Below are positions 1 to 36,938 of a stretch of 36,938 nt of DNA, piece after piece (the first letter of the stretch is position 1; the number at the start of each line of letters is the position of its first letter). The translations under genes were made by a program, and so were the position numbers. The DNA comes from Methanobrevibacter olleyae (lineage in GTDB: Archaea; Methanobacteriota; Methanobacteria; Methanobacteriales; Methanobacteriaceae), in NCBI RefSeq assembly GCF_900114585.1, contig NZ_FOTL01000024.1:1-36938 (forward strand), written 5' to 3'. Below the pieces are notes generated by a model. It was not told where the DNA came from, searched no databases, and was given only the letters and a program-made list of their open reading frames with translations.

Positions 1-334
1 TATACGAAAATGCAAAGGAATTAAAAAATTGTTTTAAACAAAATTCTTCAAAAAAAGCGATTGAAAAATTTAAAAATTATTATAGAAAATTAATGATTCG
101 ATTCCAGAAGTTTTAATGCAATTTGTAAACAAACATGTCTTAAATCACTTCAAAAGATACATAGAATACTTAGATGATGAAAATATTGAAAAAACATCAA
201 ATAAAGTAGAAAATTACTACAGACAAACAAATCCAGAAAAAATTAAGAAAACTTACAAAACTAAAAATGGAATTCTAACATTTTTAGACTACCAAATGAA
301 AAACTGGACAAAAAATCACATAAAAATAAAATAA
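1..334 (+). pseudogene. Transposase C-terminal remnant with frameshift
   Basis: This is the 3' end of a DDE-type transposase gene, cut by the window start. Reading frame 3 is open from base 3 (YENAKELKNCF...) and stops at 114-116. The continuation IPEVLMQFVNKHVLNHF is in frame 2 and runs to the stop at 332-334. The two join at the A run near 85-89, where one missing A would explain the shift. The tail has the pattern TSNKVENYYRQT followed by basic residues and a YKTKNGI segment. This resembles the region around the last catalytic glutamate in ISL3-like transposases; the family is inferred by resemblance only. No SD precedes the internal ATG at 116, so a separate 72-residue gene is unlikely. 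The matching terminal inverted repeat was not found downstream. Confidence 0.6.
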
Positions 335-496
335 GCCTATAAAATTTTACAACCTCATTTTTTTTAAAAAAAAATATTTAATAACAATAGAAAAATTAAT
401 AGTGAAAAATAATTAAAAAAAAGAAATTAATAAATTAAAAAGACTTAGTCAGAGTTTTAAAATAAATTTAAAAAAAGAAAATAGCTAAGAAAAATC
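335..496. other. AT-rich spacer after transposase remnant
   Basis: No gene is visible. The part next to the recJ-like stop reads, in the sense of that gene, TTAAGATTTTTCTTA followed by a T-rich stretch, which could act as its terminator. A short GACTAAGTC palindrome follows near 444-452. Confidence 0.4.
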
Positions 497-1861
497 TTAA
501 CTATTTAATTGAGACTCGATAATCTGATCAACTAAATGTAAGAATTGATTCTTAGCTTCATATGGTATAATAGCGCCTGCTGCTATGTCATGTCCACCAC
601 CTTGTCCACCGAAGTTAACTGAAGCATCAGCTAAAGCTTTACCTAAATTAACTCCACATGTAACCATTGGTCGTGTAGCTCTACCAGAAACTTTAATATC
701 TTTATGAAGTCTAGATAGGCCTAAAATAGGCTTATTATCATCTAATATTTTAGCAGACATTCCTACACCAGCAATTGTTCCAATGATACTTTTAAGGACT
801 TTATCTTCACTGTAAATATATTGAATATAATTCATTTGTTGGGCACCTTCACGGTTAATCCAATCAAACCCTTTAGTGAGATTATCCCTATAAGATTTTT
901 GAAATTTGAGAGCTTTATCTAAAGGCTCTTCTCGCTCACCAAGAATAATGCTAAGTGCTAATCCATATTCCTTGTTTTTACCACAAGCATCTAAGATTGC
1001 AGAATACTCTTCTAAATTACGTAAAACAGGATGCTCACGAGGAACACTATAAACATCCCCAAATATTTGAGGATTTATTTTTACAAGTTCATCTTTAACA
1101 ACATCCTTTTCCTCATCTTCTAATTCAATGAAATTAATACCATAAGAAACACCCATTTTTTCAAGGAGTCCTTGGGAGTTCTCCAAGCTACCAGTTAAAC
1201 CTGGAAGTGGGGGGTTTAAAGTATAAGCAATTGATTTAAATAAAGGTTCTTGTGTTTTAGAGACTATCTTTAAATCTTCATGGATTTCTAAATTACCTGC
1301 TTCTTGACCATCTTTTAATATTAATTGGTTTACACCAGTAAATCTATTCTGACATTGCATATCACCAAAAGCACCGATAAGTGCCATATATGCTAAATGT
1401 TTCTTACCCATATCTCTAACAACCAAATAGCTAGAACCTGCACCACTTATTTCACGACTTCCGTCAACACCAAATAAATGAGGGTTTACATGAACAAGAT
1501 TATCTTTAGGTTTATGAGTACTTGGCTGATGGTGGTCTGCAACAATAACATCAGATTTTAGGGAATTAAGTTGTTTAATACAAGCACTGCCCATATCTGA
1601 AAAAACGTATAATTCATATTTTTCCTTTGCAACATCCCTAATTACATCTGGTTTTAAACGAGGAACAATAGTTATATGGAATTGTCCCCCTTCTTCTTTT
1701 ATAGCATTAGCTATAACACCAGCTGCGGATATTCCGTCAGCATCATTATGAGAAATTAATCTAATAATGTTATCATTTTCAATATGCTTTTTAAGCATAT
1801 CACAAGCTTCACTAGCCCTATTTAAAAGAGCGTGATGTTTTTCACTATCTCTATTTGACAA
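497..1861 (-). CDS. RecJ-like DHH-family single-strand exonuclease
   Basis: This is a DHH/DHHA1 phosphoesterase of the archaeal RecJ type. Homologues in related archaea are 5'-3' exonucleases, some bound to the GINS part of the replisome (GAN). Visible motifs are HNDADG near the N-terminus (motif I), SDMGSA, the DHH signature in VIVADHHQP, and a C-terminal GGQGGGHD glycine-rich motif typical of DHHA1. The frame is open back to an ATG at 1921, but that would run 71 nt into rpsO. The TTG at 1861, which overlaps the rpsO end by 11 nt and lies 37 residues before motif I, fits family length better. No good SD precedes it, so coupling to rpsO translation is likely. It probably forms an operon with rpsO. 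The function class is sure; the start is uncertain. Confidence 0.85.
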
Positions 1862-2249
1862 GGAGTGCTGCTTTTGTTGGATCGTATCTCCATCCTTCTG
1901 GTAATTGGCCATTTGCTGCATAGTATCTACCTAATCTACGAATTCTAGATTCAATGATAGTTAATCCTCTTTTACCATGAAGGTCTTTTGGGTTTTCTTC
2001 TAAATGATCTCTGATATTTACTGCTCTTCTGATTAAATTCATTAAATCTTCAGGGTAGTCTTCTGCTTGATCGTTTCTTTTTAAGATTTGGGTAATCTTT
2101 TCACCAGTTACTTCTTTAACACTAGGAATACCATATTGATCTCTTAAAATTACTCCGATTTGACTTGCAGTTTTACCTTCTCTTTTGAATTTTACAATAA
2201 ATTCTTCGATTTCTTCATTAGTATATGCAATCCATTCTGGTCTTGCCAT
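1851..2249 (-). CDS. rps15: 30S ribosomal protein S15 (archaeal/S13e type)
   Basis: The 132-residue product has the archaeal S15 layout: an N-terminal extension ([21 protein letters not shown]) and the C-terminal S15 helical core with KDLHGKRGL and RRLGRYY. It binds 16S rRNA in the small-subunit platform. The frame opens five codons upstream, but the ATG at 2249 has GGAGAGG about 6 nt before it and starts the conserved MARPEW sequence, so this start is chosen. The stop overlaps the recJ-like gene, suggesting cotranscription. A TATA-like ACTATAAATAA lies about 30 nt before the start in the minus sense. Confidence 0.95.
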
Positions 2250-2657
2250 AAATATCCTCTCCAATAAGTTTTTTGATTATTTATAGTAAGGTCCTTTGTA
2301 AAATAATTCATCAATGAATTTTAATCAAGATAAACTATTTTAAATTCAAAAAATGAAAAAAATCTTTAAAAATAATTGATATTAAACTAAATTAAAGATA
2401 ATAAGTTTTAAATTTAAACAATTAAGCTACAATAATAAAGAATTTAATTAATTTAAATCCAATATACTAAATTTAATAAAAAGACTAGATAACTAAATTT
2501 AATAAAAAGATTAATTTAATTATAAAACTTTAAATTATTAATAGAATTCAATTTTTTAATCATATAATTTAATCCATCATTAATAAAATAGACGAAATCA
2601 TAGATAAAATTGTCTAAAATACTTATTGTTAATTAGAAAAATATTTAAAAAAATTTA
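2250..2657. other. AT-rich intergenic region with rps15 promoter
   Basis: No gene or structured RNA is visible in these 408 bases. The end next to rps15 holds its SD and a TATA-like box (ACTATAAATAA in the minus sense, near 2278-2288). The rest is simple A/T sequence with short direct repeats such as AAATTTAATAAAAAGA around 2468-2515. Confidence 0.4.
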
Positions 2658-3215
2658 TTATTCATCCCTTTGATTTGTATACCAATTGATAAATTTTTCT
2701 AAAGAATTTCTTCTATGTGAAAACTGGTTTTTGTCTTTAGTTGTAAGTTCTCCAAAGGTTTTATCTTCTTCCTCTACTAAAAATAGTGGGTCGTATGCAA
2801 AACCAAAACTACCTCTTTCTTCAAAAGCTATTTGACCTTTGATGCGCCCTAAAAAGACCTTGGGCTCAGAATTGGGAGCACAATACCCAATAACTGACCT
2901 GAATTCAGCGTATCTATCGTCAACTCCATCCATAAGTTTTAATATATTTTGGTTTCCAAGTGAATCTTGTACATATGATGAATAAGTTCCTGGAAAGCCA
3001 TTTAAAGCTCTTATGAATAAACCAGCATCTTCAACAATCACAGATTTATTTAACTCTTGGCAAGCATATTTTGCACCAAATTTTGCTACATCCTCAAGAG
3101 TTCCTTGAGGTTCCATGTAACCTAAATTAATATGCTCAAGTTCAACACCAAAAAGTTTGAAAATATTCTCTGCTTCTATTACTTTATGTTTGTTCCCAGT
3201 TATAAATGTTATCAT
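2658..3215 (-). CDS. rdgB: XTP/dITP diphosphatase (Ham1/RdgB family)
   Basis: This enzyme hydrolyses non-canonical purine triphosphates (XTP, dITP, ITP) to monophosphates and pyrophosphate, cleaning the nucleotide pool. The 185-residue protein matches the usual length. Visible motifs, in order, are TGNKHK at residues 7-12 (substrate and phosphate binding), [17 protein letters not shown], the GFAYDPLF motif and HRRNSL near the C-terminus. The ATG start gives the canonical [12 protein letters not shown]-terminus, but no clear SD precedes it, so it may be leaderless. It appears to be a single-gene unit between two long AT-rich spacers. Confidence 0.93.
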
Positions 3216-3298
3216 AGTTTTAATTATATGAAAAATTATTTAATATATTTATCTAAAAAATTTGAGATTATAAAAAAGTTTAGGATTAAAAATAAAAA

Positions 3299-3436
3299 TT
3301 TATCATCTATCTATAAATAAAATAATTAAAAAATAAATTTAAGATTTATCATCTATTTATAAATAAAATAATTAAAAAATAAATTTAAGATTTATCATCT
3401 ATTTATAAATAATATAATTAAAAAATAAATTTAAAA
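3299..3436. repeat. Tandem repeat, 3 x 46 bp
   Basis: Three near-identical units begin at 3299, 3345 and 3391 with TTTATCATCTAT and end with AAAATAAATTT plus a short A-rich tail. The first has C for T at position 13 and the third has small changes near its end. It fills most of the spacer between rdgB and kae1-bud32. The period is constant with no unique spacers, so it is not a CRISPR. The rest of the spacer 3216-3522 is plain A/T sequence. Confidence 0.85.
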
Positions 3437-3522
3437 TTTCCAAAAAATTTTACAATCCCAAAAAATTTTAAAAAAATAGAAATAGAAATTTTGTATAAGA
3501 CAAATTAAGAGACAAGCATAAA

Positions 3523-5386
<1,864 letters not shown>

Positions 5387-6451
5387 ATGATAGAAGGATT
5401 AAAAACTTATGGCTCAGAGAAATTAGTAAAAGAATTGCAAAACTTAAAAAATCCTATTTTTATATGTACAATAGCTACAACTGAAACTTCTAAAATTCCA
5501 GGACTTACTGGTGCTGGAGCTAGTCCAAAACTTACTAAATACACTCCAGCTGGAGATGCAGAACTTATTTTAGATGGAGAGGTTAAATGTATGAAAGACA
5601 TTCCACAAACAATTATTGGAGAAGTTGTTACCCCTACTCCATCAATGATTACAAAGGGTTCTCTTACACTTTGTGACTGTCCAGTTATGGTATTAGATGC
5701 TGGAAGTGAAATCAAAGCAAATTCTGATGTTTTTGATATAAGTGATGGAAAACATGGCAAAGACATTCGTACTGGAAAGGCTGTAGAAGAACCAGAAGAA
5801 CTCTTTAAAAAAGGTTTTGATTTGGCTTTAATTTTATCTGAAAATTATGATTATATTGTAATTGGAGAAAGCCTACCTGCTGGTACAACTACTGCACTTG
5901 GTGTTTTAGTTGGACTTGGTTATGATGCTAAAGGAAAGGTCAGTGGATGTATGAATACTAATCCTCATGAAATGAAAAATGCAATTGTTGAAGAAGGATT
6001 AGCTAATGCTGGTTTAAAAGAATATAAAGGCAATGATCCCTTCGATGTAATTAGAGCTGTTGGAGATCCTATGCTTCCAGCTATTGCAGGAGTTCTTATG
6101 GGCTCTAAAGTACCAGTTGTTTTAGCAGGGGGAACTCAACTTACAGCAGTATATGCAATTGCAAAAGCATTAGACCCTGATTTTGACTTTTCAAACACTT
6201 GTCTTGCAACTACATCATTTGTAGTAAAAGATGAAACTGCAGATATCCTTGATATAACAGAACAAATAGGAGATATCTCTGTAAATGCAGTGAATCCTAA
6301 CTTTGAAATATCTCGTGTAGAAGGACTTAAAAATTATACAGAAGGATATATTAAAGAAGGAGCAGGTGCTGGAGGTGCTATGTTTTTAGCACTTATGCTG
6401 GGAAATAAAATTGATGATATTCGCGAATCTATTGAAAATGCTTGTAGTTAA
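5387..6451 (+). CDS. cobT: Archaeal nicotinate-nucleotide phosphoribosyltransferase (CobT, UPF0284)
   Basis: This 354-residue protein belongs to the archaeal CobT-like family (formerly UPF0284). It is predicted to activate the lower base of cobamides using nicotinate mononucleotide, in the nucleotide-loop branch of cobamide synthesis that supplies methyltransferases of methanogenesis. Visible features are the N-terminal TGAGASPKLTKYTPAGDAE region, the glycine-rich GESLPAGTTTALGVL segment and VVLAGGTQLTAV, which match the phosphoribosyltransferase fold. The ATG at 5387 follows GATGAT, a weak SD. The gene stands alone, divergent from kae1-bud32. The family is clear; the exact base used cannot be told from sequence. 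Confidence 0.88.
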   Translation: MIEGLKTYGSEKLVKELQNLKNPIFICTIATTETSKIPGLTGAGASPKLTKYTPAGDAELILDGEVKCMKDIPQTIIGEVVTPTPSMITKGSLTLCDCPVMVLDAGSEIKANSDVFDISDGKHGKDIRTGKAVEEPEELFKKGFDLALILSENYDYIVIGESLPAGTTTALGVLVGLGYDAKGKVSGCMNTNPHEMKNAIVEEGLANAGLKEYKGNDPFDVIRAVGDPMLPAIAGVLMGSKVPVVLAGGTQLTAVYAIAKALDPDFDFSNTCLATTSFVVKDETADILDITEQIGDISVNAVNPNFEISRVEGLKNYTEGYIKEGAGAGGAMFLALMLGNKIDDIRESIENACS

Positions 6452-6591
6452 ATTATTTTTAATTTAGCTATCTTTTTTTAAAATAAAAAATAATTCGTAG
6501 CAAGTGAAACAATGTATTAAATTAAAAAAAGTGCCTAAAATCGATTAAAAAAAGATGAAAATTATACAAAAATAGTTAGGAAAGAATTTCA

Positions 6592-6626
6592 GTCAAGGTT
6601 TTAGCCTAAGGGCAAAAAGAGCTTGG
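6592..6626 (-). terminator. 3'-flanking hairpin element (Sm-like gene copy)
   Basis: In the minus sense it reads CCAAGCTCTTTTTGCC, then CTTAGGCTAAAA, then CCTTGACTGAAA. It starts 3 nt after the TAA of the Sm-like gene. It shares the CCAAGC...CCTTGA frame with the elements after the Mrr-like gene, ilvC and argS. The arms can pair as an imperfect hairpin containing T runs, which fits a termination or 3'-processing signal. Confidence 0.55.
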
Positions 6627-6629
6627 TGG

Positions 6630-6827
6630 TTATTCTTTAATAGAAATAAATGCTATTTTTCCACCTTTAATAACTTTTAAACCTTCATCATTATCTAATA
6701 CCAAATTTAAAAAGTTATCAATGGCAATAATTTTTCCTTCTACTTCTTCCCAGTTTTTTAAACCAATGAGAACATCTTTGCCTTTAAATCTAGCAAACTG
6801 TTTATTTACTTGGAAATTGTCATTCAT
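6630..6827 (-). CDS. Sm-like (LSM) RNA-binding protein
   Basis: This 65-residue protein looks like a single LSM domain. It has FARFKGKDVLIGLKNWEEVEGKIIAIDNFLNLVLDN (the Sm1 motif, with the D..LN pattern) and then KVIKGGKIAFI, which resembles the Sm2 motif with its glycine. Archaeal Sm-like proteins form heptameric or hexameric rings that bind U-rich RNA. At 65 residues it is slightly shorter than the usual 70-85, and Sm2 is degenerate (GGKIAFI rather than IRG), so it may be a divergent paralogue. The ATG has GAGG about 8 nt upstream. A conserved 3' hairpin element follows the stop. Confidence 0.75.
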   Translation of the reverse strand: MNDNFQVNKQFARFKGKDVLIGLKNWEEVEGKIIAIDNFLNLVLDNDEGLKVIKGGKIAFISIKE

Positions 6828-6971
6828 TATTTAGCCTCATTAAATTATAAAAAAAATTAAATTTAATAATTTTAATAATATTTATAAAATATTATTTATA
6901 TTTAATCTATTATAAACTTATTTAATAAAGTTATAATATAAAGTCAAATTAGAAAATCAAAAATGACTAAA

Positions 6972-7118
6972 TTAATTTAAATTTAATTCATTTAAAAGTT
7001 TATCTCTTTCTTTTCTAAGTTCATTTAAAAGTTTTTCATCATTACAACCATCTTTTTCTAATTTTGCTAAAGTGTGTGTAATTGCTTGTAATGTAGTTTC
7101 AAGTTGGTTTACTGACAT
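6972..7118 (-). CDS. Small charged helical protein, 48 residues
   Basis: An ATG at 7118 is preceded by AAGGAGAAAAAGC, a strong SD at good spacing, and opens a frame of 48 codons ending with TAA at 6972-6974. The product begins MSVNQLETTLQAI and ends KLLNELNLN. It is rich in Leu, Glu, Lys and Asn with heptad-like spacing and is predicted wholly alpha-helical or coiled coil; it has one cysteine in DGCNDEK. I do not recognise the family. The good SD, the codon use like neighbouring genes, and the position in an otherwise empty 464-base gap support a real gene. It lies between the Sm-like gene and surE, with about 145 nt to the former, so it probably has its own transcript or is cotranscribed with the Sm-like gene. 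Confidence 0.7.
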   Translation of the reverse strand: MSVNQLETTLQAITHTLAKLEKDGCNDEKLLNELRKERDKLLNELNLN

Positions 7119-7291
7119 GCTTTTTCTCCTTAAACCTTATAGAAATTTAAATTTTTAGTTATTTTAATAGATATCCAATGTCGTATTTTATTATGTTATT
7201 ATGTATTTTATTATGTATTTTATATTATATATTGTTTCTGTATTATAAAATAAAAATTCTCCTAAAATAAAATATATACTAAAATCAATGC

Positions 7292-8071
7292 TTATTTTCC
7301 ATACCATTCTTTCAAAACATCTAAATTATGAGTCATGTCTAATATTAAAGGAGTTAAAGTAGGTAAATTCTCTTCCATAATAATATAATCATCTGAATAT
7401 TTAGGATTATCTTTATATAAAATACCATTAATCCAATAGTAAGGCCTTCCTCTAGGATCTATACGTTTTTCCACAGTAGGTTCATACATTCTATCTGCTA
7501 AAGGACAGATAATAGGATCATAAGAATCTGGATTTGCTGGAACATTTAAATTTAATAGATCAATTCCCTTTGGAAAGCCATTGTCAATAACTTTTTGAAT
7601 AAGATCTCTTAAAATTTTTTGACTTGATGAAAAATCAATTTTAATATGTCCTTCATCAAACTTAATATCATCATCTGGAGTATGTTGGCTAACTGCAATG
7701 GTTGGGATTCCTAAAGAAGCTGCTTCTGTTGCAGCACCTAAAGTACCAGATGTTGAAAGTTCCCCTTTTCCAGTGTTTCTACCTGTATTTATTCCAGAAA
7801 TTACTAAATCTGGTTTTTCATTCATAATTTCATAGATACCAATGGTAACTGCATCAGTAGGAGTTCCGGAAACTCCATATCCTATATCCCCATCTCTTAA
7901 ATTTACTTCTTTAACTCTAAGTGACTCAAAGAGAGTTAATGCATGACCAATTCCACTTTGTTGTTTAGATGGTGCTACTACACAAGTTTCTCCAAACTCT
8001 TTAGCAACTTGTTTAGCTGCTAAAATACCTGATGCATTAACACCATCATCATTAGATAATAAAATTTTCAT
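7292..8071 (-). CDS. surE: 5'/3'-nucleotidase SurE
   Basis: SurE is a divalent-metal phosphatase that dephosphorylates nucleoside monophosphates and is linked to stationary survival in bacteria. The metal-binding SNDDG motif sits at residues 6-10, and the family signature segments SGINTGRNTG and the GTPTDAV region follow. LLNLNVPANPDS is also typical. The frame is open four codons further to a TTG, but the ATG at 8071 gives the canonical MKILLSNDDG start; GATGG just upstream may serve as a weak SD. The 259-residue length is normal. The gene appears to be a single unit. Confidence 0.94.
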   Translation of the reverse strand: MKILLSNDDGVNASGILAAKQVAKEFGETCVVAPSKQQSGIGHALTLFESLRVKEVNLRDGDIGYGVSGTPTDAVTIGIYEIMNEKPDLVISGINTGRNTGKGELSTSGTLGAATEAASLGIPTIAVSQHTPDDDIKFDEGHIKIDFSSSQKILRDLIQKVIDNGFPKGIDLLNLNVPANPDSYDPIICPLADRMYEPTVEKRIDPRGRPYYWINGILYKDNPKYSDDYIIMEENLPTLTPLILDMTHNLDVLKEWYGK

Positions 8072-8255
8072 AGGAACCATCAAAATAATAAAAATTAGAT
8101 AGCAAATAAATTAAATAAAAAATTAAAAAATCTATATTAAATCAATAAAATCCATATAAACCAAATAAAATATATATAAACTAAATAAAATAACAAAAAA
8201 GAAAGTGTTTAATTTTAAATTAAAATAAATTTAATATAAATCAATTAGTTTAAAA

Positions 8256-8954
8256 TTATTTATTAGCAGAAATCAATTTTCTAGCTGCTCTCATATCATT
8301 ATTATAAATATGGCCAGAACTAGAATAATAATGAACTCCACCAAAGTTTAATTTATCCCCCATTATTTCTTTATTTACTTCATCTTTCATTTTAATACCA
8401 ATATATGTTATGAAAAACATATTAGAATAAAATGCCCCAAATATATCATTAGAACGGAAGAAACAATGAATAGTTAATTCTCCATCTCTTACAATAATCT
8501 GTAATACCTGTAAACATGGAATATCTTCTCTTTCACCATCTAATACAGGGTCAATAGTAACAGCTACTGCACGATTACTTCCAGTAGAAGTTAAAATCCT
8601 TTCTTTCATAGTTTCAAATTGATCTATACCAAAATGCTCTAAGATACGATTAGGATAAGTATAAACAAAACCTTGATCATCTCTTATTTCAAAAGATTTT
8701 ACATATTCATATAAAGCATCTCCCTTAATCGGACATGAATCAATGTCAAATCTTCCACTTTTAACTTCTTTTAACATCAATTCAGAAGTCATATGTTGAT
8801 ATTTTGCTCTGAATTTTAAATCTAATGGATCATCAATATAATAATAATTACCAAGACTTTCTTTTAAATGATGATCACTGTCTTTATATGTTTCTTTTCC
8901 TTCTTTTAAGATTTTATTAACAAAATCTAAGTAACATTGACCAATAGATAACAT
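8256..8954 (-). CDS. thyA: Methanogen-type thymidylate synthase
   Basis: This 232-residue protein matches the short archaeal form of thymidylate synthase found in Methanobacteriales and Methanococcales. It converts dUMP to dTMP with a one-carbon donor, presumed to be a methylene-tetrahydropterin. The catalytic cysteine is C147 in DIPCLQVLQ, which aligns with the PC.QxxQ region of ThyA; the RDGEL stretch and the nucleotide-binding HYYSSSGHIYNND (H.Y..D) follow. The SNRAV arginine is a candidate phosphate ligand. The ATG start has AAGGAA about 11 nt upstream, a poor SD. It is shorter than the bacterial enzyme (about 264), as usual for this subfamily. A dCMP hydroxymethylase role cannot be excluded by sequence alone. 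Confidence 0.88.
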   Translation of the reverse strand: MLSIGQCYLDFVNKILKEGKETYKDSDHHLKESLGNYYYIDDPLDLKFRAKYQHMTSELMLKEVKSGRFDIDSCPIKGDALYEYVKSFEIRDDQGFVYTYPNRILEHFGIDQFETMKERILTSTGSNRAVAVTIDPVLDGEREDIPCLQVLQIIVRDGELTIHCFFRSNDIFGAFYSNMFFITYIGIKMKDEVNKEIMGDKLNFGGVHYYSSSGHIYNNDMRAARKLISANK

Positions 8955-9279
8955 AATAAACTATTCCTTAAAATTATAATTGAAAACAATCTAAATTTTT
9001 AAAAAAAAAATTCTGTTTCATTGTAAATTATATAACTAATATTATTATATAATTTCATTATTATAAATATTTTTAATTAATTTTAAAAAAAATTGAAAAG
9101 TTAAGAAAAATAATAAAAATTTAATAAATTAATAAAAATTTAATAAATTAATAAAAATTTAATAAAATAATAAAAAGTATAAAAAATTATGAAAAACTGA
9201 AAAGCTATGAAAAATTAATAAAAATTATATATTGAGAAAATATAAATATATTATATTAAAATTAGGATTAGGTGAAAAT
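8955..9279. other. AT-rich divergent spacer thyA / Mrr-like gene
   Basis: No gene is visible in these 325 bases. It holds a 19-bp tandem repeat at 9110-9166 and TATA-like sequences for the two divergent genes, e.g. TTATATAAT near 9027-9054. The frame of the Mrr-like gene opens at a TTG at 9232, within this spacer. Confidence 0.4.
9110..9166. repeat. Tandem repeat, 3 x 19 bp
   Basis: Three units of TTAATAAAAATTTAATAAA lie head to tail, the first with A for T at its start. A partial fourth unit follows. The unit is pure A/T and sits upstream of the Mrr-like gene. Confidence 0.8.
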
Positions 9280-10398
9280 GTGGAAAAGCCACAATTAGTG
9301 AATTTTATAGCTAAAGTTCTTGAAGATTCTGGCTTTAAAGTTTATAAAAATTTTAAAACATCACAACAAGTTGTAGACATATATGCAATCTTACAAACAT
9401 CAATGGGGGATTTCGGTTTAGTCGTTGCATGTAAAAACTATGACAAGGACTGGGAAGTTGGAATTGATGTTTTAAAAGAAATGGAAGTTATTGGTAAAAA
9501 ACTTAAAGCATCTAAAGTTGCTGTTGTAACTAGTTCTGGTTTTTCTTCTCAAGCAAAAAGATATGCTCAAGAGAGAAAAGTCAAATTAATAGATAGAAAC
9601 AACCTTGTTACTTTAGCTAAAAAATATTCAAATAAAAAGAAAGAAACAAAACAAAGATTAAAACGTGAAGCAGATAGACTCACTGATATTGATAGTGATT
9701 CATTCTATAAAGATGTTAACAGAGATTATATTGACAATAGGTCAAATTATGATAGAAGTTATGAATATGATAATAGGTTTCAAGGAACTTATGAAGATTA
9801 TGAAGAATATGCTGAAGACATGGAATATTATGAGAATGAAGTTGGTGGATTAGAGTTAAGTCATTACGATGAGTACGATGATGATTTATATCGTGCTGAA
9901 TTTTTAAATAAAACCTCTATAGATAACAATTCCGGCATAAATAGTTCTTTATTATCAAATCATCAAAAAGAAGCTCCGAAAAGAAGAAGATCTTTTCTTT
10001 CAAGCAGTAGATTAAATAATCCTCTTAGTCAAAGAAGAGGTGATTCTGATAATAGACAAAAGTTTATCTCTCATTCTGATAATGCATTAACTAAGTTTAG
10101 TAGACAAAGTCCTCAAAAACCAAGGAAACCTATTGGAGATATTATTAAACCTATATTAAGTAATCCTATAGCATCTGTTGCTATTGTTGTTATTATTTCA
10201 TATTTAATTGGATTTATCCTTGGAAAAATAGCAAGAGTACCTACAGGATTTTTAGGAATCAGCGAACTTATAATAGCATTAGTATTATCCTATGGTATAG
10301 TATTATACGCAGATAGAGAAGCAGATGTTTTAGTAAAAGGAACAATTGTATTCTTTATTTCATTAGTAATTATTATAATATTGACTGTTGCTTTTTAG
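9280..10398 (+). CDS. Membrane-anchored Mrr-like restriction endonuclease-fold protein
   Basis: The N-terminal ~120 residues show an Mrr/restriction-endonuclease-like fold: a helix (LVNFIAKVLEDSGF), the metal-site aspartate in VVDIYAIL (D33), the lysine strand GLVVACKNY (K52, motif D-Xn-AxK with Ala-Cys where Glu/Gln is usual), and then VAVVTSSGFSSQAKRYAQERKVKLIDR, typical of Mrr_cat. A central linker (about 125-290) is very rich in Asp, Glu and Tyr and then basic/Ser-rich. Three C-terminal hydrophobic segments lie near residues 296-318, 325-344 and 352-372. The frame opens at a TTG (9232), but GTG at 9280 follows TTAGGTGAAAAT, a proper SD, so this start is preferred. Its substrate is unknown; it lacks adjacent methylase genes, so it is not an obvious restriction system. 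Confidence 0.75.
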   Translation: MEKPQLVNFIAKVLEDSGFKVYKNFKTSQQVVDIYAILQTSMGDFGLVVACKNYDKDWEVGIDVLKEMEVIGKKLKASKVAVVTSSGFSSQAKRYAQERKVKLIDRNNLVTLAKKYSNKKKETKQRLKREADRLTDIDSDSFYKDVNRDYIDNRSNYDRSYEYDNRFQGTYEDYEEYAEDMEYYENEVGGLELSHYDEYDDDLYRAEFLNKTSIDNNSGINSSLLSNHQKEAPKRRRSFLSSSRLNNPLSQRRGDSDNRQKFISHSDNALTKFSRQSPQKPRKPIGDIIKPILSNPIASVAIVVIISYLIGFILGKIARVPTGFLGISELIIALVLSYGIVLYADREADVLVKGTIVFFISLVIIIILTVAF

Positions 10399-10460
10399 CC
10401 CCCTTTTTTAGCCATCTTCCAAGCTTTTTAGCCTTCGGCTAAAAGCCTTGACTAAAATTC
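10391..10460 (+). terminator. 3'-flanking hairpin element (Mrr-like gene copy)
   Basis: The best copy spans 10419-10460: CCAAGCTTTTTAGCC, TTC loop, GGCTAAAAGCCTTG, then ACTAAAATT. The arms pair over 14 positions with one mismatch and one G-T pair. Two partial copies of the CTTTTTAGCC core lie just upstream (10391-10400 and 10403-10413); the first contains the TAG stop of the Mrr-like gene. The T runs and the position suggest a terminator or 3'-end processing signal. Confidence 0.6.
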
Positions 10461-10756
10461 TCTTTAAAGCGTTGAACTGAGAAAGTGCTCAACTAAGCCT
10501 AATTTTAAATCTTTAAAGCCATCTTCTTTTTTCTTTTTCATTTTAAAAAAAAAAATATTTTTTAAAATCTAGAAAAATATATCATTCTATTTTTTACGAA
10601 CAATTACTCAAGAATCTGATATTAATAGCTAAATAAGTTTTAAAAAAATAAATATTGATAAAAAACTAGAAATAAATTTAAAATAATAAAAACTAGAAAA
10701 AATAAGAATTAAAAAAGTTTAAAAAATTCAGTCAAACTTTTTTAAAAGTTTAGAAG
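10461..10756. other. AT-rich spacer before tRNA pair
   Basis: I see no gene here. A fragment GAGAAAGTGCTCAACTAAGCC near 10480-10499 and a T-rich stretch near 10525-10545 follow the hairpin. Just 3' of the tRNA genes in the minus sense is AAACTTTTAAAAAAGTTT (10732-10751), a hairpin that could end the tRNA transcript. Confidence 0.4.
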
Positions 10757-10828
10757 TGGTTCCGGCGAGATTCGAACTCACGATCCTCTCGTTGTAAGCG
10801 AGATATCATACCCCTAGACCACGGAACC
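10757..10828 (-). tRNA. tRNA-Val (anticodon UAC), copy 1
   Basis: In the minus sense the 72-nt gene folds as a cloverleaf: acceptor GGTTCCG/CGGAACC with discriminator A, D arm with TCTAGGGGTATGA, anticodon stem TCTCG/CGAGA around loop CTTACAA (anticodon TAC), and T arm with GTTCGAATC. No intron and no encoded CCA are present. It is identical to the copy at 10904-10975. Confidence 0.97.
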
Positions 10829-10903
10829 AATTAAATGAATTAAAAAAAGAATTAATATTTATTAAAAAAACAAAAATTAATTCAAAAAATAAAATAGTTA
10901 TAA

Positions 10904-10975
10904 TGGTTCCGGCGAGATTCGAACTCACGATCCTCTCGTTGTAAGCGAGATATCATACCCCTAGACCACGGAACC
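10904..10975 (-). tRNA. tRNA-Val (anticodon UAC), copy 2
   Basis: This gene has the same 72-nt sequence as the first copy, with acceptor GGTTCCG/CGGAACC, anticodon TAC in loop CTTACAA and T-loop TTCGAAT. The 75-nt spacer between the two shows no clear promoter, so both probably come from one precursor started at the box near 11005-11019. Confidence 0.97.
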
Positions 10976-11004
10976 ATACTACACAATAGATATTGTTTAC
11001 ATAT

Positions 11005-11019
11005 TATTTAAAACTTTCG
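11005..11019 (-). promoter_or_regulatory. BRE/TATA promoter of the tRNA-Val pair
   Basis: In the minus sense CGAAAGTTTTAAATA gives a purine-rich BRE followed by a TATA box. Its centre lies about 34 nt before the first base of tRNA copy 2, which predicts a leader of roughly 9 nt. Confidence 0.65.
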
Positions 11020-11321
11020 ATTAAAAAAATTTTAAATTATCATTGTTTTGAGATTTTATAAAAAAATAAGCAATTAATTAATGAAATACAAAAATATTAA
11101 ATTAAAATCTTTAAAAGAAAGTAATATATTTAAAATATAAAAAATAAATAATTAATAAAGGACTTATTTTAAAAACTAGATTTCTAGAAAAAAGGAACTT
11201 AAAAATAATCAATCATAAATATATTAAAAACTAGATTTCTAGAGGAAATTAAAATAAAAAACCCTGATTAATTAACTACAATGACATTAATAAAATTACT
11301 TCTTATAAAAAAGGTGAAGAT
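11020..11321. other. ilvE upstream region with two CTAGA direct repeats
   Basis: No gene is visible. Two identical 20-bp copies of TTAAAAACTAGATTTCTAGA lie at 11169-11188 and 11224-11243, 55 bp apart. Each has near-palindromic CTAGA-TT-TCTAG arms, so they could be operator sites for ilvE. The ilvE SD AAAGGTGA precedes the ATG at 11322. Confidence 0.55.
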
Positions 11322-12245
11322 ATGGCATTTGATGAAAATATGAAAGTTTGGATGGATGGAGAATTTCTAGCACTGAAAGATGCTAAAATTAGTATTCTCT
11401 CTCACGTAGTTCACTACGGATCTGCAGTATTTGAAGGTATAAGATGTTATGAAACTGAAAATGGACCTGCTGTATTCCGTTTAAAAGAACATGTAAAAAG
11501 GTTATTTGAATCTGCTAAAATTTACAAGATGGATATTCCATTTACTCAAGAAGAAATCTTTGATGCAATCATAGAAACTATTAAAGTAAATAACTTAAAA
11601 AGTTGTTATATCCGCCCAATAACTTACAGAGGTTTTGGTGAATTAGGTGTAAACCCCTTAAATTGTCCTGTTAACATCACTATTGCTGTGTGGGAATGGG
11701 GAGCATACATTGGAGAAGAAGAAATGAAACAAGGTGCAAATATTGGTATCTCTACTTGGAGAAAACCGGCACCAGACACATTACCAGTTCTTGCAAAAGC
11801 TGGAGCAAACTATATGAACTCTCAACTTGCTAACTTAGAAGCTAGAGAACATGGATATGATGAAGCAATTATGTTAGATTACCAAGGACATGTTGCAGAA
11901 GGTAGTGGAGAAAACATTTTCATCGTAGAAAATGGCAAAATCGTTACCCCTGATTTAGGTTCTTCTATTCTTCAAGGAATTACTAGAGACAGTATTATAA
12001 CCATTGCAAAAGATTTAGGTTATAAAGTATCTGAAGAAGTAATTTCAAGAGAAAGACTATATTTAGCTGATGAAGTATTCTTTACTGGAAGTGCAGCAGA
12101 AGTTACTCCAATTCGTGCAATAGACAACAGACAAATCGGTATTGGAAGTAGAGGTCCTCTAACCAAAGAATTACAAGAAAAATACTTCGATGTAGTAAAT
12201 GGTAAAACCGAAGATATTCACAATTGGTTAACCTATCTTGAATAA
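11322..12245 (+). CDS. ilvE: Branched-chain amino acid aminotransferase
   Basis: IlvE is a fold-type IV PLP enzyme that transfers amino groups between 2-oxoglutarate/glutamate and the keto acids of valine, leucine and isoleucine. The 307-residue length is normal. Visible motifs are the N-terminal HYGSAVFEGIRCYET, the YIRPITYRGFGELGVNP segment, the PLP-lysine region LPVLAKAGANYMNSQLA (the Lys in LAKAGANY), and EGSGENIFIV plus EVFFTGSAAEVTPI, which hold the cofactor phosphate. The ATG has AAAGGTGA at good spacing. A hairpin with a T run follows about 70 nt downstream. It is one of five ilv genes in this window but stands alone. Confidence 0.96.
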   Translation: MAFDENMKVWMDGEFLALKDAKISILSHVVHYGSAVFEGIRCYETENGPAVFRLKEHVKRLFESAKIYKMDIPFTQEEIFDAIIETIKVNNLKSCYIRPITYRGFGELGVNPLNCPVNITIAVWEWGAYIGEEEMKQGANIGISTWRKPAPDTLPVLAKAGANYMNSQLANLEAREHGYDEAIMLDYQGHVAEGSGENIFIVENGKIVTPDLGSSILQGITRDSIITIAKDLGYKVSEEVISRERLYLADEVFFTGSAAEVTPIRAIDNRQIGIGSRGPLTKELQEKYFDVVNGKTEDIHNWLTYLE

Positions 12246-12266
12246 ACTAGAAACACTAATTTTTTC

Positions 12267-12288
12267 TTATAAATAGTACTAAGTACTA
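12267..12288 (+). promoter_or_regulatory. uppP promoter with operator-like palindrome
   Basis: A TATA-like TTATAAA (12267-12273) is directly followed by TAGTACT-A-AGTACTA (12274-12288), a perfect inverted repeat of 7-bp arms. Palindromes just downstream of TATA are classical repressor sites in archaea. Start of transcription would fall near 12295-12300, leaving a leader of about 70 nt before uppP. The regulator is unknown. Confidence 0.45.
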
Positions 12289-12314
12289 AATTTAGTAGAA
12301 AAACAATTCTAGCT

Positions 12315-12345
12315 AACTTATTTCAATGAGATAAGTTATTTTTTT
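12315..12345 (+). terminator. Hairpin with T run between ilvE and uppP
   Basis: AACTTAT (12315-12321) pairs with ATAAGTT (12331-12337) and is followed by a run of Ts to 12345. It ends only 25 nt before the uppP ATG. It can be the ilvE terminator, but it would also lie in the leader of a uppP transcript started at the box near 12270. Confidence 0.5.
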
Positions 12346-12370
12346 ATATTGACTTAAAAAAGGTGAAATA

Positions 12371-13195
12371 ATGGAGATTTTACAAGCAATTATCATTGGA
12401 CTTGTCCAAGGATTAACTGAATTTCTACCAGTGAGTAGTTCTGCTCACTTAATCTTTGCTCAGCAAGCATTAGGTGTATCTGATGTGGGACTTGCTTTTT
12501 ATGTATTATTACATGTAGGAACTCTTGTAGCAGTTATAATCTACTTCTTCCACGATATTGTAGAAATGATTAAAGGATTTATTTTAAGTCTTATTGATTT
12601 AAAGAATGGAAGATTTATCCCAGAACTCAAAAAAAATCCTTATAAAAAATTAGCATGGCTAACAATATTAGCTACTATCCCAGTAGGAATCGTTGGAATA
12701 TTATTTAATGATATCATTGAAGAAATATTTACTGGATTAACTATCCCTGCATTATTATTATTGATAACTGGTTGTCTTTTATATGCCTCCCAAAGAATGA
12801 ACAGTGGAAAAATAGATGTTACAAATTTAACCATAAAAGAAGCATTATTCATGGGATGTGGACAAGCATTAGCAGTTCTACCAGGTCTTTCTCGTTCAGG
12901 TACTACAATAGCTGCAGGATTATTTGCAGGATTAGATAAAGAATTTGCTGCTAAATTCAGTTTCATTTTATCAATTCCGGCTATTTTAGGTGCTGCATTA
13001 GTTAAACTAAAAGATTTAGGTGGAGCGAATATTGAATTAAGTGCATGTATTGCAGGATTTATTGTTGCAGTTATCTCTGGATACTTTGCAATTAGTTTCT
13101 TACTTAAAATCGTTAGAGAAAGAAGTTTAGACATTTTTGCTTACTACTGTTGGATAGTAGGGATAATTGTCTTAGTTGGTAGTTTAATAATTTAA
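12371..13195 (+). CDS. uppP: Undecaprenyl-diphosphate phosphatase (UppP/BacA)
   Basis: UppP is an integral membrane phosphatase that recycles polyprenyl diphosphate to the monophosphate lipid carrier; in pseudomurein-walled methanogens the carrier is used for cell-wall and glycan precursors. The 274-residue protein has the family motifs GLVQGLTEFLPVSSSAHL near the N-terminus (E17, S27-type active-site residues) and LPGLSRSGTTIAAGL in the second half (catalytic Arg/Ser region), with about eight hydrophobic segments. The ATG has AAAGGTGA 6 nt upstream. Its last codons and stop form the first copy of a three-copy repeat that runs into the spacer. Confidence 0.95.
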   Translation: MEILQAIIIGLVQGLTEFLPVSSSAHLIFAQQALGVSDVGLAFYVLLHVGTLVAVIIYFFHDIVEMIKGFILSLIDLKNGRFIPELKKNPYKKLAWLTILATIPVGIVGILFNDIIEEIFTGLTIPALLLLITGCLLYASQRMNSGKIDVTNLTIKEALFMGCGQALAVLPGLSRSGTTIAAGLFAGLDKEFAAKFSFILSIPAILGAALVKLKDLGGANIELSACIAGFIVAVISGYFAISFLLKIVRERSLDIFAYYCWIVGIIVLVGSLII

Positions 13196-13280
13196 CTAAA
13201 CTAATTAGTTGGTAGTTTAATAATTTAACTAAACTAAAATTTTTATCCTAATTATTAGTTTAATAATTTAACTAAACTAA
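13175..13280 (+). repeat. Three copies of the uppP 3' end
   Basis: The core TAGTTTAATAATTTAACT, followed by AAACTAA, occurs at about 13180, 13213 and 13256 (33 and 43 bp apart). The first copy codes for the UppP C-terminus (SLII) and its TAA stop; the first two copies also share the preceding GTTGG. Each core can fold (TAGTTTA...TAAACTA). This may be a duplicated terminator. Confidence 0.7.
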
Positions 13281-13563
13281 AATTAAAATAAATTTAGAGA
13301 ATATTTCTCTAAATTTTACTATTTTTATTTAATTTATATTCATTATAAAAATATACTATTTTTATTAAAATTTATTTAATTTTTTAATTTTATACAGAAC
13401 AAAACCGAAGAAAAAATTAAAGCCCCTCATAAAATAATAAGATTAATGAAAAAATGTTTAAAAAAAAAGAATTAAAGTTTAGTAAAAAAAATAGTTAGAA
13501 GAAATAGTTAGAAAAAATAGTTAGAAAAGTAAAAAATAAATATTTTATAAAAGGTACTGCAAA
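13281..13563. other. AT-rich convergent spacer uppP / marker 12
   Basis: No gene is visible between these convergent genes. A 13-bp unit AAATAGTTAGAAA is repeated three times at about 13489-13527. A short palindrome TAGAGAATATTTCTCTA at 13297-13313, followed by A/T runs, could serve as a bidirectional terminator. Confidence 0.45.
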
Positions 13564-14565
13564 TTATAATTCTACTTTTATTCCCATTATTTCTTTTTTA
13601 CCTTTTGCAATATCTCTTGCTATTTGAGCTGCACCAATAGCTCCAGATTCACTAGAAATAATTTTAATTGGATATTTGTTTTTAAAGTATTTATTTAATT
13701 TCGCCTCAAAATCTATAGGATCTTTCATAGACCCCATTGAGCCAGTAAGAACTATACCTTCAATATCATTATGACTAACTGCAATTAAACCTGCAATTTC
13801 CATAGCTACTGTCATAATCATAGTATCAATAGCTAGAATTGCTTTTTCATCACCATTTTTATAATTATTTAGTAGTTCATCTTTCATAAATGCAACTTTA
13901 TTATCAATTCCAGCTATTTTAATAGCACCAGCATGTGAAAAGCATTCATTTGCAGTACGTCTGCCTTCATCAATATCTCTAATCATTTCCAAGTCAAGTG
14001 GCCCATGTACAACTCCCATAGCACCACAACAAGCATCAATAGCTCCTTTAATTTCCCCATTTTCAATTAATAAATCTACACTATTAGAACTAATATCTGC
14101 TACAATCATGTTTTCCCATTTAGTTTCAATATATGCATTATAAACTATACTGACCTTTTCAGGGCTTGCGTGATGAGAATAAGCTGCTTTAAATAAAGGA
14201 TTTAGCCAATCACAACCTTTATGAATACCTGGAATCATTAAAACAGGAATATCTGTTGCTTCTATTTCACTATAAACAGATGTTCCTCCACCAGTTACTT
14301 TACCTGCACCATTTATTGAAAGAATTCCTCTATCTTCAACTTTTTCAATAGGAAGTATTGTACTAATACTATCTCCCATTGCATAAGTAACAATCATTAA
14401 TTCAATATCATCTAAATCTATGCGTTTAGATAATTCTTCAATTGCTGATACTCTTCCAGCTTTACTATCTTCACGAGATATTTTAAAAACATCCGTAACT
14501 TGGCTTTCATTTATTATAGCAAATGAGATTCCAGTGGTTCCGTGATCCATACCTACAAATACCAT
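13564..14565 (-). CDS. Methanogenesis marker protein 12 (UPF0285)
   Basis: This 333-residue protein belongs to the methanogenesis marker 12 family, found almost only in methanogens and of unknown biochemical role. It looks like an ASKHA (actin/Hsp70-like) ATPase: the N-terminal phosphate-1 motif MVFVGMDHGTTGISFAI, INGAGKVTGGGTSVYSE, an acidic VADISSNSVDLL (phosphate-2-like) and a late IVLTGSMGSM (adenosine loop). ACCGAMGVVHGPLDLEM is distinctive. The frame opens three codons earlier at a GTG, but ATG at 14565 with GTGAT upstream gives the usual N-terminus. A TATA box lies about 105 nt upstream. It may act with other marker proteins on methyl-coenzyme M reductase maturation, which is conjecture. 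Confidence 0.92.
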   Translation of the reverse strand: MVFVGMDHGTTGISFAIINESQVTDVFKISREDSKAGRVSAIEELSKRIDLDDIELMIVTYAMGDSISTILPIEKVEDRGILSINGAGKVTGGGTSVYSEIEATDIPVLMIPGIHKGCDWLNPLFKAAYSHHASPEKVSIVYNAYIETKWENMIVADISSNSVDLLIENGEIKGAIDACCGAMGVVHGPLDLEMIRDIDEGRRTANECFSHAGAIKIAGIDNKVAFMKDELLNNYKNGDEKAILAIDTMIMTVAMEIAGLIAVSHNDIEGIVLTGSMGSMKDPIDFEAKLNKYFKNKYPIKIISSESGAIGAAQIARDIAKGKKEIMGIKVEL

Positions 14566-14666
14566 TTTAATCACAATTAATTTTTAAATAATCATAAAAT
14601 AAATTTTAAAATAATAAAATAGAATAATTATTAGTTAATTTAGATATATTTAACATAGCTTAAAAA

Positions 14667-14680
14667 GTTTTATATAAATC
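14667..14680 (-). promoter_or_regulatory. TATA box of marker 12 gene
   Basis: In the minus sense GATTTATATAAAAC is a good archaeal TATA box. Transcription would begin near 14645, leaving a leader of about 80 nt. Confidence 0.5.
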
Positions 14681-14830
14681 CTTAAATTAGAAAATATTCA
14701 TAAGGAATAAGCATTCAAATAATTTAAAAAAATTATTTAGAAAAAATTAGTAAAATAGAAAAAATTATAATAAAATAAAAAATAAAAAAAGAAGCTAGTC
14801 TAAGAGTGAAAACCCCCAACTAGTGAAAAG

Positions 14831-14872
14831 TTTTAATCAAGGCTTTTTTAATCGAAGAGCAAAAAAGCTTGG
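14831..14872 (-). terminator. 3'-flanking hairpin element (ilvC copy)
   Basis: In the minus sense it reads CCAAGCTTTTTTGC, TCTTCGATT, AAAAAAGCCTTGATTAAAAC and starts 2 nt after the ilvC TAA. The arms AAGCTTTTTT and AAAAAAGCCTT pair imperfectly around a UUCG-containing loop. It is a divergent member of the family seen after argS, the Mrr-like gene and the Sm-like gene. A second inverted repeat (CTAGT...ACTAG, 14795-14824) follows. Confidence 0.55.
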
Positions 14873-14874
14873 AT

Positions 14875-15867
14875 TTAATCTTCTTTTTGTAATCCACAAG
14901 CAACTCTTAATCTTTTACCAACAGTTTCGATGGTTTCATGTTCTTCAGCAACTCTCATTTCTTTTAAGTTTGCTGCATCAGTTGCGTTTTCATCTGCAAA
15001 TTGTTGTTTGAAAGTACCATCTTGGATTTCGCCTAAAATTGCTTTCATTTCTTTTTTAGTTTCATCAGTAATAACTCTGCCACCTCTGGTTAATCCACCA
15101 TATTCAGCAGTGTTACTTACATCATGCCACATACCTGCCATACCATTTTCATAGATGTCATCTACAATAAGTTTTACTTCGTGACAGGTTTCAAAATAAG
15201 CAATTTCAGGTTGGTAACCTGCTTCAACTAAAGTTTCAAATCCAGCTTTAATTAAAGCGGTGAGTCCACCACATAATACTGCTTGTTCACCGAATAAATC
15301 AGTTTCAGTTTCTTCTTGGAAAGTGGTTTCAATTACACCTGCTCTAGTAAGACCAACAGCTTTTGCCATACCTAATGCAAGTTGTAATGCATCTCCAGTA
15401 GCATCCTGTTCAATAGCTACTAAACCTGGAATACCGAAACCTTCTAAGTAAGTAGTTCTTACTCTAGAACCTGGACCTTTAGGTGCAAACATTACAATAT
15501 TTACATCTTCACCAGGTTTAATTAAACCAAAGTGAATGTTGTAACCATGAGAAAATGAAATAGTGTTTCCAGCTTCAACATAAGGAGCAATTTGTTCATT
15601 GTAAACTTTTTCTTGGGTTTCATCTGGTAATAATATGTGGATAATATCTGCAGCTTCAGCAGCTTCTTCTATAGTTTTTACATTCATTCCATCATCAATA
15701 GCTTTTTGCCAAGATGAGCCTCCTTCTCTAAGGCCAACAATTACATTTAATCCACTGTCAGCCATGTTTCTAGATTGACCACGACCTTGACTTCCGTATC
15801 CAATTACTGCAATAGTTTTATCTGCAATAACTTCGGTATCAACATCGTCATCATAATACATTTTCAT
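14875..15867 (-). CDS. ilvC: Ketol-acid reductoisomerase
   Basis: IlvC catalyses the Mg-dependent isomerisation and NAD(P)H reduction of acetolactate/acetohydroxybutyrate to the dihydroxy acids of valine and isoleucine synthesis. It is the short class I form (330 residues). The Rossmann motif [18 protein letters not shown] lies at residues 22-39, [16 protein letters not shown] follows, and the knotted C-terminal domain has metal-ligand acids in [13 protein letters not shown] and the [18 protein letters not shown] helix. Gly-Arg-Gly in place of the usual Gly-His-Ala after GSQ is typical of some archaeal forms. AGGAG lies about 9 nt before the ATG. A long leader (about 125 nt) with a 10-bp inverted repeat precedes it. 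Confidence 0.97.
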
Positions 15868-15969
15868 TTTAAAGACTCCTATAAGTTTTTAATAATTAAA
15901 TAAATCTAATAATAAAGATTTAATTGTTTAATATCTTTTAGAACAAATAAATCAGTATATCCAATAGAA

Positions 15970-16006
15970 ATAAACTAGTAAAAACTAAACAATCTAACTA
16001 GTTTAT
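15970..16006 (-). promoter_or_regulatory. 10-bp inverted repeat at the ilvC promoter
   Basis: ATAAACTAGT (15970-15979) and ACTAGTTTAT (15997-16006) form a perfect inverted repeat with a 17-bp spacer. A TATA-like AAATATATAAACA in the minus sense (16022-16034) predicts transcription starting near 16000, so the repeat overlaps the start site or forms a leader hairpin. The arms share CTAG with the repeats before ilvE. Confidence 0.5.
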
Positions 16007-16124
16007 AGTATTAAATATAATGTTTATATATTTAATTTAATAGTTTATAAAATTTATCAATAGTATTAAAATTAATAAATTTATTAAGAATAATTAATTT
16101 CTAGCTTCCAATTTATTTTTAAAT

Positions 16125-16168
16125 AACTGTTGATAAGACAATTGTTGTCAATGCAACAGTTTATATAT
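16125..16168 (+). promoter_or_regulatory. MarR operator candidate and TATA box
   Basis: Outer arms AACTGTTG (16125-16132) and CAACAGTT (16154-16161) and inner arms GACAA/TTGTC (16137-16149) share one centre at 16143, giving a 37-bp two-fold symmetric site. A TATA box TTTATATAT follows directly (16160-16168), 75 nt before the marR ATG. A dimeric MarR protein bound here would block TBP/TFB, so autorepression is likely. Confidence 0.65.
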
Positions 16169-16241
16169 GATGAAAATTATATTAATAAAATGCATATTAA
16201 TTCCAATGAATAAAAGAATACTAAAATAAAAGGAGAAAAAT

Positions 16242-16709
16242 ATGTCACTTGAGAAATTTAAAGATAAAGATGCTTCTGAATTTCCCATAGGAAAACTAAT
16301 TACAATGACTGCAAGAGGACATAGCTATTATCTAAATCGCCGCTTGGAAGATTTAAATATTAATGCTTCACAGTTACATTCTTTATTTGAAATAAAACAT
16401 GAAAGAGAAATTAATCAGGACGAAATAGCTAAAAGATGCAATATAGATAAGGGTGCCATAGCAAGATCTCTTAGAAAATTAGAAGATAAAGGATTAGTTT
16501 TAAAAGAAATCGATAAAAATAACAGACGCCAAAATAAGATTTCACTCACTTCCAAAGGTGAAGAGATAATTAAAGAATCCACAAAAATTTTAAATGAATG
16601 GGAAGAAGAAGTATTCAAAGACATTAAAGATGAAGATAAAGAATTCATTCAAAACTTCTTAAAAAAGACTGTTATAAAAACAATAAGTCTTAATAAAGAG
16701 CTAAAATAA
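16242..16709 (+). CDS. MarR-family transcriptional regulator
   Basis: This 155-residue protein has the MarR winged-helix layout: N-terminal dimer helix (IGKLITMTARGHSYYLNRRLEDL), helix-turn-helix NQDEIAKRCNIDKGAIARSLRKLEDKGLVLKE (about 65-95), the wing with NNRRQNKISLTSKGEEII, and a C-terminal helix. AGGAG precedes the ATG. It is followed 121 nt later by a MATE exporter on the same strand, a common regulator-pump pair, and preceded by a concentric palindrome that is likely its operator. A small ligand is expected to relieve repression; which one is unknown. Confidence 0.9.
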   Translation: MSLEKFKDKDASEFPIGKLITMTARGHSYYLNRRLEDLNINASQLHSLFEIKHEREINQDEIAKRCNIDKGAIARSLRKLEDKGLVLKEIDKNNRRQNKISLTSKGEEIIKESTKILNEWEEEVFKDIKDEDKEFIQNFLKKTVIKTISLNKELK

Positions 16710-16830
16710 TTAAATTAAATCGCTTAATAATTAAACAAGATTTTATATTAATAATAGAAGATTAAATTTGATTAAATTAATTAAATTAATAATTAACAAA
16801 TTACCAAATCTTATAAGGGGAAAATAACTA

Positions 16831-18234
16831 ATGTTAGAAACTAAAGATAAAAATGAAAATATTGAAATGATTACAGGGGATCCTAAAAGAGCTATAAGAA
16901 AGCTAAGTGTTCCTATGATGGTCTCAATGCTTTTAATAATGATGTACAATATCGCAGATAGTATTTGGGTAGCAGGTCTTGGTGCTGATGCACTTGCTGC
17001 AATTGGATTTATCACACCCCTATTTACCATTCTTGTAGGACTTGGAAACGGTATAGGAGCTGGTGCAAACTCACTTATTGCAAGATACATTGGTGCAAAT
17101 GACTTTCTTGAGGCAAATAATGCTGGACTACATGCAATTGTAATCTCAGTTATAGTATCAGCAATATTTACATTTATAATGCTTACTGCAATGGTGCCTA
17201 TTCTCGAAATAATGGGTGCAGGAGATACAATACAATACGCTCTTGACTATGGATACATCATATTTGGATTTTTATTCATATTTGTATTTTCAGGAGTATT
17301 ATCTGCAATATTTAGATCTGAAGGAGATATGAGAAGAGCAACTATAGCAATTGCTGTAACAGCAATACTAAATATAATTTTAGACCCAATATTTATTTAT
17401 TATCTCAATATGGGAATTATGGGAGCTGCATGGGCAACAATTATCTCTTGTACTGTGTCAATTCTTGTAATGAGTTATTGGATTTGGATTAAAAAAGACC
17501 TTTTCCTTGATTTAAGCCCTAAAAACTTTAAATATAAAGGAAAAATCATGACAGATACACTTCAAGTAGCTATCCCATCAACCCTTGAAAATATTATCTT
17601 TTCAGCACTAGCAATTATGATTAATTCTATGCTTGTTATTGCAGCAGGAACAACTGCAGTAGCAGTTTATACTGCATCTATGAGAATTGTACAGTTATGT
17701 ATGATTCCTATGATTGGTATTGGTACAGCTGTACTTACAGTAGCTGGAGTAGCCTATGGTGCACATAATTATAATAATCTTAAAATAGGCCATAGTTATG
17801 CTATTAGATTAGGATTTGGAGTATCCATTATACTTGGAGCTATAATGATTATATTCTCAAGTCAAATAGCAACTGCATTTAGTTATACAAGTGCAAGTGC
17901 AGCACTTGCACCAGAAATAGCAACTGCAATAAGTATTTTAAGTCTTTTTGTACTTGCTATACCACATGGTATTATGTCATCTATGATGTTTCAAGGAGTT
18001 GGAAAAGGAACTTACTCCCTTATCATTACACTTCTTAGGTCTCTTATATTAGAAACAGTTACTGCATATCTATTCTGCTTTATATTTGGTTGGGGATTAC
18101 CAGGTATTTATGCAGGAGTAGTATTCGGTTGTTTCCTCGGAGGAACAGTCGGATATCTATGGGCTAAATTCTTCATTAAGAAGTTTAAAAAGATAGCTAA
18201 AGATAGCTATGGTGCTGTAGTAGCTGCTAAATAA
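16831..18234 (+). CDS. MATE-family multidrug/metabolite exporter
   Basis: This 467-residue integral membrane protein has about twelve hydrophobic segments and the MATE pattern of two six-helix halves. PKRAIRKLSVPMMVSMLLIMMYNIADSIWVAGLG, the family's first-helix signature, is near residue 20; LGNGIGAGANSLIARYIGA lies in helix 2, and VLTVAGVAYGAHNYNNLK is the matching segment in the second half. It exports cationic or other compounds by Na+ or H+ antiport. AAGGGG lies about 9 nt before the ATG. It lies downstream of the MarR gene and is followed by a strong hairpin, so the two form one operon of drug or metabolite efflux. Confidence 0.93.
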   Translation: MLETKDKNENIEMITGDPKRAIRKLSVPMMVSMLLIMMYNIADSIWVAGLGADALAAIGFITPLFTILVGLGNGIGAGANSLIARYIGANDFLEANNAGLHAIVISVIVSAIFTFIMLTAMVPILEIMGAGDTIQYALDYGYIIFGFLFIFVFSGVLSAIFRSEGDMRRATIAIAVTAILNIILDPIFIYYLNMGIMGAAWATIISCTVSILVMSYWIWIKKDLFLDLSPKNFKYKGKIMTDTLQVAIPSTLENIIFSALAIMINSMLVIAAGTTAVAVYTASMRIVQLCMIPMIGIGTAVLTVAGVAYGAHNYNNLKIGHSYAIRLGFGVSIILGAIMIIFSSQIATAFSYTSASAALAPEIATAISILSLFVLAIPHGIMSSMMFQGVGKGTYSLIITLLRSLILETVTAYLFCFIFGWGLPGIYAGVVFGCFLGGTVGYLWAKFFIKKFKKIAKDSYGAVVAAK

Positions 18235-18272
18235 ATAGCTATTTAATAGCTATTTATTTTTCACTCTTTTTT
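18229..18272 (+). terminator. Terminator after the marR-MATE unit
   Basis: AAATAAATAGCTA and TAGCTATTTATTT form a perfect inverted repeat with a 5-nt loop, beginning within the last codon and stop of the MATE gene, followed by two T runs. This looks like an intrinsic terminator. Confidence 0.7.
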
Positions 18273-18330
18273 TTAGAATTTTATTCATAAATATTTTCTA
18301 TAATTTTATTTCTTATTTATGAACTTATAA

Positions 18331-19533
18331 TTATATATCAGAATTACCTAGTAAAAAATCAACTAAGTTTAAATGCTTGATTCCATTATTAGACATATCA
18401 GCATCGTCCATAGTGATTATATATTTAGGATAATTATCCTTAATCTTATTTAATAGAGCAAATTCTCTTTCAATTGTCTCATCACTTGCTAAAAGATATG
18501 AAACTTGAACATAAATAATATTTGATTGTTTTTTACAAACAAAATCAATTTCTAAATCACCAAATTTGCCAATATTAATATTGTATCCTTTTCTTAAAAG
18601 TTCAATATAAACAATATTTTCTATAACTCTTGTAATATCTCTTTGATTATGACCGATCATCACTTGTCTAAATCCCAAATCACATAAATAATATTTTTCT
18701 TCATGTTTTAATATTTTCTTAGATTCTAAATTTTCACGTTTTACTTGATAGATTAAGCATGCATTTTCAAAATATTTTAAATAATTATAAATCGTATTAA
18801 CAGATAAATTGACCATATCCTGTTTTAATCTATTGTAAATTTTATTTGCAGAAAAAGTTTGAGAAATATTATACATTACAAATCTCATAATTCTATCTAA
18901 TAAATCAACATTTTTAATATTATTTCTTTGAACAATATCTTTAAGTACAATAGAATTATATAGATCCATCAACACTATTTTTCGATCATCCCCTTCATAA
19001 TCAAAAGTAGAAGGCATCCCTCCATTTTCTAAATAATTATAAAAATGTGTTTTAAAATCATTAGAAATATTATAATAAGTAATGTATTCTTTAAACGAAA
19101 AGGGATAAACATTTAATTCTAGATAACGGCCAGATAAATAAGTTGCAAATTCGCCAGACAATAATTTAGAATTAGAACCTGTAATATAAATATCATGATT
19201 TCCTTTAGCAAAATAGGAGTTAATTAATTTTTCCCACTTAGGAATAGCTTGTATCTCATCAAAAAATAAATAAATCTCACCTTCTAAATTTTTAGTTTTA
19301 TCTGAGATAAAATTTTCTAGTTTATTAATATCATCGATTTCAAAATAATCACTTAGTTCAAAGTTAATCCAAATAATATTTTCTTCTTTAATTCCTTCTT
19401 CAATTAAATAATCAATAATTTGTTTAAGAATTGTTGATTTTCCAGAACGTCTTGGACCTATTAAAACTTTAATAATAGGTTTATTTATAAAAGGCTTAAT
19501 TTTATCAATATATTCAGTTCTTTTAATAATCAT
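18331..19533 (-). CDS. AAA_14 / DUF4143 ATP-binding protein
   Basis: This 400-residue protein has an AAA_14 ATPase domain with Walker A IGPRRSGKST (residues 25-34), Walker B IYLFFDEIQ (about 107-115) and the ITGSNS sensor, then DUF4143. The C-terminal part holds GDLEIDFVCKKQSNIIYVQVSY, a PD-(D/E)xK-like nuclease pattern in which Q-V-S replaces the usual E-x-K. Such proteins are abundant in Methanobrevibacter and other anaerobes, often as scattered paralogues, and no function is established; links with mobile elements or toxin-antitoxin-like roles are only proposed. ATG with GGTTGTGAT upstream. It is not in an operon and a 40-bp tandem repeat precedes it. Confidence 0.85.
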   Translation of the reverse strand: MIIKRTEYIDKIKPFINKPIIKVLIGPRRSGKSTILKQIIDYLIEEGIKEENIIWINFELSDYFEIDDINKLENFISDKTKNLEGEIYLFFDEIQAIPKWEKLINSYFAKGNHDIYITGSNSKLLSGEFATYLSGRYLELNVYPFSFKEYITYYNISNDFKTHFYNYLENGGMPSTFDYEGDDRKIVLMDLYNSIVLKDIVQRNNIKNVDLLDRIMRFVMYNISQTFSANKIYNRLKQDMVNLSVNTIYNYLKYFENACLIYQVKRENLESKKILKHEEKYYLCDLGFRQVMIGHNQRDITRVIENIVYIELLRKGYNINIGKFGDLEIDFVCKKQSNIIYVQVSYLLASDETIEREFALLNKIKDNYPKYIITMDDADMSNNGIKHLNLVDFLLGNSDI

Positions 19534-19839
19534 GCAATCACAACCTATTAGTCTATTATTTATTTTTTAAATAATATAAAGTTTTCATTTAACTGAAAAT
19601 AAAACTAAAAAATAAGAAAAGTTTTCACTTAACTGAAAATAAAACTAAAAAATAATAAAAATTTGCACTTAGGTAAAAACATTGAATAAAAAAGTTCAGT
19701 GATTTAGATTCGGTAAAAAACAGCAAAAAAGATTTAAGTAAAAATAAAATAAAAAAAAGAAAAGTAATTAATAAAAATTACTCCCAAATATTGATAAAAA
19801 TTTTTAATCAATGTTCTAGATACTAGTCTGTAGATTGAG
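19534..19839. other. Spacer with tandem repeat before the ATPase gene
   Basis: The 306 bases contain no gene. A 40-bp tandem repeat occupies 19581-19680. Next to the ilvN stop, the minus sense shows CTAG-TAT-CTAG and then CATTGATTAAAAATTTTT, which resembles the tail of the 3'-flanking element family. Confidence 0.45.
19581..19680. repeat. Tandem repeat, 2.5 x 40 bp
   Basis: Units start at 19581 and 19621 with GTTTTCA followed by TTTAACTGAAAA or CTTAACTGAAAA. A decayed third copy starts at 19661. Inside each unit TTTTCA and TGAAAA are inverted, so each copy may be a small hairpin or protein site upstream of the ATPase gene. Confidence 0.75.
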
Positions 19840-20331
19840 TTAGTAATGAGCTCTAGCTACAGCAGTAGGTCCAGTACGAGCTATCTTTTTAATACCAAAT
19901 GGTTTAAGTAATCTTAAAAATGAATCAATCTTTTCAGGATTACCAGTAACTTCCATTGTAATATTATCATCACATACATCAATGATTTTAGCTCTAAAAA
20001 TATCTGCATATTGTATAATTTCAGATCTTGATTTTTCTTTAATTGTTTTAACTTTAACTAAACAAAGTTCTCTCTTTAAAACATATTCAGGATCAATATC
20101 TTTAATTTTTACAACATCAACAAGTTTATGTAATTGTTTAATAACTTGTTCTAAGACCTTTTCATCACCTCTTACAACAAAAACCATTCTTGATAAGTTT
20201 TCAACTTCAGAAGAACCTACAGTAATACTATCAATGTTAAATCCACGTCTAGTAAATAAACTAGCTACTTTTTGAAGTACACCTGGTTTATCTTCTACTA
20301 AAGTACTAATAACATGAGAATTTTTAGCCAT
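19840..20331 (-). CDS. ilvN: Acetolactate synthase small subunit
   Basis: IlvN is the regulatory subunit of acetolactate synthase; it raises catalytic activity and confers feedback inhibition by valine. The N-terminal ACT domain (SHVISTLVEDKPGVLQKVASLFTRRGFNIDSITVG) holds the valine-site pattern, and the C-terminal domain has LVKVKTIKEKSRSEI and FGIKKIARTGPTAVARAHY. The frame is open 17 codons further up, but the ATG at 20331 has GGAGG 8 nt upstream, leaving 163 residues, the usual size. It begins 1 nt after the ilvB stop, so the pair is translationally linked. Confidence 0.96.
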   Translation of the reverse strand: MAKNSHVISTLVEDKPGVLQKVASLFTRRGFNIDSITVGSSEVENLSRMVFVVRGDEKVLEQVIKQLHKLVDVVKIKDIDPEYVLKRELCLVKVKTIKEKSRSEIIQYADIFRAKIIDVCDDNITMEVTGNPEKIDSFLRLLKPFGIKKIARTGPTAVARAHY

Positions 20332-20332
20332 A

Positions 20333-22087
20333 TTATTTTCCTCCTTCAATAGATTGAGAATCTTTAGAAAGTTCTTTTTCATCTAAATTAATATTTTTAA
20401 CATCACTTTCATATTTATACTCACCTAGAATGTCAGTTATAGCTCCACCTGGTGGGAACATTGGAATAAACTCATCCTTTTCAACAGTAATATCTAAAAG
20501 CATAGCTTCATTATCTTTTAATGCTTTAGGTAAAATATTTTGAGTTTCACCAAGTCCTTCAACTCTTTCTGCATTAATTCCATAACTTTCTGCTAATTTA
20601 ACAAAATCTGGAGTATTTCCCATATCAGTTTGTGAGTATCTTTTATCATACATTTTATTTTGCCATTGGTAAACCATTCCTAATTTTCTATTGTTTAAAA
20701 TAGCAATGACTACTGGAACATCATACTCTTTAATTGTAGCAAGCTCTTGGGAAACCATCAAAAATCCACCATCCCCTACAATAGCAAGTACTGCTTCATC
20801 AGGACATGCTACTTTAGCACCAATAGATGCAGGCATACCAAATCCCATAGTTCCAAGCCCTCCTGATGAGATAAACTTACGAGGTTTTGAAATATCTAAG
20901 AAGTGTGCCGCCCACATTTGATGAATACCTACATCAGTAGTTACAATTGTATCTTCATTAATAGAATTTGCAATTTCTTTAATTACTTGTTGAGGTTTTA
21001 GTGGAATATCATTATAACTTACTCTTGGTATTGTAGATTTTTTAAAGTCTACAATAGATTTTAACCAAGCACTTTTATCACTTGGACTGCCTTCTAACTC
21101 TTTGATTAATTGGTTTAGTACAATCTTTGCATCACCTACAATTGGTAAATCTACATGTACATTTTTACCAATCTCTGCAGGATCAATATCAATATGGATA
21201 ACTTTAGCATTAGGCATAAATTCATCTAACTTACCAGTAGTTCTATCAGAGAATCTACATCCAATTGCAAGTAAACAATCACTTTTATTTACATTTTGAT
21301 TAGCTACTTGTTTACCATGCATTCCAAGCATACCAATAGATAAATCCTCTTTCTCATCAATAATACCTTTACCCATTAGTGTGGTAGCTATAGGAGCTTT
21401 AATTAACTCTGCAATTTTTTTAAGCTCTTCTGATGCACCTGATAATATAGTACCTCCACCAGCTAAAATAAATGGCCTTTCTGCTTCAAGAAGCATTTTA
21501 GCAGCTTTTGCAATTTGCTTATCGTTACCTTTGGTAGTAGGTTTATAACCTGGAGTAGGTATAGTTCCTAATAGATATTCATCTAATTCTTGCTCTTGCA
21601 CTTCTTTAGGAATATCAATTAAAACTGGGCCATTTCTACCAGTTGAAGCAATTTCAAAACTGGTATTAATAATACTTGGAATATCATTTGCATCTTTAGG
21701 TTGATATGAATGTTTTGTAATAGGCATTGTAATACCCATAATATCTACTTCTTGAAATGCATCATTACCAATTAAATTACTAACTACCTGTCCAGTAATT
21801 GCAATTAATGGAGAAGAATCCATATATGCATTTGCAATTCCAGTAACTAAGTTAGTTGCACCAGGTCCAGAAGTAGCTAAACAGACACCAACTTTACCAG
21901 AAGCTCTTGCATAACCTTCTGCAGCATGTGCTGCACATTGCTCATGTCTAACAAGTATATGCCTTAAATCTGAGTCATATAACATGTCATAAAATGGAAT
22001 AACAGTACCTCCAGGGTAACCGAATATGGTGTCAACACCTTTATCCATTAAAGCTTTTATAATAGCGTCTCCGCCTCTCATTTTCAT
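20333..22087 (-). CDS. ilvB: Acetolactate synthase large subunit
   Basis: IlvB is the TPP-dependent catalytic subunit that joins two pyruvates, or pyruvate and 2-oxobutyrate, in the first common step of branched-chain amino acid synthesis. The N-terminal domain has GYPGGTVIPFYDML and the catalytic glutamate in RHEQCAAHAAEGYARASG; the middle FAD-binding domain follows; the C-terminal TPP motif is GDGGFL with NN about 27 residues later. The length (584) is normal. AAAGGATG precedes the ATG. The unit ilvB-ilvN begins downstream of an 8-bp inverted repeat near its TATA box. Confidence 0.97.
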   Translation of the reverse strand: MKMRGGDAIIKALMDKGVDTIFGYPGGTVIPFYDMLYDSDLRHILVRHEQCAAHAAEGYARASGKVGVCLATSGPGATNLVTGIANAYMDSSPLIAITGQVVSNLIGNDAFQEVDIMGITMPITKHSYQPKDANDIPSIINTSFEIASTGRNGPVLIDIPKEVQEQELDEYLLGTIPTPGYKPTTKGNDKQIAKAAKMLLEAERPFILAGGGTILSGASEELKKIAELIKAPIATTLMGKGIIDEKEDLSIGMLGMHGKQVANQNVNKSDCLLAIGCRFSDRTTGKLDEFMPNAKVIHIDIDPAEIGKNVHVDLPIVGDAKIVLNQLIKELEGSPSDKSAWLKSIVDFKKSTIPRVSYNDIPLKPQQVIKEIANSINEDTIVTTDVGIHQMWAAHFLDISKPRKFISSGGLGTMGFGMPASIGAKVACPDEAVLAIVGDGGFLMVSQELATIKEYDVPVVIAILNNRKLGMVYQWQNKMYDKRYSQTDMGNTPDFVKLAESYGINAERVEGLGETQNILPKALKDNEAMLLDITVEKDEFIPMFPPGGAITDILGEYKYESDVKNINLDEKELSKDSQSIEGGK

Positions 22088-22154
22088 ACATCCTTTTATT
22101 TGATAATATTTTAAACATTTTATAAATTTGATTTTGATTTGTAGTGTAATAATA

Positions 22155-22182
22155 TATATCTAAAGATAGATATAAATATTAA
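22155..22182 (-). promoter_or_regulatory. ilvB promoter with inverted repeat
   Basis: TATATCTA-AAGA-TAGATATA (22155-22174) is a perfect 8-bp inverted repeat. In the minus sense a TATA-like ATATTTATA overlaps its far arm (to about 22182), about 85 nt before the ilvB ATG. The overlap suggests a repressor site. Confidence 0.5.
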
Positions 22183-22244
22183 CATATATTAAAATTTGAA
22201 ACTTAATATATTATCAAATACAAAGTAATCATAATGAATAGTTT

Positions 22245-22257
22245 CGAAGTTTAAATA
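22245..22257 (+). promoter_or_regulatory. BRE/TATA promoter of purD
   Basis: CGAAGTTTAAATA gives a BRE and TATA box 67 nt before the purD ATG. It resembles the tRNA-Val promoter (CGAAAGTTTTAAATA). Confidence 0.55.
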
Positions 22258-22323
22258 AGAAAATAAACATTGTTTGAATAATTTAAAAATTAAAATTTAA
22301 AACTCTTAAATGGAGAATTAAAA

Positions 22324-23637
22324 ATGAAAGTATTAGTTGTTGGAACCGGTGCAAGAGAACATGCAATCTGTGATGCATTAAAAGATGATGTAAAATTATA
22401 TGCTTATATGAGCAAGAACAATCCTGGAATTAGTAAAATATCTACTTTCAAAAAAGGAGATGAAGGAGAAGTTGATGAAGTAGCTGAATTTGCAAAAGAA
22501 AATGAAATTGAACTAGCTATTATCGGACCTGAAGCTCCTCTTGGAAAAGGAATTGTAAATGCTTTAGAAACAGTTGGAATCCCTTGTGTTGGACCAGCAC
22601 AAGAATCAGCAAGAATTGAAACTGATAAATCATTTATGAGAAACTTATTTGAAAAATATGAAATTAAAGGATCTTTAACTTACAAAGTATTTGATAACTA
22701 CGAAGATATCAGTGCATTTTTAGATGAATATGAGAAAGATGTTGTAGTAAAGCCTGTAGGTTTAACTGGAGGTAAAGGTGTAAAAATCGTAGGAGATCAC
22801 CTTAAAGACAATCAAGATGCAAAAGCTTATGCAAAAGAGGTAATGGACAATGCAATGGGAGGATTTGCACAGGTAATTATTGAAGAAAAAGTGGTAGGTG
22901 AAGAATTTACCATCCAAGCATTTTGTGATGGAGAAAACTTAGCTCCAATGCCTGCAGCACAAGATCATCCCCATGCCTTTGAAAATGACCAAGGATTGAT
23001 TACCGGAGGAATGGGTTCATACTCTGATGTAGGTGGATTATTGCCATTTTTATCTAGGGAAGACTACGATGAAGCTGTTGAAATTATGAAAGAAACATTA
23101 AAGGCAATAGCTAAAGAAACCACCCCCTACAAAGGAATTCTCTATGGCCAATTTATGTTATCTAAAGATGGGCCAAAATTGATTGAATACAATGCAAGGT
23201 TTGGTGATCCAGAAGCAATGAATGTGCTTCCACTTTTAAAAACTCCAATGGTTGATGTGTGTAAATCAATAGTAGATGGAAGTCTTGGAGATGTTGAATT
23301 TGAAGATTTGGCTTCTGTATGTAAATATATCGTACCTGATGGATACCCAGATACTCCCCATGCCGGTGAAATCATTGAGCTAGATGAAGAAGCTATTGAA
23401 GCATTAGGTGCAAAAGTGTTCTATGCAGCTGTAAGTGAAGAAGAAGGTAAAATCTTTCTTTCTGGTTCCAGAGCTTTAGGAATCGTTGCTCAAGGAGAAA
23501 CAATTCGTGATGCTGAAAAAATAGCTGAAGAAGCTTGCAACTTAGTTAAAGGAAATGTTTACCATAGAAGAGATGTTGGAACTGAATCTTTAATCCAAAA
23601 ACGTATCGATCATATGGAAGCAATTAGAAATGGATAA
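22324..23637 (+). CDS. purD: Phosphoribosylamine-glycine ligase
   Basis: PurD (GAR synthetase) couples glycine to phosphoribosylamine with ATP, the second step of purine synthesis. The 437-residue protein has the N-terminal [13 protein letters not shown], the [15 protein letters not shown] segment, the ATP-grasp loop [19 protein letters not shown], and the metal-binding [25 protein letters not shown] lies before the ATG. It is divergent from ilvB, with a 236-base shared spacer. Archaea of this group usually have purD alone, as here. Confidence 0.97.
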
Positions 23638-23694
23638 ATAATTTAAAATTATTAAATTGTTAATCAACTAATAATAGAAATGAATTAGTAGTTC

Positions 23695-23734
23695 AAGCTT
23701 ATTAGATTATTAGTCAACTAATAGCTAATAAGTT
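23695..23734 (+). terminator. Long imperfect hairpin after purD
   Basis: AAGCTTATTAGATTATTAG and CTAATAGCTAATAAGTT form an imperfect stem around TCAA, about 60 nt after the purD stop. No T run follows, so it may be a processing site rather than a terminator. Confidence 0.4.
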
Positions 23735-23829
23735 AATTGTCCAATAGTGGGCCAGTAGTTAATCAATTCCTAAACTGATTAATTACTAATACTTTAAAAT
23801 AAAGATTTTAATAGAAATTCAGTGATTCG

Positions 23830-24738
23830 ATGTCTAAATCTACAAAATCTAGAAATACAACCTTAAAAAAGGTAAAAAAATTAGAAAGGCAAGGAAAATA
23901 CCTCAAAGCCTTAAAGGTTTGTGATGAATATTTAGACAATACTATCGCTGAAGAAAGCTTAATTTTATTAAAAATCGACATTTTAGTGGAATACTATAAT
24001 AATGATGATTTTATAGGATTGATTAATGAATACAAAATCAAATTAACTAATTTTTTAGAGGAAGATAAAGAAATAGAGCTTTTAAAAATCTACAACACTT
24101 TAGATAATTATCTTGAATTAAAGACTCAGAATTTAGCTACTGAAGGTATAGTTAAATCATATCTTGCTGGAGGATTATTAATAGATAATCTAGAAACTAT
24201 TTTAGTATTAAATGAAATGGTTAAAGATAATTATAAAAATCTAGAAGAAGATGAAGAATATATTGAAAAAACTATGATTCCACAAGACCTTGAAAACTTT
24301 GTAGAAAATGTTTTAAAAACATCTTACCAATATTTAGAGCTTATTCTTACTAATCCTAAAGCCCAAATAGCTGATTCTAATTTTAATTTAGATGCAATTA
24401 GATCTAAATTAATACAATTCTTAAAACCTAAAAAAGAAGAACCAGAAGAAAAAATAGTAAAATCAGCTGAAAAGATAACAATTGAAACCGTAGCTGAGCT
24501 TGAAAGTGAAAGTGAAAAAGAGTTATTAAAATCAAATGATGATACTGAAATAAGCAGAGAATACAGTACTGAAGATGAAATTCAAGGTCTAAAGGATATT
24601 ATTTCTTATTTAAATAATAAAAATGAATTTAAAAAAGCTTTAATATATCAAAGAAAACTTGTTAAATTAGCAAGAGAAGAAAATATTAAATTTAAAGAAG
24701 AAACCGATTCAAAGCAAAGAACACTTTCTGATTTTTAA
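23830..24738 (+). CDS. Hypothetical protein with TPR-like helices
   Basis: I do not recognise this 302-residue protein as a named family. It begins with a basic segment (MSKSTKSRNTTLKKVKKLERQGKYLKALKVCDEYL) that looks like one TPR-type helical hairpin. Further amphipathic helices follow, then an acidic Glu/Lys linker near residues 200-235. It ends with a second TPR-like hairpin (LKDIISYLNNKNEFKKALIYQRKLVKLAREENI). No signal peptide or membrane segment is seen, so it is likely cytoplasmic. The ATG follows GTGATTCG. It sits between purD and argF with its own spacer on both sides. A role in protein-protein contact is the most that can be inferred. Confidence 0.8.
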   Translation: MSKSTKSRNTTLKKVKKLERQGKYLKALKVCDEYLDNTIAEESLILLKIDILVEYYNNDDFIGLINEYKIKLTNFLEEDKEIELLKIYNTLDNYLELKTQNLATEGIVKSYLAGGLLIDNLETILVLNEMVKDNYKNLEEDEEYIEKTMIPQDLENFVENVLKTSYQYLELILTNPKAQIADSNFNLDAIRSKLIQFLKPKKEEPEEKIVKSAEKITIETVAELESESEKELLKSNDDTEISREYSTEDEIQGLKDIISYLNNKNEFKKALIYQRKLVKLAREENIKFKEETDSKQRTLSDF

Positions 24739-25032
24739 ATTTAATATTTTTCATACCCCCTTATTTTTTAATTATAGAATTTTATTATAAACTAAATTAC
24801 TTTTTTAATTATAGCAATTAACTTAAAACCCAATTACCTATTTAATTATACCATTAACTTAAAACCCAATTACTTTTTTAAAGCTATTTTTACTTATTTA
24901 TTATAAAATGCATTTAATGCATTTATAAATGTGAAAGTTTTAATAATATTAAAAATAAATATTTAACTTTATTATACTAAAAAATTATATAAAATAAGTA
25001 TTTTTATAATAAATTTTATGAAGGAGTCTAAA
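24739..25032. other. argF upstream region with repeats
   Basis: A 36-37-bp unit containing AATTAACTTAAAACCCAATT occurs twice in tandem at about 24804-24876. Two adjacent AATGCATTT copies (24907-24924) follow. A TATA-like ATTATATAAAATA lies near 24984-24996, about 45 nt before the argF ATG. No gene is visible. Confidence 0.5.
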
Positions 25033-25944
25033 ATGAGAAGTCTTTTATCAATAAGTGATATTGAAAATGAAGTTGTAAAAATCCTAGATATTGCAAGTGA
25101 CTTCAAAGCTGGAAAAATAGAGGAGAAACCTCTTAAAAATCAAAAATTAGCAATGATTTTTCAAAAATCATCTACAAGAACAAGAGTTTCTTTTGAAGTT
25201 GGAATGTATGAATTAGGTGGAACCGCATTATTCTTATCAACTAATGATATTCAATTAGGAAGAGGAGAACCTATTAAAGATACTGCAAAAGTTTTATCTA
25301 GATTCGTTGATGCAATAATGATTAGAGCTATTGAACATGATGATGTTATAGAACTTAGAGATGAATCAGATGTGCCAATTATAAATGGTTTAACTAATTT
25401 AGAACATCCATGTCAAGCATTAGCAGATATGTTAACTGTTAAAGAACATAAAGGTGGATTTGATGGTAAATTCGTTTATGTTGGTGATGGAAACAATGTA
25501 TGTAACTCTCTTTTATTAATATGCGGATGTTTAGGAATGGATATGGTAGTAGCTTGCCCAGAGGAATATAAACCAAATGAAGAAATTGTAGCTAAGGCAG
25601 AAGGCTATGCAAAAACAAATAATTCTACAATAACTATTACAAATGATGTTAAATCTGCTGCAAGTGGTGCAGATGTTATCTATACTGATGTTTGGGTAAG
25701 TATGGGTGATGAAGAAGAAGAGAAAAAAAGAAGATTTGAATTTAAAGATTATCAAGTAAATCAAGAACTTATTGATTTAGCAGATGATGATGTAATCTTT
25801 ATGCACTGTTTACCTGCAATTAGAGGTGAAGAAGTAAGTGCCGAGGTAATTGATGGACCTCATTCTGTAGTATATGATGAAGCAGAAAACAGAATGCATG
25901 CTCAAAAAGCAGTATTATATTACTTCTTAAAAGAATTACAGTGA
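25033..25944 (+). CDS. argF: Ornithine carbamoyltransferase
   Basis: ArgF makes citrulline from ornithine and carbamoyl phosphate in arginine synthesis. The carbamoyl-phosphate loop SSTRTRVSFE lies near residues 45-54, the HPCQALADMLT segment (HPxQ) near 126-136, and the ornithine-binding FMHCLPAIRGEEV near 257-269, where HCLP is the OTC signature that separates it from aspartate transcarbamylase. The frame is open five codons earlier, but AAGGAG lies before the ATG at 25033, which gives the usual MRSLLSISD start and 303 residues. It is the only arginine biosynthesis gene here. Confidence 0.96.
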   Translation: MRSLLSISDIENEVVKILDIASDFKAGKIEEKPLKNQKLAMIFQKSSTRTRVSFEVGMYELGGTALFLSTNDIQLGRGEPIKDTAKVLSRFVDAIMIRAIEHDDVIELRDESDVPIINGLTNLEHPCQALADMLTVKEHKGGFDGKFVYVGDGNNVCNSLLLICGCLGMDMVVACPEEYKPNEEIVAKAEGYAKTNNSTITITNDVKSAASGADVIYTDVWVSMGDEEEEKKRRFEFKDYQVNQELIDLADDDVIFMHCLPAIRGEEVSAEVIDGPHSVVYDEAENRMHAQKAVLYYFLKELQ

Positions 25945-26103
25945 AAATAATATTAACTTCTTAGAAATCAATCTTAAAATAAAAATATATCCATTCTTAA
26001 AATCTTACAATGAAAATAATTATTAAATTATTTAAAATAATTTAAAAAAGTATAATAGGCTCCAATTATTTTAAATATGTTATTTAGAAAAAAGGGTGAA
26101 AAA

Positions 26104-27108
26104 ATGGACTTTAATGACCCTGCATTAGAACATTTAGTAAATAAAATTACAATCGCATTAGAAGAAAACAATAGAGAAGAAGCAACAAGATACATGGATA
26201 TCATCATTGAAGAGTATCCAGAACTTGCAAACATTTTAATGAATTCTATTGAATTCCAAGCATTAATAGCTGAAAATGAAGAAATAGCTAATAATGAGAC
26301 AGACAAACAATCCCAAGCTATCAGTGCTGAAGAGATTATTAAACCTGGAAACACTGCTGAAATTGATGAAAAAAGAATTATTGATGATATGAATGCAATG
26401 TTAGATATTGAACCTAGCACTGCACAAGAATATATTCAAAAAGGAAGTGTTTTAACAATTACTGAACAATTTGAAGATGCTATAGATTGTTTTGATAAGG
26501 CTTTAGAATTAGACGAAAATAATCTTTCTGCTTTAATTTCAAAAGGAAATACTTACGAACTTATGGAAAAATACGAAGAAGCTTCTAAAGTTTATGATAT
26601 TGTAATGAAAGTGGAAGTAAATGATATTTATGACTTGATGAGTAAAGGATATGTCCTTGAAAATCATCAAAGATTTGAAGATGCTTTAAAAACTTATAAT
26701 AAAGCTTTAAAGAGAGATAAAAATAATTCTAACATTCTTTTTTTAAAAGGAAGTTGTTTAATTAAACTCCAAAAGCATAAAGAAGCTATTAAAACTCTAA
26801 ATGATTGTATTGAAAGATACAGTGATAATCCTTATGAAACTATTTTTGAATTGGAAAATGCCTATCACAACAAAGGTGTCAGCTTACATGCTTTAGAAGA
26901 AGATGATGAGGCACTTGAAGCATTTAGTCTTGCTTTAGGAATTAACCCAAATTACCATTACACTTATTATGAAATTGGCATTATCCAAGAAGACAGACAA
27001 AAATACGAAAGTGCTTTAAAAAACTATGAAAAATTCTTAGAATTTGATAATACTGACTCTGAAGTTGTAGAAGCAAAAGAAAGAGTTGAAGAATTATTAA
27101 AAGAATAA
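26104..27108 (+). CDS. Tetratricopeptide repeat protein
   Basis: After a short N-terminal helical region, the 334-residue protein carries about five TPR units between residues 105 and 330, for example EYIQKGSVLTITEQFEDAID..., ALISKGNTYELMEKYEEASK..., and HYTYYEIGIIQEDRQKYESA.... No signal peptide or membrane helix is seen. TPR proteins are scaffolds for protein complexes; the partner is unknown. The frame extends upstream to 26077, but ATG at 26104 has AAAGGGTGA just upstream, so it is chosen. It lies 159 nt after argF and could be cotranscribed. Confidence 0.9.
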   Translation: MDFNDPALEHLVNKITIALEENNREEATRYMDIIIEEYPELANILMNSIEFQALIAENEEIANNETDKQSQAISAEEIIKPGNTAEIDEKRIIDDMNAMLDIEPSTAQEYIQKGSVLTITEQFEDAIDCFDKALELDENNLSALISKGNTYELMEKYEEASKVYDIVMKVEVNDIYDLMSKGYVLENHQRFEDALKTYNKALKRDKNNSNILFLKGSCLIKLQKHKEAIKTLNDCIERYSDNPYETIFELENAYHNKGVSLHALEEDDEALEAFSLALGINPNYHYTYYEIGIIQEDRQKYESALKNYEKFLEFDNTDSEVVEAKERVEELLKE

Positions 27109-27385
27109 TTTTAAAATAAATTAAAAAATAAGTACTTAAAAATTATTATAAAGTATCTAATTATCAATTATTTTATAATAATTTCTTTTTTTATGAAAAA
27201 ATAACTAGTTCGATATAATAAGAACTAATAAAAATATTCCAATTTTCCAAAAATAATAAATTAAAAATGAAAAAATAAAATAAAAAAAATAGAAAAATAA
27301 AAAAATAGTAAAAAGCAGATCACTTCTACTATTAGAATAATAGAAAAATAGTAAAGAGCAAATCATTCCCACTATCAGAATGAAC
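27109..27385. other. AT-rich spacer with imperfect 48-bp repeat
   Basis: No gene is visible. Two related units containing AAAATAGTAAA(A/G)AGCA and CTACTATTAGAAT or CCACTATCAGAAT lie at about 27302-27384. They directly border the element array at the end of argS. Confidence 0.45.
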
Positions 27386-27537
27386 TTTAATCAAATTTTT
27401 ATCAAAAAAGTTTGGAAAATTTTTAATCAAGGATTTAGCCAATCATTAATTGAAAAAATTTTGGTCAAGGTTTTTAGCCGAAGGCTAAAAAGCTTGGCAG
27501 AAGGCTAAAAAGCTTGGCAGAAGGCTAAAAAGCTTGG
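27386..27537 (-). repeat. Array of 3'-flanking hairpin elements after argS
   Basis: In the minus sense, starting at the base after the argS TAG, two copies of CCAAGCTTTTTAGCCTTCTG (27518-27537 and 27498-27517) precede a full element CCAAGCTTTTTAGCC-TTC-GGCTAAAAACCTTGA (27465-27497). Two decayed copies ending in CCTTGATTAAAA and TTTGATTAAAG follow (about 27421-27464 and 27386-27415). The full copy forms a perfect 8-bp GGCTAAAA/TTTTAGCC stem. Together it could terminate argS transcription, while the tandem form shows local amplification. Confidence 0.7.
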
Positions 27538-29259
27538 CTACATCATCTCAGGAGCATTTACTCCTAAAATATCTAATGCATTTCTTAAAGTAATTCTCGC
27601 TTTTTCAACTAAAATTAATCTTGCATTCTCTACATCAGAACCAATTACCTGTTCTGCTTTATAGAATCTATTAAATGCACCAGCTAAATCTTGACAATAT
27701 TGAGCAACTGGATGCACTCTCTTTATATTAGCAGAATCTTCAATCAAACTTGGGAATTTAGCAATTAATTTTACTAGCTCTTTTTCAATGTCATCTAAAG
27801 ACCAGTTATCTTCCACTACAATATTATCTAAATCAATGCCATTTTTTTCTTGAGCTTTTTTAAGTAATTTACAAGCTCTTGCATGAGCGTATTGAATAGA
27901 AGCACAACCTCTTTCAAAACTTAAAGCTTCGTCCCATTTGAAAGTTATATGTTTTTCAGGAGATAATCTTGCAATATAATATCTGATTGCACCAATACCA
28001 ATATCTTCAGCTATTTCATCAATAGTTGCTTCATCAAGGTCAGGCCTTCTAGATGTAATTTCTTCTTTAGCTCTACTTACTGCTTCATCCATTAATTCAT
28101 CTACAGAGATAAATACTCCCCTTCTTGTAGACATAGACCCTTCAGGTAAGGTAATGAATTCATAGAAAATAACTTCCATTTTATCATCATTTGGTTCAGT
28201 TACTTCTAATATTTCAAGAGCTATAGATACTTGTTTTGCAGCTAATTTATGATCTGAGCCAAAGATATCTAATACTTTATCACATTTTTTACATTTATAT
28301 ATATGATATGCAATATCTCTTGTAGAGTAAAGTGAAGTTCCATCTGCTCTTCTTAATACAAGATGCTTATCAATATCATACTCAGTTAAATCTAAGTATA
28401 ATACATCCTCTTTTCTCGCATAGCCAATTTCATATAATTCCTGAGTGATTTTATCAACAATACCTGTTCTTACAAATTGGCCTTCCCAAACAAATGCATC
28501 ATGAATAATATTCATTCTTTTTAAAGTTTCTTTTACACCTTCAAGACAACTGTTTACTGCATACTCGAACTTTTCATCAAGTTCAGATGGTCCGCCTTCA
28601 TATTTTCTAATAGTTGCATCTACAACATCAGATAATGAATCATCTTCTTTTAATATTTGGTTAACTTTAAAGTATAATTCTCCAACTTTATGATCTATTT
28701 TCTCAGATGGTTGATCTTCTAATTTTAAACCAAGCTCTTCCATACCGAAAACAATCATAGCTAATTGTCTACCCATATCATTAACATAGTATTGGGTATC
28801 TACCTCTCTACCTGCCATTGTTAAAAGTCTTCTTAAAGAATCCCCAAGAATAGAGTTTCTAATATGGCCAATATGCAAAGGACCATTAGGGTTAGCTGAA
28901 GTATGTTCTAAAATGATTTTTTCATATACTTTATCAAGTTGACCATAATCTTCATTAACTGAATCTAATAATTGCTTTGCAAAGATATCATGATTAATAA
29001 AGAAGTTTACATAAGGTCCAGTAGCTTCAACTTTTTCAAATATTTCTGGAAGTTCTGTCTTTTCTACAAGTTCAGGAGCAATTAAATTTGGAGCTTTTCT
29101 TAAATGTTTAGCTAATTGAAATGAAACAGTACTAGCTAAATCACCTAATTCTGGATTAGGTGGAAACTCTAATTTAATTTCATCTTCAAATTCACAGTCC
29201 AACTGATTAACTGCTTTTTTTAAAGCCTCTTGAGCTTCAGATTTTATTTTAAAGTACAT
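27538..29259 (-). CDS. argS: Arginyl-tRNA synthetase
   Basis: ArgS is a class I aminoacyl-tRNA synthetase that charges tRNA-Arg. Its 573-residue sequence has the N-terminal Add1 domain, the HIGH signature as HIGH in SANPNGPLHIGHIRNS (about residues 115-130), VNDMGRQLAMIVFG, the active-site DLTEYDIDKHLVLRRADGTSLYSTRDIAYH, a KMSK-loop region replaced by GSMSTRRGVFISVDEL, and the DALR anticodon-binding domain ending LRNALDILGVNAPEMM. Lack of a classical KMSKS is normal for many ArgRS. The ATG follows CGGTG. The signal peptidase gene lies 181 nt upstream on the same strand. Confidence 0.97.
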   Translation of the reverse strand: MYFKIKSEAQEALKKAVNQLDCEFEDEIKLEFPPNPELGDLASTVSFQLAKHLRKAPNLIAPELVEKTELPEIFEKVEATGPYVNFFINHDIFAKQLLDSVNEDYGQLDKVYEKIILEHTSANPNGPLHIGHIRNSILGDSLRRLLTMAGREVDTQYYVNDMGRQLAMIVFGMEELGLKLEDQPSEKIDHKVGELYFKVNQILKEDDSLSDVVDATIRKYEGGPSELDEKFEYAVNSCLEGVKETLKRMNIIHDAFVWEGQFVRTGIVDKITQELYEIGYARKEDVLYLDLTEYDIDKHLVLRRADGTSLYSTRDIAYHIYKCKKCDKVLDIFGSDHKLAAKQVSIALEILEVTEPNDDKMEVIFYEFITLPEGSMSTRRGVFISVDELMDEAVSRAKEEITSRRPDLDEATIDEIAEDIGIGAIRYYIARLSPEKHITFKWDEALSFERGCASIQYAHARACKLLKKAQEKNGIDLDNIVVEDNWSLDDIEKELVKLIAKFPSLIEDSANIKRVHPVAQYCQDLAGAFNRFYKAEQVIGSDVENARLILVEKARITLRNALDILGVNAPEMM

Positions 29260-29440
29260 ATAAACACCGAATAAATATAAATTTCTAAGTTATAAAATAG
29301 ATTCTACTAGCTAAATTAAAGCTATTTCCTATTAAAAAATTATGATTAAAATAATAAAAATAATGATTAATTAAAATTGGTTTAAATTTATAGCAATTCA
29401 ATAAATTGATTATAAAATTAAAATAATTAATCATGAAATT

Positions 29441-29866
29441 TTAAAGTCCTCTAATCCATATAGAGATATATCCTATTTTAGGGATAATTATAGGTTGATC
29501 GCCAAAAGTTAAAACCCTTGAAGTTATTTGCTTTTCTGTAACCCAATAAGGATCAGCACCCTCATTATTATCCCCCTTAATCTTAAATACAGTAGTACCA
29601 TTAATTTTACCAATATCAATTACTCTATGAATAACTGGCCCTTCATGCCAAACTGCATCATAAACTACAATATCTCCAACTTTAACATCAGCGGGACTAA
29701 ATTCTTCTATTCCTAGTAAGTTAGCTTTTTCAAGTACTACAATATCTCCCCTATACATAACAGGTTCCATACTGCCAGATACAACTACATTTAAGTGTTG
29801 TGCAATAATAAGGACAACTGCTATAAGGATTATATAAACTGCTATTTCTTTTAAATCTATATCCAA
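29441..29866 (-). CDS. Signal peptidase I (archaeal S26B type)
   Basis: This 141-residue membrane serine protease cleaves signal peptides from secreted proteins. It has an N-terminal membrane segment (IAVYIILIAVVLIIAQHL, about 8-25), the catalytic serine in VSGSMEPVMYRGD, the GDIVVYD strand, the catalytic histidine in GPVIHRVIDI (replacing the bacterial lysine, as in archaeal and ER enzymes) and the KGDNNEGADP acid motif. The start is a TTG at 29866 with AAAGGTGT about 5 nt upstream; there is no better in-frame start. It may be cotranscribed with argS. Confidence 0.93.
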   Translation of the reverse strand: MDIDLKEIAVYIILIAVVLIIAQHLNVVVSGSMEPVMYRGDIVVLEKANLLGIEEFSPADVKVGDIVVYDAVWHEGPVIHRVIDIGKINGTTVFKIKGDNNEGADPYWVTEKQITSRVLTFGDQPIIIPKIGYISIWIRGL

Positions 29867-30138
29867 AATAACACCTTTTTTATATTTTTTATAAATTAAT
29901 TAGTAAGAATTATAAAAATTAAAAATTTTAATCATTAAATATTTAAAAAAATTTTTAATAGCATTATAATATAAATAATATCTTTCATAAAATATTTAAA
30001 TTTAATTAAAAATAATATTAAAAAATAGAAATAGGGTAGAAAAAATGAAAATAAAAAAAGAATAAGAAACCCCCAAATAAAAAAATGAAAATAAAAAAAA
30101 TAAAAAAATAAAAATAAATAAAGAAAAGATAATAAAAG

Positions 30139-31794
30139 CTATCTTAGAACAGCCCCTTCATCTGCAGAGGAAACTGAACGTCTATATATATTCAACCATC
30201 CTTTTACCTTTTTCTCTGGCAAATCTGCATTTTCAATTCTTTCTTTAATTTCTTCATCAGATAATTCAACATTTAAATTTCCATTAGTTATATCAATTTC
30301 AATAATATCTCCATCTTTTAATGCTGCAATTGGCCCTCCACTCATAGCTTCAGGAGATACATGACCTATACAAGGACCTCTTGTACCACCAGAGAAACGT
30401 CCATCAGTAATTAAACCTACATTTTTAATACCCATTCCCATAATAGCTGATGTTGGGTTTAACATTTCTCTCATTCCAGGACCTCCTCTTGGCCCTTCAC
30501 ATCTGATTACAAGGATGTCTCCTTCTTTAAGTTCATGGTTAAAAATAGCTTCAACAGCATCTTCTTCACTATTATAAACTTTAGCTGGTCCTTTAAGTTG
30601 CATTAAATCTTCAGGTACAGCTGCAGATTTTACAATAGAACCATTAGGGGCAAGATTACCTTTTAATACAGTTAGTCCTCCTGCTTCATGAATAGGATCT
30701 TCAAGTGAATGAATAACCCCATTACCACTAACCTTTGCATATTTTAAGTTTTCTTCTAAAGTTTTTCCAGTGCAAGTCATAACATCAGTGCTTAATTTAG
30801 ATTCAATTGTTTTTAGTACTGCTGGAATTCCTCCATCTTCATGTAAATCTGCCATAGTGTCTTCACCTGCAGGAGATAAAAGTGTAATATGAGCTACTTT
30901 ATCACTTATCTTGTCAAATAAATCTAAATCTGCATGAATACCTTTCTCTTCAAGTTCATATGCAATAGCTGGAATATGTAATGCAGTGTTACTTGAACCA
31001 CCAAGAGCCATATCCATTGCAATAGCATTTTCAAAAGCCTCTTGAGTCATAATGTCAGAAGGTTTTAAATCCTCTTGCACCATTTCTACAATCCTTTTAC
31101 CAGTAGCTATTGCTAAATCTTTTTTAGCATCAGATAATGCAAGAGTTGTAGCACAATATGGTAAACTCATACCAAGAGTTTCAGTTATACATGCCATAGT
31201 ATTTGCTGTAAATAAACCAGAACAACTTCCTGCACCAGGACATGCACAATTTTCCAATTCATATAATTCTTCTTCTGTAATTTTACCAGAGGATAATTCA
31301 CCAACTGCTTCAAATACAGTGATTAAATCGGCATTTTTCCCTTTAAAATGACCTGGTGCCATTGGTCCACCAGTTACAAAAATAGAGGGAATATCTAATC
31401 TTGCAGCTGCCATTAACATTCCAGGAACAACTTTATCACAACTTGGCATTAATACAAGGCCATCAAAACAATGTCCCATAGTCATACTTTCTACAGTGCT
31501 TACTACGATTTCACGTGAAGCAAGTGAATATTTCATACCTTCATGATTCATTGCAATTCCATCACAAATAGCCATAGTATCAAATTCAAATGGAATCCCT
31601 CCAGCTTCTCTTATACCCTCTTTTACATATTCCACTAATTCTCTAAGGTGAATATGACCAGGTACAATATCTGTATAACTATTTGCTATTCCAATAAATG
31701 GTTTATCAAAATCATCATCTTTTAATCCGCAAGCACGAAGTAATGATCTATGTGGAGCTCTTTGTACCCCTTTTTTTACATTATCACTATTCAT
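30139..31794 (-). CDS. ilvD: Dihydroxy-acid dehydratase
   Basis: IlvD is the Fe-S dehydratase that converts the dihydroxy acids made by IlvC to the 2-keto acids of valine and isoleucine. The cluster cysteines fit [32 protein letters not shown] and the [13 protein letters not shown] segment; the C-terminal [11 protein letters not shown] and [19 protein letters not shown] are family signatures. The frame extends three codons up, but ATG at 31794 after GGATGATTGTT gives the conserved MNSDNVKKG start. Direct repeats of AATTTAAATTGATTTT lie about 70-100 nt upstream. It stands alone on the minus strand. Confidence 0.96.
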
Positions 31795-32113
31795 AACAAT
31801 CATCCAAATAAAATTAATAAATTATTTATTTTGCCTCTATAATTATAAAATTAAAATCAAAATTTAAATTGATTTTAAAATTTAAATTGATTTTAGTTAA
31901 TTATTTATTAGTAACTAATATTTATTAAATTTAATTTATTAAATAGTTTCCTTATTTACGAATAGTTTAAAAAAATATAAAAATAGAAATAAGGAGAAAA
32001 TCAAAATTAAAAAATTTAAAGATTAAAGGTTAGAAAATTTAAATAGTATATCTTGTATAAAAAGTAAAAAAAGTATAAAAAGTAAAAAATAAATAATAGA
32101 AAAATGATTAAAG
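31795..32113. other. ilvD upstream region with direct repeats
   Basis: Two copies of AATTTAAATTGATTTT at 31861-31876 and 31879-31894 (period 18) lie upstream of a TATA-like ATTTTATAATTATAG in the minus sense (near 31837-31851). They may be regulatory sites of ilvD. The rest is A/T sequence following the cupin gene; no gene is visible. Confidence 0.45.
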
Positions 32114-32437
32114 CTAATCTGATTTAATCATAGTTAAAATCATTTTATATGGTCCTTTAACTGCTTGTAAAGCATGTGGGATATTTGCAGGCATGATAAG
32201 CATTTCACCTTTTTTAACAGTATGCCCTTCACCTGCAAGAGTAATTTCTGCTTCACCATCAATTATTTGAACCATAGCATCAAAAGGAGCACTATGTTCA
32301 CTTAATCCTTGTCCTTGATCAAAGGCAAATAAAGTTACTGTGCCTAGTTCTTTTTTAATAACTTCCATACTTACAACAGAGTCTTTCTGATATTCAATCA
32401 TACTTTCCATTTCGATTGCTTTTCCTTTTATATCCAT
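32114..32437 (-). CDS. Small cupin-domain protein
   Basis: The 107-residue protein is a single cupin barrel. The metal-site motif 1 is partial: GLSEHSAPFDAMVQIIDGEAEI, with His then no HxH; motif 2 is GEMLIMPANIPHALQAV, with the conserved P..H. Related proteins are mononuclear metal-binding, often of unknown function. AAAGGAGAAATTACT precedes the ATG. It lies downstream of hcp on the same strand, 382 nt away, with a hairpin after hcp between them, so cotranscription is uncertain. A role in nitrosative or oxidative stress is only suggested by the neighbour. Confidence 0.85.
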   Translation of the reverse strand: MDIKGKAIEMESMIEYQKDSVVSMEVIKKELGTVTLFAFDQGQGLSEHSAPFDAMVQIIDGEAEITLAGEGHTVKKGEMLIMPANIPHALQAVKGPYKMILTMIKSD

Positions 32438-32819
32438 AGTAATTTCTCCTTTTAATTTGTATATAATTTATTAAAATTATTGTAATAAATTTATTGAATA
32501 ATTAATATAATTTATTGAAGAATTAATATAATAAATTTAATGAATAATTAATTTTAATAAATCAAGTTTAATGAGTTTTAAAGAAAATTTAAGTTTCAAG
32601 ATTAAAATATCTAATTAATACTTTATTTGTATATATAATTTTTTTATAATTTTTTTAAAAAAAATAAATTACAAATAATTAGGGGGTGAATAAATTATAC
32701 AGATTTTGATTATTAGATGTTAATTAACTAGACATTTAAATCTCAAAACTTAAATTGTAAATATGATCTTTCGAATGGTAAAATTGACAATTAATAATAA
32801 ATAAATAAATTATGGGGAT
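32438..32819. other. AT-rich spacer cupin / hcp
   Basis: Near the cupin gene, imperfect repeats of AATTAATATAATTTATTGAA lie at about 32500-32560. Further on, AATTAGGGGGTGAATAAATT (32677-32696) looks like an SD on the plus strand, but no ATG or long frame follows. The end next to hcp holds its terminator hairpin. Confidence 0.4.
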
Positions 32820-32832
32820 TTAACCCATAATT
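32808..32832 (-). terminator. Hairpin over the hcp stop codon
   Basis: AATTATGGG and CCCATAATT are perfect 9-bp inverted arms around a 7-nt loop. One arm lies within the last codons of hcp and the stop is in the loop; in the minus sense T-rich sequence follows. A terminator is likely. Confidence 0.65.
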
Positions 32833-34118
32833 TTCTTAATATCTTCTTTAGGAGTTGATATTGGAGTTAAGTTGAAGTTTTCAACTAAAACATTTAAAAT
32901 ATCATCATTAGCCCATGCAGGAAGAATAGGTCCAATGAGTATATCAGTTTTTCCAAGGTATAGTAAAGTCCAAAGAATAGCAGCTGCTTTCTGTTCCATC
33001 CAACTTAATACAATAGTAAGAGGTAATTCATTTAATTCCATTTCAAATAAGTCACATAAAGCAACAGCAAGTTCAATAGCTACAATAGCATCATTACATT
33101 GACCTAAATCTAATAATCTTGGAATACCTTCAATATCACCTAAGTCAAGGTCATTGAATCTGAATTTATTACATGCTAAAGTTAATACAATTGTATCTTC
33201 CGGTAATTCTTCTACAAATTGCCTGTAGTAATTCATTCTTGGGTTTGGAGAATCACAGCCAGCAACTAAGAAGAATCTTTTTATTTTTCCAGCAAGAACT
33301 AATTCTTTAATTTGAGGTGCTAAAGATAAAATAGTACTTAAACCGAAACCAGTAGTTATAGTAGAAAGTTCTTCAGCTTTTAGGCCACCTAATTCAATAG
33401 CTTTATCAATTACTGGTTTGAAATCGTAACCCTCAATAACCTGTGTATCAGGGATTTTTACAATATCCATAGTGAATAATCTTTCAGCGTATTCAGGTTT
33501 TGGTAATAAAACACAGTTAGTAGTACCTAAGATAGCAGCATTATATTCAGAGAACATTTTTTTCTGATCTATCCAAGATCCACCAATTTGACCTGCTAAA
33601 GATTCGTATTTAGCAAGTTCAGGATAACCGTGAGCAGGTAACATTTCACTGTGAGTGTAAACTTTAACATCAGTTCCTTCAGTTTGTTTTAAAAGTTCTT
33701 CTAAAGCTTTTAAGTCATGCCCAGTTACAATAATTGCAGGGCCTTCTTGAGCTCCAACTTTTACTTCAGTAGGTACTGGTTCGCCGAAGTTTTTAATATG
33801 AGCTTCTTTAAGCATTTTCATTACTTTAAAGTTAGCTTCACCAGCACCTAAACCTAATTGTACTAAATCACCAATATCGAAGTTTACATTAGTTAAAGTA
33901 GAGTACAATCCTTTAGATAAGAATTCATCTACACTATCATCAGTAACTCCTAATTCGTTACAATGGTAGTTGTAAGCTGCAATACCTTTCATAGCAAAAA
34001 TTAAATTATCTTGGAGTCTTGCGACAGTAGCATTTTTACCACACACCCCACTATTTGTACATCCGCTGCCTCTTGCAGTTTGAGAACATTGATAACAAAA
34101 CATGTTAAAATCACTCAT
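32820..34118 (-). CDS. hcp: Hybrid cluster protein (hydroxylamine reductase)
   Basis: Hcp carries a 4Fe-4S cluster and a hybrid Fe-S-O cluster. It reduces hydroxylamine in vitro and acts as a nitric oxide reductase and nitrosylation factor in bacteria. The N-terminal cysteines are C8, C11, C20 and C26 ([14 protein letters not shown] then C6 later); hybrid-cluster ligands fit [35 protein letters not shown] and [10 protein letters not shown]. The 432-residue length corresponds to the short class III form of archaea and thermophiles. The frame opens three codons up at a GTG; ATG at 34118 with AAGGATG upstream is chosen. It is divergent from a TrmB-type regulator. Confidence 0.94.
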
Positions 34119-34547
34119 AAAACACACATCCTTTTTAATTAAAGATTAAAAAATAGAAATTATAAATATCATTATATAAGCTATTAAGATTAAATAAAAT
34201 GGAAAAAATTAAAAAAGTTATAATTTTAAATCCATATTAAAAATATTAATCGGCCCTTAACTATTAAAAACCATATATAGAATATTTTAATAACTATTTT
34301 ATTATTAATCAATTAAACATATTTTTTAAAGCATATATAAATATTTTGTAACTAAGATAGGGTAAAAAGTAACAAAATATTTTTATAAAATAAATATAAA
34401 ATTATAAATTGTAAGTAAATAAAAAAATAAAGTCCTAGAAAATTCAAAAAAATAAGATCCAAGAAATTTTAAAATAAAGAAAAAAAATCTATTAAAATAA
34501 AAAATTTTGAAAAATAGAGAATTAATACTATTTAAAGAAGGAATTTC
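34119..34547. other. Divergent control region hcp / trmB-type gene
   Basis: The 429 bases hold the 14-bp inverted repeat at 34339-34382 in their middle, TATA-like boxes on each side (e.g. CATATATAAATA at 34332-34343 and CCATATATAG at 34271-34280), and otherwise A/T sequence. No gene is visible. Confidence 0.45.
34339..34382. promoter_or_regulatory. 14-bp inverted repeat between hcp and trmB-type gene
   Basis: AAATATTTTGTAAC (34339-34352) and GTAACAAAATATTT (34369-34382) match as inverted arms at 13 of 14 positions with a 16-bp spacer. The site lies roughly midway between the two divergent genes, about 220 nt from hcp and 165 nt from the regulator. It may bind the TrmB-type regulator and control both genes. 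Confidence 0.55.
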
Positions 34548-35360
34548 ATGGAAAAAATCATAGAATCACTACAAAAATTTGGCCTTACAAGATATGAAGC
34601 AAAGGCATATATTGGAATAAGTAATTTAATTTCAGCTCGAGCAGAAGAAATAGCTAAATCATCTGAAATACCTCGTTCAAAGATTTATAGTACACTGAAA
34701 GAATTAGAAAAAAAAGGATTCATTACAATAACCCATACAAGACCTCTTGAATATAAAGTAATTCCTCCAAGTGAAATATTTAAAAAGAAAAAAGAAGAAT
34801 TAATTAAAGAACTTGAAGATTCCGAAGAAAAATTAGATGAAATCTATAATAATCAAATATCAGAAATTCAAGCTCCTGTATGGTTAATTAAAACAAGTGA
34901 AAATATCATCACTAAAGAAGTTGAAATTATTAGAAGAACTAAAAAATCAATTAATATGAGAATAGGATTTTTACTTGAAAATGAAGGAGAAACACTTATT
35001 GAAGAATTTAAAAAACTCCCAAGAAATATTCCAATAAAAATTCTTGCAACACCTGATTGCTATATCAATCAAGAAAAGTTAAATATTATAAAAATGTTTG
35101 AAGAGGCTAACTTAGACAATTTGGAAATTATAGAATCAGATATTAAATTTGCAAAAATCATTATTAGAGATGGAAAAGAGCTTTTCCGTACAATTGTAAA
35201 ATTCACTGGCGAGGAAAAATCGGTTCTCCCTGGAACTTCAGTAGGGGTTTTAAATCAATATAAAGATATCTGTAAAAACTTTGATGAACGTTTCTTAAAT
35301 CAGTTTAATAAAATGAAATCTAAACAAAAGAAAAATAAGAAAAATAAAGGAAACCCCTGA
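34548..35360 (+). CDS. TrmB-family transcriptional regulator
   Basis: This 270-residue protein starts with the TrmB winged helix-turn-helix (LQKFGLTRYEAKAYIGISNLISARAEEIAKSSEIPRSKIYSTLKELEKKGFITI, about 8-60). A coiled-coil helix follows (FKKKKEELIKELEDSEEKLDEIYN, about 78-105). The C-terminal effector domain is of PLD-like type (ITKEVEIIRRTKKSINMRIGFLL, then IKFAKIIIRDGKELF). Family members sense sugars or redox signals; the ligand here is unknown. AAGGAA lies before the ATG. The C-terminus is very lysine-rich. Divergence from hcp with a shared inverted repeat suggests it regulates hcp. Confidence 0.88.
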   Translation: MEKIIESLQKFGLTRYEAKAYIGISNLISARAEEIAKSSEIPRSKIYSTLKELEKKGFITITHTRPLEYKVIPPSEIFKKKKEELIKELEDSEEKLDEIYNNQISEIQAPVWLIKTSENIITKEVEIIRRTKKSINMRIGFLLENEGETLIEEFKKLPRNIPIKILATPDCYINQEKLNIIKMFEEANLDNLEIIESDIKFAKIIIRDGKELFRTIVKFTGEEKSVLPGTSVGVLNQYKDICKNFDERFLNQFNKMKSKQKKNKKNKGNP

Positions 35361-35400
35361 TAAATAGTTGATTATTTCTAATGATTTAATAAATAGTTGA

Positions 35401-36495
35401 TTAATTCTCTAATGATTTATCAACTATATCACATATCATTTCCCCTACATTTAAAATAGCTGTTCTATACTCATTAGTTCTTTTTGCAAATTCATCATAA
35501 TTATCCATAACTTTAAATATTGCATCATCTAAGTCTTCAAGGTCACATTCTACAGTTGCACCTTTAAAGATAGAAACCATATCGTGGTAACGGCCGTATT
35601 TTACTCTTTTTAAAATAACAACAGGTAAATTACATACCATAGCTTCATGAAGCATTAAACCATCATTAGTTAAAACAGCAAGATTTGCTAGATATAATAA
35701 ATCATTTACCCAATCAATAAAACCAAGATTGATTATTTTAGTCTCATCAATATATTTATAAAAATCATCTTTAAGAGGATGTCCAACTAAAACAAGATTA
35801 TACTTATCAGAATACTTAGAGAATTGGTCAATAGCTTGAGCTGTTTTTTCAAATAAAGAAGAACCTGATGAGAAAACAATAGTTGGTTTAGATTCATCAA
35901 ATTGGATAGCATTAGGATTTTTCTCTTTTATATCTTTAGAGTGTTTTTTTATCTTTTCTAATGCTTTATTTTTATCTCCATGACTGATATTATCATTTAC
36001 AGGTAAAAATGACTTAACCATATTATCTGGAATATCATTTGATAAGAATAAGTTATTCTCAGGTAAAATAATTGGAGTTCCTATATGTCTACAAATTTTA
36101 GTATCTAATGGAGTAATTAAAAGACTTACAGAGGGAATTCTTGCTAATTTTGCACCAAGTGCACCAACAATTGCTCCACCACCAAGAATACCTAATTCTA
36201 AATCAAATTTCTTAGATTTTAAAAGTTTTTTTGTTTTGAAAACAGCTCTTAAAGCCCTAATAGCAGCTTTAATAGTAGTTGAAATTGTTGCAGAATGACC
36301 TCCAGCTTGTGGAATGATTAATTTATTCCAAGAGATATTATTCTTTTTAAATAAGATACCTGGAGCTAATTCATCTAATGCAATTTCACAATCATATCCT
36401 CTTTTTTCTAATGCATTGTAAACATTTAATGCTATTCCAGCATCTCCACCTAAACCTCTACCTGTTACAATGATTAATATCTTTTTCTTATCCAC
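35401..36495 (-). CDS. MurG-like (GT28-type) glycosyltransferase
   Basis: The 364-residue protein resembles GT-B UDP-sugar transferases of the MurG/UDP-GlcNAc type. The N-terminal KKILIIVTGRGLGGDAGIALNVYNALEKRG has the glycine-rich acceptor loop. LGILGGGAIVGALGAKLARIPSV fits the second strand-loop, and the C-terminal donor half has VFSSGSSLF, LGFIDWVNDLLYLANLAVLTNDGLMLHEAMVCNLPVVI, the usual nucleotide-sugar pattern. It may act in pseudomurein or surface glycan assembly; donor and acceptor are unknown. The frame opens at a TTG (36516), but the GTG at 36495 has AGAGGAATCTTT upstream and is preferred. No membrane helix is clear. Confidence 0.78.
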   Translation of the reverse strand: MDKKKILIIVTGRGLGGDAGIALNVYNALEKRGYDCEIALDELAPGILFKKNNISWNKLIIPQAGGHSATISTTIKAAIRALRAVFKTKKLLKSKKFDLELGILGGGAIVGALGAKLARIPSVSLLITPLDTKICRHIGTPIILPENNLFLSNDIPDNMVKSFLPVNDNISHGDKNKALEKIKKHSKDIKEKNPNAIQFDESKPTIVFSSGSSLFEKTAQAIDQFSKYSDKYNLVLVGHPLKDDFYKYIDETKIINLGFIDWVNDLLYLANLAVLTNDGLMLHEAMVCNLPVVILKRVKYGRYHDMVSIFKGATVECDLEDLDDAIFKVMDNYDEFAKRTNEYRTAILNVGEMICDIVDKSLEN

Positions 36496-36611
36496 AAAGA
36501 TTCCTCTATTTAGCAATGAAAAAATAAAAATAAATAGTTTAAAATTTAAATAATTAAAAACTTATAATTTTTGCATTAGTTATTTATATCTATCATATTT
36601 TATATAGTTTA

Positions 36612-36640
36612 GGCTCTTTCAAAAACTTTGTTGATTTGAA
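36612..36640 (+). mobile_element. Possible left terminal repeat of insertion sequence
   Basis: GGCTCTTTCAAAAACTTTG, followed by TTGATTTGAA, begins about 138 nt before the transposase ATG. The GGCTCTTT start resembles the terminal repeats of ISL3-like elements. The right end is outside the window, so this cannot be confirmed. Confidence 0.4.
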
Positions 36641-36730
36641 AATTTTTTTAATAAAAAGTAGTGGTTTTTAGAATTTTTTCTTAAAAAATTGTTTGATTTT
36701 TATTTAAAAATAGTAAAATTTAATAAAGAG

Positions 36731-36777
36731 TTGGAGCAAAGTTTTTTTCATGATAAAACAAAAAACAATTGCTCCAA
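36731..36777 (+). promoter_or_regulatory. Inverted repeat around transposase start codon
   Basis: TTGGAGCAA (36731-36739) and TTGCTCCAA (36769-36777) are perfect 9-bp inverted arms. The GGAG SD lies in the first arm and the ATG at 36750 in the 29-nt loop. In an mRNA the stem would hide the SD. Confidence 0.6.
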
Positions 36778-36938
36778 ATAGTATTTTAGATGTTGAACAA
36801 TATATATTTTGCGATTTTAATGATGATTTTGTTCTTTCAAATCCTCATTTTGTAAGATTATTTAATTCTTGTCGTGAAGTTTTTAAATCTTTTGATTTAA
36901 TTTTTAAAAAGGATGTTCCTTATTTTAGGATGAATTAT
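36750..36938 (+). CDS. Transposase, N-terminal part (cut by window end)
   Basis: An open frame of 63 codons runs off the window end (MIKQKTIAPNSILDVEQYIF...). TTGGAG lies upstream as SD. The start MIKQKTI and the following acidic, aromatic-rich segment resemble the N-termini of transposases in Methanobrevibacter insertion sequences, but I cannot name the family with certainty; ISL3-like or ISM1-like are candidates. The upstream GGCTCTTT sequence supports an IS. Whether it belongs to the same family as the remnant at the window start cannot be decided. Confidence 0.55.
   Translation, partial: MIKQKTIAPNSILDVEQYIFCDFNDDFVLSNPHFVRLFNSCREVFKSFDLIFKKDVPYFRMNY

Follow-up and report, generated by a model that had tools for sequence, protein, structure and literature searches.

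Why would a methanogen hold a restriction-enzyme fold at its membrane, and does such a domain still need to cleave nucleic acid? The question is posed by a gene of Methanobrevibacter olleyae that joins an Mrr_cat-like domain, by way of a disordered linker, to three C-terminal membrane helices. The gene lies in a stretch of 36,938 nucleotides (contig NZ_FOTL01000024.1), referred to here as the window. The coordinates of the gene, its parts, and its conserved neighbours are collected in Table 1.

Gene model

The reading frame of the gene also opens upstream, at a TTG at position 9232, which gives a longer ORF than the version starting at 9280. A GGTG-type sequence together with a start codon at the codon-1 position recurs in most of the 47 tabulated homologues, and we therefore place the start at 9280 rather than at the TTG. 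AT-rich tandem repeats with periods of 10, 19, and 38 occupy positions 9087–9229, in the intergenic DNA directly upstream of the gene. Within its own genome, the gene is the sole Mrr_cat match. A candidate second copy (L002; E 0.08, residues 269–372), found in a 671-aa protein that we take to be FeoB, was rejected as a chance match between membrane helices.

Table 1 Features of the membrane-anchored Mrr_cat gene and its conserved neighbours (positions in the window).
Feature	Position	Strand	Basis or remark
surE, conserved divergent upstream neighbour	7292..8083	-	Pfam SurE
ggtgaaaat, likely ribosome-binding stretch upstream of the GTG	9269..9279	+	GGTG-type sequence recurs in homologues
Whole gene: Mrr_cat-like domain, disordered linker, three membrane helices	9280..10398	+	372 codons, GTG start
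Predicted PD-(D/E)xK-fold domain, residues 1–118	9280..9633	+	Pfam Mrr_cat; AlphaFold2 pLDDT 85.7; AF1548 Z 16.2; dN/dS 0.025–0.039
D33, motif aspartate, invariant	9376..9378	+	118/118 rows with a letter
A50-C51-K52, degenerate (D/E/Q)xK half of the motif (K52 codon, 9433–9435)	9427..9435	+	Alignment
K56, candidate stand-in lysine	9445..9447	+	In 17/17 K52-less rows with a letter there
E67-M68-E69, in the helix that follows strand 3	9478..9486	+	E69 invariant; position 67 E or D in 118/119
Predicted disordered linker, acidic/Tyr-rich then basic, residues 126–284	9655..10131	+	Full-length model, composition; length lineage-specific
Predicted membrane helix 1, residues 296–318	10165..10233	+	Hydropathy and model
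Predicted membrane helix 2, residues 322–344	10243..10311	+	Hydropathy and model
Predicted membrane helix 3, residues 350–371, conserved G354, F358, F359, S361	10327..10392	+	Model, alignment
Class IV aminotransferase (ilvE-like), frequent downstream neighbour, then BacA/UppP	11322..12245	+	Pfam, gene order

Fold of the N-terminal domain

Residues 1–112 match the Pfam family Mrr_cat (PF04471) (E 6.3e-16; 59 bits, cut-off 21), and all 24 members of the alignment match the same family at E <= 0.01. An AlphaFold2 model of residues 1–122, with 12 sequences as input, has a mean pLDDT of 85.7 and contains, in order, a helix (residues 3–16), three strands (20–26, 31–40, and 43–52), a helix (62–74), a strand (79–84), a helix, a strand, and a final helix. 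D33 falls on the second strand and K52 on the third, and this order of secondary-structure elements supports the placement of the catalytic motif at these two residues.

Foldseek gave AF1548, AspBHI, EndoMS/NucS, and MspJI as the first matches to the domain model. With VIA-align, the top match was again AF1548 (PDB 1y88; Z 16.2, rmsd 2.6, 114 residues, 19% identity), an Mrr-type PD-(D/E)xK protein of Archaeoglobus fulgidus, followed by NucS, AspBHI, VC1899, EndoMS, Can2/Cdn1/Card1, FokI, RPB5, Hjc, and HindIII. As modelled, the domain is a PD-(D/E)xK fold, with AF1548 well ahead of the other matches; that a fold is shared says nothing of function by itself. The available sections of the GOS paper (PMC1821046) give 38D, 51E, and 53K as the predicted catalytic residues of AF1548, and these probably pair with D33, A50, and K52. 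AF1548 has the motif glutamate, whereas the window protein has alanine at this position and adds the linker and the three membrane helices.

Sequence searches were less informative as to relatives of solved structure. The single protein matched none of the solved structures and sequence search turned up no membrane-anchored relative among them, while the solved-structure matches of the family profile fell on the low-complexity linker only and were discarded. Hjc (PF01870) gave no match to the window protein among Pfam families up to E 1. NA-iREase1 (PF22722), Pfam's inactive-nuclease family, matches 20 of the 24 members at E <= 0.01; the window protein itself scores 23.8 bits, under the curated cut-off of 27. 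NA-iREase1 is the inactive nuclease domain of NACHT proteins, and a Pfam search of the window protein detected neither NACHT nor any other NTPase domain.

Linker and membrane helices

The linker (159 aa) is composed of 20% Asp/Glu, 8% Tyr, and 16% Lys/Arg and lies mostly below pLDDT 50 in the full-length model, whose mean pLDDT of 54.6 makes it adequate only for the general arrangement of domain and helices. Across 119 distinct homologues, linker length varies from 30 to 187 aa. The long acidic, tyrosine-rich form is a trait of this genus and not of the whole family; elsewhere the linker has about 30 residues.

Hydropathy peaks at residues 297, 324, and 350 agree with the three modelled C-terminal helices. 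Six residues of the membrane part (G326, G339, G354, F358, F359, and S361) are kept in at least 114 of the 119 homologues. The stretch preceding helix 1 is rich in Lys/Arg (mean 3.3), and this feature, combined with the absence of a signal sequence, suggests that the domain lies on the cytoplasmic side.

Active-site residues across the family

Residue counts were taken from the alignment of the 119 distinct homologues, in which some rows have no letter at a given position. Beside the invariant D33, the domain retains Y35 in 118 of 118 rows and E69, S78, and Y95 in 119 of 119 each. The other half of the motif is degenerate. At position 50, the expected Glu/Gln site, 105 homologues have Ala, five Thr, three Ser, three Glu, one Val, and one Asn, and the most distant row (L057) has Leu. 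Position 52 is Lys in 101 homologues, Asn in 13, Asp in three, and Glu and Arg in one each, leaving 18 of the 119 without the lysine. All three E50 rows carry N52. The complete D-(E/Q)xK set occurs in no member; the Glu/Gln before x-Lys is missing in 116 of 119.

The history of the lysine was traced on a tree of 116 rows, with the motif columns excluded and three of the 119 rows omitted as fragments or broken. The state of position 52 needs six changes on this tree, and well-supported branches force at least four; some rows sit on long branches, so the exact placement of the K52 losses is unsure. The K52-less rows are not all assembly errors, because two of them (L138 and L139, from G068 and G104) come from near-complete genomes of one or few contigs. 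K56, present in every K52-less row with a letter there, might replace the lost lysine. It is also found in 63 of the 101 K52-bearing rows, i.e., it was common before the loss of K52. The retention of D33, E67, and E69 suggests that a metal may still bind. As judged from the alignment, the conserved job of the protein cannot need K52 in all lineages and would need Glu/Gln at position 50 in none.

Hjc, a PD-(D/E)xK repair nuclease, served as a working-nuclease control from the same organisms. In a sample of 50 loci, several of them from K52-less genomes, E12, D42, E55, and K57 are all retained (50/50). M. olleyae carries a separate Hjc of its own (G000:C28). Hjc was detected in 89 of 95 class genomes, as against 94 of 95 for the window gene. 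The six genomes in which Hjc was unmatched include G045, G046, and G047, which are three of the eight genomes of one genus, two of these being assembled in one or two contigs; at the other extreme, G034 has four Hjc matches.

Most of the layout proposed in the sequence-only reading of this gene is borne out. The arrangement of an Mrr_cat-like domain, a linker, and three C-terminal membrane helices is confirmed by Pfam, hydropathy, and AlphaFold2, with hydropathy and the model agreeing on the membrane anchor; D33, K52, and the Ala-Cys pair before the lysine are where that reading had put them. The PD-(D/E)xK core it anticipated in residues 1–120 is present in the model, with AF1548 at the head of the structural matches and Hjc further down the list. 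Its suspicion of altered activity fits the degeneracy of the motif as aligned. Conservation of its two key residues held in full for D33 and in part for K52 (101 of 119), and the acidic, tyrosine-rich linker it described, although present in the window protein, is not family-wide.

Selection on the parts of the protein

Rates of substitution were compared between the main clade that has lost K52 (10 rows, 38 pairs) and a clade that bears it (14 rows, 76 pairs). Median dN/dS of the domain is 0.039 in the former and 0.025 in the latter. The corresponding values are 0.113 and 0.133 for the membrane part and 0.206 and 0.132 for the linker. With dS close to 1 and pairs that are not independent in their history, all of these values are descriptive. 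In both clades no other part of the protein is as constrained as the domain, which is clearly under strong purifying selection even without the lysine.

Occurrence and gene neighbourhood

The gene is carried, usually in single copy, by 94 of the 95 class genomes of at least 90% completeness, and by 111 of the 114 of at least 85% completeness. The three genomes without it (G014, G125, and G126) are all assemblies of tens to hundreds of contigs. A search of 60 related genomes gave matches in 44. Two full-length places were found in each of G075 (contamination 8%) and G135. Among 280 archaeal genomes sampled outside the class, 11 gave weak matches, confined to the Mrr stretch. Nine of these 11 loci were read (L094–L102) and are built differently: most lack membrane helices, L098 has two at its N terminus, and the C-terminal three-helix part is absent from all nine. 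In a phylum-wide search centred on a different archaeal genome, none of the five genomes covered gave a match.

Phage records gave no match at E <= 0.001, and no relative is encoded on the viral contigs. Seven plasmid records match at 27–31% identity and <30% coverage, the hits being named restriction endonuclease, and PHROGs has one unknown family over the Mrr stretch. PADLOC models match the same stretch weakly, namely ZorD in 23 of 24 members, PDC-S02 PDLC04819 in 21 of 24, and mREase_IV in 16 of 24. All of these PADLOC matches, those to type IV restriction models included, come from the Mrr domain that the proteins have in common.

Gene order was tabulated for 95 loci of at least 6 kb, with some genomes represented more than once. 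surE lies upstream on the opposite strand in 87 of the 95, and the aminotransferase lies downstream on the same strand in 42, many loci having flanks of 3 kb only. One or the other stands at the expected place in 89 loci; neither does at L064, L044, L134, L136, L165, and L057. The full order runs from a divergent surE upstream, through the gene itself and a tRNA-Val region, to the class IV aminotransferase and BacA/UppP. This gene order is old, and the gene is a vertically inherited core gene of the class Methanobacteria. Beside it, no fixed neighbour other than surE was found in the 95 loci. surE is on the other strand, in this genus with a third gene intervening, and a functional link to surE was accordingly not used as evidence of function.

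Several other features of the window were recorded. Between surE and the gene lies an ORF at 8256–8954 (232 aa) that is conserved in the genus and has no Pfam match at E <= 1e-5; we presume that it resembles archaeal thymidylate synthase. The tRNA-Val region holds a tandem tRNA-Val(tac) pair on the minus strand (10756–10828 and 10903–10976), and positions 10703–10976 contain a 147-base near-duplicate unit with 83% matches. A gene at 3523–5163 encodes a product of 546 aa, presumably a fusion of the Kae1-Bud32 type. At 18331–19533, Pfam identifies an AAA_14/DUF4143 ATPase gene, a kind that often varies between strains.

Discussion

The reading that we favour, tentatively and at somewhat less than even confidence, is that of a class-wide core protein whose membrane-held Mrr-type domain is a non-cleaving binding module, part of a housekeeping tether or scaffold. 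A cytoplasmic Mrr-type domain would be held at the inner membrane face by the three C-terminal helices via the flexible linker. There it would serve for binding, perhaps with D33 holding a metal, and would keep nucleic acid, or a partner sitting on it, close to the membrane. Its conserved job would not require DNA cleavage. Because that job appears independent of K52 in some lineages and of Glu/Gln in all, a pseudo-nuclease is the simplest reading, the fold being retained for binding and the membrane part for location. In its favour are the near-universal occurrence, the place by surE, the degenerate site, the constraint on the domain, the Hjc control, and the similarity to NA-iREase1. Weighing against it, D33, E69, and an E or D at position 67 are retained as an enzyme might need, K52 persists in 101 of 119 homologues, and K56 is a possible stand-in. 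We regard the protein as a membrane-anchored, degenerate Mrr-type core component of this methanogen class, with a mechanism that is moderately uncertain.

A non-catalytic use of the same fold beside DNA is provided by the N-terminal domain of RPB5 in eukaryotic RNA polymerases. That domain is among the structural matches (1dzf, Z 8.0; 8uhd, Z 8.7) and differs in its ~13% identity, its lack of a membrane anchor, and its being part of RNA polymerase. The accessible portion of Kosinski et al. 2005 (PMC1189080) mentions further families in which copies of the PD-(D/E)xK fold are inactivated, and McrC-type folds with inactivating replacements are noted in the portion of the CoCoNuT paper to hand (PMC11090510). 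Those portions, and that of PMC1821046, do not treat the window family, and no paper on it was found among open-licence PubMed Central papers. The consulted part of Gao and Gupta 2007 (PMC1852104) has no mention of MTH1431, MTH1434, or MTH143x, locus numbers that are themselves guesses; six such guessed MTH numbers led to no paper in the open-licence PubMed Central set.

What the module would bind is a further matter. The net charge of the domain has a median of +5 with K52 and 0 where K52 is lost. This neutrality counts against a simple DNA-binder by charge, a candidate that was rejected, and because the charge of the K52-less clade disfavours DNA binding, a DNA tether is a guess among the binding roles. 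A bolder version of the tether seems unlikely to us: a universal membrane-tethered pseudo-nuclease that would grip chromosomal DNA or RNA as a class-specific factor of chromosome-membrane attachment or segregation, its cutting site having been given up several times.

The main rival to a non-cleaving module is an active nuclease with a rearranged site. The protein would then be a membrane-bound housekeeping DNA or RNA nuclease in which D33 and, standing in for the absent Glu/Gln, E67/E69 of the next helix hold the metal and K52 or K56 supplies the lysine. A glutamate shifted to the next helix is known from Cfr10I/Bse634I, and the near-complete retention of D33, E69, and an acidic residue at 67, the prevalence of K52, and the presence of K56 in all K52-less rows with a letter are what such an enzyme would predict. 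The best fold matches also include the active NucS/EndoMS, MspJI, AspBHI, Can2, and Card1. However, K52 has been lost four to six times under strong constraint, whereas the lysine of Hjc is kept throughout its sample, and K56 was already widespread in K52-bearing rows. On balance we consider cleavage by such a site somewhat unlikely, though less so than any of the explanations that follow.

We judge it fairly improbable that the protein is a membrane sensor or signalling component whose fold binds nucleotide or protein, not DNA, in the manner of the inactive nuclease-fold domains of NTPase conflict systems. The NA-iREase1 similarity in 20 of 24 members, the neutral domain of the K52-less clade, and the six conserved positions of the membrane part are consistent with this role. 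Nonetheless, the window protein falls short of the NA-iREase1 cut-off and has no NTPase domain, and the only fixed partner beside the gene is surE, on the other strand.

The sequence-only reading had put forward defence against entering DNA, and a membrane guard that cuts incoming DNA, in defence or uptake, is an improbable role for this protein. Fast change is usual in defence genes, whereas the domain has a dN/dS of about 0.03. Mrr similarity, membrane location, the weak PADLOC matches, and the low-coverage plasmid hits named restriction endonuclease all speak for a guard. Against it stand the near-universal and usually single-copy occurrence, the fixed place by surE, the absence of a relative among phage records and viral contigs, and the degenerate site. 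Neither patchy occurrence nor a defence neighbourhood was found across the class genomes, where the neighbours are housekeeping genes. The defence reading is unsupported because occurrence, gene place, and rate resemble those of housekeeping genes. Compared with Mrr-type restriction endonucleases, the family is degenerate at Glu/Gln and, in the K52-less members, at Lys, and its gene belongs to the core, not to a restriction locus. The closest proposal in the literature concerns COG4741 (T. volcanium TVN1166), put forward as a guard against foreign DNA, in which an N-terminal membrane helix is joined to a YraN-like PD-(D/E)xK domain that has an intact E-D-ExK motif (Kosinski et al. 2005, PMC1189080, as far as the available text goes). 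The window family instead has three C-terminal helices and A50-C51-K52, and does not fit COG4741 as that text describes it.

A decaying, functionless relic of a restriction enzyme, which the loss of motif residues might suggest, is scarcely credible and is already refuted by the constraint on the domain, alongside retention in nearly every class genome and residues invariant across the class.

Genes that are class-wide yet functionally uncharacterised are signs of basic biology that has been missed, and this class includes the main gut and rumen methanogens. If our favoured reading of a non-cleaving, membrane-held module is true, a restriction-enzyme fold under strong selection, with its catalytic residues drifting, would represent a nuclease converted to a binding or anchoring role, in a domain of life where chromosome-membrane attachment is poorly understood. 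If the domain is active instead, a nuclease with an unusual site would sit on the membrane of every member of the class.
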